A stretch of DNA of 64,000 nucleotides from Deltaproteobacteria bacterium (lineage in GTDB: Bacteria > Desulfobacterota > Desulfomonilia > UBA1062). Position numbers and translations under genes: made by a program. Under the pieces are notes generated by a model. It did not search any database. It was not told where the DNA came from and saw nothing but the letters and a program-made list of their open reading frames with translations. Below, one piece after another: positions 1-64,000 of the stretch. Position 1 is the first letter of the stretch; each line of letters opens with the position of its first letter. The stretch is from contig JAKPPU010000200.1 of assembly GCA_029547185.1 (NCBI GenBank), positions 1-64,000 on the forward strand. Direction: 5' to 3'.

Positions 1-1
1 G

Positions 2-79
2 GCGAAAGAAAAATGTATCGGGTATATGGATGAGGGACATGTCGATGGTATTCTTACCGATGACCATCTGACAGCTTAG
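2..79 (+). CDS. 3' end of an unidentified protein (partial)
   Basis: An open frame runs in from the left edge and stops at TAG 77-79, giving 25 residues that end GILTDDHLTA. The stretch VDGILTDD resembles the C-terminal part of glycerophosphodiester phosphodiesterases, where a VDGIITD-type strand is common, but 25 residues are far too few to assign a family. It could equally be a chance open frame. The upstream sequence would settle it. Confidence 0.3.
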   Translation, partial: AKEKCIGYMDEGHVDGILTDDHLTA

Positions 80-356
80 ATCTGACCAGACAGAACTTCA
101 GAAAGGGGACCAACTGTCAGATCGAGTCTTAGCTACTACAAGTTAAGATTGTTCAGCTTCCCATCGCAATGACTCTTTACCCTCTCAATCCCTGTCAAAG
201 CGGGGAGGATTTCAGTGTACGCTCCTCGCAATGACAGGATAATCCAGGACTATTCCTAAGAAATTCAAATCTCCGACAACGCCCCGGTAGGTATGGACTC
301 TTCGGGGCTTCTGTGTTATGCCGCGCTTACAAACTATATCATGTGAGAGAAAGCGT
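80..356. other. Intergenic region with two inverted repeats
   Basis: No gene is seen here. There is an 8-bp inverted repeat (GATCTGAC 79-86 and GTCAGATC 116-123). A hairpin GCCCCG (281-286)/CGGGGC (303-308) has a 16-nt loop and is followed by a weak T-rich stretch. The text around 185-236 (CTCCTCGCAATGACAGG) resembles the dispersed GGAATGACA-type repeats seen elsewhere in the window. The region must also hold the promoter of the exchanger gene, but I see no convincing -35/-10 pair. Confidence 0.4.
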
Positions 357-1346
357 ATGGCGATCACCGTGTGTATGACAGCAGTGAGTCTCGGATTGAT
401 CCTCCTTTCCTGCTATGTCTTCGTCAATGCCGTGGAGCAGGCGGGCGACAAGCTGAACCTCCACCAGGGCATCATTGGAAGTATCCTCGCCGCCGTAGGA
501 ACGGCGTTGCCTGAGACCATCATCCCCATCATGGCCATCCTCATCACGGCAACCCCGAGCGGTCATGAGATCGGCATCGGCGCCATCGCGGGCGCCCCGT
601 TCATGCTGGGAACGCTGGCCTTCTTCGTCACCGGCGCGTCTGTCCTCGTCTACGCCGCATTCGGCAGGCGGACTCTTGCCATGAACATGGACATCCCCCT
701 GCTGCGCAAAGACCTGAGCTTTTTTACGGTCATCTACGGAGTGGCCGTGCTCACCACCTTTGTCCACAGCTACAACGCACGGATCGCCATAGCCATAGCG
801 CTCATGCTTTCATACGTCGTCTACCTGAAGGTGACCATCTCGTCGGAGTGTCTTGCGAACGAAGACTGCGAAGATCTCTATCTCTCCCGCATCCTCAAGG
901 TCCCGGAGAGCATTCCCTGGATATCGGTGCAGATCCTTTTCGGGCTGGCACTCATCATCGCAGGCTCCCACCTGTTCATCGGCTATGTGGAAGAGCTTTC
1001 GGTGTCGCTCGGCGTGGCTCCGCTCATCCTGTCGATCATCATCACGCCCATTGCAACGGAGCTTCCGGAGAAGATGAACTCGATCATCTGGGTCGGCAGG
1101 GGCAAGGACACGCTCGCGATGGGAAACATCACCGGGGCCATGGTCTTCCAGAGCTGCTTCCCCGTGGTCTTCGGAATCCTGTTCACCCCGTGGAACCTTT
1201 CCGGAGCTACCATGCTCTCGGCCGGCCTCGCCTTCTGCTCGTCGCTCCTCGTGCTCGGCTGGATTGCAGTTTTCAAGAGGCTCAACCCCTTCGTGCTGCT
1301 CATAGGCGGACTGCTCTACGGCGTCTTCATCGCATACGTGATCTAA
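357..1346 (+). CDS. Sodium/calcium exchanger (CaCA) family membrane protein
   Basis: This is an integral membrane protein of about 329 residues and around ten hydrophobic segments. It carries the two alpha-repeats of the CaCA cation/Ca2+ exchanger family. The first is near residues 40-60 (GTALPETIIP) and the second near 225-265 (ITPIATELPEKMN, followed by GNITGAMVF). The paired acidic residues in the two PE motifs are the expected ion ligands. It would exchange Ca2+ or another divalent cation for Na+ or H+ across the inner membrane. I chose the ATG at 357, preceded by GAGAGAAAG, over the ATG at 318, which has no ribosome-binding site. The gene stands alone; the next gene is convergent. The ion specificity cannot be read from the sequence. 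Confidence 0.85.
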   Translation: MAITVCMTAVSLGLILLSCYVFVNAVEQAGDKLNLHQGIIGSILAAVGTALPETIIPIMAILITATPSGHEIGIGAIAGAPFMLGTLAFFVTGASVLVYAAFGRRTLAMNMDIPLLRKDLSFFTVIYGVAVLTTFVHSYNARIAIAIALMLSYVVYLKVTISSECLANEDCEDLYLSRILKVPESIPWISVQILFGLALIIAGSHLFIGYVEELSVSLGVAPLILSIIITPIATELPEKMNSIIWVGRGKDTLAMGNITGAMVFQSCFPVVFGILFTPWNLSGATMLSAGLAFCSSLLVLGWIAVFKRLNPFVLLIGGLLYGVFIAYVI

Positions 1347-1405
1347 AGATCGGGCTTAAAGATCCCCTCTTCCCCCTGCCCTCTTCCTGGTGAGGGAGGA
1401 GGTTT

Positions 1406-3823
1406 CTACGCCTTGAGCACCCGGTGGAGGGCTTCTCCCAGGTCCTTCGTGGTGGCGGGTTTCATGATGAGCTCCCGTATCCCCATATCCTTGGCCTCCT
1501 GCTCGGTGATGACCTCGCTGAAACCCGTGCAGAGGATGACCGGGATGTCGGGCCTGACGCGCATGACCTCGCCTGCAAGCTGCGCACCTGTCATGCGCGG
1601 CATCGTCTGATCGGTGATGACCAGGTCGAAATCACGGGGCCTCTTCCGGAAGGCGTCGAGTGACTCCTCGGGGTCCCTGAAGGAGGACACTGCATAGCCC
1701 AGTCGCTCGAGCGCACGCTGAACCGAGCTCAGGACCATGGGCTCGTCGTCGATGAGGAGGACCAGCTTTCTTTCCTTTTCCTGCCGGAGAGCCGCACTCC
1801 CGGCGCTCGCCATCTGCTGACGGTAGTTCTCGTCCAGGAGCGGCAGGTATACGGTAAAGAGCGACCCTTTCCCGGGAGTGCTCTCGGCCATGACCGCCCC
1901 GCGATGGCCCCTGACGATCCCGTGCACCACCGCCAAGCCCATCCCGCTTGCCTTCGAGATATCCTTCGTCGTAAAGAACGGCTCGAAAACGCGCTCGACG
2001 ACCTCGCGCGTCATGCCGCGGCCCGTATCCCTCACCTCGAGCTTGAGATACTCGCCGGGCTTTATCTCCGGATGGGACTTGAGTTCCTCGATGTGTACGT
2101 TCGTGAGGCTCACATCTATGTCGCCTGCCTGAGAATCGAGTGCTTCAGCCGCATTGCTGCACAGGTTCATGATGGCCTGAAGAATCTGCGCCGGGTCGCC
2201 CATAACCATATCGGAGCGCACGTCGATATGCTGCCTGATCTCGGTCGTGCTCGGCAGGGACGACCTGAGGAACCTGACGGCTTCCTTTACCAGCGGCACG
2301 ACGCTGATGGGCTTGAGCTGCTGCTCGGTCCTCCGGGAAAACGCCAGAATCTGCTTCACGAGATCACGCTGGCGGTAAGCAGACGTGAGTACCTGCTGGA
2401 GGGACTGGTGGAGCGAAGTGCCCGGTCCTGCCTCTTCCATGAGCATCTCGGTGTTGATGATGATGGGATAGAGGATGTTGTTCAGGTCGTGGGCAATGCC
2501 GCCTGCCAGCCTGCCCAGGGCCTCCATCTTCTGCATCTGGCGCATCTGCTGCTCGAGCTTGATCTCATGGGTCACGTCGTGCTCGACGACCACGTAGTTC
2601 AGGAGGGCGCCTTCCTCATCATGCACGGCAGAAACCGTGGCCTCGATCTCGGCCTTCGTACCGTCCTTCCTCGAAGAGCTCACCTGCCCTTTCCAGAGCC
2701 CTTCGGCTTTGAGGGAATCCCTCACCTCCCGAGAGATCCCGTTTCCTCCCGTGAGGAGGCCCAGCTTTGTGCCGAGCTTCTCGGTGCGGGAAAAGCCGCT
2801 GATCTCCTCGATCGCCGAATTGATATACTGGATGGTCCCTGCGGTGTCGGTCACGATGATCCCGTCGCCTGCCTGCTCGATGGCTTTGAGGAGCTGCAGC
2901 CTTTCCTTTTCGAGGAGCCTCCGGTCGGTCCTGTCAACGAGCGTCATGATCACGCCCTGCACACGGCCCGAGAGATCCTTCACGGGCTGGAGGTTCCAGT
3001 CGGCGTACAGGGTCTCTTTGCCTTTCTTGAAGCATTCGATGGGCTTGTCCATGACACTGTACGGCCTTCCGTCCTCGGTCACCTGGCGGAAGATCTCTCT
3101 GTCTCCTGCCGTAGGATACAGATCGAAAAAGCTCCTGTTTTTGAAATACTCCTGGCTCTTGCCGCTGGCCTCGGCAAAGGCGTGGTTGACCCGGACGAAG
3201 GTCATGTCCTTGTCGAGGTACGAGACGAGAATGTTCGTGCTGTCGAATATCCTCTCGATGAGATTTGTCGTTTCCTGGAGCTCCTTCTGCGCCTTCTTCT
3301 CAGAGGTGACGTCGGTGATCACGCCGCAGAAAACCGGAGATTCGTCGATGGTCAGAGGCGAAAAGGAGACATAGGTATCCGCCCTGCCTCCATCCTTCCT
3401 CTCGAAGGAGACCTCTGCTCTCTTTGTCTGCTCATCGATCCTCTTGGAGAGAAGGCTCTTGACCGTGTTTCTGCAGGACGGCATGACATACTCATAGATG
3501 GACGACCCCATGACCTGGGAAAGGGGCACTGAAAGCATCCTCGCAAACTGCCTGTTGCTGTAGAGGATGATTCCGTCTTCGCCCACGGTGACCGTGCCCT
3601 CGTTCATCTCTTCGACGATAATGCGGTAGGGGCGGTCCGCTCCTCCGAGGGTATACACCTGCTCTCCTCTCGGACCGGACACAACGAGGGCGTCGACCTC
3701 ACCGCTCTGGATGGCCTGCAGGCTTTCCTGCGCCTCCCGAAGCTGAACTTTCAGGTCTTCCATCTCGCTGATGAGCTCTGCTCTACTCTTTTCCGTCATT
3801 GTTTCGATCGTGCTCTGCTGCAT
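1406..3823 (-). CDS. Triple-PAS hybrid histidine kinase with C-terminal receiver
   Basis: An 805-residue soluble sensor kinase with no membrane segment. A short coiled coil (about 10-45) is followed by three PAS domains (about 65-175, 185-300, 310-425). Next come a HisKA domain with phospho-acceptor His445 in GGIAHDLNNILYP, a HATPase domain (about 530-665) and a receiver with predicted phospho-acceptor Asp738 in DLVITDQTMP. It is the last gene of the Kai-like cluster, 42 bp after a kaiB-like gene, so it is likely co-transcribed and could read out the Kai-like module, as SasA-type kinases do in cyanobacteria. Unlike SasA it has no KaiB-like N-terminal domain, and no DNA-binding regulator is nearby. 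It is a paralogue of the hybrid kinase at 54545-56566. Confidence 0.9.
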   Translation of the reverse strand: MQQSTIETMTEKSRAELISEMEDLKVQLREAQESLQAIQSGEVDALVVSGPRGEQVYTLGGADRPYRIIVEEMNEGTVTVGEDGIILYSNRQFARMLSVPLSQVMGSSIYEYVMPSCRNTVKSLLSKRIDEQTKRAEVSFERKDGGRADTYVSFSPLTIDESPVFCGVITDVTSEKKAQKELQETTNLIERIFDSTNILVSYLDKDMTFVRVNHAFAEASGKSQEYFKNRSFFDLYPTAGDREIFRQVTEDGRPYSVMDKPIECFKKGKETLYADWNLQPVKDLSGRVQGVIMTLVDRTDRRLLEKERLQLLKAIEQAGDGIIVTDTAGTIQYINSAIEEISGFSRTEKLGTKLGLLTGGNGISREVRDSLKAEGLWKGQVSSSRKDGTKAEIEATVSAVHDEEGALLNYVVVEHDVTHEIKLEQQMRQMQKMEALGRLAGGIAHDLNNILYPIIINTEMLMEEAGPGTSLHQSLQQVLTSAYRQRDLVKQILAFSRRTEQQLKPISVVPLVKEAVRFLRSSLPSTTEIRQHIDVRSDMVMGDPAQILQAIMNLCSNAAEALDSQAGDIDVSLTNVHIEELKSHPEIKPGEYLKLEVRDTGRGMTREVVERVFEPFFTTKDISKASGMGLAVVHGIVRGHRGAVMAESTPGKGSLFTVYLPLLDENYRQQMASAGSAALRQEKERKLVLLIDDEPMVLSSVQRALERLGYAVSSFRDPEESLDAFRKRPRDFDLVITDQTMPRMTGAQLAGEVMRVRPDIPVILCTGFSEVITEQEAKDMGIRELIMKPATTKDLGEALHRVLKA

Positions 3824-3865
3824 GTCTCTTCCATTTCTGTGCTGATTTTTTGCGGGAGTGAATAC

Positions 3866-4210
3866 TCAGTCCTTGGGAACGATATCCAGCCCCACGAGAA
3901 CCTGCTTCAAATCCGAGAGGTCTCCGATGAACTTTTTCAGCGGCGGCGGAAGACGCTTTACGAGCGTCGGTGTGGCGACGATGCCTTCCCTCTTCGCCTC
4001 GCCCGGCTGCTGATAGACATCGACGACCTCAAGTTCGTAACGGCCTCCGAGGTGTTCATCGCAGATCTTTTTGATGTTCCGGACGGCCCGCACGGATTTC
4101 GATGTCGATCCGGTGACGTATAATCGCAACACATAGTGCTTCCCGGATTTGTCCTTCAGGGCCTTTTCGAAAGCCTCGGTTGCGCTGTTCGCATTATTTT
4201 TATCATTCAC
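3866..4210 (-). CDS. kaiB: KaiB-like protein 2
   Basis: A 114-residue KaiB-family protein. After a charged N-terminal extension of about 24 residues comes the thioredoxin-like KaiB core: LRLYVTG, NIKKICDEHL, ELEVVDVYQQP, VATPTLVKRLPPP and FIGDLSDL. The tail ends VLVGLDIVPKD. In cyanobacteria KaiB is a fold-switching partner that binds phosphorylated KaiC. Outside cyanobacteria KaiB homologues occur with KaiC-like ATPases and kinases in signalling or stress modules. It lies 38 bp after a second, more canonical kaiB. It departs from that copy in the conserved NPxLA segment (QQPGEAKREG instead of [10 protein letters not shown]), which suggests a diverged role. The cluster has no kaiA. Confidence 0.9.
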   Translation of the reverse strand: MNDKNNANSATEAFEKALKDKSGKHYVLRLYVTGSTSKSVRAVRNIKKICDEHLGGRYELEVVDVYQQPGEAKREGIVATPTLVKRLPPPLKKFIGDLSDLKQVLVGLDIVPKD

Positions 4211-4248
4211 GATGTTCTCCTCGATCTTCCTCAGCAGGCCTCTTTGCT

Positions 4249-4563
4249 TTATGCTTCTGCGGGCCGCAGATCAAGGCCTACGAGCACCTTTTCCGTGTTG
4301 GAAAGATCTCCGATGATCTTTTTCACCGGCTCCGGAAGCTTGCGCACCAGGGTCGGGATTGCAAGGATCTGGTCTCCCTTGGCAAGCTGGGGGTTTTTGA
4401 GAAGATCGATCACCTCGATACGGTACTTCCCGGCCAGGAACTCTTCGCAGATCCTCTTCAGGTTGGCGAAGGCGGCAACGGATTTCGGGGTCTGGCCCGC
4501 TACATAGAGCCTCAGGGTCCACACCTCATCATTTTTCTTCGTGTTTTTTGTCTCTGTATTCAT
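4249..4563 (-). CDS. kaiB: KaiB-like protein 1 (canonical KaiB)
   Basis: 104 residues, the usual KaiB length, matching the family along its whole core. Visible motifs are [55 protein letters not shown] and KKIIGDLS, ending EKVLVGLDL. The start is 27 bp after the kaiC-like stop, so the two genes are almost certainly one transcript. The expected role is to bind the KaiC-like ATPase and to change its activity or its access to the downstream kinase. Whether it switches fold like the cyanobacterial protein cannot be told from sequence alone. Confidence 0.94.
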
Positions 4564-4590
4564 TCCATCTCCCGATATAGATGTATCCTT

Positions 4591-6351
4591 TCACGAAGGC
4601 CTCTTTGCCCTTCCCTGCCGTTTGGGCCTGCCTCCATCTCCCGAGCTGCCTCCCCCTCTGCTTTCGCTCATCTCCTTTCTCATCCGGGCAATGGATTTGA
4701 GCGAGATATTCTTTTCGTCTATCCTGTTGGCGAGCTCGTTCTTCTCATACTCGAACTCGGATCTGATCTGGCCGATGCGCGACTCCATGATCCCGCGCCT
4801 CTCCTCGAGGTTCTTCTCGAGGCGGCTGATCTCCTGCCTGAGAGCCTCTTCGCGCTCTTTCTCCCTTGCCTCCTGGATGATTCTGGCAGAGCCGGTGAGA
4901 ACGCCTTCAGGCCCGACATAGACATTGAAGATGTCGAGCCCCTTGTCCGTGATCCTGAACTCGCGGACCTGGTTCGAGTGCTCCATGCCGCGGGACTTGA
5001 GGACGTAGAGCGCCATGTTGCGCTCGCCGCCGGTCTCGATGCTCTTGAGAAGGATCCACGTATCGGACAGGGAGGAGATGCCCACGTCTGTGGTTTCCGG
5101 ATTCTCACCCCCGGTTGTGAGGGACGTGAAGAGCATGGTGATGCCCCTCTTCTTGAAGATATCCACGAGCCGCTGCATCATGGACCTGACCTCCCGGGGA
5201 GAGCCTACCTCGGGAAGGTTGCTGAAGGGGTCCACGACAACGACCGAGGGGTTGAAGGCTTCGACCGTGTTTATCATCTTGAGGAGGTGGTGCTCCAGCC
5301 CATAAAAGGTGGGCCGCTCCGCAGAGAACAGGAGGAGGCCCGCATCCCGGTAGAGCTTCAGATTCACCCCGATGGAGGCCATGTTGCGCATGATCTGATC
5401 GGGCGATTCCTCGAAGGCGAAGTAGACCGTACGTTCTCCCCTCCGGCACGCCGCCTCTGTGAACGTCGAAGCAAGGCTCGTCTTGCCCGTCCCTGCCGTG
5501 CCGGTCACGAGGATGAAGCTCCGGCGGTAGTAGCCTTTTTCCCCGAGCATCTGGTCGAGGTGGGGGATGCCTGACGAGATGCGCTCCGTACTTGCCTCGT
5601 AATTGAGCTCCACGGAGGTGACGGGGAGCACCATGAAGCCCTGGTCGCTCATGAGGAAGGGATATTCGTTCGTGCCGTGCTTTGAGCCGCGGTACTTCAC
5701 GACCCGGAGCCTCCTCGTGGAGATCTGCTCGTTCACGCGGTGGTCGAGGAAGATGACGCAGTCCGAGACGTACTCCTCGAGCCCCTCGCGCATGAGCGTG
5801 TTATTACCGCGCTCGCCGGTGACGATCGCGGTAAGGCCTCTGTCTTTAAGCCAGCGGAAGAGCCTGCGGAGCTCGCCCCGCAGGATCGAGGTGTTGGCCA
5901 TACCGGAAAAGAGCGACTCGATCGTGTCGAGGACCACCCTCTTTGCACCGATCGAACTGACCGCATAGTCGAGGCGGATGAACAGGCCTTCGAGGTCGTA
6001 CTCGCCGGTCTCCTCGATTTCTGCGCGCTCGACCCTTACAAAGTCCATGGTGAAGAGTCCCCGATCGCGGAGCCCGGGCAGGTCGAAACCGAGCGATGCC
6101 CCGTTCGCAATGAGCTCGTCCTCGGTCTCTTCGAAGGAGATGAACACCCCCGGCTCGCCGAATTCGGACGCTCCCCGCACGAGAAATTCGAGGGCGAGCA
6201 TGGTCTTGCCCGTGCCCGGTCCTCCTGTCACGAGCGCTGTCCGCCCTTTGGGCAGGCCGCCGCCCATGATCTCATCGAGCCCCTTTATGCCTGAGGGCAC
6301 CTTCTCTATCATGAGACTGTGGATTACCTCACCTTGGGCAGTTGTCATCAT
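4591..6351 (-). CDS. kaiC: KaiC-like double RecA-domain ATPase/kinase with coiled-coil tail
   Basis: 586 residues with two KaiC domains. CI has Walker A GGPGTGKT (43-50), the paired glutamates FEE (73-75) and a Walker-B-like VVLDTIES (139-146). CII has GTAGTGKTS (284-292), FEES (313-316) and VVVDPFS (371-377). The stretch GISSLSDTWILL (424-435) aligns with the cyanobacterial autophosphorylation segment and puts Ser426-Ser427 where S. elongatus KaiC has Ser431-Thr432. The usual short C-terminal peptide is replaced by a charged coiled coil (about 488-563) and a basic Gly/Arg/Lys-rich tail. Two adjacent ATGs (6351, 6348) follow AAGGAAGGG. It is the first gene before two kaiB genes and a hybrid kinase. 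An autokinase function is inferred from the conserved site. Confidence 0.92.
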   Translation of the reverse strand: MMTTAQGEVIHSLMIEKVPSGIKGLDEIMGGGLPKGRTALVTGGPGTGKTMLALEFLVRGASEFGEPGVFISFEETEDELIANGASLGFDLPGLRDRGLFTMDFVRVERAEIEETGEYDLEGLFIRLDYAVSSIGAKRVVLDTIESLFSGMANTSILRGELRRLFRWLKDRGLTAIVTGERGNNTLMREGLEEYVSDCVIFLDHRVNEQISTRRLRVVKYRGSKHGTNEYPFLMSDQGFMVLPVTSVELNYEASTERISSGIPHLDQMLGEKGYYRRSFILVTGTAGTGKTSLASTFTEAACRRGERTVYFAFEESPDQIMRNMASIGVNLKLYRDAGLLLFSAERPTFYGLEHHLLKMINTVEAFNPSVVVVDPFSNLPEVGSPREVRSMMQRLVDIFKKRGITMLFTSLTTGGENPETTDVGISSLSDTWILLKSIETGGERNMALYVLKSRGMEHSNQVREFRITDKGLDIFNVYVGPEGVLTGSARIIQEAREKEREEALRQEISRLEKNLEERRGIMESRIGQIRSEFEYEKNELANRIDEKNISLKSIARMRKEMSESRGGGSSGDGGRPKRQGRAKRPS

Positions 6352-6434
6352 CCCTTCCTTTCAGGATTGGATCTTTCTGGTATGCTCGTTGATGCACTAC
6401 AAAGAGGACGCAATATAGTAATTTATAATAATAT

Positions 6435-6464
6435 AATATAACACAGTTCTGCTTCACGGCGCAA
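6435..6464 (-). promoter_or_regulatory. Candidate sigma-70 promoter of the kai-like operon
   Basis: On the minus strand TTGCGC (6464-6459) is followed after 18 bp by TATATT (6440-6435), inside a strikingly AT-rich island at 6410-6445. This predicts a start near 6428 and a leader of about 77 nt before the kaiC-like ATG at 6351. The -35 hexamer is weak. The rest of the 6352-6647 gap holds nothing I recognise. Confidence 0.4.
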
Positions 6465-6647
6465 AGAGTAATGATTTTTTATCATTCGATTGTTCCATGG
6501 TAAAATCCGGCAACCTTATCTTCTCTGGCCGGGTTTGCTGCAGCGGCATCCGACCGATGTCTTCATATAGAATGAGATGATGTGATTGGCAAAAAAGGTT
6601 CGCATTCTGCATGAATAAATCCCGGGTGCGAAAATGCGGAGCGTGAT

Positions 6648-7697
6648 TTACTCCTCCTCGAGGAGCTTCTGGCACTCGGGGCACAGCCCGTGGCTGAAGA
6701 TCGCATTCGAATGGGCCTCGATATACTCTTCGATGCCCTTCCAGAATCCGCTGTCGTCCCTGATTTTCTTGCAGGAGGCACAGATCGGGATGAGCCCGCG
6801 CAGGGTCTTGATCTTTTCGAGGGCGGACTTGAGGTCTTCGATGAGCTGCTGCCTTTCCTGCTCGAGCCGCTTGCTCTCGGTTATGTCCCGGATGATGCAG
6901 TGGTAGCCTAATATATCGCTGTTCGAAGCCGACCTCCGTACGCTGGAGGTATACAGGCAATCCATCACGGTGCCGTCCTTCTTTTTGAGCTTGACCTCGA
7001 AGTTCTTGACCGAGCCTTTCTTCTCGACCTCTTCCTGGAATCTCTTCCTCTCCTCGGGGGTGGCGTACAGGAGAAGGACGCTCATTCCCGGCATCTCGAC
7101 GCTCGAATAGCCGAAGAGGTCTAAGGCCGCCTCGTTGGCATCGAGGATGATCCCGTCTCTCGATACGGTGTAGATGGCATCGCTCGAGTCCTCGAACAGG
7201 CTCCGGTATCTCTCCTCGCTTTCGGTGAGCATTTCTTCGGAGCGCTTGCGGGCGACTACCCTGCCGAGACGTGAGGCGATATTGTCGAGGAGTCCCCTCT
7301 CGGATTTCGTAAACGGGCCTTCGAAGCTCTTCGGCCGGTCTTCGAGATAAAAGACTTCAATCGCCCCCACGACATTGCACCGGGAGGTAATATCGCTTTC
7401 CATATGCCAGGAGCTCTGGCGGAAGTTTTCTGTCTGGTAGACCTCGTCGTCGATGGTGATCCGCGCGCAGGTGATCTCGGGATAGGTCATGATCCTGGGT
7501 ATGACCTTTAAGACCCCTTCGATGATCTCGGGAAAAGGGCGGCCCCTGCGGTCGATCACATCGGAGATCTCGTGGAGGCTGTTGAGCTCCCTGATCCTCT
7601 CCGAGAGATCGCCGGTATTTTCCCCGATGTTCTCCCGGACCTTTTTCCCGCTTCCTGTCTTCCCTTTCGTGCTCACCGGCTGCCTCCCAAACGACAT
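6648..7697 (-). CDS. GAF-like/PAS signalling protein with C-terminal Cys motif
   Basis: 349 residues, soluble. Residues about 35-155 look like a GAF-type sensor, residues about 165-285 are a PAS/PAC domain (SLFEDSSDAIYTVSRDG), and a short coiled coil follows (about 285-310). The C-terminus carries PICASCKKIRDDSGFW and ends with CPECQKLLEEE. This CxxC...CPEC tail is recurrent in PAS/GAF proteins and two-component proteins of Deltaproteobacteria and relatives, and looks like a small metal- or redox-binding module. No kinase, cyclase or receiver domain is present, so the output is unknown. It lies about 300 bp upstream of the kaiC-like gene in the same direction and may feed that system, but the AT-rich gap suggests separate transcription. 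Confidence 0.75.
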   Translation of the reverse strand: MSFGRQPVSTKGKTGSGKKVRENIGENTGDLSERIRELNSLHEISDVIDRRGRPFPEIIEGVLKVIPRIMTYPEITCARITIDDEVYQTENFRQSSWHMESDITSRCNVVGAIEVFYLEDRPKSFEGPFTKSERGLLDNIASRLGRVVARKRSEEMLTESEERYRSLFEDSSDAIYTVSRDGIILDANEAALDLFGYSSVEMPGMSVLLLYATPEERKRFQEEVEKKGSVKNFEVKLKKKDGTVMDCLYTSSVRRSASNSDILGYHCIIRDITESKRLEQERQQLIEDLKSALEKIKTLRGLIPICASCKKIRDDSGFWKGIEEYIEAHSNAIFSHGLCPECQKLLEEE

Positions 7698-8008
7698 GAG
7701 ATGAAGAATATTCGAGCTGTCATGATCTCTCTCTCCTTCAGTGCTGACTTCCTCGGATAAGGCAATCTCTGGTCTTATTGTGAATTACCGTGTAATTAAG
7801 CCATTTGATCCGAATACATGTTGCTGTCAAGAGGTTTTCACGCGACCCAGAGAGGGGGCAATAAAAAAACACACTTTGTTGAACGTTTGTTTAAATTTTT
7901 CGATGCGGTTTTAGAAATCTTTCAATCCATCAGTCCGCGGCAGGCTCTTGCATGAATATTTCCACTATTAAATCAATCAAATACCATCGAGTCTTACACT
8001 CATTGTTG
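7698..8008. other. AT-rich intergenic region between divergent genes
   Basis: No coding potential is seen on either strand. The interval is unusually AT-rich for this window (notably 7785-7800, 7860-7905 and 7955-7985) and separates the minus-strand GAF/PAS gene from the plus-strand gene at 8142, so it must carry divergent promoters. The only element I can support is the -24/-12 site just beyond it. Confidence 0.4.
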
Positions 8009-8025
8009 TGGCATACCGTATGCTT
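8009..8025 (+). promoter_or_regulatory. Candidate sigma-54 promoter upstream of the RsbRD-like gene
   Basis: TGGCATACCGTATGCTT has the invariant GG and GC dinucleotides separated by 10 bp and a TGGCA -24 box. The -12 box reads ATGCT instead of TTGCT. It would start transcription near 8036, leaving a leader of about 105 nt that contains a GGCCGG/CCGGCC hairpin (about 8092-8113) just before the ribosome-binding site AAGGAGGT. Confidence 0.4.
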
Positions 8026-8141
8026 ACCATAACATTATAGAGGTTGCGTTGTTGCAAGGGCGGGATGAGTTTTGGGCAACTCAACGGGTCCGGCCGGGGT
8101 ATATCCGCCGGCCCAGAATACACCGCAAAGGAGGTTCTTCT

Positions 8142-8603
8142 ATGATTTACTACAATCTCATGGAAACGCTCCGGAAAAACGAATACTTCCTCACGAGGGA
8201 TTTGGTCAGAGAGATCCGCGAATCCCCGGAAACCTCACACTACCGGGCTGTAGAGGAAGACAAGCTCTACAACTGGGTTCACCAGGTCATCTACCATACC
8301 TACAAGCGCCACTCCGCCTGGCTGGGCAATGACACCTCGAAAAACACCATCTTCGCCTACTACTCCGAGCTGGGTAAACAGAGACGACGGGAGGGCCTTC
8401 CCCTCCAGGATATTGTCCAGTCGCTCTTCCTCATCAAGAAAAGAATCTACCAGTGCATCACCGAAAGGATGGCTCTCGAGACTGATTACACAGCAAAAGA
8501 GACGACAGAGCTTTTCGTGAATCTCGACCTCTTCTACGACCGGGTCGCACAGGCGATCATCGCGGGCTACCAGAAGGAAACCGGATCACTGGCCTGTGCC
8601 TGA
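8142..8603 (+). CDS. RsbRD-like N-terminal domain protein (stress/sensor domain)
   Basis: 153 residues from the ATG at 8142, which follows a near-perfect AAGGAGGT; an upstream in-frame ATG at 8049 has no such site. The protein is all-helical and soluble. The sequence (YHTYKRHSAWLGND, YYSELGKQRRREGLPLQDIVQSLFLIKK) resembles the RsbRD N-terminal-type helical domain that precedes STAS or kinase domains in stressosome and sensor proteins. Here it stands alone with no output domain, so it probably acts by protein contact. The gene is monocistronic. The family assignment is from pattern memory and only moderately sure. Confidence 0.6.
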   Translation: MIYYNLMETLRKNEYFLTRDLVREIRESPETSHYRAVEEDKLYNWVHQVIYHTYKRHSAWLGNDTSKNTIFAYYSELGKQRRREGLPLQDIVQSLFLIKKRIYQCITERMALETDYTAKETTELFVNLDLFYDRVAQAIIAGYQKETGSLACA

Positions 8604-8764
8604 GGTTTGAACAGATCGAATCACCGTGAAAAATCGAATCGGCTCTATCCGCGAAGATGGTAAACGCAAGGCCGCAGAAAATCGGAGGGAGGCGATAACC
8701 TGACTTTTTCTTCGAGTGTGCAGCTCTGCCGCAGCCCTTTGAGGTAGGTGCGCCGGAGATCTCC

Positions 8765-8959
8765 CTATTCGTTCACTTTGGGCTGAGGCCCGGGAACGAT
8801 ATCGGCTATATCCGGGTCGATCTCCCCTGTTCTGTCCGGCTTCATGCCGGCCTTGATTTCCTTTCTCTCGACCTTTTTCGCTTCCTTGGCAAGTTTCTTA
8901 CGTCGTTTGGATTCCTCTCGCTCTTTTTTCTTGAATGTATTTGCCGATTTTGTCGACAT
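8765..8959 (-). CDS. Small, highly charged hypothetical protein
   Basis: 64 residues starting at the ATG complementary to 8957-8959, which follows GGGAGGTGCTT; nine further codons upstream lack a site. Residues 5-40 are almost entirely Lys, Arg and Glu (KKKEREESKRRKKLAKEAKK) and probably form a helix or nucleic-acid-binding segment. The tail (DPDIADIVPGPQPKVNE) is acidic and proline-rich. No family is recognised. It sits just downstream of the cold-shock gene in the same direction, but a terminator separates them. Confidence 0.6.
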   Translation of the reverse strand: MSTKSANTFKKKEREESKRRKKLAKEAKKVERKEIKAGMKPDRTGEIDPDIADIVPGPQPKVNE

Positions 8960-9058
8960 AAGCACCTCCCGCTTGTGTCTGCTCAAAGGCCAGCGCTAAC
9001 GTATCACGCTAAGATCTCTGTAAGAAAGGCTTTTTTAAGCATATTCATCAAAATGAAA

Positions 9059-9084
9059 CGGGGAGCGTGCTCATCCGCTCCCCG
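9059..9084 (-). terminator. Rho-independent terminator of the cold-shock gene
   Basis: A perfect 9-bp GC-rich stem, CGGGGAGCG (9059-9067) with CGCTCCCCG (9076-9084), and an 8-nt loop lie 11 bp beyond the cold-shock stop codon. On the minus strand the stem is followed by GTTTCATTTTGAT, a moderately T-rich run. Confidence 0.8.
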
Positions 9085-9094
9085 ATCGTGCCTT

Positions 9095-9295
9095 TTACGA
9101 TTTGCTCACATTCGAAGCCTGCGGGCCTTTGTTCCCTTTGACGATTTCAAAGGTGACCTCGTCGCCCTGATCGAGGGCTCGAAAGCCCTTCTGATTTATC
9201 GCGGTGTGATGAACAAAGATCTCCTCGCCGGTTTCGGACGTGATGAATCCGTAACCCTTCTCCCTGTTAAACCATTTTACTGTTCCTTTTACCAT
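9095..9295 (-). CDS. Cold-shock domain protein (CspA family)
   Basis: 66 residues, the standard size of a single cold-shock domain. The RNP-1-type KGYGFIT and the RNP-2-type EIFVHHTAI motifs are intact, as is the starting strand KGTVKWFN. These proteins bind single-stranded RNA or DNA and act as RNA chaperones in the cytoplasm. AGAGGAA precedes the ATG. The gene is single, with its own terminator and a spacious upstream region that could carry the long leader often seen for csp genes. Sequence does not tell whether it is cold-induced or constitutive. Confidence 0.95.
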   Translation of the reverse strand: MVKGTVKWFNREKGYGFITSETGEEIFVHHTAINQKGFRALDQGDEVTFEIVKGNKGPQASNVSKS

Positions 9296-9574
9296 CGGTG
9301 TTCCTCTTTCTTTAAGACCCCCGGATAAACCGGCAGCCTTGGGTAATATTTCTGAAAAAGAAAGATATCATCATGAATTGTGGAAGCTGTTCTTTGATCA
9401 GTTTCTTTCAGGATTCACGTCAGATATTTTCATGTTTCAGATGCCAGGCACACTTAATCCAGAACAATAGAGGTGTCAAGCCTATTATATTCACACCCTA
9501 GCAGGATTTCATCACCGGGTACTTTTTCTGTGAACATTTCAAGCGCTTATATCAGAAACATTTTCTCTGAAGTC

Positions 9575-9700
9575 CAGGACCCCCCTGCATCCCCGTTTTC
9601 ACGGGGATGACACAGTCGAGAGGAATTCGCTCCATACGTATTACCCATCATTAACGATTTCTTAAGTTGACGCCCATGCTCCTCCGCGGGAATGACACTG
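9575..9700. repeat. Dispersed composite repeat, copy 1
   Basis: This non-coding interval lies in the 9296-9756 gap, which otherwise holds only the csp upstream region. It contains a perfect hairpin ATCCCCGT-TTTC-ACGGGGAT (9589-9608), then GAGAGGAATTCGCTC, CATTAACGATTTCTTAAGTTGACGCCCATG and CGCGGGAATGACA. The same order of blocks recurs at 25150-25260, so this is one member of a genomic repeat family rather than unique sequence. Confidence 0.7.
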
Positions 9701-9756
9701 AGCGCCAAGCAAAGAGAGTGGGCTCCAGGGTTCGACAACTCCCCTTCGGTTTTCTG

Positions 9757-11400
9757 TTACCCCGTCGAGGTTTTGAACTTCCTCACATCATCAGCGAGCA
9801 GGGCGGCAACGGTCTTGAGGTTTTCCATGGTGCTTGCCAGTTCCTCCACGGTAGCGGCATTCTGCTGTGTGGAGCTGTCGATCAGCATGACGGACTTCGA
9901 AAGCTCGCCCACGTTCTGGGACTGCTCCATGCTCGATGTGCTGATGACCTCTATCATCTGGAAAAAAGACTCCATATGGGACATGAGCTCCTCAAGCGAG
10001 GAAGAGGTTTTCATCATCATTTCGTCGCCATTCTTGATCCGGGCCACAGTACCCTCGATGAGGACCTTGATCTCGCTCGCAGCCTGGGCAGAGCGCTGAG
10101 CAAGGCCCCTCACCTCGTCCGCCACCACGGCAAACCCCTTACCGTGCTCGCCTGCCCTGGCAGCCTCGACCGAGGCATTGAGCGCCAGGAGATTCGTATG
10201 GAAAGCCACCTCATTCACTGTGACGACGATATCGCCTATCTTCTGTGAATCCTGTGATATCTCGGCAATCGATCTCATGAGTTGGGCAAATACTTCACGG
10301 CTGTGGTCGATGAGCTTGGTGATTGCACCCGATGCTCCGTGTCCTTCCCGGGCAAGGTCGGCGTTGTGCCGTATAGTTCCGTTCATCTCTTCGATGGATG
10401 CCGATATCTCCTCGATGGCTGCAGCCTGCTCCTGGGTGGCCTGTGAAAGCCCGAGAGAGCCGGCACTTACATTCTCGACCGTCTCATGGAGCTGGAGCGT
10501 CGTCTCCCGAACATGATCGATAATGGTCTCGAGGTTGTCCATGAAATCATTGAACCAGTGAGCGAGTTCCCCCACCTCATCAGAGCTTTTCACCTCGAGC
10601 CTCTTCGTGAGGTCGCCATGCCCCTCGGCCATGTCCCTGAGCATTCCGGACATCCTGCCAACCGACTGTGTCACCCCCCTCATGAGGAGGAGACCGTTCA
10701 AGAACGTCACGATGACGGTCTGGAGAAGGATCAGGAGAAATCCGATCTGGACCTCCTCAAGATTGAGGCCGGTAAAAATGGAAAGGTAGATGATTCCCAG
10801 GAGATCTCCGATGGGGGGGATTGCGATGAGGAGGATGACAAGGAGGAGCTTCTGGTTGAGGCTCAGCCTCCACGTGCGCATTCCTGTGCCGAGGACCTTC
10901 TCCCTGCTGCACCATTCGTAAAAGGATCCGAGGCTGTAATCGGATATGAGATAGTAGTATGCCATGCAGGAAACACCCGTCATTCCCAAGATGTTCCCCG
11001 CGAATATGAGGACCTCGAAGGATACGATGCCCTTGAAATACATCACTACGGGCACTGAAACCCAGGCGATACCGGCCCACCTGAGGTATATGGCGATCGC
11101 TTCTGCCAGAGGAGCGATCGATGCCGATTTCAGGGCTCGCCTGATCTTGGCTTCATCGTACTGTTCGCCTTCCATAAGTCTTATGGCAGGGCACACGTAA
11201 TAGTACTTGGCCAATGCACCTAAAGGAATGGAAACCAAGCCCTGAAGTACAACATAGAGGACGATCTCCAGAATGTGGGCTCTGATCTGCGGCTCTATCT
11301 TGAAGAAAAAGAAAACTACCACGGGAACGAGGACAATGTACGTGATGCTTTCCTGGATCAAAAACGGGCGGAAGAAGAGATCCCTCCTGTACGTGCTCAT
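9757..11400 (-). CDS. Methyl-accepting chemotaxis protein with multi-span membrane sensor
   Basis: 547 residues. The first 260 or so contain six to eight hydrophobic segments rather than the usual two flanking a periplasmic domain, so sensing is probably within or close to the membrane. A HAMP domain follows (about 255-310, GDLTKRLEVKSSDEVGEL). The signalling hairpin has its tip near 405-430 (NLLALNASVEAARAGEHG) followed by VVADEVRGLAQRS. There is no C-terminal CheR-binding pentapeptide. GGAG precedes the ATG. No che genes are in the window, so it must couple to an array encoded elsewhere. The ligand is unknown. Confidence 0.92.
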   Translation of the reverse strand: MSTYRRDLFFRPFLIQESITYIVLVPVVVFFFFKIEPQIRAHILEIVLYVVLQGLVSIPLGALAKYYYVCPAIRLMEGEQYDEAKIRRALKSASIAPLAEAIAIYLRWAGIAWVSVPVVMYFKGIVSFEVLIFAGNILGMTGVSCMAYYYLISDYSLGSFYEWCSREKVLGTGMRTWRLSLNQKLLLVILLIAIPPIGDLLGIIYLSIFTGLNLEEVQIGFLLILLQTVIVTFLNGLLLMRGVTQSVGRMSGMLRDMAEGHGDLTKRLEVKSSDEVGELAHWFNDFMDNLETIIDHVRETTLQLHETVENVSAGSLGLSQATQEQAAAIEEISASIEEMNGTIRHNADLAREGHGASGAITKLIDHSREVFAQLMRSIAEISQDSQKIGDIVVTVNEVAFHTNLLALNASVEAARAGEHGKGFAVVADEVRGLAQRSAQAASEIKVLIEGTVARIKNGDEMMMKTSSSLEELMSHMESFFQMIEVISTSSMEQSQNVGELSKSVMLIDSSTQQNAATVEELASTMENLKTVAALLADDVRKFKTSTG

Positions 11401-11557
11401 TCCGTCATCTCCTTTCGATCGTGGACTGGCAATGCGGTCTTAAGGAAGGCAAAGGAAAAGCCATGGATTTTGCCCCTGTGATCTATAAGATAACATGCTC
11501 CTGCAAGAGTCCTCCCAGAAATAATTTGCATAGCAGTAATAGTTTCGATATACGGAT

Positions 11558-12412
11558 TTATTTCGAACCGTCAAGCAAAACCGCTATGCTCCGGGGTATA
11601 ACGTCTGAAAGCCTGTGCGTCAGCAAACGGGTGGCCCAGGTCAGGGCGCCGTGCGGCATGAGCTTGGTCAGCCCGCAATAGAAGATCCTGTTGTGCAAGC
11701 CGGGGACAAATCGGCATTTGCCCTGCCTGAATGCTCTGAATCCTTCTCTCGTGACGTCATCCACGCTCATGAAGGACATCTTGACCGGGATGAAATCGAG
11801 AGGCACCCCCGCATCCTGGATGAGGTGGGTTCTCGTAAAGGGCGGGTTCAGCGTGGAGACCGTCACCCGGCTCTTTTTGGGGAGCTCGCTTCGTACGGCC
11901 TCGGACAGATACTGGGTGAAGGCTTTCGTCCCCGCATAGATGGCCAGCGTGGGCACGGGCTGGAAAGCGGATACTGATGAGACGTTCAGGATGCCGCCGT
12001 CATCCCTCTCGATCATGGAAGGAAGAAAGAGCCGGCTCAGCTTTGCATAGGCCAGGCAGTTCAAGAGGACGATCTTTTCGAGCCTCTCGAGGGGCATATC
12101 GGAGAAATTGCCGAACCAGCAGATCCCGGCATTGTTCACGAGGGTGTGGATCTCTCCCGTTGTCTCGGTCACTTCGCGGTGGAGCCTCTCGGGCCCGTCA
12201 GGATCGGTGAGGTCGGCAAGGAAGGTCCACGTCCTGATCCCATAGGTGCGTTTGAGCTCCTCTGCCCATTTCTCGAGGCGCTCCTGCTCGCCGGGGTGGT
12301 CTGCCAGCGCGAGATTCGCCCCGCTTTCAGCGAAGCATTTAGACAGCCCCCGGCCGATCCCCATGGAAGATCCGGTAACGAGCACGTTCTTTCCGGTGAA
12401 GTTCAATCCCAT
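11558..12412 (-). CDS. Short-chain dehydrogenase/reductase (SDR)
   Basis: 284 residues, classical SDR fold. The nucleotide-binding motif TGSSMGIG lies at about 13-20, NNAG at about 92-95, the catalytic Ser at SSVSAF (about 143), and the YxxxK motif at YAGTK (about 158-162). The substrate is likely a hydroxyacyl or lipid alcohol oxidised or reduced with NAD(P). The C-terminal extension of about 60 residues (TKLMPHGALTWATRLL) looks amphipathic and may contact the membrane. It is the last gene of the minus-strand lipid/CoA operon, 13 bp after an epimerase-like gene. The specific substrate cannot be assigned. Confidence 0.88.
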   Translation of the reverse strand: MGLNFTGKNVLVTGSSMGIGRGLSKCFAESGANLALADHPGEQERLEKWAEELKRTYGIRTWTFLADLTDPDGPERLHREVTETTGEIHTLVNNAGICWFGNFSDMPLERLEKIVLLNCLAYAKLSRLFLPSMIERDDGGILNVSSVSAFQPVPTLAIYAGTKAFTQYLSEAVRSELPKKSRVTVSTLNPPFTRTHLIQDAGVPLDFIPVKMSFMSVDDVTREGFRAFRQGKCRFVPGLHNRIFYCGLTKLMPHGALTWATRLLTHRLSDVIPRSIAVLLDGSK

Positions 12413-12425
12413 ATGCCATCCCCCT

Positions 12426-13376
12426 TTAAGAAAGGCCTTCCTTTACATGCCGGACGAAATCTTCAAACGCCTCAGCCGTCGTGTACTTGAAGGTATATCC
12501 GAGTTCTCTCTTGATCTTGTCGTTGCTTGCCAGCCAGGGATACCGCAGCATGTTCAGGCACGGGCTGGGGAACTCGGTGATGAAGGTTGCCCGCAAATGC
12601 CACATGAGGTTGTTCATCGGCCACAGGAGCTGAAAGGGGATCTTGAGCGGCCGGTTGCCGAGAAGGTGGAGCATCTCATCGAAGGTCATGGTTCCGTCTG
12701 CTGCAAGATTGTATACCCCGGTTTTCTTTTCCTTGAGCAGCAGGTACATGATCTCTACGAGGTCATCCTCATGGATGAACTGGAAGGGTGCCGGATTGGT
12801 CGGCAGAATGCAGATCTTCTTGCACAGGTGGCGTGCGAGGGGGTTCGTGAACCCCGGGCCCACGACAAAGCACGGCCTGATGACGGTGAGGCTTATGTCC
12901 GGGTTTGCCTTCTCGAAGTCCTTGATCCAGCCTTCGATCTCCCGCTTGTTCTTGGCATAGGTGAAATCGTCGTTTCCCCTCAAAGGACTTTCCTCGGTGA
13001 GCAGAGCGGGATTGTCGGGATGGAATCCGTATGCCGTCGTCGAAGAACAGTCGAGAATCTGGGTTACTTTATGCCGTGCAGCACTGCTGAGCACGTTCCT
13101 GGTGCCACCCACGTTGATGTCTTCCATGAGAGCCGTGTCATGGATCGGCGGGAGGATGTAGGCGGCATGGATGAGGCAGTCGATACCCCGTCCGCTGAAC
13201 ACGCTTTCGAGACTGTCTCTCACGTCGAACTTCATGAATCTGAACTTTTTCGAGAAGGCAGGGAAAGGCTTGATGTCGATCCCGGTTATGCGTTCGACCT
13301 CGGGCTTGTCCTCGAAGAATCTGACGAGCTTCTGCCCGAAATAACCCGAAGATCCCGTGATGAGAATATGTTTCAT
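12426..13376 (-). CDS. NAD-dependent epimerase/dehydratase-family (extended SDR) protein
   Basis: 316 residues. The extended-SDR nucleotide motif TGSSGYFG is at 7-14. A YxxxK-like YAKNK lies at about 138-142, after SSTTAYGFHP. The family acts on nucleotide sugars, sterols or related hydroxy compounds; the lipid context favours a 3-hydroxy or keto lipid substrate over a sugar. GAAGAAGGG precedes the ATG. It is tightly linked to the downstream SDR (13 bp) and lies in the SCP2/CoA-ligase/thiolase operon, though a gap of 185 bp with a hairpin separates it from the upstream fusion gene. Confidence 0.8.
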   Translation of the reverse strand: MKHILITGSSGYFGQKLVRFFEDKPEVERITGIDIKPFPAFSKKFRFMKFDVRDSLESVFSGRGIDCLIHAAYILPPIHDTALMEDINVGGTRNVLSSAARHKVTQILDCSSTTAYGFHPDNPALLTEESPLRGNDDFTYAKNKREIEGWIKDFEKANPDISLTVIRPCFVVGPGFTNPLARHLCKKICILPTNPAPFQFIHEDDLVEIMYLLLKEKKTGVYNLAADGTMTFDEMLHLLGNRPLKIPFQLLWPMNNLMWHLRATFITEFPSPCLNMLRYPWLASNDKIKRELGYTFKYTTAEAFEDFVRHVKEGLS

Positions 13377-13517
13377 GGCAACCCTTCTTCCGTTTCAAAA
13401 GGTCAGTGTGCCCGAGCTTAAAAACTCATGAAAACATGGGTCCTGAGGAACTTGGGGAGGCATCCCGTTCTCCCTTCAAACCCCTTACCGATGGGCTTTC
13501 CCATGGATACCATGCAA

Positions 13518-13552
13518 GCCCCGGCATCAAGGAATCACCTAAAGGCCGGGGC
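13518..13552. repeat. GC-rich inverted repeat between operon genes
   Basis: GCCCCGGC (13518-13525) and GCCGGGGC (13545-13552) form a perfect 8-bp stem around a 19-nt loop, just beyond the stop of the fusion oxidoreductase. No T-tract follows on either strand, so it is more likely an RNA-stabilising or processing hairpin than a terminator. Confidence 0.5.
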
Positions 13553-13561
13553 ATCAGTATT

Positions 13562-16021
13562 CTACTCGACCCAGACGACCTTCGGGCTCTCCCTGTCCAC
13601 CGGCCTGTCGACCTTGACGGCGGGATACCCTATGCAGAGACACGTGGAGACGTGATCATAGGGATATTCGATCCCGAGCCTCGACCTGAACTTCTTTTTC
13701 GTGGAAAGGTCCATGTTCAGGGCATTGGAGGCAAACCCCACATAGCAGGTGCCGAGGCCCAGGGAGTGCGCAGCAAGGGCCATGTTCTGGCCGCAGATCC
13801 CCATGCCCAGCTCAGGCTCTGAGATGTGGAAGCGATGGCTCAGGAGGAAGATGACGGCAGGCGCGTTGAAGAAGACGTTGAGGTTTCCGTCGCCGAACTT
13901 GGGCGTCATGAGGGCCTGGATCGCACACATCGGCCGCTGGTCTGCAGCATTGGGCTTGGCGAAGGCGAGGAGGTCTTTCACTGCCGTCCGCATGGGGCCC
14001 TTTCCCTGGTAGAGCTTGGTGAACAGCCCCAGGAATTTGATCGTCGATTCAGAGAGCTCTTTGAGGAGCTGCTGGTCGGTGCAGACAACGAACTTCCACC
14101 CCTGGCAGTTTCCTGCAGACGGGGCGAACCGTCCTGCCTCGAGCACCCGGTTGATGAGCTCTCTGGGCAGCTTGTCCGGCTTGTAGACACGCGTGGATCT
14201 CCGGCTGTAGATGACCTTTTCCGTCTCGGTGAGCTCTGAATCGATCTCGGAGAGGGGTTTGGGCTTCTCGAGCCCGAGCGGGTTCGGCAAGCCTGCACCG
14301 CGCTCGGCAGGGTAATCGAAGTCGTACACCCACCGGCCCTTGTCCACACGGTAGAAGTGCGGGAAGGCAAGCGCGCCCTGCGGGCAGATGGCCTCGCAGT
14401 TGTGGCACGCGATGCAGATCTTCCCGAAGTACTGCTGGCCCGAGAATTTCGGTTCGGAGAGACCGCATCCGAGGCATCTCTTTCCCTCGATGAGCGTTTC
14501 CGCCTGGCCGAGAGGCAGGATGACCTCTGCATCCATGCTCGCGAGCCTCTGCTCGATTCCGAGCTCCTTCGCCTCGCTGCGCGCCATCTTCTTGAGGTCG
14601 TTCATGGGGATGTCCTTGTAGGAGATCTCCTTGAACTCCGGTGTCTCCGGCTTTTTGCCCTGGATGAAGGCATCAATGGCCAGGGCGGCCCTTCTGCCTG
14701 CTCCTATGGCCTCGGTGACCATCCCCGGTCCGGTCGCGGCATCGCCGCCTGCGAATATTCCTTTCAGGCCGGTCTGCCCGAAGGTATCGACGGAGATCCA
14801 GGAGGTCTTGCCCATGAGCGATTCAAAGCCCGCAGCGTTGATGTCCTGGCCGACAGCGGCTATGAGAGTGTCGAAAGGCAGGCTGAACTCGCTTCCCTTG
14901 ATGGGTACGGGTGCAGGCCTGCCCGATTTATCGGGTTTTCCGAGTTCCATTCTCTGGCAGGTAGCAGAGCCTTTTCCATTCCACTCGATCTTGACGGGGG
15001 AGCAGAGGTATTCGATCGCTATGCCTTCCTGCTGGGCTGCCTCCACTTCCTGTGCATAGGCCGGCATCTCGGTTATCGTCCTGCGGTAGAGGATGCTCAC
15101 CTCCGATCCCATGCGCCTGGCGGCCCTGGCCGCATCGACCGCGGTGTTCCCGCCGCCTATGACGAGGACCTTTTTCCCGATCTTGACAGGCGTGCCCTCC
15201 TTGAGGGATTTCAGGAAGTTAAGCCCGGTGAGGACGTTCGGACTGTCCTCTCCCTTGACGCCGAGCGCCGTGCTGCCCTGGGCGCCGATGGCGAGGTATA
15301 CGGCCTTGAACTGGTTTCTGAGATCGTCGAGGGAGATGTCCCTGCCTACGGCAGTGTTGTACTTCATGGTGATTCCCAGATCGATGATCCTGCCGAGCTC
15401 GGCATTCACGACAGCCTCGGGAAGGCGGTACTTCGGGATCGCATACATGAGCATGCCGCCGGGCCTGTTCGACGCCTCGAAAACCGTTACCTCGTACCCC
15501 GCCTTTGCAAGCTGGTATGCACAGGACATTCCGGAAGGGCCGGACCCGACAACGGCTACCTTGGCCTTCGCCTTCCTGTCCGGTTTCTCGAAGGCGAGAT
15601 TGTTCTCGATTCCGTAGTCGCCGATGGCGCGCTCGATGCTGTGCACGTTCACCCCGGAATCGAGGTACGACCTGTTGCATGCCGTCTCACACGGATGCGG
15701 GCACACCCTGCCCGTGATCGCGGGCATGGGGTTCGCCTGGGTGATGAGGTTCCAGGCATCCCCGAGAGAGCCGCCTTCGCTTATGATCTTCAGGTAGCCT
15801 CTGACATCTATGCCCGAAGGGCAGTTGAACTGGCAGGCCGGATGCTGCTTTTCGGAGGCGGCATCCCTCTTGACCATTTCGATGGTCTGGCACGGGCACT
15901 GCTTTATGCACACCCCGCACCCGATGCACTTGTCCTTGTCTACGATGATGGAAAACGGCCGTGTCGAAACCGGCGGGTCGCTCAGATACGTGAATTTGCT
16001 TCTTCCAGAAGAATCAGCCAT
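13562..16021 (-). CDS. Ferredoxin-GltD-ferredoxin-nitroreductase fusion oxidoreductase
   Basis: 819 residues from the ATG at 16021 (after AAAGGGGG). Domains in order: a 4Fe-4S cluster motif CIGCGVCIKQC (Cys32, 35, 38, 42); a GltD/DPD-type Fe-S segment CQFNC...CPHPCETAC (about 63-115); FAD-binding VVGSGPSG (about 157-164); an NAD(P)-binding VIGGGNTAVDAA; the flavin closing motif GIFAGGDAATG; and a second Fe-S module (CLGC...CIACHNCEAICP, around 520-570). The last 220 residues (about 600-819) are an FMN nitroreductase (RRSTRVYKP, FAPSAGNCQGW). This is a self-contained chain NAD(P)H-FAD-FeS-FMN. Its place among acyl-CoA genes suggests reduction of an enoyl or aromatic-derived intermediate, or electron recycling from the acyl-CoA dehydrogenase. 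The substrate is not known. Confidence 0.85.
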   Translation of the reverse strand: MADSSGRSKFTYLSDPPVSTRPFSIIVDKDKCIGCGVCIKQCPCQTIEMVKRDAASEKQHPACQFNCPSGIDVRGYLKIISEGGSLGDAWNLITQANPMPAITGRVCPHPCETACNRSYLDSGVNVHSIERAIGDYGIENNLAFEKPDRKAKAKVAVVGSGPSGMSCAYQLAKAGYEVTVFEASNRPGGMLMYAIPKYRLPEAVVNAELGRIIDLGITMKYNTAVGRDISLDDLRNQFKAVYLAIGAQGSTALGVKGEDSPNVLTGLNFLKSLKEGTPVKIGKKVLVIGGGNTAVDAARAARRMGSEVSILYRRTITEMPAYAQEVEAAQQEGIAIEYLCSPVKIEWNGKGSATCQRMELGKPDKSGRPAPVPIKGSEFSLPFDTLIAAVGQDINAAGFESLMGKTSWISVDTFGQTGLKGIFAGGDAATGPGMVTEAIGAGRRAALAIDAFIQGKKPETPEFKEISYKDIPMNDLKKMARSEAKELGIEQRLASMDAEVILPLGQAETLIEGKRCLGCGLSEPKFSGQQYFGKICIACHNCEAICPQGALAFPHFYRVDKGRWVYDFDYPAERGAGLPNPLGLEKPKPLSEIDSELTETEKVIYSRRSTRVYKPDKLPRELINRVLEAGRFAPSAGNCQGWKFVVCTDQQLLKELSESTIKFLGLFTKLYQGKGPMRTAVKDLLAFAKPNAADQRPMCAIQALMTPKFGDGNLNVFFNAPAVIFLLSHRFHISEPELGMGICGQNMALAAHSLGLGTCYVGFASNALNMDLSTKKKFRSRLGIEYPYDHVSTCLCIGYPAVKVDRPVDRESPKVVWVE

Positions 16022-16253
16022 ACGATACCCCCTTTCCCCTAAATGCATCAGACAGATCAGTCTGTCTTTTTTCATGAACCATCAATCAAATATACTCCCG
16101 TTTTGCCCTCCTTCTGGCAAAAGCACCCGCTTCCGTTCTCTGAGGATGCTCCTCCGTACGAAGGAGGGGCTGCACCGGGCCGGTATGGATACTTAAGGGC
16201 AGGTGTCAAGAGCCCGGTGCAGCCAGTATTAAGAGTCCATGCCTCTCCTTTCC

Positions 16254-17492
16254 TCACACCTTCTCGAAGATATGGATGGTCATGGATGCCTCTTCCACAC
16301 CGAGGTTTCCGCCGCCGTTTTCCGTGAGCCCGATTCTCGCTCCTTCGACTTGCCGCTTTCCCGCCTCTCCCCTGAGCTGGGTTACGACCTCGACGATCTG
16401 GGCGAGTCCGGAAGCCCCGATCGGGTGCCCCCTGCACTCGAGACCGCCGCTCGTATTCACCGGGATGCGGCCGCCCAGCGTCGTGGCACCGGACTCTGCA
16501 AGAGGCCCGCCTTCGCCGGGGGCGCAGAAGCCCATAGCCTCGTACTGGTGGAGCTCCCCATAGGCGGTGGCATCATGGAGCTCGGCAAGGCTCAGGTCAT
16601 TGGGACCCACGCCTGCTATTTCATATGCCTGCTTCGAGAGGCGCTCGCCGATGTCCTCGCCGTCGAGATCACGGCCCGAGCCCGAGCCGAGCACAGAGGC
16701 GAGAATCTTCACCGGCCTGGCGCCGTTGAGCTTTTTGAGGTATTTCTCGGAGCACAGGATCGCTGCCGCCGCACCGTCTCCGACGGGTGCGCACATGGGA
16801 ACCGTGAGCGGATAGGTCACCGGCTTTGCGTTCATGACCTCATCGACGGTCATGGGCTCCTGGAACTGGGCGTTGGGGTTCAAAGATCCGTGGAAATGGT
16901 TCTTCGAGCAGATGACGGCGAGCTGCCTCTTCGTAGAGCCGTATTTGTTCATGTGCCACCTGGCGCCCATGGCGTAGGCGTCCATGAAGATGCTCCTTCC
17001 GGCGCCCGGAGGGGTCTCCCCTTCGGGAACCTTGAAGTTGATCTGTCTCGAGACTTCCTGGAACATCTCGATGTGCCTGGCGAAATTCTCCACATCCATG
17101 CAGGTGGCATAAGCGCTCAAGGAGAGCGCCTTGTTCTCGTGGGTGATCTTTTCCGAACCCAGTGCCAGAACCACGTCATACATGCCCGCCTTGATGGCAG
17201 TGTATCCGAGATGGAGGGCTGTCGATGCGCCCGCGCAGGCATTCTCGCAGTTCACGATGGGAATTCCCCGCATGGGGATATCCCAGAGCATGACCTCTCC
17301 CCGTATCGAGTGCTGGTTCGAGAACATGCCCCAGAACGTATTCGACACGTAGGCAGCCTGAATGTCGTTCTTCCCGAGCCCGGCGTCTTTGAGAACCAGA
17401 TCGACGGCCTCCTTGGCCATACCCCTGACCGATCCGTCAAGGTACTTGCCGAATCTGTTCATCCCCACGCCGATGACATACACGTTATCCAT
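16254..17492 (-). CDS. SCP2/SCP-x-type thiolase (acetyl-CoA acetyltransferase-like)
   Basis: 412 residues with a thiolase fold. The nucleophile is Cys86 in NCENACAGAS. A His lies in LHDATAYGE, and a second in CRGHPIGASG. The C-terminal NGGG replaces the Cys-containing motif of classical degradative thiolases, as in sterol-carrier-type thiolases. It would cleave a 3-ketoacyl-CoA with a bulky or branched chain. SCP2-type thiolases often work with a DUF35 OB-fold partner, which is not seen here; a free SCP2 domain is encoded in the same operon instead. The gene lies 32 bp after the acyl-CoA dehydrogenase gene. Confidence 0.87.
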   Translation of the reverse strand: MDNVYVIGVGMNRFGKYLDGSVRGMAKEAVDLVLKDAGLGKNDIQAAYVSNTFWGMFSNQHSIRGEVMLWDIPMRGIPIVNCENACAGASTALHLGYTAIKAGMYDVVLALGSEKITHENKALSLSAYATCMDVENFARHIEMFQEVSRQINFKVPEGETPPGAGRSIFMDAYAMGARWHMNKYGSTKRQLAVICSKNHFHGSLNPNAQFQEPMTVDEVMNAKPVTYPLTVPMCAPVGDGAAAAILCSEKYLKKLNGARPVKILASVLGSGSGRDLDGEDIGERLSKQAYEIAGVGPNDLSLAELHDATAYGELHQYEAMGFCAPGEGGPLAESGATTLGGRIPVNTSGGLECRGHPIGASGLAQIVEVVTQLRGEAGKRQVEGARIGLTENGGGNLGVEEASMTIHIFEKV

Positions 17493-17524
17493 GAGATCCT
17501 CCTCTTAAATCATTGGTGTCTTCT

Positions 17525-18790
17525 TCAGTAGGGCCGCTCCCCGAACAGGATGTCGTGCCCGATAGCCAGAGTGAGGGCATCGTTGGAGCCGTCCTCGATG
17601 CGGGTGGAGGTGATGTCCCGGTAGAGCTTCTCGATCACGTACTCTTTCGTGAGCCCGTTGCCGCCGAAGATCTGCACGGCCTCCTGCGCGACCTCGAGCG
17701 CCATGTTCGTGTTGTAGACCTTCGAGGCCATGGAGTATGCCGTCACCGGCGGGAAGCTGTAGAGGTTGAACTTCATGACGTTGCGGGAGAGCTGTCTGCC
17801 CGCCTCGATCTTGATGAACATCTCCGCGAGCTTTCTCTGGACGTCCTGGTGCTCGCACAGGGGCTTGCCTCCCTGGATCCGCTCTTTTGAATAGCGGAGC
17901 GTCTCTTCGAACGCGGCCCGGGCACCGCCCAGGCCGAAGATCGCCATGTGAGCGTTCGCGGCGCCCAGGACGAGGTCGGTCATATTCTCATATGCCTCCT
18001 CGTCGCAGACGATCCGGTCTTTGGAGACGCGCACGTCGTCGAAGTAGATCTCGCCCTGAGGAAGGTCCCTCTGGCCGATCTTCTCGAGTGCCTTGCCCCT
18101 CGTGACACCCTTGGCGTTCAGGTCGGCAATGGCGATGCCGCCACCGGACATGCCCTTCGATTTGTCGGCCCCGAAGAAGAGCAGCGACAGGGTGGCTATG
18201 GTGCCGTTCGAGACCCATGCGGCCTTCTGTCCGTTCAAGATCCAGTCGTCCCCGTCTTTTCTTCCCACGAGCTGATGGCTTATCTTGGGATTGTGGAAGT
18301 GGGGCTGGAACGGGGTCAGGATATCGGAGCCGTGCTCGGGCTCGGTGATGGCCCAGCAGCCGATCATCGAGCAGTCCTTGTCAGCGACATAGGGCTTGAT
18401 GAGAAGGTCTTCGAGCTCGGGATAATCGGGGAGGATCATGGCGGCAAAGAAGGTGGGGAACACATCGACGCCCAGGGAAACGGTGAGCCCGATGCTGCCG
18501 ACGGCCATCTCCTCGAAGAAGATGTGGAGACCCAAAGGGTCGAGTCCGATGCCTCCGTATTCTTCGGGAATAAAGATGGTGTGGTATCCGAGATCGTGCA
18601 TCTTCTTCATGACGTCCCAGTAGGGAGAGCCTTCCCTGATGACGTCCTCGGCCGACATCTTGTCGAGCTCGATGGAGACGGGCCTGACCACCTCGGTTGC
18701 AAACTTTCTCACGGATTTCTTGAGTTCATCGTGATCGTCGGTATACTGGCAAAGATCCCCCTGCTGGATCTCTAAATAATCGTATGCCAC
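17525..18790 (-). CDS. Acyl-CoA dehydrogenase
   Basis: 421 residues with the whole acyl-CoA dehydrogenase fold: helical N-terminus, the MIGCWAITEPEHGSD flavin/substrate segment (about 140-155), the middle beta domain, and the C-terminal helices with EVAQEAVQIFGGNGLTKEY. It would introduce a 2,3-double bond into an acyl-CoA using FAD. In the active-site segment YRDITSTRIEDGSND the position that is Glu in IYEGT-type enzymes aligns with Asp400, with Glu399 before it. That departure suggests an atypical substrate. The partner electron carrier (EtfAB) is not in the window. It sits between the CoA-ligase and thiolase genes. Confidence 0.9.
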   Translation of the reverse strand: MAYDYLEIQQGDLCQYTDDHDELKKSVRKFATEVVRPVSIELDKMSAEDVIREGSPYWDVMKKMHDLGYHTIFIPEEYGGIGLDPLGLHIFFEEMAVGSIGLTVSLGVDVFPTFFAAMILPDYPELEDLLIKPYVADKDCSMIGCWAITEPEHGSDILTPFQPHFHNPKISHQLVGRKDGDDWILNGQKAAWVSNGTIATLSLLFFGADKSKGMSGGGIAIADLNAKGVTRGKALEKIGQRDLPQGEIYFDDVRVSKDRIVCDEEAYENMTDLVLGAANAHMAIFGLGGARAAFEETLRYSKERIQGGKPLCEHQDVQRKLAEMFIKIEAGRQLSRNVMKFNLYSFPPVTAYSMASKVYNTNMALEVAQEAVQIFGGNGLTKEYVIEKLYRDITSTRIEDGSNDALTLAIGHDILFGERPY

Positions 18791-18867
18791 TAGAGTTCTC
18801 CTTTCATTTAAATTTTTATTCTTAAAGCAATCAATCTATCATCACGCTCAATCCGTCCGCACGCTCG

Positions 18868-20475
18868 TCAGCGGCCGGCCGAAAAGTTGTAGACGTTCTG
18901 TGCGTCTTTCCTGAACTCGTCCCTCAGGATCCGGTCGAGGTTCTTTTCCGAGGCGCTCTTGGGGATCTCGCTCACGATCTGGAGATAGGAAGGTATCGAG
19001 TTGTTATCGAGGCTCTCCTTGAGTCTCTTGAAAATGCCGGCAGGATCGACGGCTTTTCCCGCTGCAGGCACGACAGCGGCCACAATGTCGCTCTCTCCGG
19101 GTGCTCCGGTCTCAGCCGGGATCCCGTAGACGCAGACATCGGTGACCTCGTCGAGGTCGGCCAGGACTTTCTCGATGTATTCGGGCTGGATGAAGTCGCC
19201 GTGCCGGCGCAGGCCCCCGCCTTTCCTGAAATCGAAGAAGAACCAGCCGTTTTCGTCACGGTGGCACATGTCGCCCGACCTGAGGATGCCGCCCCTCGTC
19301 TTTGCCTCCGAAGCCTCTTTCTTGCCGACGTATTCGACCTCGGCCTTCCCTTCCTTGGGGATGAAGATGAGCTCGCCGATCTCTCCGGGATCGCACTCGG
19401 TATCATCATCACGCACGACCTTCATCTCCATGACGCCCTCGAGCGTCTTGCCGAACGATCCGATGGGGCCTGAACCCGGAGGATTGTGGGCGAATCCGCC
19501 CTCCACGGCTGCATACCATTCATGGATCTTGACATCGAACCGCTGCTCGAAATCTTCCCAGATGGCCCGCGGCGTTCCTGCGCTGATGACCTTTTTCACC
19601 GGGTTGTCTGCATCGTTTGCCTGCCTCGGCTCGCTGTAGATGCCCATCATCATGCCGCCCAAAAGGGAGAAGGTGGTGCAGCCGTTGCTCCGGCAGATGT
19701 CCCAGAGCCTGCTCTTGGTGAACTTCCGGCTGATGACCGAGGGAATGCTCAGCATGAGCGAAGGCACCAGGGTGACGGCCTGGGCATTGCCGTGGGTGAG
19801 AGACAATCCGGTATAGAGCTTGTCCGCCTCCGTATAACCCCAGACAAACTGTGCGAGGAGCTTGAACATGGGCATCCGGTTTCCCTTGACCACCACACCC
19901 TTGGGGTCGCCCGTGGTGCCGGAGGTGTAGATGATCTCGAAGGGCGCCTTGATATCGTTGTTCCTTCCGTCGGGCGGAGGGACGGAAGGCCCCTCGAGGA
20001 TTTCATTCAGGCTCGGATATTTGGAGCTCATGTCCGAATCGAAGCCGGGCTTGTAGACCACCCCGAAAACCTTCACCCCGGGAAGCTCGGAGAGCGACCT
20101 CTCCACCTCCGGCCTGAACTCGTCGGTGAAGATAACACCTTTCGAGGAAGAGTCCTTGATCTGGTAGCTCAGCTTGCTCCCCTTTGACCGCGGATCGATT
20201 GGGACGACGATTGCCCCCAGGATCGAGGCTGCCCCCAGGCAGTAGAGGAATTCCGGATGGTTCCTCATGACGAGACTGAAGGAGTCGCCCTTGCCGATAC
20301 CCTGACTTTTGAGCCATTTGGCCACCTTCGAGATGTTCTCGAAAAGGTTCGCATAGCTCAGCGGCTCGTTCGGATATTCCCCATTCTCGAAGGTTATTAC
20401 CTTGAAATCAGGAATCTTTTCACACTTCACCATCAATTCGTCAAAGAACAGGCCTTCCGTGATGCTTTCTGCCAT
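18868..20475 (-). CDS. Acyl-CoA synthetase (AMP-forming)
   Basis: 535 residues, class-I adenylate-forming enzyme. The ATP-binding loop reads IIYTSGTTGDPKGVVVKG (about 180-200). The A5-like motif is EWYAAVEGG, the hinge aspartate/arginine region is RSGDMCHRDENGWFFF, and a C-terminal EKNLDR supplies the expected catalytic Lys. It would activate a carboxylic acid with ATP and CoA as the first step of the pathway in this operon. The closest resemblance is to carnitine/crotonobetaine- and medium-chain-type ligases. It follows the SCP2 gene by 55 bp and precedes the dehydrogenase by 77 bp. The substrate is inferred only from neighbours. Confidence 0.9.
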   Translation of the reverse strand: MAESITEGLFFDELMVKCEKIPDFKVITFENGEYPNEPLSYANLFENISKVAKWLKSQGIGKGDSFSLVMRNHPEFLYCLGAASILGAIVVPIDPRSKGSKLSYQIKDSSSKGVIFTDEFRPEVERSLSELPGVKVFGVVYKPGFDSDMSSKYPSLNEILEGPSVPPPDGRNNDIKAPFEIIYTSGTTGDPKGVVVKGNRMPMFKLLAQFVWGYTEADKLYTGLSLTHGNAQAVTLVPSLMLSIPSVISRKFTKSRLWDICRSNGCTTFSLLGGMMMGIYSEPRQANDADNPVKKVISAGTPRAIWEDFEQRFDVKIHEWYAAVEGGFAHNPPGSGPIGSFGKTLEGVMEMKVVRDDDTECDPGEIGELIFIPKEGKAEVEYVGKKEASEAKTRGGILRSGDMCHRDENGWFFFDFRKGGGLRRHGDFIQPEYIEKVLADLDEVTDVCVYGIPAETGAPGESDIVAAVVPAAGKAVDPAGIFKRLKESLDNNSIPSYLQIVSEIPKSASEKNLDRILRDEFRKDAQNVYNFSAGR

Positions 20476-20530
20476 AGAACTCCCCCTCTCGTAGGATTTG
20501 CAGACGCCGGATAAGTACAGGTGCTTATAA

Positions 20531-20914
20531 CTACAGCCCGTATTTCGACATGAAACCGGGATACATCTCGAAGGCGGGCTTCACCAGAGGGAGAAGCTTC
20601 ATGACCTTGGAGATGTTGCCCTTCGAGACGATCTTTCTCTTTGCGAGCGCCACCGGCAGGCTGATCTCTTTTTTCCAGTAGGCATGGCAGGTATCGCCGG
20701 AGAGCTTCATGGTGACATCGGGCTTGAGGCTCTGCTCGCCGAACTCGATTCCGTCCGGGCCGGCCCAGATGATCGCCGGGGGATCAGAGATCTCGAACTT
20801 GATCTGGATGCCCGTACTCTTCAGACCTCCGCTGAAATCATCCCGTTCGTACAGGTACTTCCAGAAACTCCCCAGTGTTTCATACAGATGTTCCGTACTC
20901 TTGAAAACTGGCAT
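20531..20914 (-). CDS. SCP2 sterol-carrier domain protein
   Basis: 127 residues covering a single SCP2 lipid-binding domain. Recognisable features are KFEISDPPAIIWAG, KPDVTMKLSGDTCHAYWKK and the alternating hydrophobic C-terminus GNISKVMKLLPLVKPAF. Such domains bind acyl-CoAs, sterols or other bulky lipids in a hydrophobic pocket and may present them to partner enzymes. It is the first gene of the operon that continues through ligase, dehydrogenase and thiolase, and it lies directly behind a sigma-54 promoter. In animals SCP2 is fused to the SCP-x thiolase; here the two are separate genes of one transcript. Confidence 0.88.
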   Translation of the reverse strand: MPVFKSTEHLYETLGSFWKYLYERDDFSGGLKSTGIQIKFEISDPPAIIWAGPDGIEFGEQSLKPDVTMKLSGDTCHAYWKKEISLPVALAKRKIVSKGNISKVMKLLPLVKPAFEMYPGFMSKYGL

Positions 20915-21009
20915 AAAACCTCCTCCTTATCGCGAAGAAAAAATCATTCCCTTGTTTGATTTCTCCCTGTCCGAGCAAAATGACAAATAAGACCAACTTA
21001 TTGTCTTAC

Positions 21010-21025
21010 AGCAATGAGCATGCCA
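21010..21025 (-). promoter_or_regulatory. Sigma-54 (-24/-12) promoter of the SCP2/CoA operon
   Basis: On the minus strand TGGCATGCTCATTGCT matches the RpoN consensus: TGGCA at -24, TTGCT at -12, and GG-N10-GC spacing. Transcription would begin near 21000, about 85 nt before the SCP2 ATG at 20914. An NtrC-type activator gene lies immediately upstream (21218-22585), which makes local control likely. Confidence 0.75.
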
Positions 21026-21098
21026 GAATGGCTATGAATCAAATATCTCTTAAATTAACAATCAGTTATGAGCAAACAGCCTCTGAGGCCACTCTCGA

Positions 21099-21126
21099 GG
21101 AGCGGACCGGAGGCCGCTCCCTTTTT
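21099..21126 (+). terminator. Terminator-like hairpin in the operon control region
   Basis: GGAGCGG (21099-21105) pairs with CCGCTCC (21114-21120) and is followed on the plus strand by CTTTTT. It has the form of a plus-strand Rho-independent terminator, yet no plus-strand gene ends here. It could end a small RNA or an antisense transcript, or the dyad could serve as an activator-binding site about 100 bp upstream of the sigma-54 start. Confidence 0.45.
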
Positions 21127-21181
21127 GCAGGCGTGCAAAAACAACCTCTCAATTCAGCGGGAAGTCAGCAGATCGACAGCT

Positions 21182-21211
21182 TTTGCATTTCTTCCAACGA
21201 TTTGCATTTCT
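21182..21211. promoter_or_regulatory. Direct repeats TTTGCATTTCT, possible enhancer sites
   Basis: Two identical 11-bp repeats begin at 21182 and 21201, 19 bp apart (close to two helical turns). They lie about 180-210 bp upstream of the predicted sigma-54 start, the usual distance for an NtrC-type upstream activating sequence. They are also just past the stop of the regulator gene. The role is inferred from position and spacing. Confidence 0.4.
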
Positions 21212-21217
21212 GCCTAA

Positions 21218-22585
21218 CTAATTGTGGAGTCTATTCTTTTTGCGGTAGAGCGTTGAGAGGTCGAGCCCGGATATCCGGGCCGCCTTTTTCATATCGCTTC
21301 CCGCGTGCTTCATGAGCTTCTCGATGTACCCCTTCTCGAAGGAAATCCTCGCCTGCTCGTAATCGAGGATCTTTTCACCGGAAAGGTCGCCATCCCCTGC
21401 TGACAGCCTGTATTCGGGAGGGAAGTCCTTCACGTCGATGACCTTTGACCGGGTCATCACGATGAGCCTCTCGACGAGGTTCTGCATCTCCCGAACATTA
21501 CCTTCCCAGTGCAGCTTCTGGAGAAAAGAGACGGCTGCCGGGGTGAATTCCTTGGGCGCTATCGAGTTTCTCTCGCAGATCTCGTTCATGAAGCAATCCA
21601 GAAGGAGCGGGATGTCCTCCGCCCGTTCCCTCAAGGGAGGGAGATCGATCTTGATGACATTGATCCTGTAGAAAAGATCCTTCCTGAAATCGCCCTTTTT
21701 CACTGCGGACGCGAGATCCCTGTTCGTCGAGGAGATGAGCCGGAAGTCGACCTTGATCACCTTCGTCCCTCCGACCCGCATGATCTCTCCCTCCTGGAGG
21801 ACCCTGAGAAGCCGGACCTGAAAAGACCGGTTCGTCTCGGTGATCTCATCGAGGAAGATCGTGCCGCCGTTTGCAGCCTCGAAGTATCCCGGGGTCGTCT
21901 TGTCGGCGCCGGTAAAGGCCCCCTTCTCATACCCGAAGAGGGTAGGCTCGAGGAGAGATTCGCTGAGCGCCCCGCAGTTCACGGCAAAGAAGGGCTCATC
22001 CCTTCGGTTGCTGTTCATGTGGATGTAGCGTGCGATGATCTCCTTGCCCGTTCCCGATTCCCCCTGGATGAGGACCGGGCTGTCCAGCATGGAGGCGCGG
22101 GCGGCGAGGTCCACGACGTTTGCCATAGACCTGCACGAATAGACCATCCTGATCTTGCCGGTGCGCTCCGCCACCTGGTTTTTCAGCCGCTCGTTCTCCT
22201 TGATGAGCCTCTTGCGGTCCAGGGCGTTCCTGATGTCGAGCTTGATCTTGTCGATGCTCCCGAACGGCTTCGTGAAGAAGTCATTCGCGCCGAGCCTCAT
22301 GGCGTCGATCACGGAATCCATGTCCCCATAGGCGGACACCATGATGACCATGGTGTCGGTGTCCGAAGAGCGGATGTTTTTGAGCACCTCCATCCCGTTC
22401 ACCTCGGGCATCATGATATCCATGATGATGAGGTCGATGCACTCGTTCTTCCACGACTGGAGGGCCTCCCTGCCGTTCTTTGCAAAGACGAGCGTGTAGT
22501 TTTCGTCCATGAGGATGTTCTGAAAAAAGGTGCGGGTGTAGTCTTCGTCGTCTACGATGAGTATCTCCGGTTTGACCTCTTTCAT
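21218..22585 (-). CDS. NtrC-family sigma-54-dependent response regulator
   Basis: 455 residues from the ATG at 22585 (AAGGAAAGC upstream); an upstream extension overlapping the kinase gene is not needed. A receiver domain (about 8-120) has phospho-acceptor Asp56 in IIMDIMMP. An AAA+ domain (about 145-375) has GESGTGKE and the sigma-54-contacting loop GAFTGA. A Fis-type helix-turn-helix ends the protein (KKAARISGLDLSTLYRKKNRL). It is encoded 11 bp after the histidine kinase, so the two form a pair. Its natural target is the sigma-54 promoter directly downstream at 21010-21025, although it may act elsewhere too. Confidence 0.94.
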   Translation of the reverse strand: MKEVKPEILIVDDEDYTRTFFQNILMDENYTLVFAKNGREALQSWKNECIDLIIMDIMMPEVNGMEVLKNIRSSDTDTMVIMVSAYGDMDSVIDAMRLGANDFFTKPFGSIDKIKLDIRNALDRKRLIKENERLKNQVAERTGKIRMVYSCRSMANVVDLAARASMLDSPVLIQGESGTGKEIIARYIHMNSNRRDEPFFAVNCGALSESLLEPTLFGYEKGAFTGADKTTPGYFEAANGGTIFLDEITETNRSFQVRLLRVLQEGEIMRVGGTKVIKVDFRLISSTNRDLASAVKKGDFRKDLFYRINVIKIDLPPLRERAEDIPLLLDCFMNEICERNSIAPKEFTPAAVSFLQKLHWEGNVREMQNLVERLIVMTRSKVIDVKDFPPEYRLSAGDGDLSGEKILDYEQARISFEKGYIEKLMKHAGSDMKKAARISGLDLSTLYRKKNRLHN

Positions 22586-22596
22586 GTGCTTTCCTT

Positions 22597-24357
22597 TTAG
22601 CCCGTTATGGCAGGGAGAATGATCGTGAATGCCGTTCCCTTCCCGACCTCGCTCTCGACCTCGATTCTTCCCTTGTGATCCTGGATGATCCAATAGACGA
22701 GACTCAGGCCTATCCCTGTTCCTGAATCTTCGCTCTTCGTTGTGAAAAACGGCTCGAATATCCTCGGCAGGTCATTCTTGGGGATGCCGCGGCCGTTGTC
22801 TTTTATCGATATTTCCACCTGGTTGCCCATTCCGTAAACGCCCGAGCACGAGACCTCGACCTTTCCCACGCCGTCTGTCGCCTGGGCCCCGTTATAGAGG
22901 ACGTTCATGAATGCCTGCTGGAGGAGGACCGGATCGCCCCGGACAAAGGGTACGGGGTGGAAGTTCCTTGCAAGCTCGACCTTCTGGAAGAGAGAATGTC
23001 TGGTCACGAACTCGATGCTTGCATTGAGGACGTCCTGAACATTCACCGTCACCCAGGCGTTTTTCTCGGGCTTCCTCGAAAAGCTCAGCAACCGTGATAT
23101 GGTCTCGTGGCAGGTGACCCCCGCCTCCCGGATCATCTTCAGCAGGGCGTAGTTCTTGTCCGACTGGTCCATTCTGCGCAGGAGCACGTCGCTGATATTC
23201 ATGACCCCCACGAGGGGGTTGTTGAGCTGGTGGGCAAGGGCGCTCACGAGCTCGCCGATGAAGTTCATCTTCTGTGACTGGATGAGGTTCTTCCTGAGCT
23301 TTTCCCTCTCTTCGATGTCCACCCCGAGGAGCAGGGTGGCGATATTCTTTCCCGATTCGCTGTCCTTGATCTTCGTGGCATAGATCTCGACCTGGAAGGC
23401 AGTCTTGTCGAACCGGTAGATGTTCATGGTATCGAACCAGAGCGTGTTCGCCTCCATGGCCTGATAGAGCTTGGGGAGCTCTTCGGGCGGGAAAAAACGG
23501 TCAACCGGTGTGTTGAATACCTGGTGCGGAGAGAATCCGAGGATGCGCTCGGCCGTCTTGTTGAAGCTGACGATCCTCCTCCTGCTGTCCGTCGTAATGA
23601 CCATATTGGGCGATGCGTCGAGGACCTGGGCGAGAAAGATCTTCGACTGCCTGAGCTTCTGTCCTGCTTTTTCGGCCCTGCGCTTCTCGCGGTAGAGCTC
23701 GTCTTCGATCTCGATGAAGAGAACGGTCCAGCCCGTCTCCTCGAGCCTGTACCCGAAGAACTTGATGATCATGTCCTTCCGGTAGAACTGGGGATAGTAG
23801 TGGTCGATGAACACGGAAACCTGCTTCTGCCCGCCCTCGAAAAGCGCTTTGTACATGTCCTCGACCTTGGGATGCTCGTAGGCCTTCGGATACACATCCC
23901 GCATGTGCCGGTTCAGGAGATCTTCCCTTTTCATGCGGGAATTCTCTTCCTGCTTCTTGTTTATATAGACGATGTTGCCTGCTTCGTTGATGAGCATTAT
24001 CCCGATGGGCGCCTCTTCGATTACCGTCATGAGGTTCTTGTTCTGTTCGCGCAGAAACTTCAGCTCGGGGGGTTCCACCCTGGCGTCTTTGCCCTCCTCT
24101 TTGGGGACGAAACGGAAGCATACGAGATCGCCCGCCTCCATGACGTGGACATCCGCAAGACCTTCCCGGACGGGTATGCAATTTAAAACAAAGTCAGAGC
24201 CGAACCTCCCTTCAGAGATACGCCCGGCAAGATCGGGAAAATGCTTCGAGAGGGCATCATCTTTTGCGATTTCCCCCTGCAGGGAAAGCAGGGACGCTCC
24301 CCGATTGGAAGAAACCACCTTCAGGTCTTTTCCGGTAATGACCAAGCCCTCGTTCAT
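22597..24357 (-). CDS. PAS-domain histidine kinase, partner of the NtrC-type regulator
   Basis: 586 residues without clear membrane segments. It has an N-terminal PAS-like region (about 1-85) and two further PAS domains (about 105-215 and 245-350). A HisKA domain carries ALAHQLNNPLVGVM (phospho-acceptor His about 370), and a HATPase_c domain ends the protein (DNGRGIPKNDLPRIFEPFF, GTGIGLSLVYWI). It would sense a cytoplasmic signal and phosphorylate the adjacent regulator. The ATG at 24357 lacks a strong ribosome-binding site, so the true start could be a little downstream. The signal is unknown; the adjoining lipid/CoA operon suggests an acid or its CoA ester. Confidence 0.9.
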   Translation of the reverse strand: MNEGLVITGKDLKVVSSNRGASLLSLQGEIAKDDALSKHFPDLAGRISEGRFGSDFVLNCIPVREGLADVHVMEAGDLVCFRFVPKEEGKDARVEPPELKFLREQNKNLMTVIEEAPIGIMLINEAGNIVYINKKQEENSRMKREDLLNRHMRDVYPKAYEHPKVEDMYKALFEGGQKQVSVFIDHYYPQFYRKDMIIKFFGYRLEETGWTVLFIEIEDELYREKRRAEKAGQKLRQSKIFLAQVLDASPNMVITTDSRRRIVSFNKTAERILGFSPHQVFNTPVDRFFPPEELPKLYQAMEANTLWFDTMNIYRFDKTAFQVEIYATKIKDSESGKNIATLLLGVDIEEREKLRKNLIQSQKMNFIGELVSALAHQLNNPLVGVMNISDVLLRRMDQSDKNYALLKMIREAGVTCHETISRLLSFSRKPEKNAWVTVNVQDVLNASIEFVTRHSLFQKVELARNFHPVPFVRGDPVLLQQAFMNVLYNGAQATDGVGKVEVSCSGVYGMGNQVEISIKDNGRGIPKNDLPRIFEPFFTTKSEDSGTGIGLSLVYWIIQDHKGRIEVESEVGKGTAFTIILPAITG

Positions 24358-24503
24358 GGGTAATCCATTATATAAAAAGATCTTTACAATATACCACGTG
24401 ACAAGACTTTATTCCAGAACCTTTGTCGTCCATGAATCCTGCTTCACAAAGCGGAGCGGCAGAGAAGAATCCCCTGCCCCGACTCATGAATCTTCATAAA
24501 TTA

Positions 24504-24533
24504 TTGACAGGTACACCCTCTCCATGCCATAGT
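24504..24533 (+). promoter_or_regulatory. Candidate sigma-70 promoter of the LapA-domain gene
   Basis: A consensus TTGACA (24504-24509) is followed after 18 bp by CATAGT (24528-24533), which predicts a start near 24540 and a leader of about 23 nt before the ATG at 24563. The -35 box is perfect and the -10 box matches at four positions. Confidence 0.5.
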
Positions 24534-24562
24534 TCCGGCTACTACCCTTGGGGGAGTTTGAA

Positions 24563-24808
24563 ATGGCGTTTTCCGGGTTAAAGAGTAATCTGAAGCTCGT
24601 TTTCATAGGGATCGGGGTCTTCTGCCTCGTCATCTTCCTCTTTCAGAATTTCGAGATGACCTCCTTCCAGTTTCTCTTCTTCCATATTCTCGTAGCCCCC
24701 AAGCTGGTCGTGATCGGCGTGACCTTCCTCCTGGGCTTTGTCCTCGGCTACATCTATGCAAAGAAAAAAATCTGGGCCGAAGCCCGGAGAAACGAACCCC
24801 TCGTGTAG
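24563..24808 (+). CDS. LapA-domain (DUF1049) small membrane protein
   Basis: 81 residues from the ATG at 24563, preceded by GGGGGAG; a TTG five codons upstream lacks that spacing. Two hydrophobic segments (about 9-26 and 43-63) flank NFEMTSFQFLFFHI, the typical arrangement of the LapA/DUF1049 family. The basic tail (YAKKKIWAEARRN) should be cytoplasmic. In E. coli the related LapA works with LapB in controlling lipopolysaccharide synthesis. No lapB is adjacent here, so only the family, not the pathway, is supported. Confidence 0.8.
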   Translation: MAFSGLKSNLKLVFIGIGVFCLVIFLFQNFEMTSFQFLFFHILVAPKLVVIGVTFLLGFVLGYIYAKKKIWAEARRNEPLV

Positions 24809-24914
24809 TTCCTATCCCCTCGGGCTGGAAAATTTTCATAGCAATCAACTGTTGAAAGCAGAGTCATTTTCTTGTCCGTCAAGGTTCTTTATCCCACTCA
24901 AGAGCGTGCCCAAG

Positions 24915-25093
24915 GGAGACAGGGGTGCCCCTGGATGAACCATCGATCGCTTTTTTGCCAATGCAGACCGTACGGAGTCGGAGGCCTCATTGGCCCATGA
25001 ATGAGCGGAGCGAATCACGGGGGCGGCCGGAGATGCAGTCTGTGGATGCATCAAAAAGCGGTCCCCGGTGAAGGAAAGGTTGCCTCTGGCTCC
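24915..25093. repeat. Palindromic MITE-like repeat, copy A
   Basis: About 180 bp sharing several blocks in the same order with 44564-44756: AGGGGTGxCCCTGGATGAACC, TTTTGCCAATGCAG, GGAGTCGGAGGCCTC, TGCATCAAAA and GCGGTCCCCGGTGAAGG. The two halves are imperfect inverted repeats of each other (GCTTTTTTGCCAATGCA against TGCATCAAAAAGC). This copy has lost the clean right terminus. No reading frame is present. It fills much of the 24809-25320 gap. Confidence 0.75.
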
Positions 25094-25149
25094 CTCTTCT
25101 CCTGACGATATCTTTATTATTCAGAGAAGGGAGCTGGAAGCACACTATC

Positions 25150-25260
25150 CCATGGATCCCCGTTTTCACGAGGCGTCATAGAGAGGAATGCGCTCTCTGT
25201 CCTTGCTCATCGTAAACTATTCCTCAAGTTAACGCCTATGCGCCTTCGCAGGAATGACAA
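25150..25260. repeat. Dispersed composite repeat, copy 2
   Basis: Blocks GGATCCCCGTTTTCACG, GAGAGGAATGCGCTC, TCAAGTTAACGCCTATG and CGCAGGAATGACA follow the same order as in 9575-9700, with scattered substitutions. It sits next to the palindromic repeat at 24915-25093. The remaining 60 bp before the icd stop show nothing recognisable. Confidence 0.65.
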
Positions 25261-25320
25261 AGGAGAGGACGGGAACGACAGAATAGTTACTGCGAATCCG
25301 GTTTTCTCACTTATGCGCAG

Positions 25321-26541
25321 CTACTCCATCCTGTCGACGATGGCCTGGGCGAACTCGGAGCACTTGAGGAGGGTTGCGCCTTCCATCTGCCGCTCGAGGT
25401 CGTAGGTCACCTGCTTGTCCGAGATCGCGCGGGCGATGCCGGTGCGGATGAGTGAAGACGCCTCTTTCCAGCCGAGGTAGTCGAGCATCATGGCGCCGGA
25501 GAGGATGAGGGAGCCGGGATTGATCTTGTCCTGGCCCGCATACTTGGGTGCGGTGCCGTGAGTCGCCTCGAACACGGCGAAGGGGATCCCGATGTTGGCG
25601 CCCGGCGCCATACCCAGCCCGCCCACCTGGGCGGCCAGCGCATCGGAGATGAAGTCGCCGATGAGGTTCGGCACGGCGAGCACGCTGTACTCTGAAGGCC
25701 TCAGGAGCACCTGCTGGAACATCGAATCGGCGATGCGGTCGTTCACGAGGATCTTTCCTTCGGGGAGCCTGCCGCCGTAGACCTTTGCGAGGTCGCCTTC
25801 GGTGACCGCGATATCCCCGAACTCGTCTTTGACGAGCTGGTAGCCCCAGTCCCTGAAGGCGCCTTCAGTGTACTTCATGATGTTTCCCTTGTGCACGAGG
25901 GTGACGACCTTCTTGTTGTTTTCGATTGCGTACTCGAAGGCCATCCTGACGAGGCGCTTCGTGCCGGTGACGGATATGGGCTTGATGCCGATGCCCGAGT
26001 CTTCCCGGATATTGGTCTTCATATTCTCATTGAGGAACCCGATGACCTTGTGCACCTCGTTGCTGCCCTCGGGCCACTCGATGCCTGCGTAGACGTCCTC
26101 GGTGTTCTCCCTGAACACGGTGATATCGACGAGCTCGGGCCTCTTCACGGGCGCAGGCGTCCCGGTGTAGTATTTCACCGGCCGCACGCACGCGAAGAGA
26201 TCGAGGATCTGTCGCAGGGTGACATTGAGCGACCTGATCCCTCCGCCTACGGGCGTAGTGAGCGGCCCCTTGATCCCGACGATGTATTCCCGGAACGCTT
26301 CGAGGGTCTCTTCCGGAAGCCAGCTCCCGGTGAGGTCGAAGGCCTTCTGGCCCGCGAGCACCTCTTTCCAGGCAATGCGCTTCCTGCCGCCATACGCCTT
26401 CTCGACGGCGGAATCGAAGACGTGCTGCGAGGCCCTCCAGATGTCGGGGCCCACGCCGTCGCCTTCTATGTAGGGTATGACCGGATCATCCGGAACGATG
26501 AGCTTCCCGCCTGTAAACGTGATCTTCGTGCCTTTTTCCAT
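25321..26541 (-). CDS. icd: Isocitrate dehydrogenase, NADP-type
   Basis: 406 residues from the ATG at 26541 (GAGGAG upstream), the usual size for the bacterial homodimeric enzyme. It converts isocitrate to 2-oxoglutarate and CO2 with NAD(P)+. Visible are the N-terminal [13 protein letters not shown], the phosphorylation-loop equivalent [12 protein letters not shown], and [16 protein letters not shown] and [10 protein letters not shown]. The metal and cofactor region ends in [19 protein letters not shown]; the lysine-containing KYAG segment is typical of NADP-linked enzymes. It follows the Re-citrate-synthase-like gene by 20 bp, which supports a shared transcript and an oxidative TCA branch leading to glutamate. 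Confidence 0.95.
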
Positions 26542-26561
26542 GAACAGACTCCTCTCGGCTG

Positions 26562-28487
26562 TCATTGCGCCCTGGAGCGGGTGATCCGGTGGAGCTCCTC
26601 CCACATCAGGTGCTGATACTTCTGGAGATCCTTGGTGCTTATCTGCATGCCGCGCGATTCATACACGCTCTGGATGGCCTTGACCACATCCTCGAAGCGG
26701 ATGTCGAGCCCCAGGACCCCGATCATCTCGTCGTTCTTGTCCACGATGGGCGAGGATACGGTAATGATCAGCGCGCGCGTGATGCGCGAGGTGCACACCG
26801 AGCTCACGTAGAGCTTTCCCTCTTCGATGGTCTTAATGAACCACTCCCTGTCGGAGCAGTCTTCGTGCTCCTTCATCATATGCTTGAACTGGCCCTTGTA
26901 CTCGGGCTGAGTGATGTTGTGGGTGATCTTGATGCCGTTCATGTCCGTAACATAGGCGAACTGGATGAAAGGGAATTCCTTGATGAACTCCGTGATCACC
27001 GGCTCCTGCCGCTTGGGGTTCATGCTCCGGATGTCCTCGTTGTCGAGGAGTTCGGCGATGAGCTGGCCGGCATACTCCCGGGCCTCGTACTTGATGAGGT
27101 CGAAGCCGGAGAGGAAGAGCTGGGGGATGAAGCGCTTGGCGAGCTTCTCGAGCTCTTCGTCGGACATCGAGGTGATCCTTCCGTCCTCGTACTCCTTCAC
27201 GATGTGCTGGTAGATGCGGGAGATCCCTGGATGTCGCTTGTCGATGTCGTCAGGAGAAGCGAGCTTGTAGTGCCGGTTGACCCAGTGGGCGACGCCGGCC
27301 TTGCCCGACTTGTCGGTGATGGCGATCTCGATGGGCCGGTTCAGGATCCTGCCCGTATCGAAGATGTTGTAGATCTCCTCGTTTTTGATGAGGCCGTCGG
27401 CATGGATGCCCGCCCTCGTGACGTTGAAGTTCTCTCCCACGAACGGGAAGTTGGGAGGGATCGAGTAGTTGAGCTCCGCATTCACGTACTCGGCCAGCTC
27501 GGTTATGGCTTTCGTGTCGATCGTGTCGTCGTGTCCCCGCAGCGAGAGGTACTCGATGACCATGGCCTCGACAGGGGTGTTGCCGGTGCGCTCGCCGAAT
27601 CCGAAGATGGCGCCGTTCACGGCCGAGCACCCGTAGAGCCATGCCGTTGTGGCGTTGGTGAGCCCTTTGTGGAAATCGTTGTGGCCGTGCCATTCGAGGA
27701 GGTGCGAGGGGACCCCGGCGTCGTCGATCATGGCCCGCACGAGCTTATCGACCGCCCGGGGCAGCGACGCCCCGGGGAACGAGACCGCGTATCCGAGCGT
27801 GTCGCACAGCCTGATCTTCACATCGATCTTGCTCTCTTCCCGGAGCTTCATGAGCTCTCTGACAAAGGGAACCGTAAAGCCGTAGACATCCGACCGGGTG
27901 ACGTCCTCGAGGTGGCACCTCGGAACGATGCCCAGGGAGAGCGCCTCCTTGACCACGCCCAGGAATTCATCCATGACCTTTTTCCGGGTGGAGCCGAGCT
28001 TGAGGAAGATATGGTAGTCCGATATCGAGGTGAGCATGCCCGTCTCGGTGATACCCATCTCTTTGACGAGCTTGAGGTCTTTTTTGCTGGCCCGGATCCA
28101 CGAGGTCACCTTCGGGAACTCGTACCCCTTTGCAAGGCATTCCTCGACCGCCTGTCTGTCCTTGCGGGAGTAGAGGAAGAACTCGGTGGCCCTGATGAGC
28201 CCTTTTTCCCCTCCGATAACATGGAGGAAATCGAAGATGCGGCAGATCTGCTCGACAGAAAAGGGGGTCATGGACTGCTGGCCGTCGCGGAAGGTGGTGT
28301 CGGTGATGAAGATTTCTTCGGGAGGCTGGATGGGGAGGATGCGCATGTCAAAGTCTATCTTGGGAACCTCGCTGTAGGGGAAGATCGCACGGTAGTAGTT
28401 GCCCTCTTTGACATCGTGGATCCCTGCCGCGAAATTCTTGCCCGGTGTATAATAAAAAAGCTTCTTGCTGTCATCCCATCGTGCCAT
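26562..28487 (-). CDS. Re-citrate-synthase-like HMGL-family enzyme fused to a Cache-like domain
   Basis: 641 residues from the ATG at 28487, preceded by GAGGAGGAAG. Residues about 55-440 form the HMGL-type TIM barrel: DTTFRDGQQ (63-71), an HGHND metal motif in [13 protein letters not shown] (about 255), [12 protein letters not shown] and [18 protein letters not shown] plus the following [14 protein letters not shown] favours the Re-citrate synthase group over isopropylmalate or homocitrate synthase. The isocitrate dehydrogenase gene directly downstream supports acetyl-CoA plus oxaloacetate to citrate. Residues about 490-625 look like a Cache/PDC sensor ([51 protein letters not shown]). There is no membrane anchor, so the sensor would be cytoplasmic. 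It starts 2 bp after the LysM gene stop. Confidence 0.82.
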
Positions 28488-28489
28488 TG

Positions 28490-29289
28490 CTACTTCCTCC
28501 TCGGTGTATACGCGTCCTTGGGAATCTTCTCGGGGTCCGGGGCCCCGGCTTCCCTTCTCGCCTCGATGATCTCTTCGGTGCTCATGTCGCGCGGAACCTT
28601 GAGGTTCTGCCCCACATAGACCGCCTTGGGGTCTTTGATCTGGTCGCGGTTTGCCTTGTAGATGAGCGGCCACATGAACGAATCGTTGTATATGTCGTGG
28701 CGGGCGGCAATGCTGGGGAGGGTCTCGTTCTTCTTCACCACGTGGATGGTGGGGTAGACCTCGAGCACGTCCGTCTGCACCTGCTTCTTGATCTCGTCCC
28801 GCTTCTGGGCCACATCATGGCTCAGGTCCTCGATCCGTTTCTGCTTGGCAAGGACCGTCGATGCCTGGGCCTTCTGAAATCCCTCGTCGAGCTGCTTCTC
28901 GAGGACCGAGAGCACCTGCAGGTCGCCATCCATATAGGCGTTCTGCATCTTCAGATACGTGAGAAGAACCTCGAACGCCTCCTTGGGTGCATACTCGAAG
29001 GCAGAGACGTCCACGATATTCTTCATTTCAGAGATGGCCCGGTGCATGATCTCTCTGCTTTCCCTGTCCACCTGCCTGAAATGCCTGCTGGCCTGCATGA
29101 AGGCCTGCCGGGCCGCCTCCTTGTCCCCCTGGTCCTGTGCTTCGATCCCTTTCTCCATATATTCCATTCCGAGCTTGAGCGAGTCACGCTCGGAAACCAC
29201 CTCTTTTGAACCATTGGTAATATCAGGTGCCGGTTTTCCCGCACATCCAAGGAGAATTCCTGCCAAGAAAATGAAGAATCCTATCCTCC

Positions 29290-29293
<4 letters not shown>
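28490..29293 (-). CDS. LysM-domain lipoprotein
   Basis: 267 residues. A short signal peptide ends in the lipobox LLGC, with Cys at 18, so the protein should be lipid-anchored. The middle (about 30-170) is charged and helical with predicted coiled coils. A LysM peptidoglycan-binding domain lies near 185-235 ([20 protein letters not shown], then VGQNLKVP). It overlaps the aspS stop by four bases (ATGA), so translation is coupled to a tRNA synthetase, an odd pairing with no evident functional logic. The role in the envelope is not known. Confidence 0.88.
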
Positions 29294-31073
<1,780 letters not shown>

Positions 31074-31074
<1 letters not shown>

Positions 31075-32339
31075 CACGCGTTTTCTCCTCGATCTTTCAG
31101 CAATGCTGCTATCTTTTCCCGGGCATCCGCCCTCGCGATCTTCACCTGAGAGGAATCTTCAAGGTTCTTGATGGTGACCATCGAATCCTTAAGCTCGTCT
31201 TCGCCGATGATGGCACACAGCGGATAGCCCGATTTCCCGGCCCTCCGCATCTGCGCCTTGAAGCTCTTCTCCGGGACCGACTCGGCAGCGATGCCGGCGG
31301 AGCGGAGCTCGGTGAGCAGCCCTATGGCGTAGCGCCTCACCTCTTCGTCTCCCTGGGCGACGATGAAGCACCCGTATGCGGGCATGATGCTTTCGCCGAG
31401 CAGCATGATGATCCGCTCCATACCGAAGGCAAAGCCTATTCCCGGGGTCTCGGGGCCTCCCAGCGTCTTCACGAGGCTGTCGTACCTTCCGCCTCCTGCC
31501 ACGGCATTCTGCGAGCCCAGACCCTCGGCCGTAATCTCGAAGGTGGTTCTCGTGTAATAGTCGAGTCCCCTCACGAGGTTCGGGTTCTTCCGGAAAGGAA
31601 CGCCGAAGGCATCCAGAGATGCGAGGACCTGCTGATAGTGATCGCGGCAATCGCTGCAGAGGAAGTCCTCGATGACGGGCGCGCCGATGACCGCTTCCTT
31701 GCAGGAGGCAGCCTTGCAGTCGAGGACTCTGAGCGGGTTCGTGCGCATCCGGCGGGAGCAGTCGGGGCACAGGCGGTCGGCCTGCTTCATGAGGAACTCC
31801 TGGAGCGCCTTCTTGAATTGCGCCCTGCAGTCTTCGCATCCGAGAGAGTTCACCTCCATCGTGACATTCTTCAGCCCAAGCGATGTCGCCAGCACATAGG
31901 CGAGCTGAAGCGTCTCGGCATCCGAGAAGGGCCCTTCTTCGCCCAGCCGCTCGGCATTGATCTGGTGAAACTGGCGGTATCTTCCCTTTTGAGGCCGCTC
32001 GTAGCGGAACATGGGGCCCAGGCTGTAGAGCTTTCTGATCGGGTCTTCCGTGAGAAGCCCGTGCTCGATGACGGCGCGCAGCACCGAGGCCGTGGCCTCG
32101 GGCCTCAGACTTACACTTTCGCCTCCCTTGTCGGTAAAGGTGTACATCTGCTTCTCGACCACGTCCGTGTCGTCCCCGATGCCGCGGAGAAACAGCTCGG
32201 TCCTCTCGAGGATAGGGGTCCTCAACTCCTCGAACCCGTAGAGCGCAAAGATCCTCCGTGCCGTCTCCTCGACGAACCGCCACTTCGAGACGTCTTCCGG
32301 GAGGATGTCGTTCATCCCGCGTATCGCCTTAATCTCCAA
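31074..32339 (-). CDS. hisS: Histidyl-tRNA synthetase
   Basis: 421 residues, class-II synthetase. It starts at a TTG ([16 protein letters not shown]), which the conserved [13 protein letters not shown]-terminus and an upstream GGAGG support. Motif 2 is seen at [16 protein letters not shown], the histidine-A motif at [14 protein letters not shown], and motif 3 at [12 protein letters not shown]. The insertion domain contains a CxxC pair (CPDC...CSDC), plausibly zinc-binding. The C-terminal anticodon domain is complete. hisS-aspS pairing is common in bacteria and fits one translation operon. Confidence 0.97.
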
Positions 32340-32491
32340 AATATGCCTCCGAAAAACGGATTGTTATCTCACTCATCTCTGCTCTGTCAATCGGTCTTCT
32401 CCCCGGGCGATTCCGGTCAAACCGCCGGGATGAGACACCCATATCCGATTCCCCGCACGGGCATCAATCCCTGTTTGTGTATCCCCGATTC

Positions 32492-33370
32492 CTACAGGCC
32501 CCGCAGCCACTCCGGCCGCAGCAGCCTCGAGCCCTCATCCTTCATGCCGCGGTCGATGAGATCGAGGATCTTTTCCTTGTCATCCGGGAGGCGGCCGTTT
32601 ATGGGAAGATAGTTCGACGCGTGCTCCGTGCCGAACTTGCAGTCAGTGACGTTAAGGTCCTCCACGAACCACCGGAGCTCCTGGAGCGACTGCGCCTTGT
32701 TGATGAGCTTGAAGCCTTTCCCCATGAGCTTTTTCTCGTACAGCTCCTCATAGGGGCCGAGCATGAGGGTGAGCGTGGCGAGGAAGTGAGGGTCGATGGC
32801 ATTGGCCACCCGCGCGGAGTCCTTTGCGTGATCATAGCTCCCCTCGACCCCGCCCAGGCCCAGAATGATGAAGGTCGACATGCGCAGCCCAGCCTCTATC
32901 GCCTTTCTGCACCCTGCTATGATCTCGTCGGCCGTGGCTCCCTTGTGGATCCTCTTCAGGAGGGCATCGTTCCCGGTCTCGATCCCGAGGTAGAGGACGT
33001 CGAGCTTGCGCTTCCTGAGCTCTTTGAGCTCTTCGACGCTTTTTTCCATGAGGTTCGTCGGGCCTGCATATATGCTTACCCGTTCCAGGTAGGGAAACTT
33101 CTCGTTCAGGAGGTCGAGCACCTTGATGAGGTAGTCCGTATCGAGGCACAGAGGGTCGCCGTCCGCGAGGAATACCTTCCTCGTGCCCGGCTGCATCCAC
33201 GACATCTCGAGGATATCCTTCCTGAGCTCTTCCCACGGCCTCACCGCAAAGCGCTTCCCCTTGTACATGCCGCAGAACAGGCACTTGTTCCACGAGCACC
33301 CGAGGGTGACCTGGAAGATGAGCGACCTCCCTTCGGAAGGCGGTCGGTAGAGCGGCATATCGTATTCCAT
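32492..33370 (-). CDS. Radical SAM protein, CX4CX2C type (copy 1)
   Basis: 292 residues. The cluster-binding motif is CSWNKCLFC, that is CX4CX2C rather than the common CX3CX2C. It is followed by an Elp3/MiaB-like TIM-barrel pattern: ADGDPLCLD, ERVSIYAGP, YLGIETGND and FIILGLGG. The substrate is unknown. It is clearly paralogous to the protein at 44829-45722, which shares the CX4CX2C core, the GLGG strand and the C-terminal HASNYLPINGRLPDDK pattern. AGGAGG precedes the ATG. It lies upstream of hisS in the same direction but 150 bp away, so may be independently transcribed. Confidence 0.82.
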   Translation of the reverse strand: MEYDMPLYRPPSEGRSLIFQVTLGCSWNKCLFCGMYKGKRFAVRPWEELRKDILEMSWMQPGTRKVFLADGDPLCLDTDYLIKVLDLLNEKFPYLERVSIYAGPTNLMEKSVEELKELRKRKLDVLYLGIETGNDALLKRIHKGATADEIIAGCRKAIEAGLRMSTFIILGLGGVEGSYDHAKDSARVANAIDPHFLATLTLMLGPYEELYEKKLMGKGFKLINKAQSLQELRWFVEDLNVTDCKFGTEHASNYLPINGRLPDDKEKILDLIDRGMKDEGSRLLRPEWLRGL

Positions 33371-33577
33371 ACTATCCTCCTATTTTTAACAGGATATAGT
33401 ATCCCTGGTGTGACGATTCAATGAGCTTCACGGAAAGGGGGATCCGGCTGTCCTTCACCCGGTTTTGTGAACGGCATAGCGTAAACCAAGCACACCCCTG
33501 GAGCTGTTTCATCGTATCTGCAAATAAAACCACAAAAAGCTGAAAAAATCAATGTGAACCCCGGGGCATGACAGGCG

Positions 33578-33970
33578 TCACTCACTTATGGGCTTATAGG
33601 GTTTGATGTCGAGGATCGGGGTGCCGTCCACGAGATCGACGTGATCTACGAAAAGCAAAGGGAGCTCGATCCTTTCGAGCTTCAGGATCGACATGCCGAT
33701 GGCGTTGGGCCTCATGGGCGAGCAGAGGCTGAAAACGCCTTTGACCCTTCCCGCCGGGCCCTTCTGTTTGAGCTCATAGCCCTTCGAGAGGTGAAAGTGG
33801 AAGAGGACGACGATATTCTCGTGTTCGGACAGGGCATCGAGACCTTCGAGATAGGGCTCGTAGATCTCGATGGCGCCCTTCACCTCGGATATGGCATAAA
33901 ACCGCGGCGCATCCTCGGGCTTTTTGAGCTCGCAGTGCATCACGCCGATTGGCTCATAGCAGATCTTCAT
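33578..33970 (-). CDS. TrmO/TsaA-family tRNA methyltransferase-like protein
   Basis: 130 residues. The TsaA/YaeB beta-barrel domain is recognised from its conserved SPMRPNAIGMSILKLERIE, which corresponds to the family's SP-RPN-IGLS motif. YLEGLDALSEHENIVVLFHFH and the terminal LDIKPYKP also fit. In E. coli the homologue TrmO uses S-adenosylmethionine to methylate N6-threonylcarbamoyl-adenosine-37 of tRNA. This is a short single-domain version without the C-terminal extension of TrmO; similar stand-alone proteins in anaerobes may have other targets. The 207-bp gap upstream is otherwise empty. Confidence 0.8.
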   Translation of the reverse strand: MKICYEPIGVMHCELKKPEDAPRFYAISEVKGAIEIYEPYLEGLDALSEHENIVVLFHFHLSKGYELKQKGPAGRVKGVFSLCSPMRPNAIGMSILKLERIELPLLFVDHVDLVDGTPILDIKPYKPISE

Positions 33971-34042
33971 GCATCGTGCCTCTATGCGGGGCGACAGATG
34001 TCTCCCCTGAGGAGCTGCCGGACAGCGCGGGACAAAAAGGCC

Positions 34043-34783
34043 TTACGCCGTTTCGTCCTCCTTGTTGATGAGGTACTTGGCAACGACGGCCTTTACCGGA
34101 TAGTCCGGCTCCTGGCCCTGTCTGGCCTGGCGGAGCACCTTCAGGTCGGTTTTCCAGACGAGATGGCCGGGTGCGGTAAAGCAGAAGCTGCCGGGCTCAT
34201 AGCGTTCGCTGACGGCACCGTCCTTGTAATAGAAGTATTCCTCGTTCACCTCGGTCGCAAATCCGCGCATGGCCGGGGGAATATCGGTGGGCTTGAACCA
34301 CAGCTTGATCTCGCGCTCCGCATCCTCCGGATTCGCAGAGGCATGGATGAGATTGTCCACCCTGTCGCCGACGTATTCGCCCTTTTCGTCTTTGAGCGGC
34401 ACGACCGTTCCGAGGGCGCGGATGCATCCCGGCCTCTGGATGCGGGCATCATGCGGATTCGTGGGACCGCAGATGTCCCGGATCGTCTTGATGGCACCCT
34501 TGCCCTGGTAGACGATGGCGATGACCCTCCGCTTTTCGGGATTCTCGGGGTAGTGGAGGTATCCCCTGATGTAATCGAGAAGCGACGGGTAGAAGAATTT
34601 CCCATAGTGCTCGGCATAATGCTCCTCGGCAAGCTCCAGGTTTACGGAGACGACCTTGAGCCCTGCAAAGCGCAGGCCCGTGTGAAATTCTGAAAACTGC
34701 GAGAGTATGTACCCGGTCAGGGAGTTCTTGAGCGCATCAGGTTTGATGAGTACGAGCGACCTCTCGATATTTTCTGCTGACAT
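34043..34783 (-). CDS. Nucleoside diphosphate kinase-like protein, extended
   Basis: 246 residues, roughly 100 longer than a standard Ndk. The core is recognised by RSLVLIKPDALKNSLTG, IVYQGKGAIKTIRDICGPTN and the active-site histidine in NLIHASANPEDAEREI. It would transfer a phosphate between nucleoside di- and triphosphates. Extra sequence is inserted around 40-85 and 115-150, and there is a 70-residue C-terminal extension (YYKDGAVSERYEPGSFCF onward) of unknown function. AAGGAGG precedes the ATG. It may share a transcript with the TrmO-like gene 72 bp downstream. Confidence 0.85.
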   Translation of the reverse strand: MSAENIERSLVLIKPDALKNSLTGYILSQFSEFHTGLRFAGLKVVSVNLELAEEHYAEHYGKFFYPSLLDYIRGYLHYPENPEKRRVIAIVYQGKGAIKTIRDICGPTNPHDARIQRPGCIRALGTVVPLKDEKGEYVGDRVDNLIHASANPEDAEREIKLWFKPTDIPPAMRGFATEVNEEYFYYKDGAVSERYEPGSFCFTAPGHLVWKTDLKVLRQARQGQEPDYPVKAVVAKYLINKEDETA

Positions 34784-35094
34784 GCAAATCCTCCTTACCC
34801 CTGGAATAGATCTTCCCGCGCCACGCCGGTTCCTCTTTCACCACGGCGTTCCGCCTGAAAACCCTGTCTCGCAGTTTTCTCTAGTATACTATACCCCGGT
34901 GAAGCAACAGGATAATGAACCCTTTTTTCGATGAACTATCAAAACCCTTGCCCTTAAAGCGGCACATTCGAGGCGTCGTCCCGGGAGATTCCAGGCCGGA
35001 CATCCGTGATATCCACGTATCTTGAGAATTTTCTTCCGAAGATTATTCATGAGTGATAACGAGACCAATCTCGGGGAAAATAGGAGGTAATATC
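34784..35094. other. Divergent intergenic region, no gene seen
   Basis: This separates the minus-strand kinase gene from the plus-strand secreted-protein gene. GGTATAGTATACTAG on the minus strand (about 34878-34893) offers a good -10 (TATACT), but no well-spaced -35 box is obvious. The secreted-protein gene has a strong TAGGAGGT site at 35081-35088. I see no RNA gene or repeat. Confidence 0.35.
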
Positions 35095-35784
35095 ATGAGC
35101 TTAATCACGAAAAGCCTTGAGCGTTCCTGCATACTGATAAACGGAATATTGATCATTGCCGTCGCCATGCTGTTCGTTTCTCCCGCACCCCTGCATGCCC
35201 AGGCGGCAGGGAAGACGCCCGCAGCTGTCCAGGTGTACAAGTCGCAGATCAACACGGTGAATCAGGGGCTGAACGGCAATGCCGCAAAAGGCACGGCAGA
35301 GTTCAGGATTGCAGGTGACGAGCTCCTGATCACGGTCAATGCAGAAGGTCTGACCCCGGATATGAAGCACCTCATTCACCTGCACGGATTCGTGGACGGG
35401 AAAAAGGCCGCATGTGCGACCCCGAGTGCCGACGCCAATAAGGACGGCGTCGTTGACGTCAAAGAGTCCGTGGCCGTGACAGGGCCCGAGCTCATCCCGC
35501 TCAACGATGATCCTCAGGATCTCGAAATAAAAGCAGCATCGTATCCCAAGGCCACAAAGCAGGGGACCATCCAGTACAGCAAGAAGGTATCTCTGAAGAA
35601 GCTCATGAAGAATATGCAGAAAAAATACAAGATATCGACGCTCAACCTCGAGAACATGGCGTTAAACATCCATGGCGTCGACAAGAAGGCAAAGCTCCCT
35701 GCCTCTGTTCAGTCAGTGATGAAGCTGCCCGCATATCAGACAGTGCCTGTTGCCTGCGGGGAGATCAAAAAGGCGCAGCAGTAA
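35095..35784 (+). CDS. Secreted protein with EF-hand-like loop, unknown function
   Basis: 229 residues from the ATG at 35095 after TAGGAGGT. A signal peptide with a long hydrophobic core ends near PLHAQA (about 36-40), so the protein is exported. The middle has a beta-rich segment with histidines (HLIHLHGFVDG) reminiscent of CHRD or Cu/Zn-SOD-like beta sandwiches. It is followed by DANKDGVVDVKE, a complete 12-position EF-hand calcium-binding loop with the canonical D-x-N-x-D-x-V-x-D pattern and terminal Glu. A lysine-rich segment (KKVSLKKLMKNMQKK) follows. No family can be named. A P-type cation ATPase gene comes next. Confidence 0.65.
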   Translation: MSLITKSLERSCILINGILIIAVAMLFVSPAPLHAQAAGKTPAAVQVYKSQINTVNQGLNGNAAKGTAEFRIAGDELLITVNAEGLTPDMKHLIHLHGFVDGKKAACATPSADANKDGVVDVKESVAVTGPELIPLNDDPQDLEIKAASYPKATKQGTIQYSKKVSLKKLMKNMQKKYKISTLNLENMALNIHGVDKKAKLPASVQSVMKLPAYQTVPVACGEIKKAQQ

Positions 35785-35938
35785 GGACATTCCTGGATCG
35801 TCAACAATACTCATGACGTCCGCTCGTACGAGAACAGGGGGAGAGAACCATCTGCATTCGGCTGCTTTCCCCTCCGTCGTATCCTGCCTTGATTCACGAC
35901 CCCGATGGCCGGAAAGGGAAACTGGAGGGGATGGATGA

Positions 35939-38389
35939 ATGGCCACAGACCTTGACAGGGGACCATCCGGCCTAACGGATGAAGAGGCCGCACGGAGACT
36001 CGAGCAGGCCGGGCCCAACCGGATCACGAGACCGAAAAAGATCAGCTTCCTGGGCATTGCCAGAGAAGAGATCACGGAGCCGATGATCCTGCTGCTCCTT
36101 GCCGTCGGCTTCTTTTACTCTATCTGGGGCAGGCTGGAGGATGCTCTCACCATCTTCATCGTCATCATCCTGCTGGTGCTGGCAGAGGTCTTGAACGAAT
36201 ACCGGGCAAAGAAGGCCATCGCCTCCCTTTCGAAGGTTGCTGCTCCCAAAACCAAGGTACTGAGAGACCATTCCGGAAAGGAGATCGAAACGGAAAACGT
36301 GGTCCCGGGGGACATTCTCATCCTCAGCCAGGGGACACGGGTCGCGGCCGATGCCGAGCTCAAGGTCGCCTACAGCATCGAGGTGGACGAATCCGCTCTG
36401 ACAGGCGAGTCGTATCCGGTTCAGAAAAACACAGGGGACGAAGTATACGCCGGCACTGTCGTGGTTTCGGGAGAAGGCGAGGCAGAGGCAACGGTGACGG
36501 GGAGGAACACGAAGCTGGGCAAGCTCTCAACCGCGGCCCAGGAGATAAAAGTGCCCAAGACCCCTTTGCAGAAGACCATGAAGTCGCTGGCATTCAGCCT
36601 GGTGTGGGTCGCCCTGTTTTTCAGCATTGCAATCCCGCTCATCGGTTATATCCGCGGTCTGCCGCTCAAGACCATGGTCCTGACCGGACTTGCCCTGGCT
36701 TTCGCCGTCATCCCCGAGGAGCTCCCCATCATCATCACCATGGTGCTCGGCCTCGGCGCCTATCAGCTCTCGAAGAAGAACTTCCTGGTCAAAACCCTGC
36801 GGGCAGCCGAGGTCCTGGGGGATGCCACGGTCATCCTCGCGGATAAAACCGGCACCATAACGGAAAACAGGATGACGGTAGCTGCCGTCTATCCTCAAGA
36901 TGCCGGCCGGGATGTCCTGAAGGCGGCCATGAATTCGATGACGGCAGTCGCCCAATCCCCGACCGATCAGGCAATCATGGATGAAGCAAAGGCGTCGGGC
37001 GTAACAGGCGAGGGAACCATCGTCCGGGAGCAGAGCTTCAACCCCGCCACAAAGACCATCGCCCTGCTGAGACGCATCGCCGGAATGTTCGTCCTGTTCC
37101 TGAAGGGTGCGCCCGAAGAGGTCCTCAAGCTGTCGAAGTCGCCGAGGCCCGATCTCCAGAAGGCGCTCGAGGAAGAAACCCAACGCGGACGCCGGGTGAT
37201 TGCCGTTGCACAGAAGATCATTCCTGCTCAGGAGGAACGGGAGCCCTTCGGCAAAATGGAGATTTCCCTCGATGTGAAAGGGATCATCAGTATCGAGGAC
37301 CCTCCGAGGCCCGGTGTGAAGAAAACCATTGAGACGGCTCGCGGGGCAGGCCTTCGGACCATCATGGTTACGGGAGATCATCCCCGGACCGCGGCCTTCA
37401 TTGCGGGCGAGGTGGGGATCCCGGCCAACAAGGTCCTGACGGGCGCCGACTTGAGCGGGATGTCGGATAAGGACCTCAGGAAAGAGGTCGAAGAGGTCTC
37501 CGTCTTTGCACGGACTACGCCGGAAGACAAGTACAGGCTCGTCAGGGCTCTCAAGGAAGATGGAGAGATCGTGGCAGTTACCGGCGACGGCATCAATGAC
37601 GCCCTTGCCCTCAAGGCCGCCGATATAGGAATCTCGATGGGCATCAAGGGCACCGACGTGGCAAAGGAAGCGGCCGACATCGTGCTGGCAAACGACAATT
37701 TCGTGACCATTGCCGACGGCATATTCGAAGGCCGCAAATTCTTCGACAACCTCAAGAAAGGCCTCAGGTATTACTTGTCGGTCAAGACGGCCCTCATTCT
37801 CGTATTCCTCGTTCCCGTTCTCCTCTCCCTGCCGCTCCCCCTCGCACCGATCCAGATCATTCTTCTCGAGCTGTTCATGGATCTCGCCGCCTCGGCAGGC
37901 TTTGTTGCAGAGCCGGCAGAAAGGTCCATCTATGAGCCCGGGCCGGGGAGAAAGCTCTTCGACAAAGGAATGCTCTCCGGGATCGGGCTTTCGGGCATGA
38001 GCCTGTTCGCAGCCGTGTTCGGCTCTTTTTCCCTTGCCCTGTCTCAGGGACGGCCTCTCATCGAGGCGCAGACCTTTGCCTTTGCCGCATGGATCATAGG
38101 GCACGTGTTCCTGGCGTTCGTGTCCAAATCGGAGAAGGAGCCGCTCTATGCCGTAAGCCCTTTCTCGAACAGGGTGATGGATATCTGGGCAGCCGCCGCG
38201 TTTCTCTTTCTGCTCGTCGCTCTCACCATGCCCGCTGTGGGCCTGCGTATCAGAACGACATCCATACCGGCCGGGCAGGTGATCGTCATCATACTGATCT
38301 GCTTCGTCGCCATTTTCTGGCAGGAAGCGCTCAAAGTGGCTCGATACAGGAAAGCTCGCAGACAGTCGCGGCATGCGGGGCACACGTGA
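35939..38389 (+). CDS. P2-type cation-transporting ATPase
   Basis: 816 residues. The actuator motif is LTGESYPV, the phosphorylation site DKTGTITEN (Asp about 304), the N-domain KGAPEEVL and the hinge GDGINDALALKAADIG. These place it in the P2 group (Ca2+/Na+/H+-like), not the heavy-metal group, as there is no CPC motif. The TM4 motif is PEELPI instead of PEGLPA, and TM6 reads ELFMDLAASAG, so the ion site differs from SERCA and the cargo is open. The nucleotide domain is short. GGAGGGGATGA precedes the ATG. It may share a transcript with the EF-hand-loop protein upstream. Confidence 0.9.
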   Translation: MATDLDRGPSGLTDEEAARRLEQAGPNRITRPKKISFLGIAREEITEPMILLLLAVGFFYSIWGRLEDALTIFIVIILLVLAEVLNEYRAKKAIASLSKVAAPKTKVLRDHSGKEIETENVVPGDILILSQGTRVAADAELKVAYSIEVDESALTGESYPVQKNTGDEVYAGTVVVSGEGEAEATVTGRNTKLGKLSTAAQEIKVPKTPLQKTMKSLAFSLVWVALFFSIAIPLIGYIRGLPLKTMVLTGLALAFAVIPEELPIIITMVLGLGAYQLSKKNFLVKTLRAAEVLGDATVILADKTGTITENRMTVAAVYPQDAGRDVLKAAMNSMTAVAQSPTDQAIMDEAKASGVTGEGTIVREQSFNPATKTIALLRRIAGMFVLFLKGAPEEVLKLSKSPRPDLQKALEEETQRGRRVIAVAQKIIPAQEEREPFGKMEISLDVKGIISIEDPPRPGVKKTIETARGAGLRTIMVTGDHPRTAAFIAGEVGIPANKVLTGADLSGMSDKDLRKEVEEVSVFARTTPEDKYRLVRALKEDGEIVAVTGDGINDALALKAADIGISMGIKGTDVAKEAADIVLANDNFVTIADGIFEGRKFFDNLKKGLRYYLSVKTALILVFLVPVLLSLPLPLAPIQIILLELFMDLAASAGFVAEPAERSIYEPGPGRKLFDKGMLSGIGLSGMSLFAAVFGSFSLALSQGRPLIEAQTFAFAAWIIGHVFLAFVSKSEKEPLYAVSPFSNRVMDIWAAAAFLFLLVALTMPAVGLRIRTTSIPAGQVIVIILICFVAIFWQEALKVARYRKARRQSRHAGHT

Positions 38390-38501
38390 TTCCCGCTCCT
38401 GCGGAGGAGGGCGGAAACCGTGGGCGGGATAATTTGTTGTTGATAGGAATCCTGTATCCATATAGGAACGATTCATACCGGGTTGGACGATCGGAGGAGA
38501 T

Positions 38502-39287
38502 GTGACCTTATCGCAGGCTGTTATTTTGGGACTCGTTCAAGGGCTGGGGGAGTTTCTCCCCATATCGAGCTCTGCTCATCTGGTGCTCGTTCCCTGGCTT
38601 TTCAAATGGCCCGACCCAGGGCTGACTTTCGACATCGCCCTGCATATAGGCACCCTGGTGGCTGTCGTCGTTTACTTCTGGAAGGACTGGATCCACCTGA
38701 CCGTCAAAGGGATCACCGACCGTTCGAGCAGAGACGGCAAGCTGTTCTGGTACCTGGTCCTGGCAAGCGTGCCCGGTGCGGCTATCGGATTCCTCCTGGA
38801 AGACAAGGCCGAGAGCGTCTTCAGAACCCCTCTTCTCATCGCCGCCATGCTGATCGCCATGGGCATGCTCCTCTCCTGGGCGGACCGCACGAGCGTAAAA
38901 AACACCGACGTTGAGGGAATCAGCTTGAGCTCCAGCTTCCTGATCGGCCTGTCTCAGGCGCTGGCGATCATTCCGGGGGTCTCGCGGTCGGGCATAACCA
39001 TGTCTGCCGGGCTGATGCTCGGCCTGACCAGGGAAGGCGCGGCGCGATTCTCCTTTCTCCTCTCCACCCCGATCATCCTCGGGGCAGCCCTCGTGAAACT
39101 GCCCGAGGTCGTTTCGCATCCGGAGATGATCTCCGTGAATTTCATCATCGGGATGCTCGTATCGTGCATCACCGGGATGCTGAGCATAGGGTTTCTGCTT
39201 CGATACGTGCAGTCGAAGAACTTTCTTCCCTTCGTATGGTACAGGTACGTCGTGGGGGGCATCATCATCGTTGTTGCCGTTCTCTGA
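38502..39287 (+). CDS. uppP: Undecaprenyl-diphosphatase (BacA/UppP)
   Basis: 261 residues, about eight membrane segments. The two family motifs are present: GLGEFLPISSSAHL (about 13-26, with the catalytic Glu/Ser/His) and IPGVSRSGIT (about 157-166, with the essential Arg). It dephosphorylates undecaprenyl pyrophosphate to recycle the lipid carrier for peptidoglycan and other envelope polymers, and confers bacitracin tolerance when abundant. It starts at GTG 38502 after GGAGGAGA. The gene lies 112 bp after the P-type ATPase gene and has no cell-wall neighbours. Confidence 0.96.
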   Translation: MTLSQAVILGLVQGLGEFLPISSSAHLVLVPWLFKWPDPGLTFDIALHIGTLVAVVVYFWKDWIHLTVKGITDRSSRDGKLFWYLVLASVPGAAIGFLLEDKAESVFRTPLLIAAMLIAMGMLLSWADRTSVKNTDVEGISLSSSFLIGLSQALAIIPGVSRSGITMSAGLMLGLTREGAARFSFLLSTPIILGAALVKLPEVVSHPEMISVNFIIGMLVSCITGMLSIGFLLRYVQSKNFLPFVWYRYVVGGIIIVVAVL

Positions 39288-39457
39288 GCTCTCTTTTCAA
39301 CCGGCCTTAAAAATCAGCGAGCATTACAGAATAAAAATTTCCTTCTCTTTTCCTGTCATGATTCTTATAGAATGATTGTATCAATATCATTGTTTGCGAT
39401 GGTCGTTCTTTGAGGAGCATTGGAAAGGCAGGACGGAATCATTATCGCCGGGTCTCT

Positions 39458-39480
39458 TGTTAAGAACATGGAACTTAACA
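39458..39480. promoter_or_regulatory. Palindrome just upstream of a kinase start
   Basis: TGTTAAG (39458-39464) and CTTAACA (39474-39480) form a perfect 7-bp dyad with a 9-nt centre, immediately before the GAGGAGG site of the PAS kinase at 39494. It could be a repressor operator or, in RNA, a hairpin that affects access to the ribosome-binding site. Confidence 0.4.
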
Positions 39481-39493
39481 GAGGAGGTGCCTG

Positions 39494-41263
39494 ATGACCG
39501 AAGATGACAAATCGAAAGAACGGCTCGCTGAGAACCTGGAAACGTCGCAGCTCATCATCGCTGAACTCAAGGAGGAGATATCAAGGCTGAGAAACGATAT
39601 CGAGGACCTCCTCCGCAGTGAGGAAAGGTACCGCTTCCATTTCTCTCTCGCGAACGACGTCATGTTCTCTTATGACAATCAGTTCAAAGTCCTGAGTGTC
39701 TCTCCGAATGTCGAGAGGATCCTCGGATACAAGCCCGAAGAGTTTGTCGGGAAAACCTTTCATGAAGCAGGCGTCCTGAACCCCGGATATATGAACCTGG
39801 CTATAAACAACGCACTGAAAGTGCTCTCCGGGGAGACGGTTCACTCATCGATCTACGAATTCATCACGAAAGACGGGACGAGGAAATATGGTGAGGTGAG
39901 CGGCGTTCCCCTCATCAGAGATGGGAAGGTGGAAGCTGTGATCACCGTGGCAAGGGATGTCACCCCCCGCATCAGCATGGAGAATTCTCTCAGAGAGAGC
40001 GAAGAGAGATATCGCATTACCCTCGAGACCATGCCCGATGCCGTGGGCATCATGGGACTGGAGGATTGCCGGTACCTCTATGTGAACGCGGGCTTCTGCA
40101 AGATGACCGGCTACTCCTTCGAAGAGGCGGTCGGCAAGGCGCCCGCCGAACTGAATCTCGAAGTGAGTCCGAACGGTTTCGAAGATTGTGCGGCCCCCAT
40201 CAGAGAGGGCGTAAATGTCGACAGCAAGGAACGCCGGTTCCGGCGCAAGGACGGAACGATCCTGGACGCCCTCGTTTCTGCCAGGCCCATACATTTTGCC
40301 GGAACGGAATGCATGATCATGGTCATGACCGATGTGACAGCCGTCAAGAAGGCCAAAGAAGAGAGAATGCTCCTCGAGATCCGATCGGAAAAGATCGAAT
40401 CCATAACGACACTGGCGCGCGGCATAGCCCATGATTTCAACAACATTCTGACAACGATCATCGGGTACACGAGGATGTCCATGAAGGATATCGCTTCCCT
40501 GTCAAAAGGGGATGCGAGTCTCGCTACGATCCGGAACGACTTGAGCGAGGTTCAGAAGTCAGCCCTTCGAGCCCGGGATCTCGTGGACCAGATCCTCGCT
40601 TTCAGCCGGCATTCGGAAAAGGCTCACGTTCCGGTGGAGCTCGGATCTGCCGTCAGGGAATCCATCCGGATCCTGCGCGCCGTGATGCCCAAAACCATCG
40701 AGATCCGGGAGAACGTGAGCTCCTCGGGTACGATTCTGGGCGATCCTGCCCATCTCCACCAGATCATGATGAATCTGTTCACCAATGCAGCCCATGCCAT
40801 GAACGAGTCCGGGGGCGAGGTCGAAGTGAGCATCGAGAGGGTGCGGATCGAAGGGCCGCGTGAAGGGATCGACCCGGACCTGCCTGCAGGCCCCTACGTG
40901 AAGCTTTCCGTGAGGGATACGGGCAGGGGTATGTCCCCTCGGGTGTTGAGCAGGATCTTTGATCCCTATTTCACGACCAAGGGAAAGGGGTATGGTACGG
41001 GCCTGGGGCTGTCGGTGGTCCACGGAATCGTCAAAAGCCACAGAGGGACCATCTGCTGCAGGAGCGCACCCGGCCAGGGAACCACCATCGAGATCTATTT
41101 TCCCGAGATCGGGAACACTTCCGAGGAGACGGCAGTCCCCGTAGTGACAACCAGGATGCCCAAGCCGGGGAAGATGGTTTTCGTGGAGGAAGCTCCGGTG
41201 GGGTCCGGGCCGGAGAGCAGGGCAGCAGGCAGCAAGAAGCCGTCCGGCAAAGCGATGAAATAA
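39494..41263 (+). CDS. Double-PAS histidine kinase
   Basis: 589 residues, soluble. A coiled coil (about 10-45) leads into PAS1 (about 50-158) and PAS2 (about 172-285). HisKA has His313 in ARGIAHDFNNILTT, and HATPase_c follows (about 405-540, DTGRGMSPRVLSRIFDPYF, GTGLGLSVVHGI). There is no receiver domain; a 50-residue disordered tail replaces it. The first 160 residues are closely similar in layout to the hybrid kinase at 54545 (RFHFS, NQFKVLSVSPNVERILGYK), so the two share a sensor of recent common origin. No response regulator is adjacent. Confidence 0.9.
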   Translation: MTEDDKSKERLAENLETSQLIIAELKEEISRLRNDIEDLLRSEERYRFHFSLANDVMFSYDNQFKVLSVSPNVERILGYKPEEFVGKTFHEAGVLNPGYMNLAINNALKVLSGETVHSSIYEFITKDGTRKYGEVSGVPLIRDGKVEAVITVARDVTPRISMENSLRESEERYRITLETMPDAVGIMGLEDCRYLYVNAGFCKMTGYSFEEAVGKAPAELNLEVSPNGFEDCAAPIREGVNVDSKERRFRRKDGTILDALVSARPIHFAGTECMIMVMTDVTAVKKAKEERMLLEIRSEKIESITTLARGIAHDFNNILTTIIGYTRMSMKDIASLSKGDASLATIRNDLSEVQKSALRARDLVDQILAFSRHSEKAHVPVELGSAVRESIRILRAVMPKTIEIRENVSSSGTILGDPAHLHQIMMNLFTNAAHAMNESGGEVEVSIERVRIEGPREGIDPDLPAGPYVKLSVRDTGRGMSPRVLSRIFDPYFTTKGKGYGTGLGLSVVHGIVKSHRGTICCRSAPGQGTTIEIYFPEIGNTSEETAVPVVTTRMPKPGKMVFVEEAPVGSGPESRAAGSKKPSGKAMK

Positions 41264-41481
41264 GTTCTCCGGCAAAGGGCCGTGCACTTTTCTGCCGATC
41301 TCCCGGCGGTCGAGGACTCTCCATATCCTTCTGCCATCCTTTAAGGCGTTGCAGAAAAATGTCTGCCCCTTATGAATATGATTAGACAGCTAAGAAAGAG
41401 AGCTGCGCCCCTTTTTTGAAGGATACATCATTCCCCTGCCTTGCTTCAGGGCGGGAGCCGTCAGATGAAAGGAGGCTCGTG

Positions 41482-42195
41482 ATGGAAATCCGTTCGGATT
41501 TCGGCCGGAGGGCATTCTTAAGAAGAGGGGGTCTGCTCCTCGCTGTTTCCCTCGCCGGATGTGCACATCCGATGAAGCCGGCAAAAGATGAGGGGAAAGA
41601 AGGCACAGGCATCTCCCCGCCTGAAGATCTCATGCGGGAGCACGGCGTCCTGAGGCGAATCCTGCTTATTTATGAAGAGTCCATCCGCCGCATCGACACA
41701 GATGAAGCCCTGCCCCTGGATTCGGTCGCTGATGCTTCCGGGATCATTCATGATTTTGTCGAGAATTATCACGAGAAGCTCGAGGAAGACTTTCTCTTCC
41801 CGCGGTTCAAAAAGGCAGGCACGCTCACCGACCTCGTCAATGTGCTCACAAAACAGCACAATGCCGGAAAGAGGCTCACGAAGACAACCCTGAGTGCGTC
41901 AGAGAAGAAAGGGCCGCTAAGCCCGGAGGACCGCAGCAGGCTCAAAGAGTCGATGCATCGGTTCATCCGCATGTACAGGCCTCATGCATCCCGGGAAGAC
42001 ACCGTTCTCTTTCCCGAGTTCAGGAAGATCGTCCCGCCCCGCGAGTTCGAGGAGCTCGGTGAAGAGTTCGAAGAGAGAGAGGACAAGGCCTTCGGCAAAG
42101 ACGGCTTTTTCAAGGTGGTCGGCCGGGTCGAAATGATCGAGAAGAGGCTCGGCATCTTCGATCTTCAGGAGTTTACGCCGGTATCGGTGCTCTGA
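41482..42195 (+). CDS. Hemerythrin-domain protein with Tat/lipoprotein-type signal
   Basis: 237 residues from the ATG at 41482 (AAAGGAGG upstream). The N-terminus has a twin-arginine pattern (DFGRRAFLRRGG), then a hydrophobic stretch ending in LAGC, a lipobox. It is therefore probably exported folded and lipid-anchored. A four-helix hemerythrin-like domain follows, with REHGVLR, FVENYHEKLEEDFLFP, LTKQHNAGK and YRPHASREDTVLFPEF supplying the His/Glu ligands of a di-iron site. Such a protein could bind O2, NO or peroxide outside the cytoplasm. A cytosolic hemerythrin-domain gene lies 1.5 kb downstream. Confidence 0.82.
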   Translation: MEIRSDFGRRAFLRRGGLLLAVSLAGCAHPMKPAKDEGKEGTGISPPEDLMREHGVLRRILLIYEESIRRIDTDEALPLDSVADASGIIHDFVENYHEKLEEDFLFPRFKKAGTLTDLVNVLTKQHNAGKRLTKTTLSASEKKGPLSPEDRSRLKESMHRFIRMYRPHASREDTVLFPEFRKIVPPREFEELGEEFEEREDKAFGKDGFFKVVGRVEMIEKRLGIFDLQEFTPVSVL

Positions 42196-42249
42196 GGGAT
42201 GCCCTGCCTCTTCATCTCTCTGTATATGCCTTTCGGGAATACATGCCCG

Positions 42250-42544
42250 TCAGGGTCGGTTTTGCCAGGGCATGCTGCTGCAGGTTGAAGCCACCATGGC
42301 CCCTGAAGCATCGGGATCGTAGACCGTTACGGCGAAGCCCTTTGTTTTCCCGGGGGCGCCTTCCCACTTCAGGGCCGGTAAAATGTTTTCCCGGTGCAGC
42401 CCATCCCCGAAAAGACCTGCTCCACGCCGACCTTCTGTCCCTGCTTTATATCAGGGCTCTTCAGGACGAACTTCTCTGCAGAGGCAGCTGTCACAAACAG
42501 CATCCCGCAGAAAAAACCGTGATCAGGGCAATCCTTCTTACCAT
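42250..42544 (-). pseudogene. Decayed YbhB/YbcL (PEBP) family gene
   Basis: On the minus strand an ATG at 42544 after GAGAGAG opens MVRRIALITVF. The signal peptide continues in the next frame (FCGMLFVTAASAEKF) after a T6 tract at 42511-42516. The frame then reads FVLKSPDIKQGQKVG...SGMGCTGK, and after the A4 tract at 42386-42389 a third frame gives NILPALKWEGAPGKTKGF and AVTVYDPDAS, the phosphatidylethanolamine-binding-protein core. After that the similarity is lost and a stop occurs at 42250. At least three frame changes, two in homopolymers, indicate a pseudogene, unless they are sequencing errors. The rest of the 42196-42791 gap is empty apart from a hairpin. Confidence 0.75.
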
Positions 42545-42738
42545 CTCTCTCAGTCGGTCTCATAGCCTGTTTTCCCGGACCGGGCGAGTCATATTCCACA
42601 GCGCTTTGGCGGGCAAAGGCCCGGTTATTCTTAAAGATATCAACACGGGCCAGAGCCGGGCGAATCAAGCAGGTGCATCATGAATTTATCTGAATCCTTG
42701 AAAGAAGCCTCTTTCGACCTTACATGATGTCCGGAGCG

Positions 42739-42771
42739 TATGCCCGGCCGATCTTCGAGGGCCGGCGCATA
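42739..42771. repeat. Hairpin upstream of the SHOCT gene
   Basis: TATGC-CCGGCC (42739-42749) pairs with GGCCGG-(C)-GCATA (42760-42771), 11 bp with one bulged base and a 10-nt loop. No T-tract follows. It lies 20 bp before the ATG and next to the ribosome-binding site, so it may influence translation, or end transcripts from upstream inefficiently. Confidence 0.45.
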
Positions 42772-42791
42772 TGCAGGGAGGAGAGACGGAT

Positions 42792-43019
42792 ATGATGTAC
42801 GGCTATGGTCCTTGCGATATGATGGGTCCGTGGATGGGAGTGGGATTTATGTGGATTGTCTTCCTCGTAATACTTGCGGTAGCAGCCTACCTGATCGTCC
42901 GTTCGACACGGCAGGCACGTCCGGGCGAAACGCCTCTCGACATTCTCAAGATGCGTTATGCAAAAGGAGAAATCACCAAGGAAGAGTTCGAGCAGAAGAA
43001 AAAAGATCTCGGCCTCTGA
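42792..43019 (+). CDS. SHOCT-domain small membrane protein
   Basis: 75 residues from the ATG at 42792 (GGGAGGAGAG upstream). A Met/Gly/Tyr-rich N-terminus (MMYGYGPCDMMGPWMG) precedes one transmembrane helix (about 16-36). A SHOCT motif ends the protein (LDILKMRYAKGEITKEEFEQKKKDL). SHOCT segments are short oligomerisation elements common at the C-terminus of small membrane proteins. The Met- and His-poor but Met/Cys-containing front end could bind copper, which is speculation. The gene is isolated between the PEBP remnant and a convergent GYD gene. Confidence 0.8.
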   Translation: MMYGYGPCDMMGPWMGVGFMWIVFLVILAVAAYLIVRSTRQARPGETPLDILKMRYAKGEITKEEFEQKKKDLGL

Positions 43020-43116
43020 TTGGTGCCTCCGGGAAGATCGAGTGCACGGCAGGCAGGGAACTGCATAGGCAGAGCTATCGGAGAGACTGCCGCAAGAGAA
43101 GAAGGTTCCTTTCAGG

Positions 43117-43404
43117 CTAGAGCAGATCGAGGAAATCTTTCCATGGGGTCGCGGGCATGGTTTCGGTAATGCAGTGCCCGTATGTCCGTATGATCATCAC
43201 TGCCTTTTCGACCTGCTTCGGATCATCGGATTCAATGAGGTCGACGATGTCGAACCGGCCCATGACGACATGGCTTTCCTTCCAGGCGACGGCCGGACAT
43301 TCCTTCTTGATATGATCCTTAACGTGCTCTGCAAGTTTTTTGAAGCCCTTCGGGTCTTTCAGGGCATCAGGAGAGAGCCTGCTCAGGATTACATATTTCT
43401 GCAT
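43117..43404 (-). CDS. GYD-domain protein
   Basis: 95 residues matching the small GYD family (VILSRLSPDAL, VVMGRFDIVDLIESDD, VEKAVMIIRTYG, then ITETMPATPW). The name-giving GxYD segment reads GRFD here. These are dimeric alpha-beta barrel proteins of unclear function, often near redox or stress genes. GGAGG precedes the ATG. The gene is convergent with the SHOCT gene and divergent from the hemerythrin gene at 43698. The 293-bp region between them has a GCCTGG/CCAGGC hairpin near 43570-43600 and a strong GAGGAGG site for the latter gene. Confidence 0.82.
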   Translation of the reverse strand: MQKYVILSRLSPDALKDPKGFKKLAEHVKDHIKKECPAVAWKESHVVMGRFDIVDLIESDDPKQVEKAVMIIRTYGHCITETMPATPWKDFLDLL

Positions 43405-43697
43405 GGTGGACCTCCATGTGTTTTCGATCTTTACTGCCTGTGAACGTGATGTTGTCTCTCGATTTTCAAGGTGTGCTCTGTTCGGTCTGGAAAGGGATAT
43501 CTGTGGTTTTAAATAACAGTCGACACCCGAAAATCAATTATCCCGCACTGTCTGTCCGACCCAGGTCCCCGGCCTGGCGATCCCGGCAAGGGAGGCCAGG
43601 CAGTCGAATAAACGATTGCCTTGTTGAAAAGCAATCCTTATTATTTACCATTGTCTCTATGAGACCGGGGAATGAATGAGAAAAGAGGAGGTCTTCC

Positions 43698-44264
43698 ATG
43701 AAAACGATCGGCATGCTGATGTGGGAACACAGGCTCATTGAGCGGGTGATCGGCCTGTTTCCGGAAGAAGTTGCACGGATAGGCACGACGAACAGGGTGA
43801 ACACGGTCTTTATCCAGACCGCTGTCGATTTCATCCGTACCTATGCAGACAGGACCCACCACGGCAAGGAAGAGGACATCCTGTTCAGGGAGCTGAAAGA
43901 GAAGCCTCTGGCTCCCGATCTTGCAAGGATCATGGGAGAGCTCATCGATGAGCATATCTATGCAAGGAGCGTGGTGAAAAGGCTCGTTGACGCAAACGAC
44001 CGGTACATCAAGGGCGAGGATACGATTCGCGACATCACCGAGCAGCTCGAGCTCCTGGCCGGATTCTATCCCGCTCACATCAGAAAAGAAGACAAGGATT
44101 TTTTCCATCAGTCCATGGAATACTTGAGCCCGGAAGAGCAGGACCGGATGAAGGGCGAGTTCGAAGACTTCGACCGCATGATGATCCACGAAAAATACAA
44201 GTCGCTCGTGGAAACGCTCTCAGGCCGGCCCGTGTCCTGGTCACCCCCCGGAATGGTCCGCTGA
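43698..44264 (+). CDS. Cytoplasmic hemerythrin-domain protein
   Basis: 188 residues, no signal peptide, strong AGGAGG site. The di-iron ligands are visible in MWEHRLIERV (near residue 10), DRTHHGKEEDILFREL (about 55), IDEHIYARSVV (about 85) and FYPAHIRKEDKDFF (about 125). The arrangement is that of the bacterial hemerythrin-like family related to DcrH and YtfE-type proteins, which bind O2 or NO or help repair Fe-S clusters. An obligate anaerobe would use it as an oxygen or nitric-oxide defence protein. It has no operon partners. Confidence 0.88.
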   Translation: MKTIGMLMWEHRLIERVIGLFPEEVARIGTTNRVNTVFIQTAVDFIRTYADRTHHGKEEDILFRELKEKPLAPDLARIMGELIDEHIYARSVVKRLVDANDRYIKGEDTIRDITEQLELLAGFYPAHIRKEDKDFFHQSMEYLSPEEQDRMKGEFEDFDRMMIHEKYKSLVETLSGRPVSWSPPGMVR

Positions 44265-44329
44265 ATGGGATAGCTGATATCAACGTGCCGGGAGGGAGGT
44301 GCGCACTCTCTACATCTGGTTTGTCATTC

Positions 44330-44545
44330 CCGCCCTCCTCCCTGTCATTCCCTAAGAAGGCAGGAATCCAGGAAGCGAAAAGAAAAAACCCTGGATCCCG
44401 TTTTCACGGGGATGACAGGGAAGAAGACGGGGATGATATAGGAGAGAAGATCACGTTTTATAAGGGAATGGATAACCTTGGATGAGGGTTCAGGAAGCAC
44501 GAGATCCCCTGGATTTCCGCTTTTGCGGGAATGACAGATTACCCA
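44330..44545. repeat. Cluster of short dispersed repeats
   Basis: Three copies of the CATTCC...GGAATGACA-type element lie here: GTCATTCCCTAAGAAGGCAGGAATCC (in the 44340s-44370s), GATCCCGTTTTCACGGGGATGACAG (about 44395-44419), and TTCCGCTTTTGCGGGAATGACAG (about 44515-44537). Each is a small stem with a 4-6 nt loop. Together with the adjacent palindromic repeat they account for the 44265-44793 gap, in which I see no gene. Confidence 0.65.
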
Positions 44546-44563
44546 TCTCATTGAGCGTGCCGG

Positions 44564-44756
44564 GGAGGCAGGGGTGGCCCTGGATGAACCGTTGATCGCC
44601 TTTTGCCAATGCAGCCCGACCGGAGTCGGAGGCCTCTTGGACCCGTACTGTTTGAGCCTCACGAAGTGAGGCGAGTTTACGGGTCCGGCCTTAAGACGCA
44701 GGTCTCGGCTGCATCAAAAGGCGGTCCCCGGTGAAGGAAGGGTTACCCCTGCCTCC
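44564..44756. repeat. Palindromic MITE-like repeat, copy B
   Basis: 193 bp bounded by perfect 12-bp terminal inverted repeats, GGAGGCAGGGGT (44564-44575) and ACCCCTGCCTCC (44745-44756). Shared internal blocks with copy A at 24915-25093 include CCTGGATGAACC, TTTTGCCAATGCAG, GGAGTCGGAGGCCTC and GCGGTCCCCGGTGAAGG. The centre holds a second dyad, GGACCCGTA...TACGGGTCC (about 44639-44685), with GCCTCAC/GTGAGGC at its tip. There is no coding capacity. The form is that of a non-autonomous mobile element or a structured-RNA repeat. Confidence 0.8.
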
Positions 44757-44793
44757 TCTCCACCGAACAAACTTTGCACCCGCCTTCATCTCC

Positions 44794-44822
44794 TTGACCA
44801 TTCAAGCGATTCTCCCTATAAA
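44794..44822 (+). promoter_or_regulatory. Sigma-70 promoter placed for a leaderless transcript
   Basis: TTGACC (44794-44799), a 17-bp spacer and TATAAA (44817-44822) form one of the best promoters in the window. The start expected about 7 bp downstream falls on the A of the ATG at 44829, and no ribosome-binding site precedes that ATG. Confidence 0.65.
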
Positions 44823-44828
44823 AGTCTC

Positions 44829-45722
44829 ATGCATATGCCGGAGCAATTGGTGATCAGGCCCCCGAGCGAGGCGAAAAGCCTGCTCGTGCGCGTGGTGCGC
44901 GGGTGCAACTGGAACCGCTGCAACTTCTGCGGCATCTATGACCTCTTCGGGACTCCCTACTCAACGAGGGAAAAGGACGAGGTCATCAGGGACATCGACG
45001 CGCTCTACGAGATGTACGGCGATATCTTCAGGACTGCGTTCCTGGGCGATGCCAACCCTCTCGACCTCGATGCCGGATTCCTCGCGGATGTGCTCCGGCA
45101 CCTGCGCCGGAAATTCCCCCGGCTCGAGCGCGTGACCGCTTATGGCAGGGCATCGAGCCTGTCGAGGAAGACGGCCGAGGAGCTCTCCCTGATCCATGAA
45201 GCCGGGCTCGACCGTGTCCATGTGGGGCTCGAGAGCGGATCGAACAGGGTGCTCAAATTCCAGATGAAGGGAACGAGCCACAGGCAGCTCATCGATGCCG
45301 GGAAGAAGGCCATGGCTTCAGGCATGGAGCTCAGCTACTACTTTCTCCTGGGCCTGGGCGGACAGGACCTGTGGGAGGAGCACGTCAACGAATCGGCGGC
45401 TGTCTTCAATGAGGTCAAGCCGCACTTCATCAGGGTGAGAAGGCTCTTCATCCATCCCCTGTCCCGGCTTTCCGGAAAGATACAGGCAGGTGAGTTCAGG
45501 GAGCAGACTCCGGAAGGCACGGTCAGGGAGCTTCGAGGGCTCATTGCCGGGCTCGACAGCGAAGGCACGACCTTTACCTGCGACCATGCGAACAACTACC
45601 TCCAGGTCCACGGGCGCCTCAATGCCGACAAATCGAGAATGCTCGAATTCATCGACTCATTCCTCGGCCTGCCGGAAGGCGAGAGGATCGCCTACTACAG
45701 ATCGATTCCCTCGGTGATCTAA
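44829..45722 (+). CDS. Radical SAM protein, CX4CX2C type (copy 2)
   Basis: 297 residues. The [4Fe-4S] motif is CNWNRCNFC (CX4CX2C), followed by GIYDLFGTPYS, FLGDANPLDLD, VTAYGRASSL, VHVGLESGSN and YFLLGLGGQ. It is a paralogue of the protein at 32492-33370; both start with RPPSE(A/G)(K/R)SL and end with a HANNYLQVHGRLNADK or similar segment that may bind substrate. The start (ATG CAT ATG) has no ribosome-binding site and coincides with the predicted transcription start. A second in-frame ATG at 44835 is an alternative. The reaction is unknown. Confidence 0.82.
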   Translation: MHMPEQLVIRPPSEAKSLLVRVVRGCNWNRCNFCGIYDLFGTPYSTREKDEVIRDIDALYEMYGDIFRTAFLGDANPLDLDAGFLADVLRHLRRKFPRLERVTAYGRASSLSRKTAEELSLIHEAGLDRVHVGLESGSNRVLKFQMKGTSHRQLIDAGKKAMASGMELSYYFLLGLGGQDLWEEHVNESAAVFNEVKPHFIRVRRLFIHPLSRLSGKIQAGEFREQTPEGTVRELRGLIAGLDSEGTTFTCDHANNYLQVHGRLNADKSRMLEFIDSFLGLPEGERIAYYRSIPSVI

Positions 45723-45770
45723 TCGCTCATAAGGAAAAACCGGCAGAAGCTGGATGGATCGCCGCAGAAA

Positions 45771-45787
45771 TGGCTTCCCGCCTGCAT
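45771..45787 (+). promoter_or_regulatory. Weak sigma-54-like site upstream of the transporter operon
   Basis: TGGCTTCCCGCCTGCAT keeps the GG-N10-GC spacing and a CTGCA -12 box, but the -24 box is TGGCTT rather than TGGCAC. It lies about 290 bp before the transporter operon and 60 bp before a sigma-70-like pair. It may be fortuitous. Confidence 0.25.
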
Positions 45788-45813
45788 CATTTTCTATGAG
45801 ACCAACTTTTTGC

Positions 45814-45841
45814 TTGACTCATCTGCCGTTCTTCCTTTAAA
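45814..45841 (+). promoter_or_regulatory. Candidate sigma-70 promoter of the transporter-operon leader
   Basis: TTGACT (45814-45819), a 16-bp spacer and TTTAAA (45836-45841). A start near 45848 would produce a leader of about 150 nt to the terminator at 45950-45996 and about 215 nt to the operon's first ATG at 46065. Confidence 0.45.
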
Positions 45842-45897
45842 CTCCCGTTTCTATGGCTAACATGCCCACATCATCCATCAGCTTCTTTTTCTTTTTT

Positions 45898-45919
45898 GAT
45901 TAGGTCTGCCTGCGTAATC
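45898..45919 (+). promoter_or_regulatory. Hairpin presenting an antiterminator sequence
   Basis: GATTA (45898-45902) and TAATC (45915-45919) form a 5-bp stem whose 12-nt loop is GGTCTGCCTGCG (45903-45914). That loop is complementary, with a single G-U pair, to CGCAGGTAGACC (45958-45969), which is the 5' arm of the terminator downstream. The two pairings exclude each other, the hallmark of an attenuator or riboswitch expression platform. Confidence 0.5.
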
Positions 45920-45949
45920 GCTTTTTAAGATCTGATCAAAGAGAAGAGG

Positions 45950-45996
45950 AAAAAAGCCGCAGGTAGACCGGAACCTGTCTACCTGCGGCTTTTTTT
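45950..45996 (+). terminator. Strong Rho-independent terminator before the transporter operon
   Basis: AAAAAAGCCGCAGGTAGAC (45950-45968) pairs perfectly with GTCTACCTGCGGCTTTTTT (45977-45995) around an 8-nt loop and is followed by T's. It is the strongest terminator in the window and works formally on both strands. It lies 228 bp after the radical SAM stop and only 68 bp before the operon's start codon, with no obvious promoter in between. It therefore either ends a short RNA or acts as a conditional leader terminator. Confidence 0.85.
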
Positions 45997-46064
45997 ATGC
46001 ACAGTGCATGGAGAACAAGGGAAGGTGCATGAGAATGCTAATAGATCAAAAAGGGGGGAATGTC

Positions 46065-47279
46065 ATGACGAGAGTATGGAGGGTTTCAGCCTTAGCGGGG
46101 TTGATCGGTGCGGTCCTCTTCGCGCTTGCGCCGGTCACGGCATGCGCAGAGAACATCAAGGTGGGGGCAGCCATGAACCTGACCGGCCCGGCGTCGACCT
46201 GGGGTCAGTACCACGCCAAAGGCCAGCAGGACTATTTCCGATACGTCAACGAGGTCAAAGGCGGGGTCAAGGGCAAGAAGATAACCATGATCACCGTCGA
46301 TACCGCCTACAAGGCCCCCGAGGCCGTTGCCGCGGTCCGGAAGTTCGCCATGCAGGACAGGGTGAACATGATCGCCACCTGGAGCGCAGGCGAGGGCATC
46401 CAGGCGAAGCCTCTCCTGCAGCAGTTCAAGATCCCGGCCATCAACTACTCGACCGCCTGGGAGATCCTTCAGCCGCCGGTCGACTACATGTACCTGCCGT
46501 TCGGCAGCTACAAGCTCGACTGCTATGCCGTGCTCGACTACATCACGGCGGTCCATAAGGGGCCGGGCGCACCCAAGGTGGGGCTGCTCACCTACAACAA
46601 TCCCTTCGGCCGCTCCATCCACGCCCCGAGCAAGGAGTATGCTGCGAAAAAGAAGATCGCCATCGTCTCCATCGAGGAGTTCCCTCCCCAGACGGTCGAC
46701 CTCACCACCGAGCTGCTCCGCCTCAGGCAGAAGGGCGCCCAGTACGTGTTCATCCAGATGCTGCCCGCCGCCATCATCAGCACCTTGAAGAGCGCGGACC
46801 GCATCGGCTACAACCCGATGTTCATCGGCACCTGGACCTCGACCGATCCCGACTTCTTCAAGAACGGCAAGGGCCTCATCCGCGACCGGGTAAAGATGCA
46901 GTTCTGCGGCGGATTGCCAACGGACAAGACCCCCGGCATCAGGCTCATGGAAGATCTCTGGAAACGCTATAAAACCGTCAGCTCCTTCGACACCGCCTAC
47001 TGGGAAGGCGTGGTCGTGGGCATGATCATGGAGCGGGCCTTCCTGAGGTCGCTGGAAAGGTTCGGCAACTTAAGCCCCGAGAACGTCAACAAGGCCATGG
47101 AGACCTTCAAAAACGAGGATTTCGGAGGGCTCGTCCCGAACGTCACCTATACGAAGACCGACCACGGCGCATCCTTCAAGGCGAGGATCGTCCAGATCCA
47201 TGAGAACGGAACGTTCACCCCGCTCACAAACTTCTTCACCCCCGGCAAAGACAGGATCACCCTGCTGAAGGTGAAATAA
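46065..47279 (+). CDS. Branched-chain-type ABC transporter substrate-binding protein
   Basis: 404 residues from the ATG at 46065 after a GGGGGG tract. A signal peptide (MTRVWRVSALAGLIGAVLFA) ends at TACAEN, so the protein is periplasmic. The mature part has the type-I periplasmic-binding (LivK/AmiC) pattern: IKVGAAMNLTGPASTWGQ, GKKITMITVDTAYKAPEAVA, then WSAGEGIQAKPLLQQFKIP. Homologues bind branched amino acids, but many in anaerobes bind aromatic or fatty acids. The two CoA-ligase genes in the operon point to a carboxylic acid as ligand here. It heads a seven-gene operon. Confidence 0.9.
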   Translation: MTRVWRVSALAGLIGAVLFALAPVTACAENIKVGAAMNLTGPASTWGQYHAKGQQDYFRYVNEVKGGVKGKKITMITVDTAYKAPEAVAAVRKFAMQDRVNMIATWSAGEGIQAKPLLQQFKIPAINYSTAWEILQPPVDYMYLPFGSYKLDCYAVLDYITAVHKGPGAPKVGLLTYNNPFGRSIHAPSKEYAAKKKIAIVSIEEFPPQTVDLTTELLRLRQKGAQYVFIQMLPAAIISTLKSADRIGYNPMFIGTWTSTDPDFFKNGKGLIRDRVKMQFCGGLPTDKTPGIRLMEDLWKRYKTVSSFDTAYWEGVVVGMIMERAFLRSLERFGNLSPENVNKAMETFKNEDFGGLVPNVTYTKTDHGASFKARIVQIHENGTFTPLTNFFTPGKDRITLLKVK

Positions 47280-47296
47280 AGAGAAAAGGCAGCACC

Positions 47297-48169
47297 GTGA
47301 GGGCATTCAGAGGACAACCACGAATATTCTCCGCCGAGAAGATGGCGCAGAGACGGGCCGAGCTCGAGGTGCGCGGCCTGTCTCTGTCCTTCGGCGGCAT
47401 CCACGCCATCAGGAACATCGACTTGCATGTCCATACCGGAGAGCTCATGGCCGTGATCGGACCGAACGGCGCCGGCAAGACGAGCCTCCTCAATTGCATT
47501 ACCGGCTTCTACAAGGCCACGCAAGGCAGCATCATCTTCAACGGCAAAGACATCACCCGGTTGCACACGCACAAGCTCACCTCGCTGGGCATCGGCCGGA
47601 CCTTCCAGAACATCGAGCTCTTCCCGGGCATGACCGTTCTCCAGAACATGCTTCTCGCCCGCCATACGCGCTCGTCATACAATTTCGGCCTGGCATGCCT
47701 GTATGCCCCCTCGGTGAAGCGGGAAGAGGTGCGCCATCACGAGATCCTCGAGGAGATCATCGACTTTCTCGAGATGCAGTCCATCCGCAAGGAGCTCGTG
47801 GGCTCGCTGCCCTACGGCATGCGCAAGCGGGTGGAGCTCGGCCGTGCGCTCGCCTCCGAGCCGAGCCTGCTCGTGCTCGACGAGCCTTTTGCCGGCATGA
47901 CCCTCGAGGAAAAGGAGGACATGGTGCGGTTTCTCCTCGAGCTCCACGACGGCTGGGGCCAGACCATGATCCTCGTGGAGCACGACATGTCCATCGTCAT
48001 GAGCATCTCCGAGCGCATCATCGTGCTCAACTTCGGCGAAAAGCTCGCCGAAGGCTCGCCCCGGGAGATCCAGGACCACCCCGAGGTCATAAAGGCTTAT
48101 CTCGGGGATACCACGGACCTCGGCCTGAACGGGGGCGAAGAGGCGGCAGAGGAGCGGGATCATGGGTAA
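47297..48169 (+). CDS. livG: ABC transporter ATP-binding protein, LivG type
   Basis: 290 residues; the GTG at 47297 or the ATG at 47342 may be the start. Walker A is GPNGAGKTS, the Q-loop lies in NIELFPGMTVLQNML, the degenerate signature is LPYGMRKRVELGRALA, Walker B is LLVLDEPFAGM and the switch His is in ILVEHDM. Replacement of LSGGQ by LPYG is usual in LivG-type subunits. The protein pairs with LivF to energise LivHM. It overlaps the following CoA-ligase gene by 8 bp. Confidence 0.93.
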   Translation: MRAFRGQPRIFSAEKMAQRRAELEVRGLSLSFGGIHAIRNIDLHVHTGELMAVIGPNGAGKTSLLNCITGFYKATQGSIIFNGKDITRLHTHKLTSLGIGRTFQNIELFPGMTVLQNMLLARHTRSSYNFGLACLYAPSVKREEVRHHEILEEIIDFLEMQSIRKELVGSLPYGMRKRVELGRALASEPSLLVLDEPFAGMTLEEKEDMVRFLLELHDGWGQTMILVEHDMSIVMSISERIIVLNFGEKLAEGSPREIQDHPEVIKAYLGDTTDLGLNGGEEAAEERDHG

Positions 48170-50102
48170 GGCGTCAATGAGAAAAGTCGCTGCAGACCTG
48201 CTCGAAGCCTTCGAGGGCTGCACCCTTCCCCAGGTCCTCCTCCGGCAGGCCGGGCTCTTCGGAAAAGAATACACGGCCATACGGGAAAAGGCCTACGGCG
48301 TCTGGCAGACGTATACCTGGGAAGATTATCTGAAGTACGCCAGGCTCACCGGCCTCGGCTTGAAAGCCCTCGGCCTCAAGCGCCACGACCACGTGGGGAT
48401 GATCGTGAACAACCATCCCGAGTGGCTCTTCTCCCAGATAGGGGCCCAGGCGTTCGGCGCGGTCACGCTCAATCTCTTTACCTCTGCCATCGCGAGCGAG
48501 CTCGCCTCTGCCTTGCACCGCATCCAGGCGAGCTTCGTCATCGTCCAGGACCAGGAGCAGGCGGACAAGATCCTCGAGCAGATCGGGAAGCTCCCCCATG
48601 TGAAGGCCCTCGTCTACATCGATCCGACCGGCATGAGGGAGTATGCGGACAACAAACTCCTCATCAGCTATAAAGAGTTGCTCGAGCTCGGAAAGAGGCA
48701 CGACGCGGAAAACCCGGCCCTGTTCGCCGAGGAGGTCGCCAAGGGAAAGCCGGACGAGACGGCCCACATGATCATGACTTCCGGTACGACCGGCATCTCG
48801 AAGCTCGCCATGCTCAACCACCGCAGCTATACGGCCATGGGCAGGAACTGGATCGAGGCGGCACCGGTGGGCATCGGCGCGAACTGGCTTTCGATGACGC
48901 CCCCTGCCTGGATCGTGGACCAGATGTGGGCCTTCGGCGTGGCGCTCATGGGCGGCATGACCATGAACTTCCCCGAGACGCCCGAGACCGTGACGGCGGA
49001 CTTCCGCGAGATCGGACCCGAGCTCCTCATCTCGTCGTCGAGGTTCTGGGAGGACCTCGCTTCGAAGATCCGGGTCAGGATCGACGACGCCGGGTTCATC
49101 AACCGCACGCTGTTCTCGCTGGCCGAGAGGATCGGCAGGGCGTGCATCGACAGGAAGGACAGCCTCGTTCCGATCCATTTGAGGCTCCTCCGCAGAATAA
49201 TGAAGCACCTCGTCTTCGACCCACTGCTCGATCGCGTGGGATGCTCGCGGTTCGTCTGCGCCTACACCGGAGGCCACCCCATAAGCCCGGACGTCATCCG
49301 GTTCTTCCGGGCCTGCGGCCTGAACCTGAAGCAGTGCTACGGCCTCACCGAGACCTGCGGCATCTTCCAGGTGCAGCCCGACGACGAGGTGAAGCCAGAG
49401 ACCGTGGGCAAGGCGCTGCCCAACACCGAGGTGAAGATCTCAACCGACCAGGAGGTCATGGTCCTCTCGCACTCGGTCTTTGCGGGGTACTACAACGACT
49501 ACGAATCCACGGAGGCCGCGTTCGACGACGGCTGGCTCCTCACCGGGGACGCCGGGTACTTCGACAACGACGGCCACCTCGTGATCATCGGGAGGAAGCA
49601 GGACATCATTCACGACAAGGAGGGCAACGCCTTCTCGCCCGATTTCATCGAGACGAGGCTCAAGTTCTCTCTCTACATCAAGGAGGCGGTCACCTTCGGC
49701 GAGGCCAGGCCCTTCATCACCGCGCTCATCAACATCGACCAAGGCAACGTGGGCAACTGGGCCGAGGCGCGCATGATCCCGTACACCACCTACACCGACC
49801 TCTCCCAGCAGAAAGGCGTCGAGGAGCTCATCCTCGAAGAGGTGAAAAAGGTCAACGAGCAGCTGCCTCTGCCCATGAAGATCAGGAAGTTCATCCTCCT
49901 CTACAAGCTCCTCGATGCGGACGACGAGGAGCTCACCCGGACCGGCAAGGTGAGGAGGCGCTTCGTGTACGGGCTCTACCTGCCCATGATAGAGGCCATG
50001 TACTCAGGTCTGCAGGAGCTTCCGGTCAAGGGCAAGGTGCGCTACCGGGACGGCCGCGAAGGCATGATCGAGACGGTCGCCCGGGTGATCACGGTGAACT
50101 GA
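48162..50102 (+). CDS. Long-chain-type acyl-CoA synthetase within the transporter operon
   Basis: 646 residues, class-I adenylate-forming enzyme of the FadD15/ACSBG-like size class. The ATP loop is MIMTSGTTGISKLAMLNH (about 203-220), then KQCYGLTETCG for the A5 motif and WLLTGDAGYFDNDGHL for A7. The C-terminal linker is GRKQDIIHDKEGN. It would trap an imported acid as its CoA thioester. Its location between livG and livH, overlapping livG, argues that uptake and activation are coupled. The predicted chain type (aromatic, branched or long) cannot be read directly. Confidence 0.9.
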   Translation: MGKASMRKVAADLLEAFEGCTLPQVLLRQAGLFGKEYTAIREKAYGVWQTYTWEDYLKYARLTGLGLKALGLKRHDHVGMIVNNHPEWLFSQIGAQAFGAVTLNLFTSAIASELASALHRIQASFVIVQDQEQADKILEQIGKLPHVKALVYIDPTGMREYADNKLLISYKELLELGKRHDAENPALFAEEVAKGKPDETAHMIMTSGTTGISKLAMLNHRSYTAMGRNWIEAAPVGIGANWLSMTPPAWIVDQMWAFGVALMGGMTMNFPETPETVTADFREIGPELLISSSRFWEDLASKIRVRIDDAGFINRTLFSLAERIGRACIDRKDSLVPIHLRLLRRIMKHLVFDPLLDRVGCSRFVCAYTGGHPISPDVIRFFRACGLNLKQCYGLTETCGIFQVQPDDEVKPETVGKALPNTEVKISTDQEVMVLSHSVFAGYYNDYESTEAAFDDGWLLTGDAGYFDNDGHLVIIGRKQDIIHDKEGNAFSPDFIETRLKFSLYIKEAVTFGEARPFITALINIDQGNVGNWAEARMIPYTTYTDLSQQKGVEELILEEVKKVNEQLPLPMKIRKFILLYKLLDADDEELTRTGKVRRRFVYGLYLPMIEAMYSGLQELPVKGKVRYRDGREGMIETVARVITVN

Positions 50103-50126
50103 TAAGGTATTTATAAAGGAGCATAT

Positions 50127-51005
50127 ATGGATTTCTTCCTGCAGCTGCTTATCAACGGACTGAGCGTGGGCCTGCTCTACGGGCTCTCGGCGCTCGGGTT
50201 CGTCATGATCTTCAAATCGTCCTCGGTGCTGAACTTCGCCCACGGCCAGCTCCTCGCCATCGGCGCCTTCTTCTTTCTCGTCCTCGTCTCCTGGCTCCAC
50301 ATCCCGGTGATCCTCGCCTTCCTCATCACGCTGGCAGGGAGCTTCGTCCTCGGGTTCGTGGTAGAGCGCATCTTCCTGCGGCCGCTCATCGGCGAGTCCC
50401 TCATCTTCGTCATCATGCTCACGGTGGGGCTCGCCTCGATGTTCAAGGGTCTGCTCCTGTTCTTCTTCGGCGGCAACCTCCAGACCTACCCCGACTTTCT
50501 GCCTGAAGCCCTCGCCATCCAGGCGGGCAACATCTATATCCCGCCGGTATACGTGGCGTCCTCGCTCATGGGCGGCGTTTTTCTGCTGCTGTTCGGCCTT
50601 TTCTTCAAATACTCTCCGCAGGGCATTTTCATGCGCTCGGTCGCGGACAACCAGACCGCTGCCATGTCGCTGGGCGTCCACGTAAAGAAGGTCTTCGCGC
50701 TCTCCTGGGCCATCGCGGCCCTCGTCGCGGCCATGAGCGGCATCGTGCTCGGCATCATCAACGGCATCAACGTCCACGAGATCTCCTCCATCGGCCTGAA
50801 AGTCTTCCCGGTGGTCATCCTGGGCGGACTCGACTCCATCGGCGGGGCCATCATCGGCGGCATCATCATCGGCCTTCTCGAAACCTTCACGAGCGGCTAC
50901 ATCTCACCCTCGCTTAGGGACGTGATCCCCTACATCGTGCTCGTCGTGATCCTCCTCATCAAGCCCTACGGCCTCTTCGGGCTCGTCGAGATCGAGAGGG
51001 TGTAG
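50127..51005 (+). CDS. livH: ABC transporter permease, LivH type
   Basis: 292 residues with about eight membrane helices. The family markers are GLSVGLLYGLSALGFVMIFK at the N-terminus, LNFAHGQLLAIGAFF, and the cytoplasmic loop that contacts the ATPase (MRSVADNQTAAMSLGVHV). GGLDSIGGAIIGGIIIGL near the C-terminus is also typical. It forms the translocation path together with LivM. The gene starts 24 bp after the ligase stop and livM starts 2 bp after it. Confidence 0.94.
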   Translation: MDFFLQLLINGLSVGLLYGLSALGFVMIFKSSSVLNFAHGQLLAIGAFFFLVLVSWLHIPVILAFLITLAGSFVLGFVVERIFLRPLIGESLIFVIMLTVGLASMFKGLLLFFFGGNLQTYPDFLPEALAIQAGNIYIPPVYVASSLMGGVFLLLFGLFFKYSPQGIFMRSVADNQTAAMSLGVHVKKVFALSWAIAALVAAMSGIVLGIINGINVHEISSIGLKVFPVVILGGLDSIGGAIIGGIIIGLLETFTSGYISPSLRDVIPYIVLVVILLIKPYGLFGLVEIERV

Positions 51006-51007
51006 CC

Positions 51008-52087
51008 ATGGCGATGAGGCGGCTTCACTTCCATCCCTGCGGCAACTACAAGGAGCACTACGCGCAGGAGCTCACGATCTTCGAGACCGACTTCGGGAGA
51101 ATGTGGGCGATCATCGGCATTGCCCTGCTCTTCGGCGTCGTTCCCTTCATCTCCTCGCCCTACCTGCTCTATGTCCTCAACATGACCGGCATCGCTGCCA
51201 TCGCCGCGCTGGGCCTGAACATCCTCATCGGGTTCACTGGTCAGATTTCGCTCGGCCACGGGGCATTCTTCGGCGTGGGGGCCTATGCGGGCGCCATCCT
51301 GGCGACCACCTGCGGCCTCCCCTTCTGGGCCTCGGTCCCTGCGGCCGGGCTCATCACCGCAGGCGTCGGCATGATCTTCGGCATCCCCTCGGGCAGGCTC
51401 AAAGGGCTCTACCTCACCATCGCAACGCTCGCAGGCCAGTTCATCATCGAATACATCCTCGTCCACTGGGAGAGCCTCACGAAGGGGACCATGGGCATCA
51501 TGCTGACGGAACCGGCAAGCCTGTTCGGCCTCGAGATCAATTCGGACACGCGCTTCTTCTATGTGATCTTCTTCTGCCTCGTCTGCGTCACCTTCATGGC
51601 GTCGAACCTCATGAGGACGCGATACGGCAGGGCCTTCATCGCCATCCGGGACAACGACCGGGCAGCCGAGGGCATGGGCATCCCCATCTTCTTCTACAAG
51701 CTCCTCTCCTTTGCGGTGAGCTCGTTCTATGCGGGCTTTGCAGGCGCTCTGTGGACGTACTACATGCGGAGCATCTCCACCGAGCCCTTCACCCTGAGCC
51801 TTTCGGTCGAGTACATCGCCATGGTCATCATCGGGGGCCTCGGCAGCATCCCGGGCTCCATCTTCGGGGCGGTCTTCATCACCGGTCTCAATGAAGGCCT
51901 GCGCTTCGTAACGGACGCCATGATGAACATGAGCGCGCTCAGCTCCTTCGGGCTCAACATGGCGAGCCTGCGCGAGTTCGCCTTCGGGCTGGCGATCGTC
52001 CTCTTCATCCTCTTCGAGCCCAAGGGCCTTGCTGAGCTCTGGCGGATCGTGCGCTCGTCCTTCAGACTCTGGCCCTTCTCCTACTAA
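51008..52087 (+). CDS. livM: ABC transporter permease, LivM type
   Basis: 359 residues. After a 30-residue cytoplasmic N-terminus come about nine helices. GLNILIGFTGQISLGHGAFF is the signature stretch of LivM. The ATPase-contacting loop is RYGRAFIAIRDNDRAAEGMG, and IIGGLGSIPGSIFGAVFI marks the C-terminal part. It is the second half of the translocation path with LivH. Spacing of 2 bp to livH and 12 bp to livF shows a single operon. Confidence 0.94.
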   Translation: MAMRRLHFHPCGNYKEHYAQELTIFETDFGRMWAIIGIALLFGVVPFISSPYLLYVLNMTGIAAIAALGLNILIGFTGQISLGHGAFFGVGAYAGAILATTCGLPFWASVPAAGLITAGVGMIFGIPSGRLKGLYLTIATLAGQFIIEYILVHWESLTKGTMGIMLTEPASLFGLEINSDTRFFYVIFFCLVCVTFMASNLMRTRYGRAFIAIRDNDRAAEGMGIPIFFYKLLSFAVSSFYAGFAGALWTYYMRSISTEPFTLSLSVEYIAMVIIGGLGSIPGSIFGAVFITGLNEGLRFVTDAMMNMSALSSFGLNMASLREFAFGLAIVLFILFEPKGLAELWRIVRSSFRLWPFSY

Positions 52088-52099
52088 AGGTGAGACGAT

Positions 52100-52912
52100 A
52101 TGGAAAACGACCAGAACGACATCCTGCTCCAGATCAACAACATATCCGTGGTGTATTCGGACGTGATCCAGGTTTTGAAGGGCGTGTCCCTGAAGGTCCC
52201 GCGGGGCCGGATCGTCTCGCTCCTCGGGAGCAACGGGGCGGGCAAGACCACCACCTTGAAGGCCATCTCCGGCCTCCTCAAGCCGGAAAACGGCAAGGTC
52301 ACGGACGGCGGCATCGTCTATGACGGTCAGAACATCCAGAACCTCTCGCCCGAGGACATCACGAGGCAGGGAATCATCCAGGTGCTCGAAGGCAGGCAGC
52401 CCTTCAAGTATCTCACCATCGAGGAAAACCTCAAGGTGGGCACGGCAACGCGCTGGACCAGGCCCTACAAGAAGGACCTCGAGCTCGTGTACCACTATTT
52501 CCCGGCCCTCACAAAGCGCCGCAAGACCCTCGCGGGCTACTGCAGCGGCGGCGAGATCCAGATGGCGGTCATGGGCAGGGCGCTCATGGCGCACCCCAAG
52601 CTGCTCCTCCTCGACGAGCCCTCGCTCGGTCTGGCACCGCTCGTGGTGCGCGAGATCTTCCGGATCATCAAGCGCATAAACGAGGAGCAGGGCACGACCA
52701 TCGTCCTCGTGGAGCAGAACGCGAACATGGCCCTTCAAATAGCCCAGTGGGGCTATGTCATGGAAAACGGGAAGATCATGATGGAGGGCGAGGCCGAGTC
52801 CCTGAAAGAGAACCCGGACGTGAAGGAGTTCTACCTGGGAGTGGGCACAGGCGGTGGAGCACGGTCATACCGCGACGTGAAATCGTACAAGCGCCGGAAG
52901 AGGTGGCTGTAG
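52100..52912 (+). CDS. livF: ABC transporter ATP-binding protein, LivF type
   Basis: 270 residues. Walker A is GSNGAGKTT (about 46-54), the signature is CSGGEIQMAVMGRALM, Walker B is LLLLDEPSLGLAP and the switch His position is LVEQNANMA (Gln, as usual for LivF). A C-terminal tail of about 30 residues (RSYRDVKSYKRRKRW) is longer and more basic than in E. coli LivF, as often seen in transporters paired with CoA ligases. It is the second ATPase of the transporter. Confidence 0.94.
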   Translation: MENDQNDILLQINNISVVYSDVIQVLKGVSLKVPRGRIVSLLGSNGAGKTTTLKAISGLLKPENGKVTDGGIVYDGQNIQNLSPEDITRQGIIQVLEGRQPFKYLTIEENLKVGTATRWTRPYKKDLELVYHYFPALTKRRKTLAGYCSGGEIQMAVMGRALMAHPKLLLLDEPSLGLAPLVVREIFRIIKRINEEQGTTIVLVEQNANMALQIAQWGYVMENGKIMMEGEAESLKENPDVKEFYLGVGTGGGARSYRDVKSYKRRKRWL

Positions 52913-52932
52913 GATATGAAGGGAGGAGAATG

Positions 52933-54189
52933 ATGGGTGATTATCTCGACAATCTCGAAACCATGCCTCGTTTCGAGCGGGAGGAGTACCAGGGCAGGCG
53001 CCTTTCAGAGATGGCAAGGATCGGCTATGAGCGCTCGGCAGGCGTGAGGAAGATCTTCGACGAGCGCGGCCTCACACCCTCCGATATCCAGACCTTGAAA
53101 GACCTCGTGAAGCTCCCGGTCATCAACCGAGAGCAGCTCGTGGAGCTCGAGATGAAGAGCCCGCCCTTTGGAGGGCTCGAAGACCCGAATGCCGAGATCG
53201 AGCGCATCTTCACCTCTCCGGGGCCGGTCTACGAGCCTCACCTCCACTCCGGGGACCCGCTCTGGGCCCGCGCCTACAAGGCTGCCGGCTTCGGCAGGGG
53301 CGACATCGCCCTGAACGCCTTCTCCTACCACATGGTGGCGGCCGGGCTCACCTTCCACGGCGGGCTCCGCAAAGTCGGCGCAACGGTCGTGCCTTCAGGT
53401 GCCTCGACGACCCAGCAGCAGGTTCAGCTCATCAGGGACTTGCAGGTCACGGGCTATACCGGGACGCCGAGCTTTCTCATGGCCATCATCGACAAGGCGG
53501 GAGAGATGGGCTTCGACTTTTCGAAAGACTTCCGCGTGAGGCGTGCAAGCTTTGCGGCCGAGCCTCTCCAGCCATCACTGCGGCAGCGCTTCGAGACCGA
53601 GTTCGGCATCGATACCTACCAGATGTACGGCGCGACCGAGGTAGGCGACGTGGCCTACGAGTGCCGCCACAAAAAGGGCTGGCATATCTGCGAGGAGACC
53701 ATCGTCGAGATCATCGATCCGGCGACCGGCCTCCAGGTAAGCCCCGGTGAGCTAGGCGAGGTCGTGGTGACGAGGCTCAACCACATCTTCTTTCTCTTCA
53801 GGTTCGGCACGGGAGACCTCTCGAGCCTCATCGAGGAGCCGTGCCCCTGCGGCAGGACGTCGCTCAAGCTTGCAGGCATTGCTGGCCGGGTCGGCGACGC
53901 CGTGAAGGTGCGGGGGATGTTCGTGGCACCGAGCCAGGTGAAGCGCGTCAGCGAAGGCTTTCCGGGAATAGCCGTCCAGCTCGTCGTCACCCGGTCCGGG
54001 CATCGGGACAGTCTCACAGCGAGGCTCGATATCAGGGATTCAGGAATCGATCCGAAGAATCTCGAAGCCCGTTTCGAGAAGTCCTTTCAGGAGATCTGCA
54101 CGGTAAAGGTCGACCGGGTCGAAATCGTCCCCTCGAGGAGCATCCCGGACAATGCAAAGCTGCTCGTGGACGAGAGGGAGTGGAAATAG
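52933..54189 (+). CDS. PaaK-like adenylate-forming enzyme with altered ATP loop
   Basis: 418 residues from the second of two ATGs (52930, 52933) after GGGAGGAG. The fold and motifs follow phenylacetate-CoA ligases: LKDLVKLPVINREQL, GYTGTPSFLMAII, YQMYGATEVGDVAYEC, GELGEVVVTRL, GDLSSLIEEPCPCGRT and GRVGDAVKVRGMFVAPSQV. However, the glycine-rich SSGTTGKP loop that grips ATP phosphates is replaced by TSPGPVYEPH (about 89-98). Either this subgroup activates differently or it is not a ligase. It is the last gene of the transporter operon, so an aromatic or aryl-alkanoic substrate is plausible. Confidence 0.82.
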   Translation: MGDYLDNLETMPRFEREEYQGRRLSEMARIGYERSAGVRKIFDERGLTPSDIQTLKDLVKLPVINREQLVELEMKSPPFGGLEDPNAEIERIFTSPGPVYEPHLHSGDPLWARAYKAAGFGRGDIALNAFSYHMVAAGLTFHGGLRKVGATVVPSGASTTQQQVQLIRDLQVTGYTGTPSFLMAIIDKAGEMGFDFSKDFRVRRASFAAEPLQPSLRQRFETEFGIDTYQMYGATEVGDVAYECRHKKGWHICEETIVEIIDPATGLQVSPGELGEVVVTRLNHIFFLFRFGTGDLSSLIEEPCPCGRTSLKLAGIAGRVGDAVKVRGMFVAPSQVKRVSEGFPGIAVQLVVTRSGHRDSLTARLDIRDSGIDPKNLEARFEKSFQEICTVKVDRVEIVPSRSIPDNAKLLVDEREWK

Positions 54190-54279
54190 CCCGATCCTCG
54201 CACCAGCAGCCGTATGCCCGTCTCAGCCATGGGATGAAGGCATTTCGTACTATACCCTCAGGAAGCCTTCATATTTATC

Positions 54280-54309
54280 TTTACACTTTACAACAGCGTA
54301 TTGTAATAT
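54280..54309 (+). promoter_or_regulatory. Candidate sigma-70 promoter of the hybrid kinase
   Basis: TTTACA (54280-54285), 18 bp, TAATAT (54304-54309), within an AT-rich island (54265-54340) in the 54190-54544 gap. It predicts a leader of about 225 nt before the ATG at 54545. Nothing else is recognised in the gap. Confidence 0.45.
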
Positions 54310-54544
54310 CTCTTATTATATTTGAATAAAAGATGAAATGAATTTGAGCACAAGGGGACACAGCGATCAGAGACAGTCTCTCCTGATCGCTCCGATACTC
54401 CGAGCTCATGGTATTGAGGACGGCCGGGAGGAATCTCGCTTCCATAGACGGTTCGGTCATGCTTCCTCTGCCGGTTTTTCAGATAAGGGAATTGGCACAG
54501 GGACGTGTCGGGAACAGATCTCCCATGGGGGGGAGCGAGCCGGC

Positions 54545-56566
54545 ATGAAAGACGACAAAAAGTCGAAAGAATGCCTCGAACGAGAGCTTGAAGAGGCGCA
54601 GCGCAAGATCTCTGCCCTGGAAGAATCCATCCTCGAGCAGAAGAAGCTGCTGAGCGCCCTGCAGGAAATCCAGGAAATATACAGATTTCATTTCTCGTAC
54701 ACCAGGGATGTCCTCTATTTCTACGATAACCAGTTCAGAATCCGGAGCATCTCTCCCAACGTTGAGAACATCCTGGGATACAAGCCCGAAGAATTGGTCG
54801 GCAGGTCCTTCCAGGACCTGAACCTGCTCGATGATGGCGACCTGAGCAAAGCAGTCGACAATGCCCTGACCGTACTCTCCGGGAAGACCATCATGTTTTC
54901 CACATACAGGTTTATTGCCAAAGACGGGACGAGGCTCTTCGGTGAGGTGAGCGGGGTCCCCCTCATACGTGACGGTCGGGTGTCGGGAGTGATCTCCGTG
55001 GCAAGGGATATCACGGATCGAATGAAGGCCAGGGAGGAGCTGCGTACCTCGGAAGAAAGATACCGTCTTGTGGTGGAAAACTCGCACGAGGCCATTTTCG
55101 TGGTTCAGGACGGAATGATCAGGTTCGCCAATCAAGAGACCGAGAAACAATCGGGATATTCGAAAAAAGAGCTGATCTCGATGCCTATCTCTGAGCTCGT
55201 TCATCCCGAGGATCTGAAAATGGTGTTGGAAAACCATCAAAAGCGGATAAGCGGCGAGGAGGTTCCCGATGTTCATTCCTACAGGGTGATCGATGCGAAG
55301 GGAGCTGTCCATTGGGTGGAGACAAACGTGGTCTTGATCTCATGGGAGGGAAGGCCTGCCACCTTGAACTTCCTCCTCGATGTCACGGATAAAAAGAAGA
55401 TGGAGGAAGAAAAGAGGCGGCTCGAAAATGATCTCATCCAGGCATACAAGATGGATGCCCTCGGAAGATTCGCGGGAGGGATCGCGCACGATCTGAACAA
55501 TATCCTGTATCCCACCATTATCAACAGCGAATGGATCATCGAGGAGATGGAGCACGGCACGAGAATGCATGAGGTAATGAAGCAAGTTCTCAGGGCCGCC
55601 TACCGGCAGAGGGATCTCGTCAGGCAGATCCTTTCCTTCAGCCGGAAAACCGAGCTCAAAGCCGTACCTGTCAAGCTTGTGCACCTCATCGACGAGACCA
55701 TTTCTTTCATCAGGTCGACGCTTCCGAGCACGATTGAAATCCTCAAGCATATCGATGCCTCGTCTGATACGGTTCTGGGAGACCCGGCACAGATTCAGCA
55801 GATCGTCATGAATCTCATGCGCAACGCTGCAGACTCGCTGGATTCGGAGAGGGGAACCATAGAGATAACCCTTGAACGCGCCTATCTGGAGCCGGCAAAG
55901 CACACTTCCGAGATCAAGGCAGGGCCTTACCTCAAGATTGCGGTGAAAGATACGGGGTGCGGAATGACGCCCGACATCATGGATCAGATATTCGAGCCGT
56001 ATTTCACCACAAAAGCGGCAGGGAAAGGGTACGGTATGGGATTGTCGGTCGTCCACGGCATTCTGAAAAGCCACGGCGGGAGCATTGCGGTCGAGAGCGA
56101 GCCGGGGAAAGGGTCTCTGTTCACCGTGTTTCTGCCCGCGTATGATGGAGGATCCGTCACGAGAGAATCCGACAGGGAAAGCCACACCTTCCTTGGGGAA
56201 AGCGGGAAGATCCTCCTCATAGACGATGAGGAGATGATTCTTTCCAGCGTACAGCGTGCGCTGGAAGCCTCGGGCTACACGGTCACCGCACAGAAAGACG
56301 CCCTGAAAGCCTTCGATGCCTTCTCGAGAAGCCCCGATGAATTCGATCTCGTGATTACAGACCTGACGATGCCCGGCATGACAGGGATAGATCTGGTAAA
56401 AAAGCTCCTGGCTATACGCCCTGATACCCCTGTCATTCTCTCCACAGGCTTTTCCGAAGCCATCGATGAGCATGAGCTGAAGGATCTGGGCATCAGGGAA
56501 ATGATCATGAAGCCCTTGAACACCGTTGAGCTCAAGACAGCGGTCCGCCGGGCACTCGAGAACTGA
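54545..56566 (+). CDS. Double-PAS hybrid histidine kinase with C-terminal receiver
   Basis: 673 residues from the ATG at 54545; a longer open frame back to 54338 has low coding character. A coiled coil (about 5-45) precedes PAS1 (about 50-158) and PAS2 (about 172-283). HisKA carries His315 in GGIAHDLNNILYP, HATPase_c spans about 400-525, and a receiver domain has Asp606 in DLVITDLTMPGM. The kinase core and receiver resemble the kai-linked kinase at 1406-3823, while PAS1 resembles the kinase at 39494, so the gene looks like a shuffled relative of both. There is no output regulator next to it. Confidence 0.9.
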   Translation: MKDDKKSKECLERELEEAQRKISALEESILEQKKLLSALQEIQEIYRFHFSYTRDVLYFYDNQFRIRSISPNVENILGYKPEELVGRSFQDLNLLDDGDLSKAVDNALTVLSGKTIMFSTYRFIAKDGTRLFGEVSGVPLIRDGRVSGVISVARDITDRMKAREELRTSEERYRLVVENSHEAIFVVQDGMIRFANQETEKQSGYSKKELISMPISELVHPEDLKMVLENHQKRISGEEVPDVHSYRVIDAKGAVHWVETNVVLISWEGRPATLNFLLDVTDKKKMEEEKRRLENDLIQAYKMDALGRFAGGIAHDLNNILYPTIINSEWIIEEMEHGTRMHEVMKQVLRAAYRQRDLVRQILSFSRKTELKAVPVKLVHLIDETISFIRSTLPSTIEILKHIDASSDTVLGDPAQIQQIVMNLMRNAADSLDSERGTIEITLERAYLEPAKHTSEIKAGPYLKIAVKDTGCGMTPDIMDQIFEPYFTTKAAGKGYGMGLSVVHGILKSHGGSIAVESEPGKGSLFTVFLPAYDGGSVTRESDRESHTFLGESGKILLIDDEEMILSSVQRALEASGYTVTAQKDALKAFDAFSRSPDEFDLVITDLTMPGMTGIDLVKKLLAIRPDTPVILSTGFSEAIDEHELKDLGIREMIMKPLNTVELKTAVRRALEN

Positions 56567-56595
56567 CGCATCAAAAAGACATTGCTGTTTACAAG

Positions 56596-56623
56596 TTGAA
56601 TTCCTCTATGAAAATCTTATACT
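56596..56623 (+). promoter_or_regulatory. Candidate sigma-70 promoter of the selenoprotein gene
   Basis: TTGAAT (56596-56601), 16 bp, TATACT (56618-56623), giving a start near 56630 and a leader of about 40 nt. The leader contains AGAGGAGGG (56657-56665) as ribosome-binding site for the ATG at 56672. Confidence 0.5.
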
Positions 56624-56671
56624 TCTAAGGAGAGTGCTACCAGAATCGGAGGCTTCAGAGGAGGGTTGGAT

Positions 56672-56878
56672 ATGTCGGAAAAAATACTCATCTACGGCAA
56701 GGCGGGTTGACCCTATACCGACCAGGCCAGGTCGGCCTATGGGGAAAGGGCGACGTACTACGACGTGAAGAAGGACCACGCAAAGCTCGACGAGATGCTT
56801 GCCCATACGAATGGCTCGCGCCAGGTGCCGGTGATCGTCGAGGGTGAAAAGGTCACGATCGGCTACGGCGGGTCCTGA
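56672..56878 (+). CDS. UXX-star family glutaredoxin-like selenoprotein (in-frame UGA = Sec13)
   Basis: 68 residues if the TGA at 56708-56710 is read as selenocysteine. The product begins MSEKILIYGKAGUPYTDQAR, continues SAYGERATYYDVKKDHAKLD and SRQVPVIVEGEKVTIGYGG, and ends at TGA 56876-56878. This is the glutaredoxin-like thioredoxin fold: strand, UxxT active site where glutaredoxins have CxxC, then the cis-proline segment QVPVIV and a GYGG end. It matches the known UXX-star (seleno)protein family. A good promoter, ribosome-binding site and coding sequence continue on both sides of the UGA, and a SECIS-like hairpin directly follows it. It is probably a small cytoplasmic thiol/selenol redox protein of unknown partner. 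It lies between a hybrid kinase gene and a convergent dGTPase-like gene. Confidence 0.88.
56711..56744 (+). promoter_or_regulatory. Bacterial SECIS-like hairpin behind the selenocysteine UGA
   Basis: CCCTATA (56711-56717) pairs with TATGGGG (56738-56744), and CCGACC (56718-56723) with GGTCGG (56730-56735), leaving a two-base CC bulge. The 6-nt apical loop is AGGCCA (56724-56729), close to the AGGUCU loop of E. coli fdhF. The loop starts 13 nt after the UGA, in the range of bacterial SECIS elements that bind SelB. Confidence 0.75.
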
Positions 56879-56919
56879 GGAGTGTAAACGGCCCATGGTC
56901 ATGGGCTTGCCTCTGCCGA

Positions 56920-58002
56920 TCACTCGAAGAATTCGGGCACGAAGAGCTCGTTGAACACCCGCAGGAAGGTCGAGTCCGTGAGGCTCGCGATGAAGTCCCT
57001 CACCATCTCTCCGGGGACATGGCTCTCGTGATAGCAGGCATCGAGACGGTCGAGGAACCTCGCATAGATGACCGAGTCCTTCCTCTCCTGCCGGACATCC
57101 TCGAGGAGCCGCTCGAAAACGAGGGTATACATGGTCCTGATCTTCGACGACTCTGTCTTTACCCGGGGATTGAGGTAGATGTTTTCATAGTTGAACCTTT
57201 TCAGGACCTCGAGGGCCCTGAACACCTTCGAGGAGTAGGCGATCCTTCCCTCGGTGGAGTGCCTGATGAGGTCTTCCACGAGGGCGTACACGATCTTGCC
57301 GTTCGTGTCTCCGAGGATGCCTTTCGCCTGCGCCGGTATCTGCTCGCGCGCGATGATGCCGAGCGATATGGCATCCTCGATGTCTCTGCCGATGTAGCTC
57401 ACCGTGTCCACGATCCTCACGAGCGCCCCCTCCATGGTCATGGGCAGCAGCGTTTTTCCCTGCCCGATGCTCTCGATCTTTCCGTCGAGGTCGGCGAACG
57501 TGTGGGCCGGCTCGGCAGAAACGCTCTGCTCGCAGGTCTCTCCGTTGTGGCAGAGGATGCCGTCCAAGACCTGCAGGGTGAGGTTCAGGCCCTTGCCGCC
57601 CTTCTCGATCCGCTCGAGCGACTGGATGGCCTGGACGTTGTGCCTGAACGGCCCGATGCCCGCCTTCCTGCACAGTTCGTCGAGATGCCATTCGCCGTCG
57701 TGCCCGAAGGGCGGGTGCCCGATATCGTGGCCGATGGCGATGGCCTCGATGAGGTCGTCGTTGAGGCCGAGCCGCCGTCCTACGGTCCTGGCGATCCGGG
57801 AGAGGAGCTGTACGTGGATGACCCGGTGCGATATTCCCTGGTGTCCCACGAGGTAGAAGACCTGTGTCTTGTCGATGTACGAGGTGTAGGCCTGGGAGTG
57901 AAGGATCCTGTCCACGTCGATGGAGAAGGCATCCCTCATGTCCCATTTGCCCGATTTCTCGACTCTCCTTCTCAGGCCTTGAATGGGATGAGTGCCTGTC
58001 AT
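56920..58002 (-). CDS. dGTPase-like HD-domain triphosphohydrolase
   Basis: 360 residues of the Dgt family. The metal-binding HD motif residues are in GISHRVIHVQLLSRIARTVG and EAIAIGHDIGHPPFGHDGE. KTQVFYLVGHQGISHR and the downstream RIVDTVSYIGRDIEDA fit the same family. It would hydrolyse dGTP or other dNTPs to the nucleoside and triphosphate, although many Dgt-like proteins have undefined substrates. The protein is short compared with E. coli Dgt (about 505 residues), matching the type-2 branch. It begins 6 bp after glyS, so it is probably co-transcribed with the glycyl-tRNA synthetase genes. Confidence 0.88.
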   Translation of the reverse strand: MTGTHPIQGLRRRVEKSGKWDMRDAFSIDVDRILHSQAYTSYIDKTQVFYLVGHQGISHRVIHVQLLSRIARTVGRRLGLNDDLIEAIAIGHDIGHPPFGHDGEWHLDELCRKAGIGPFRHNVQAIQSLERIEKGGKGLNLTLQVLDGILCHNGETCEQSVSAEPAHTFADLDGKIESIGQGKTLLPMTMEGALVRIVDTVSYIGRDIEDAISLGIIAREQIPAQAKGILGDTNGKIVYALVEDLIRHSTEGRIAYSSKVFRALEVLKRFNYENIYLNPRVKTESSKIRTMYTLVFERLLEDVRQERKDSVIYARFLDRLDACYHESHVPGEMVRDFIASLTDSTFLRVFNELFVPEFFE

Positions 58003-58007
58003 TTCCT

Positions 58008-60077
58008 TCAGGTCGTCGATATCTTCGAGAACTGCGCCACCCTGTCAAAGAGGCTCACGAGGTTCTTGAGCAAAGCGATACGGTTGATCCTCACATCGAT
58101 GTCGTCGCTCATGACAAGCACCTTGTCGAAGAAGCTGTCGATGGGTTCCTTGAGCGATGCGAGAAGCTTGAGCGCGCTCGTGTACTCCCCCCTGGCGGCA
58201 TCCGCGATAAAGGGGTCTTCGGCCTCTTTGAAGCGCAGGTACAGCGCCTTTTCCTCCTCCTGGACGAAGAGGGAGGGCGTTATCGTGTCTTCCGCTTCGA
58301 CCTTCTTGAGGATGTTCTCGACGCGCTTCGAGGCCGAGCAGATCGACTTGAACCACTCCTCCTGCCTCACGCTCATGATCGCGCCCGCCCGCATGAAGGT
58401 GTCGACGGGATCGTCGAAGTCCCGCAGCACCGCCTCGATGACGTCGCCAGCGATGCCGCGGCCCTGGAGGATCGACACGAACCGGGATTTGAAGAAGGCG
58501 ATCACGTCGTCCTTCACCTCCGCGCCGTCCCGCTTGAGCTTCGGAGCGAGGTGGAGGAGCGCCTGGTCGACAAGCGCGGAGATCGAGATCCGGTATCCCT
58601 TCGTGAGCAGGATGTTCTCGATGGCGATGGTCTGCCTCCGCAGGGCGAACGGATCGGAAGTGCCGGTCGGAATGAGGCCCGCGCCGAAGCACCCGCAGAT
58701 GGTGTCGATCCGGTCGGACATTCCCACGATGTCGCCGATGACGTCGGAAGGGAGCTCGCCTTCGGCCGAGGAGGGCAGATAGTGCTCACGGATCGCGAGC
58801 GCCACCTCGGGGTCATACCCCTGGCGCAGGGCATACTCTCTGCCCATGATCCCCTGGAGCTCGGGGAACTCGCAGACCATGAGACTGTTCAGGTCGGCCT
58901 TGCAAAGATATGCCGCCTCCCTCACGAGATCCTTCTTGTCCGGTGCGAGGATGTCGGCGAGATATAGGGCGATCCTGCTGAAACGCTCCATCTTCTCGTA
59001 GGACGTACCCATGTCCTTGTGGAAAATGACATCCTTGAGCTTTTCCGCATACTCCTTCAACGGCACGCTCAGGTCTTCCTCGAAGAAGTACTTGCCGTCG
59101 TCGAGGCGGGCCTTCAGGACCCGCTCGTTACCGGCCCGCACCACGGCATCGTTCTTGGGGATGATGTTGCTCACCGCCACGAAGTACGGCCGCAAGCCCG
59201 TCCCTTCGAGGGAGTACAGGGGGAAGTACCGCTGGTGGTGCTTCATGACGGTAACGAGGACTTCGGTGGGCAATTCGAGGAAGGAATCGTCGAACCGGCC
59301 GATGATGATGTGCGGATACTCGATGAGGTTCGCCACCTCGTCGAGCAGGTCCTTGTCCCTCACCTCTGCCTTGAGGTTCACGGCATTGAGCATCACCCCT
59401 TCCCAGATGAGGCCCTTTCTCTTTTCGACGGCCGGGATCACGTACGCGGCTGCGAGGAGCTCCTCATAGTCCTCGGGCCTGGTTATCTCGATGGCGGAAG
59501 GCGCCATGAACCGGTTCCCGTAGGTGACGGAGCCTGCCGTGACGTTTCCGAACGAAACCGGCAGAACGTCGTTCCCGAAGATCGCGGCGATCCAGTGGAC
59601 AGGCCTCGCGAAGCGCACATCCGGATTCGACCACTTCATGGTCTTCGGGAAGGGGATCTGCATGATCATGTCCTGGAGAACGCCGGGGAGAAACTCGATG
59701 GTCGGCTTTCCCGGGATGGTTCTCGTCATGCAGAGATATTCGCCCTTCGGGGTTGTTGCAAACGAGATTTCGGAGATATCGACCCCTGCCGAGCGGGCGA
59801 AGCCGAGCGCCGCCTTCGTCGGGTTTCCGTCCTTGTCGAAGGCCGCCTGCTTGGCCGGCCCCATCTTCGTCTCGACCATGTCGGGAAGCGATTCAGCCAC
59901 CCCCCGTATCCTGACGGCGAGCCTTCTCGGGGTCCCGAACATCTCGGGAGGCTCCATGGCAAGATTGGCGTCGGCGAATCTGCCCGACAGATAGCCCCGC
60001 ATGAACTCGAGTGCCGGAGCGATATAGCTGGTGGGGATCTCCTCGGTGCCGATTTCAAAGAGCAGCGATCTCGCCAT
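58008..60077 (-). CDS. glyS: Glycyl-tRNA synthetase beta subunit
   Basis: 689 residues from the ATG at 60077; the open frame upstream overlaps glyQ and is not needed. The N-terminus SLLFEIGTEEIPTSYI is diagnostic of GlyS. PRRLAVRIRG, LTVMKHHQRYFPLY-like VLVTVMKHHQRYF and the HD-like and DALR-type C-terminal domains follow. It contributes tRNA recognition to the alpha2beta2 enzyme. The gene starts 2 bp after glyQ. Confidence 0.97.
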   Translation of the reverse strand: MARSLLFEIGTEEIPTSYIAPALEFMRGYLSGRFADANLAMEPPEMFGTPRRLAVRIRGVAESLPDMVETKMGPAKQAAFDKDGNPTKAALGFARSAGVDISEISFATTPKGEYLCMTRTIPGKPTIEFLPGVLQDMIMQIPFPKTMKWSNPDVRFARPVHWIAAIFGNDVLPVSFGNVTAGSVTYGNRFMAPSAIEITRPEDYEELLAAAYVIPAVEKRKGLIWEGVMLNAVNLKAEVRDKDLLDEVANLIEYPHIIIGRFDDSFLELPTEVLVTVMKHHQRYFPLYSLEGTGLRPYFVAVSNIIPKNDAVVRAGNERVLKARLDDGKYFFEEDLSVPLKEYAEKLKDVIFHKDMGTSYEKMERFSRIALYLADILAPDKKDLVREAAYLCKADLNSLMVCEFPELQGIMGREYALRQGYDPEVALAIREHYLPSSAEGELPSDVIGDIVGMSDRIDTICGCFGAGLIPTGTSDPFALRRQTIAIENILLTKGYRISISALVDQALLHLAPKLKRDGAEVKDDVIAFFKSRFVSILQGRGIAGDVIEAVLRDFDDPVDTFMRAGAIMSVRQEEWFKSICSASKRVENILKKVEAEDTITPSLFVQEEEKALYLRFKEAEDPFIADAARGEYTSALKLLASLKEPIDSFFDKVLVMSDDIDVRINRIALLKNLVSLFDRVAQFSKISTT

Positions 60078-60079
60078 GA

Positions 60080-60940
<861 letters not shown>

Positions 60941-60953
60941 ACGCCTCCATCTA

Positions 60954-61655
60954 TCATTGGTTCATGCCAAAATCAAGCAGCTTTGCCAGAAAGCTGGTCG
61001 ATTTGAGCTTCTTGTCGGTCACATGGTTGCACATGGCAAGGAAAAAGGAGGTGATCTCCCGCTTGAGGCTTATGTTTATGGAAAGCCTCTGGAGCACGTC
61101 GGTTTCGAGCTGGGAAGATTTCAGCAGAAACATGGCGGCCTCCCGCGAGAGCATGCTCAATGAATGGGTGCGCCTCGAATCCGGCCTGCCCGTGCTTTTG
61201 AGATCGATGCCGTACCCGATCGAAGACAGGATATTCATGAGCGCGACACACCAGACCGAAAACCACTGCTTGTCGGGCTCCATGGCATGGAGGGCGCGCT
61301 GCAGGTATTCAAAGGTGGCCGGGCTCGGGTCGAGCTGTCCCAGGTGCTCTTTGATGAGCTCGAGAAGGATCGTCGAGTGGGCGAGGAGCTCGAGGTCTTC
61401 CCTGATGGGAAGATGGGCATTCGAAAGCTTTGCCGACTCGAGCCGGTGGAGCTCCCCCTCCTTCTTGAGAAATACGTCCATGACCACCTCGCAGAAGGGC
61501 TCCAGGGTCCCGGGAAACCGTATCCTGCTCCGTTTCGCGCCCTTGGCGATCGCATTGACGATCCCCTTTTCCCTGGTGAGCGCGCAGACGATCTGGTCCG
61601 ACTCGGAAAAATCGATGCTATTGAGGATGATGGCATCCGTGCTCAAGAGGCTCAT
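60954..61655 (-). CDS. recO: DNA repair protein RecO
   Basis: 233 residues. The N-terminal OB-fold (about 1-80) shows [42 protein letters not shown] and the following [18 protein letters not shown] helical domain fills the rest. RecO helps RecR load RecA on SSB-coated DNA. The C-terminal zinc-finger cysteines found in many RecO proteins are absent, as in several other lineages. A strong ribosome-binding site is not seen. It heads the recO-glyQ-glyS-dgt cluster. Confidence 0.85.
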
Positions 61656-61699
61656 GTTCGTATTGTCCCTTGTCAGCTTTGTGTTTGAGCCATGCGTCT

Positions 61700-61726
61700 G
61701 TCATTCCCGTGGAAAGCGGGAATCCT
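61700..61726. repeat. Short dispersed repeat
   Basis: GTCATTCCCGTGGAAAGCGGGAATCC is an inverted repeat (ATTCCCG...CGGGAAT) with the same CATTCCCG/CGGGAAT core as the elements at 9680, 25250 and 44340-44540. It lies in the gap between recO and the RodZ-like gene, which has no other recognised content. Confidence 0.6.
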
Positions 61727-61890
61727 GCGGATCTTGTGCTTCCCGGACCCCCGTCTTCTAAGGGGGTGACTGCTTGAATCTTCATATACGCTTTTTACAG
61801 AATATTGAGTATCGATTGAAAGGCCTTACCCCGGTGCAGTTTTTGCTGTCAAGACAAGGGGCTCTCGCTTCAGGATGCCGGCATGCAGGG

Positions 61891-62355
61891 TCATGAATCC
61901 GCAGCAGCGTCGGGCGATGCATTCTCTATGGAGGCGAAGGCGGACGTATCGAGGAATCCCTGGTACGTCTGCTGGCACGTCCTCATGGAAAAGCCGATGG
62001 CTCCAGCCAATATCGCGAGAAGAATAACCACGAAAAGTATACGCAGAAGGGTGGATTTCCCTTTGCCTTTCTTCATGAACCTGCTTCTTGCCTCCTCTTT
62101 TTTCCCGTGGGAGGACAGGGTCTCATCCAGGTGCTTGACGAGCTCTTCTTCGTCGAAGCCGAACTCTTTGCTGATTACCTGGAGAAAGCCCCGCAAAAAC
62201 GCCCTGGGCGGAAGCACATCTATCTGATCTTCTTCAAGGAACTTCAGCGTCTGGGCCGGGATCTTGGTCGTCTGCTCGATTTCCTTGAGGGTGATCTCCC
62301 GTGTCTCTCGTTCTTTCTTGAAATACTGTCCCAGTGTGAGTCTATCCTCGGACAT
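61891..62355 (-). CDS. RodZ-like helix-turn-helix membrane protein
   Basis: 154 residues from the ATG at 62355 (AAGGAGGAACAG upstream). The N-terminal helix-turn-helix of the RodZ/HTH_25 type reads LGQYFKKERETREITLKEIE, then IPAQTLKFLEEDQIDVLPPR and AFLRGFLQVISKEFGFDEEE. A basic linker (FMKKGKGKSTL) is followed by a single transmembrane helix (about 112-131). The outer part is only about 25 residues, so the periplasmic beta domain of E. coli RodZ is missing. RodZ links MreB to the membrane in rod-shaped cells. This short form may do the same, or be a truncated relative. Confidence 0.8.
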   Translation of the reverse strand: MSEDRLTLGQYFKKERETREITLKEIEQTTKIPAQTLKFLEEDQIDVLPPRAFLRGFLQVISKEFGFDEEELVKHLDETLSSHGKKEEARSRFMKKGKGKSTLLRILFVVILLAILAGAIGFSMRTCQQTYQGFLDTSAFASIENASPDAAADS

Positions 62356-62542
62356 CTGTTCCTCCTTGCTTTCCACATCCACTTACCATGCCAAAATCCG
62401 CGTGGCAAGCAATGACTGTCGTTTCCCGTCCTGCATCTACCACATTTTCCGGCTCAAAGATGAGCATAAAATTTGTTCTTGTGATTTCAATTGACATCCT
62501 GATTCAGTGACTGTATCCGCATACTTCTCGGAGGAAATATCG

Positions 62543-64000
62543 GTGAATGCAGTAAGTCCTGATCTCCTGTATGCCGTCACGAAGCCCGGGCGCTACATCG
62601 GGGGGGAGATCTGCGAGGTCGTCAAGCCTGCTCGGGAGGTTTCCGTGCGGTTCGCCCTGGCCTTTCCCGATACGTATGAGATCGGGATGTCCCATGCCGG
62701 GATGAAGATCCTCTACTCCATCCTGAATGCCGTTCCCGGCGTCTGGGCGCAGCGGGTCTTCGCTCCCTGGCACGACATGGCTTCCGCGATGGAGGACAAA
62801 GGCATCGAGCTCTTCAGCCTCGAAGAGAAGCGGCCGGTGAGGACCTTCGACGTGGTGGGATTCTCGCTGCTCTACGAGCTCTCGTACACGACGGTCGTCC
62901 GGATGCTCGCGCTGTCGAAGATCCCGCTGCACGCTGCGGAGCGAAGCGCGAACGATCCCATCGTGATCGCAGGCGGAACGTCGACCGTGAACCCGAGCCC
63001 GTTCGCCGACTTCTTCGATCTCATCTCCATCGGAGACGGCGAAGAGATCGTAGAGGAGATGGCGGATATCTGCCTGAGGACGAAAGACCGCGACGAGCGA
63101 TTGGCTGCCATGGCAGAGATCGAAGGGGTGTACTGTCCCGGCCCTGCGCCTTCGGTGAAGCGCAGGATTCTGCCGGATCTCGATTCGTACCCCTTCCCTT
63201 CGAACACCGTGCTTCCCCATATCTCCATCGTTCATGACCGGGTCGGGGTCGAGGCTGCCAGGGGGTGTACGCGCGGCTGCAGGTTCTGCCAGGCAGGAAT
63301 GATCTACCGCCCGTATCGCGAAAGGTCGTTCGAGTCGGTGATGGAAACGTTTCGCAAAGGGCTTCCGGCAACCGGGTACGACACCCTCGCCATGCTCGCG
63401 CTGTCGATGACCGATCTGAGCTATATCAATACGATCATGGAATCGCTCGCCTGCCCTTCACGCGAGATCTCCATCGGGGTCCCATCGCTGCGGGTCGAAG
63501 GCATCACGGAGAAGGTGGCCGACATCCTCTCGTCGGTGAAGAAGCCCGGGTTCACCCTGGCGCCGGAGGCGGCCACGGAGAGGCTGAGGATGGTCATCAA
63601 CAAGGGCAACACGGCTGAAGACCTCTTCAGGAGCGCTTCGATCGCGCGCTCGATGGGATGGAAATCGCTGAAGCTCTACTTCATGGTCGGTCTGCCGACC
63701 GAGAGGCAGGAAGATATCGAGGCCATCTGCACGCTCTCCCGCTCGCTCTCGAAGGAGTTCAGGGGCAGCCTCACCATCAGCGTGTCCGGGTTCATACCCA
63801 AACCCTGGACACCGTTCCAGTGGCAGGAGCAGATCTCGCCCGGAACCCATGGAGAAATACTGAAGCACCTGCAGTCGAGCTTGAGGCAGAAGGGGCTTGC
63901 GCTCCGCTGGCAGGAGCCCTACCTCTCCTTCCTCGAAGGCGTGTTCTCCAGAGGGGACGGGAGGCTCTCGAAGGTGATCGAAGAGGCTTCCGCCTCGGGC
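62543..64000 (+). CDS. TIGR03960-type radical SAM protein (runs off the right edge)
   Basis: 486 codons are visible from the GTG at 62543, after GGAGG (62530-62534), and the frame is open to the end of the window. The first 190 residues resemble the B12-binding-like N-domain of this family (FPDTYEIGMSHAGMKILYSI, APWHDM, GFSLLYELSYTTV). The radical SAM motif is ARGCTRGCRFCQAGMIYRP, a CX3CX2C cluster, followed by SLRVEGITEKV, TLAPEAATERLR and YFMVGLPTER. In related genomes the family is often followed by or fused to a DUF2344 (TIGR03936) protein and an Rne/Rng ribonuclease, so the next sequence is predictable. The reaction is uncharacterised. Confidence 0.88.
   Translation, partial: MNAVSPDLLYAVTKPGRYIGGEICEVVKPAREVSVRFALAFPDTYEIGMSHAGMKILYSILNAVPGVWAQRVFAPWHDMASAMEDKGIELFSLEEKRPVRTFDVVGFSLLYELSYTTVVRMLALSKIPLHAAERSANDPIVIAGGTSTVNPSPFADFFDLISIGDGEEIVEEMADICLRTKDRDERLAAMAEIEGVYCPGPAPSVKRRILPDLDSYPFPSNTVLPHISIVHDRVGVEAARGCTRGCRFCQAGMIYRPYRERSFESVMETFRKGLPATGYDTLAMLALSMTDLSYINTIMESLACPSREISIGVPSLRVEGITEKVADILSSVKKPGFTLAPEAATERLRMVINKGNTAEDLFRSASIARSMGWKSLKLYFMVGLPTERQEDIEAICTLSRSLSKEFRGSLTISVSGFIPKPWTPFQWQEQISPGTHGEILKHLQSSLRQKGLALRWQEPYLSFLEGVFSRGDGRLSKVIEEASASG

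Follow-up and report, generated by a model that had tools for sequence, protein, structure and literature searches.

The window analyzed here, a 64,000-nucleotide stretch of a draft deltaproteobacterial genome, contains near its right-hand end a short gene, here called uxx-star, with two in-frame TGA codons. The start codon is the ATG at 56672, and the first TGA (codon 13, 56708 to 56710) lies within the motif U-P-Y-T. When this TGA is read through, the product is MSEKILIYGKAG-U-PYTDQARSAYGERATYYDVKKDHAKLDEMLAHTNGSRQVPVIVEGEKVTIGYGGS, followed by a second TGA. From there, the codons run TGA GGA GTG TAA (56876 to 56887), with the TAA stop at 56885 to 56887. The features of the locus are as follows (positions are those of the window).

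56596 to 56623, plus strand: promoter-like pair TTGAAT-16-TATACT (consensus scan only)
56659 to 56665, plus strand: ribosome-binding site AGGAGGG (sequence inspection)
56672 to 56887, plus strand: uxx-star gene, 71 codons plus TAA, ending in Sec-Gly-Val-stop (NF041114 match and substitution pattern)
56708 to 56710, plus strand: TGA codon 13, putative active-site Sec (TGA in 111 and a Cys codon in 19 of 130 copies)
56711 to 56744, plus strand: originally predicted hairpin with loop AGGCCA, stable in the window sequence, not conserved
56724 to 56738, plus strand: candidate SECIS 1, AGGCC-[AGGUC]-GGCCU, +14 to +28 after the first TGA (codon-permutation test)
56876 to 56878, plus strand: TGA codon 69, putative terminal Sec (C-terminal TGA, short tail and stop in 125 of 130 copies)
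56890 to 56907, plus strand: candidate SECIS 2, GGCCCAU-[GGUC]-AUGGGCU, +12 to +29 after the second TGA and wholly past the TAA
56920 to 58002, minus strand: convergent dGTPase-like HD-domain gene (Pfam HD and HD_assoc over cut-off)

The original prediction, made from the window sequence, had described a UXX-star selenoprotein at this place. The elements on which it built, namely the ATG at 56672, the in-frame TGA13, GKAG-U-PYT, QVPVIV and the ribosome-binding site, are all present in the sequence. A consensus scan also recovered the promoter it had named as a promoter-like pair with 9 of 12 consensus matches; the region has two overlapping sites of this kind, against a mean of 0.1 in shuffles.

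The gene had also been expected to escape ordinary gene calling, and the sense gene is indeed missing from the list of open reading frames of at least 60 amino acids. What that list holds at this place is a 105-amino-acid frame on the minus strand (56606 to 56923), which overlies uxx-star. If the region were non-coding, or if this antisense frame were the gene, the list would be accounted for, and comparable frames on the antisense strand group together in 25 loci. However, the glutaredoxin match lies on the sense strand and the third-position substitution bias described below follows the sense frame, so the cluster is a shadow of sense-strand conservation. On these two grounds we discarded the antisense frame as a gene, and the probability that we attach to either version of this explanation is negligible. 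Similar shadows recur across many relatives, where annotation may list them as hypothetical proteins.

Genes adjacent to uxx-star

Immediately upstream lies a PAS hybrid histidine kinase, to which the original prediction had drawn attention as a neighbor. The kinase is real and has PAS, HATPase and receiver domains. In a neighbor search of 70 loci, with flanks of approximately 1.5 kb for loci of whole genomes, the kinase was found at its own locus and as partial matches of 28 to 38% identity in four others (L006, L014, L056 and L059), and there was no match within the searched flanks of five same-genus loci (L050, L052, L053, L055 and L058). A meaningful adjacency was rejected on the basis of the five same-genus loci, and, as far as the searched loci show, the position beside the kinase is incidental. 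The convergent gene on the other side has dGTP triphosphohydrolase as its best NCBIfam match (253.3 bits, below the cut-off of 393) and does not reach the cut-off of any named dGTPase family. Among 20 loci from the order, tblastn detected it in 12, and glyS follows it in 8. In loci outside the order, open reading frame picking returned no conserved neighbors and many antisense shadows instead.

The read-through product belongs to UXX-star selenoprotein family 1

The read-through product scored 107.4 bits on the NCBIfam profile NF041114 ("UXX-star selenoprotein family 1"; cut-off, 72; E = 3.1e-31). The same profile scored 96.9 bits in the whole-genome search, where all of its positions 1 to 70 were covered at 56684 to 56884, including codons 70 and 71. 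The cut-off of 66 of the broader NF041212 was passed as well (79.1 bits; 66.5 in the genome search), and Pfam Glutaredoxin (PF00462) matched the sense strand with 31 bits against a gathering threshold of 22.9. Of the two motifs of NF041114, the UxxT active site is present as U-P-Y-T, with Sec13, and the C-terminal U-X-X-stop as Sec-Gly-Val-TAA. We read the "star" in the family name as the stop codon and U-X-X-stop as a C-terminal Sec; Sec69, overlooked by the original prediction, appears to give the family its name.

When we searched 395 genomes drawn from the phylum, 134 contained an NF041114 match at E ≤1e-10, and in 100 the match was over the cut-off. That the family is established, as the original prediction had said, is borne out by the literature: a 2026 review has an entry "Distant Grx-like protein 1 (UXX-star selenoprotein family 1)" and assigns it UxxT and two Sec (PMC13188914), and a passage of a 2022 review names the UXX-star family without a number of Sec (PMC9312934). 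The family and its two Sec are thus already in print, and the gene adds an unremarkable member to a double-selenoprotein family that is known and widespread.

The protein shares with UXX-star family 1 its length, U-P-Y-T at position 13, VPVIV, the Sec-x-x-stop end and the two Sec, and it differs in none of these. Three related families, alike in their C-terminal motif by name, scored below their cut-offs: UXX-star family 2 (NF041211; 48.3 bits, cut-off 100), UXX-star family 3 (NF047338; 46.7 bits, cut-off 97) and the HUGP/GUXX-star fusion (NF045501; 49.3 bits, cut-off 325). Two of these three are named "(seleno)protein," which suggests forms without Sec at one or both sites. The YruB-type glutaredoxins (TIGR02196; 31.2 bits, below the cut-off of 88.55) have the fold and core motifs in common with the window protein. 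The single-Sec and no-Sec distant relatives described below look to us like this general YruB-type kind; they end in an apparent helix without a terminal Sec, unlike the window protein.

Homologs point to a second selenocysteine codon

For comparison, we assembled 130 distinct parsed copies of the gene, the window's own included, from loci found by profile searches of the genome and of the phylum draw. All 67 over-cut-off matches that did not yet have a locus, among the matches listed for the 395 genomes, were fetched. Duplicates were removed only when approximately 200 bases were identical, so the counts below are not counts of independent events. Loci L018, L026, L104, L107, L178 and L182 and the weak homologs L064 to L068 and L073 to L076 yielded no parse and stand outside the 130; other places in the window's genome (L027 to L046 and L048) were excluded on purpose.

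In this set, codon 13 is TGA in 111 copies and Cys in 19, the alternation of Sec and Cys that the original prediction had anticipated. At the other end, a C-terminal TGA, a short tail and a stop were found in 125 of the 130 copies, including all 19 with Cys13. Exactly 115 of these tails are two residues long, all 125 carry V, I or L in second place, and the stretch before the C-terminal U is longer in nine (L070, L138, L166, L167, L169, L176, L177, L181 and L184). The final stop is itself TGA in 59 of the 125 copies; 56 of these have the two-residue tail, with Sec UGA and stop UGA nine bases apart. Five copies lack a counted C-terminal U (L019, L063, L071, L174 and L175) and have Sec13, a longer end and a TGA further on. 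Four over-cut-off loci missed by the parser were read afterwards, and all have a terminal U, together with Sec13 in L104 and L107 and with Cys13 in L178 and L182.

The substitution pattern extends beyond the second TGA. Counted against the window in 50 ungapped, equally long copies, substitutions in codons 70 and 71 were distributed 4/7/89% over codon positions 1, 2 and 3 (86 of 97 at the third position), and in codons 14 to 68 they were distributed 25/21/54%. The 60 nucleotides past the stop gave 33/34/33% in 114 copies, which are unaligned there and thus form a weak control. Because the terminal TGA, the tail and the third-position bias are all kept, translation is best explained as passing the second TGA and ending two codons on.

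The original prediction had assigned the protein 68 residues and one Sec, with its end at 56878; only codon 13 would then be recoded, and the TGA at 56876 would be a true stop. TGA is an ordinary stop codon, and since a further TGA shortly afterwards closes the frame in 59 of the 125 copies, some UGAs of this gene must still mean stop. Nevertheless, a true stop at 56876 is hard to reconcile with the third-position bias in codons 70 and 71, the invariably V, I or L second tail residue, the persistence of the terminal TGA in all Cys13 copies, the reach of the NF041114 profile to position 70 and the covarying hairpin at a fixed distance after the second TGA (see below), and we consider it very improbable. 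The homologous tails and the bias in codons 70 and 71 led us to reject the single-Sec product, leaving the TGA at 56876 to 56878, on this evidence, as a second Sec codon and the TAA as the end of the frame. The gene thus very probably encodes a double selenoprotein of 71 residues with Sec13 and Sec69, as judged from the comparison of sequences.

UGA69 might also act as a selenium-controlled switch that yields the Sec-Gly-Val tail when selenium is available and a 68-residue form when it is not. The tail comprises only three residues, so termination at UGA69 would leave a nearly complete fold, and the copies with Cys13 could reach residue 68 without selenium. The 111 Sec13 copies, however, would already stop at residue 12 under these circumstances, which makes a switch improbable.

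Some copies deviate in their ends or surroundings. A side group (L019, L063, L070, L071, L166, L174 to L177 and L184) has a longer end, for example ..PLFGGT-TGA-[PSA][VI].., and Sec13, which is replaced by Cys in L166. Its TGA lies approximately a dozen codons beyond that of the main group; in some members, though not in others, the next two or three codons bring a stop. The open frame around the gene, with stops read through, spans 387 to 435 codons in L104, L119, L121 and L158 (genomes G138, G355, G390 and G104). In one same-genus genome (G019), two uxx-star genes lie in tandem (L053:1064-1276 and 1489-1701), with starts 425 bases apart and two TGA codons in each.

Cys replaces Sec13 but was not seen at the terminal site

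No terminal Cys appeared in the 130 copies, the four parser-missed loci, 20 distant relatives or a pattern search of the 395 genomes. In that search, the C-terminal motif pattern ending in TAR was found in its TGA form in 22 of the 395 genomes and in its TGY form in 0 of 395. The zero may overlook an uncommon or divergent Cys form, since the TGA pattern finds 22 genomes where the profile finds 100 over the cut-off. As distant relatives we took, among the matches listed, the first 22 under the cut-off and skipped two partial ones, which left 20. Four of the 20 have a C-terminal U (L187, L194, L196 and L203), three of them with Cys13 and L187 with Gly13; four others have Sec13 and no C-terminal U (L197, L201, L205 and L206). 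The remaining 12 of these listed relatives have neither Sec, and none of the 20 has a Cys at the terminal place of a comparable tail. The two Sec sites thus vary independently. L187 (G149:C175), with Gly in place of Sec13, yet ends in U-Gly-Val-TGA. In the copies examined, exchange with Cys thus appears to be limited to site 13. A redox Sec site without a Cys counterpart is unusual.

Candidate SECIS elements follow both UGA codons

A bacterial SECIS is a stem-loop with a G-containing apical loop approximately 15 to 25 nucleotides after the UGA. The hairpin that the original prediction had placed at 56711 to 56744 does fold in the window: it is the minimum-energy structure of the 42 nucleotides after the UGA when the window is folded alone (−19.6 kcal/mol). 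It is not, however, kept in homologs. We assessed covariation against a null in which codons were swapped within a column among rows sharing the amino acid (1,000 permutations). In the Sec13 rows, the upper stem of this hairpin was no better than permuted codons (z −0.4; 707 of 1,000 permutations at least as good), and the lower stem gave z 0.1. The shifted stem 13 nucleotides further on, at 56724 to 56738, reached z 12.2, with 0 of 1,000 permutations as good. Kinship among the copies inflates these z-scores, and the 56711 to 56744 register serves as a control on the same rows under the same null. We therefore rejected 56711 to 56744 as a conserved SECIS; to judge from these comparisons, it is unlikely to be the structure in use.

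The shifted stem is complete, with five pairs, in 63 of 111 Sec13 copies and in 3 of 19 Cys13 copies, and its three inner pairs form in 92 of 111 and 5 of 19, respectively. The contrast between Sec13 and Cys13 copies is one of degree, because the Cys13 rows are also enriched (shifted stem, z 2.8, 3 of 1,000 permutations; the two stems of 56711 to 56744, z 1.9 and 2.2). In the window itself, the conserved register has a pair probability of approximately 0.01, which rises to 0.10 to 0.13 when the first 7 nucleotides are omitted, with the upper stem of the 56711 to 56744 hairpin still dominant. When the first 11 nucleotides are omitted, the remainder folds (−9.2 kcal/mol) so that the AGGUC loop appears and all but one of the five shifted pairs form. 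A ribosome covering these 11 nucleotides may let the conserved register fold. The fold of 57 nucleotides showed no significant stability (z −1.21, equaled by 26 of 200 shuffles). The Rfam model SECIS_1 was not found in the window's genome and was also silent in 14 of 14 control genomes; on the region itself, Rfam reported no SECIS and one match, to an unrelated family (E 1.7). The Escherichia coli fdhF SECIS has the AGGUC loop letters in common with SECIS 1, at +18 to +22 after its UGA versus +19 to +23 here, while its stem letters and codon context differ.

The hairpin after the second TGA (56890 to 56907) had not been part of the original prediction. An uninterrupted stem of at least 6 pairs follows the second TGA in 108 of 125 copies, compared with 32% of shuffles, and the loop center falls at +18 to +22 in 94 of 125, compared with 17% of shuffles. 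There are 114 distinct stems among the 125 copies, and thus the letters change while the pairing is kept. Few of these hairpins look like terminators, since a run of four T follows in only 4 of 125. Taken together, the covariation and position tests find a stem-loop after each UGA. The conserved SECIS 1 register, SECIS 2 past the stop and the lack of a terminal Cys were worked out in the present analysis.

The genome encodes the selenocysteine machinery

The window's genome is a draft of 96.03% completeness and 5.31% contamination, and its sel genes lie on contigs other than the window's. It contains a tRNA-Sec (selC) over the cut-off with anticodon TCA, selA (531.6 bits) and selD (L044:1531, G000:C153; 383.9 bits), the last with a Sec at HGAG-U-ACK, which we take to be the catalytic place of SelD. 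The gene selB is in two parts, one at an end of contig C143 (270.5 bits) and one at an end of C129, and the translated ends share a residue stretch. A selB split in this manner over two contig ends (L035 and L037) would be annotated as two partial genes. The check for selA, selB, selC and selD thus recovered all four, and the genome holds what a bacterial selenoprotein needs, SelA, SelB, SelD and tRNA-Sec. With this system in place, the profile match, and Sec or Cys at site 13 in homologs, the original identification as a UXX-star selenoprotein stands. The observations named beforehand as refuting it, a genome lacking the tRNA-Sec/SelB system or relatives with neither Sec/Cys at this site nor conservation past the TGA, were looked for, and neither was made.

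Predicted structure and a possible redox mechanism

AlphaFold models of the window protein (pLDDT 89.1) and of a distant Cys13 relative (pLDDT 94.6) show the same order of elements, strand-helix-strand-helix-strand-strand, with no third helix. Canonical glutaredoxins carry a C-terminal helix 3. Because the predicted structure ends after strand 4 with a tail, the protein would be a shortened relative rather than a canonical glutaredoxin. According to DSSP, the only extra strand or bridge segments in the window model are residues 51 and 52, before the cis-Pro, and 69 and 70 (Sec-Gly); in the model of the Cys13 relative, they are residues 54 and 55 (pre-cis-Pro) and 72 and 73 (Sec-Gly). On the simplest reading of the models, the tail would pair with the pre-cis-Pro segment, beside which glutathione sits in ordinary glutaredoxins.

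In a Foldseek search of the PDB, glutaredoxins or glutaredoxin domains were the best 12 of 765 matches, followed by NrdH and other thioredoxin-like folds. The top match, glutaredoxin 3ic4 (E 2.8e-04; TM 0.69), was the sole one of 765 at E ≤0.001, and cGrx1 (7c10; TM 0.72) was among the matches listed, 50 of 765. cGrx1 and cGrx2 (7c10, 7c12 and 4tr0) have the glutaredoxin fold in common with the window model, with TM-scores of 0.70 to 0.75 normalized to the query. We take these proteins to come from Clostridium oremlandii, one of them being a selenoprotein; presumably, they have an active-site Cys, not UxxT, and no terminal Sec.

We infer that the uxx-star protein is a thiol/selenol oxidoreductase, and the following steps are proposed. 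At UGA13 and UGA69, SelB and Sec-tRNA would read the short stem-loop approximately 19 to 20 nucleotides downstream and insert Sec, the stem-loop serving UGA69 lying past the true stop TAA two codons later. Sec13, at the N-terminus of helix 1, would attack the substrate. The Sec69-Gly-Val tail, in place of the third glutaredoxin helix, would fold back on the segment before cis-Pro53, and Sec69 could then act as a built-in resolving partner that forms an Se-Se bond with Sec13, or an Se-S bond where residue 13 is Cys. Resolution by Sec69 of the intermediate on residue 13 is a tentative assignment derived from the models, and an obligatory 13-69 pair is disfavored because L187 keeps the terminal U with Gly13. 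By extension, the terminal Sec may be an irreplaceable built-in substitute for glutathione, whose tail forms a diselenide or selenenylsulfide bond to residue 13 and makes the protein a glutathione-free glutaredoxin in anaerobes; this model-based proposal is speculative.

Alternatively, both Sec could be metal or metalloid ligands that form no redox pair, in which case the protein would be a metal-handling, glutaredoxin-like carrier. The terminal Sec was not seen as Cys in the copies examined, which is unusual for a redox Sec and would suit such a role. Set against this are the standard redox arrangement, a glutaredoxin fold that has the cis-Pro and holds Sec at its catalytic N-cap, and the direct neighbors, the PAS hybrid kinase, the dGTPase-like gene and glyS, none of which is a metal-resistance gene. 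The 2026 review suggests metal binding or unknown substrates for the family (PMC13188914). We hold a ligand role for both Sec to be rather unlikely.

Implications for selenoprotein genes of this type

Considered as a whole, a glutaredoxin-fold double selenoprotein of 71 residues, decoded through hairpins that SelB would read and probably acting as an oxidoreductase, has in our estimate a probability of about 0.8; the resolving step by Sec69 taken alone is less likely than not. Beyond what is in print for the family, three aspects are possibly less known: that Sec13 is sometimes Cys, that a terminal Cys was not seen and that, as the models suggest, the Sec69 tail would dock beside the cis-Pro. 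Genes of the uxx-star type are invisible to ordinary gene calling, and even a first reading that was aware of Sec still lost the end of the protein. The occurrence of a Sec never seen as Cys and a Sec that is sometimes Cys within one small protein offers a clean comparison of selenium and sulfur. Finally, the copies in which a Sec UGA and a stop UGA lie nine bases apart under one hairpin (56 of 125) provide a natural test of how the position of a SECIS sets the meaning of a UGA.
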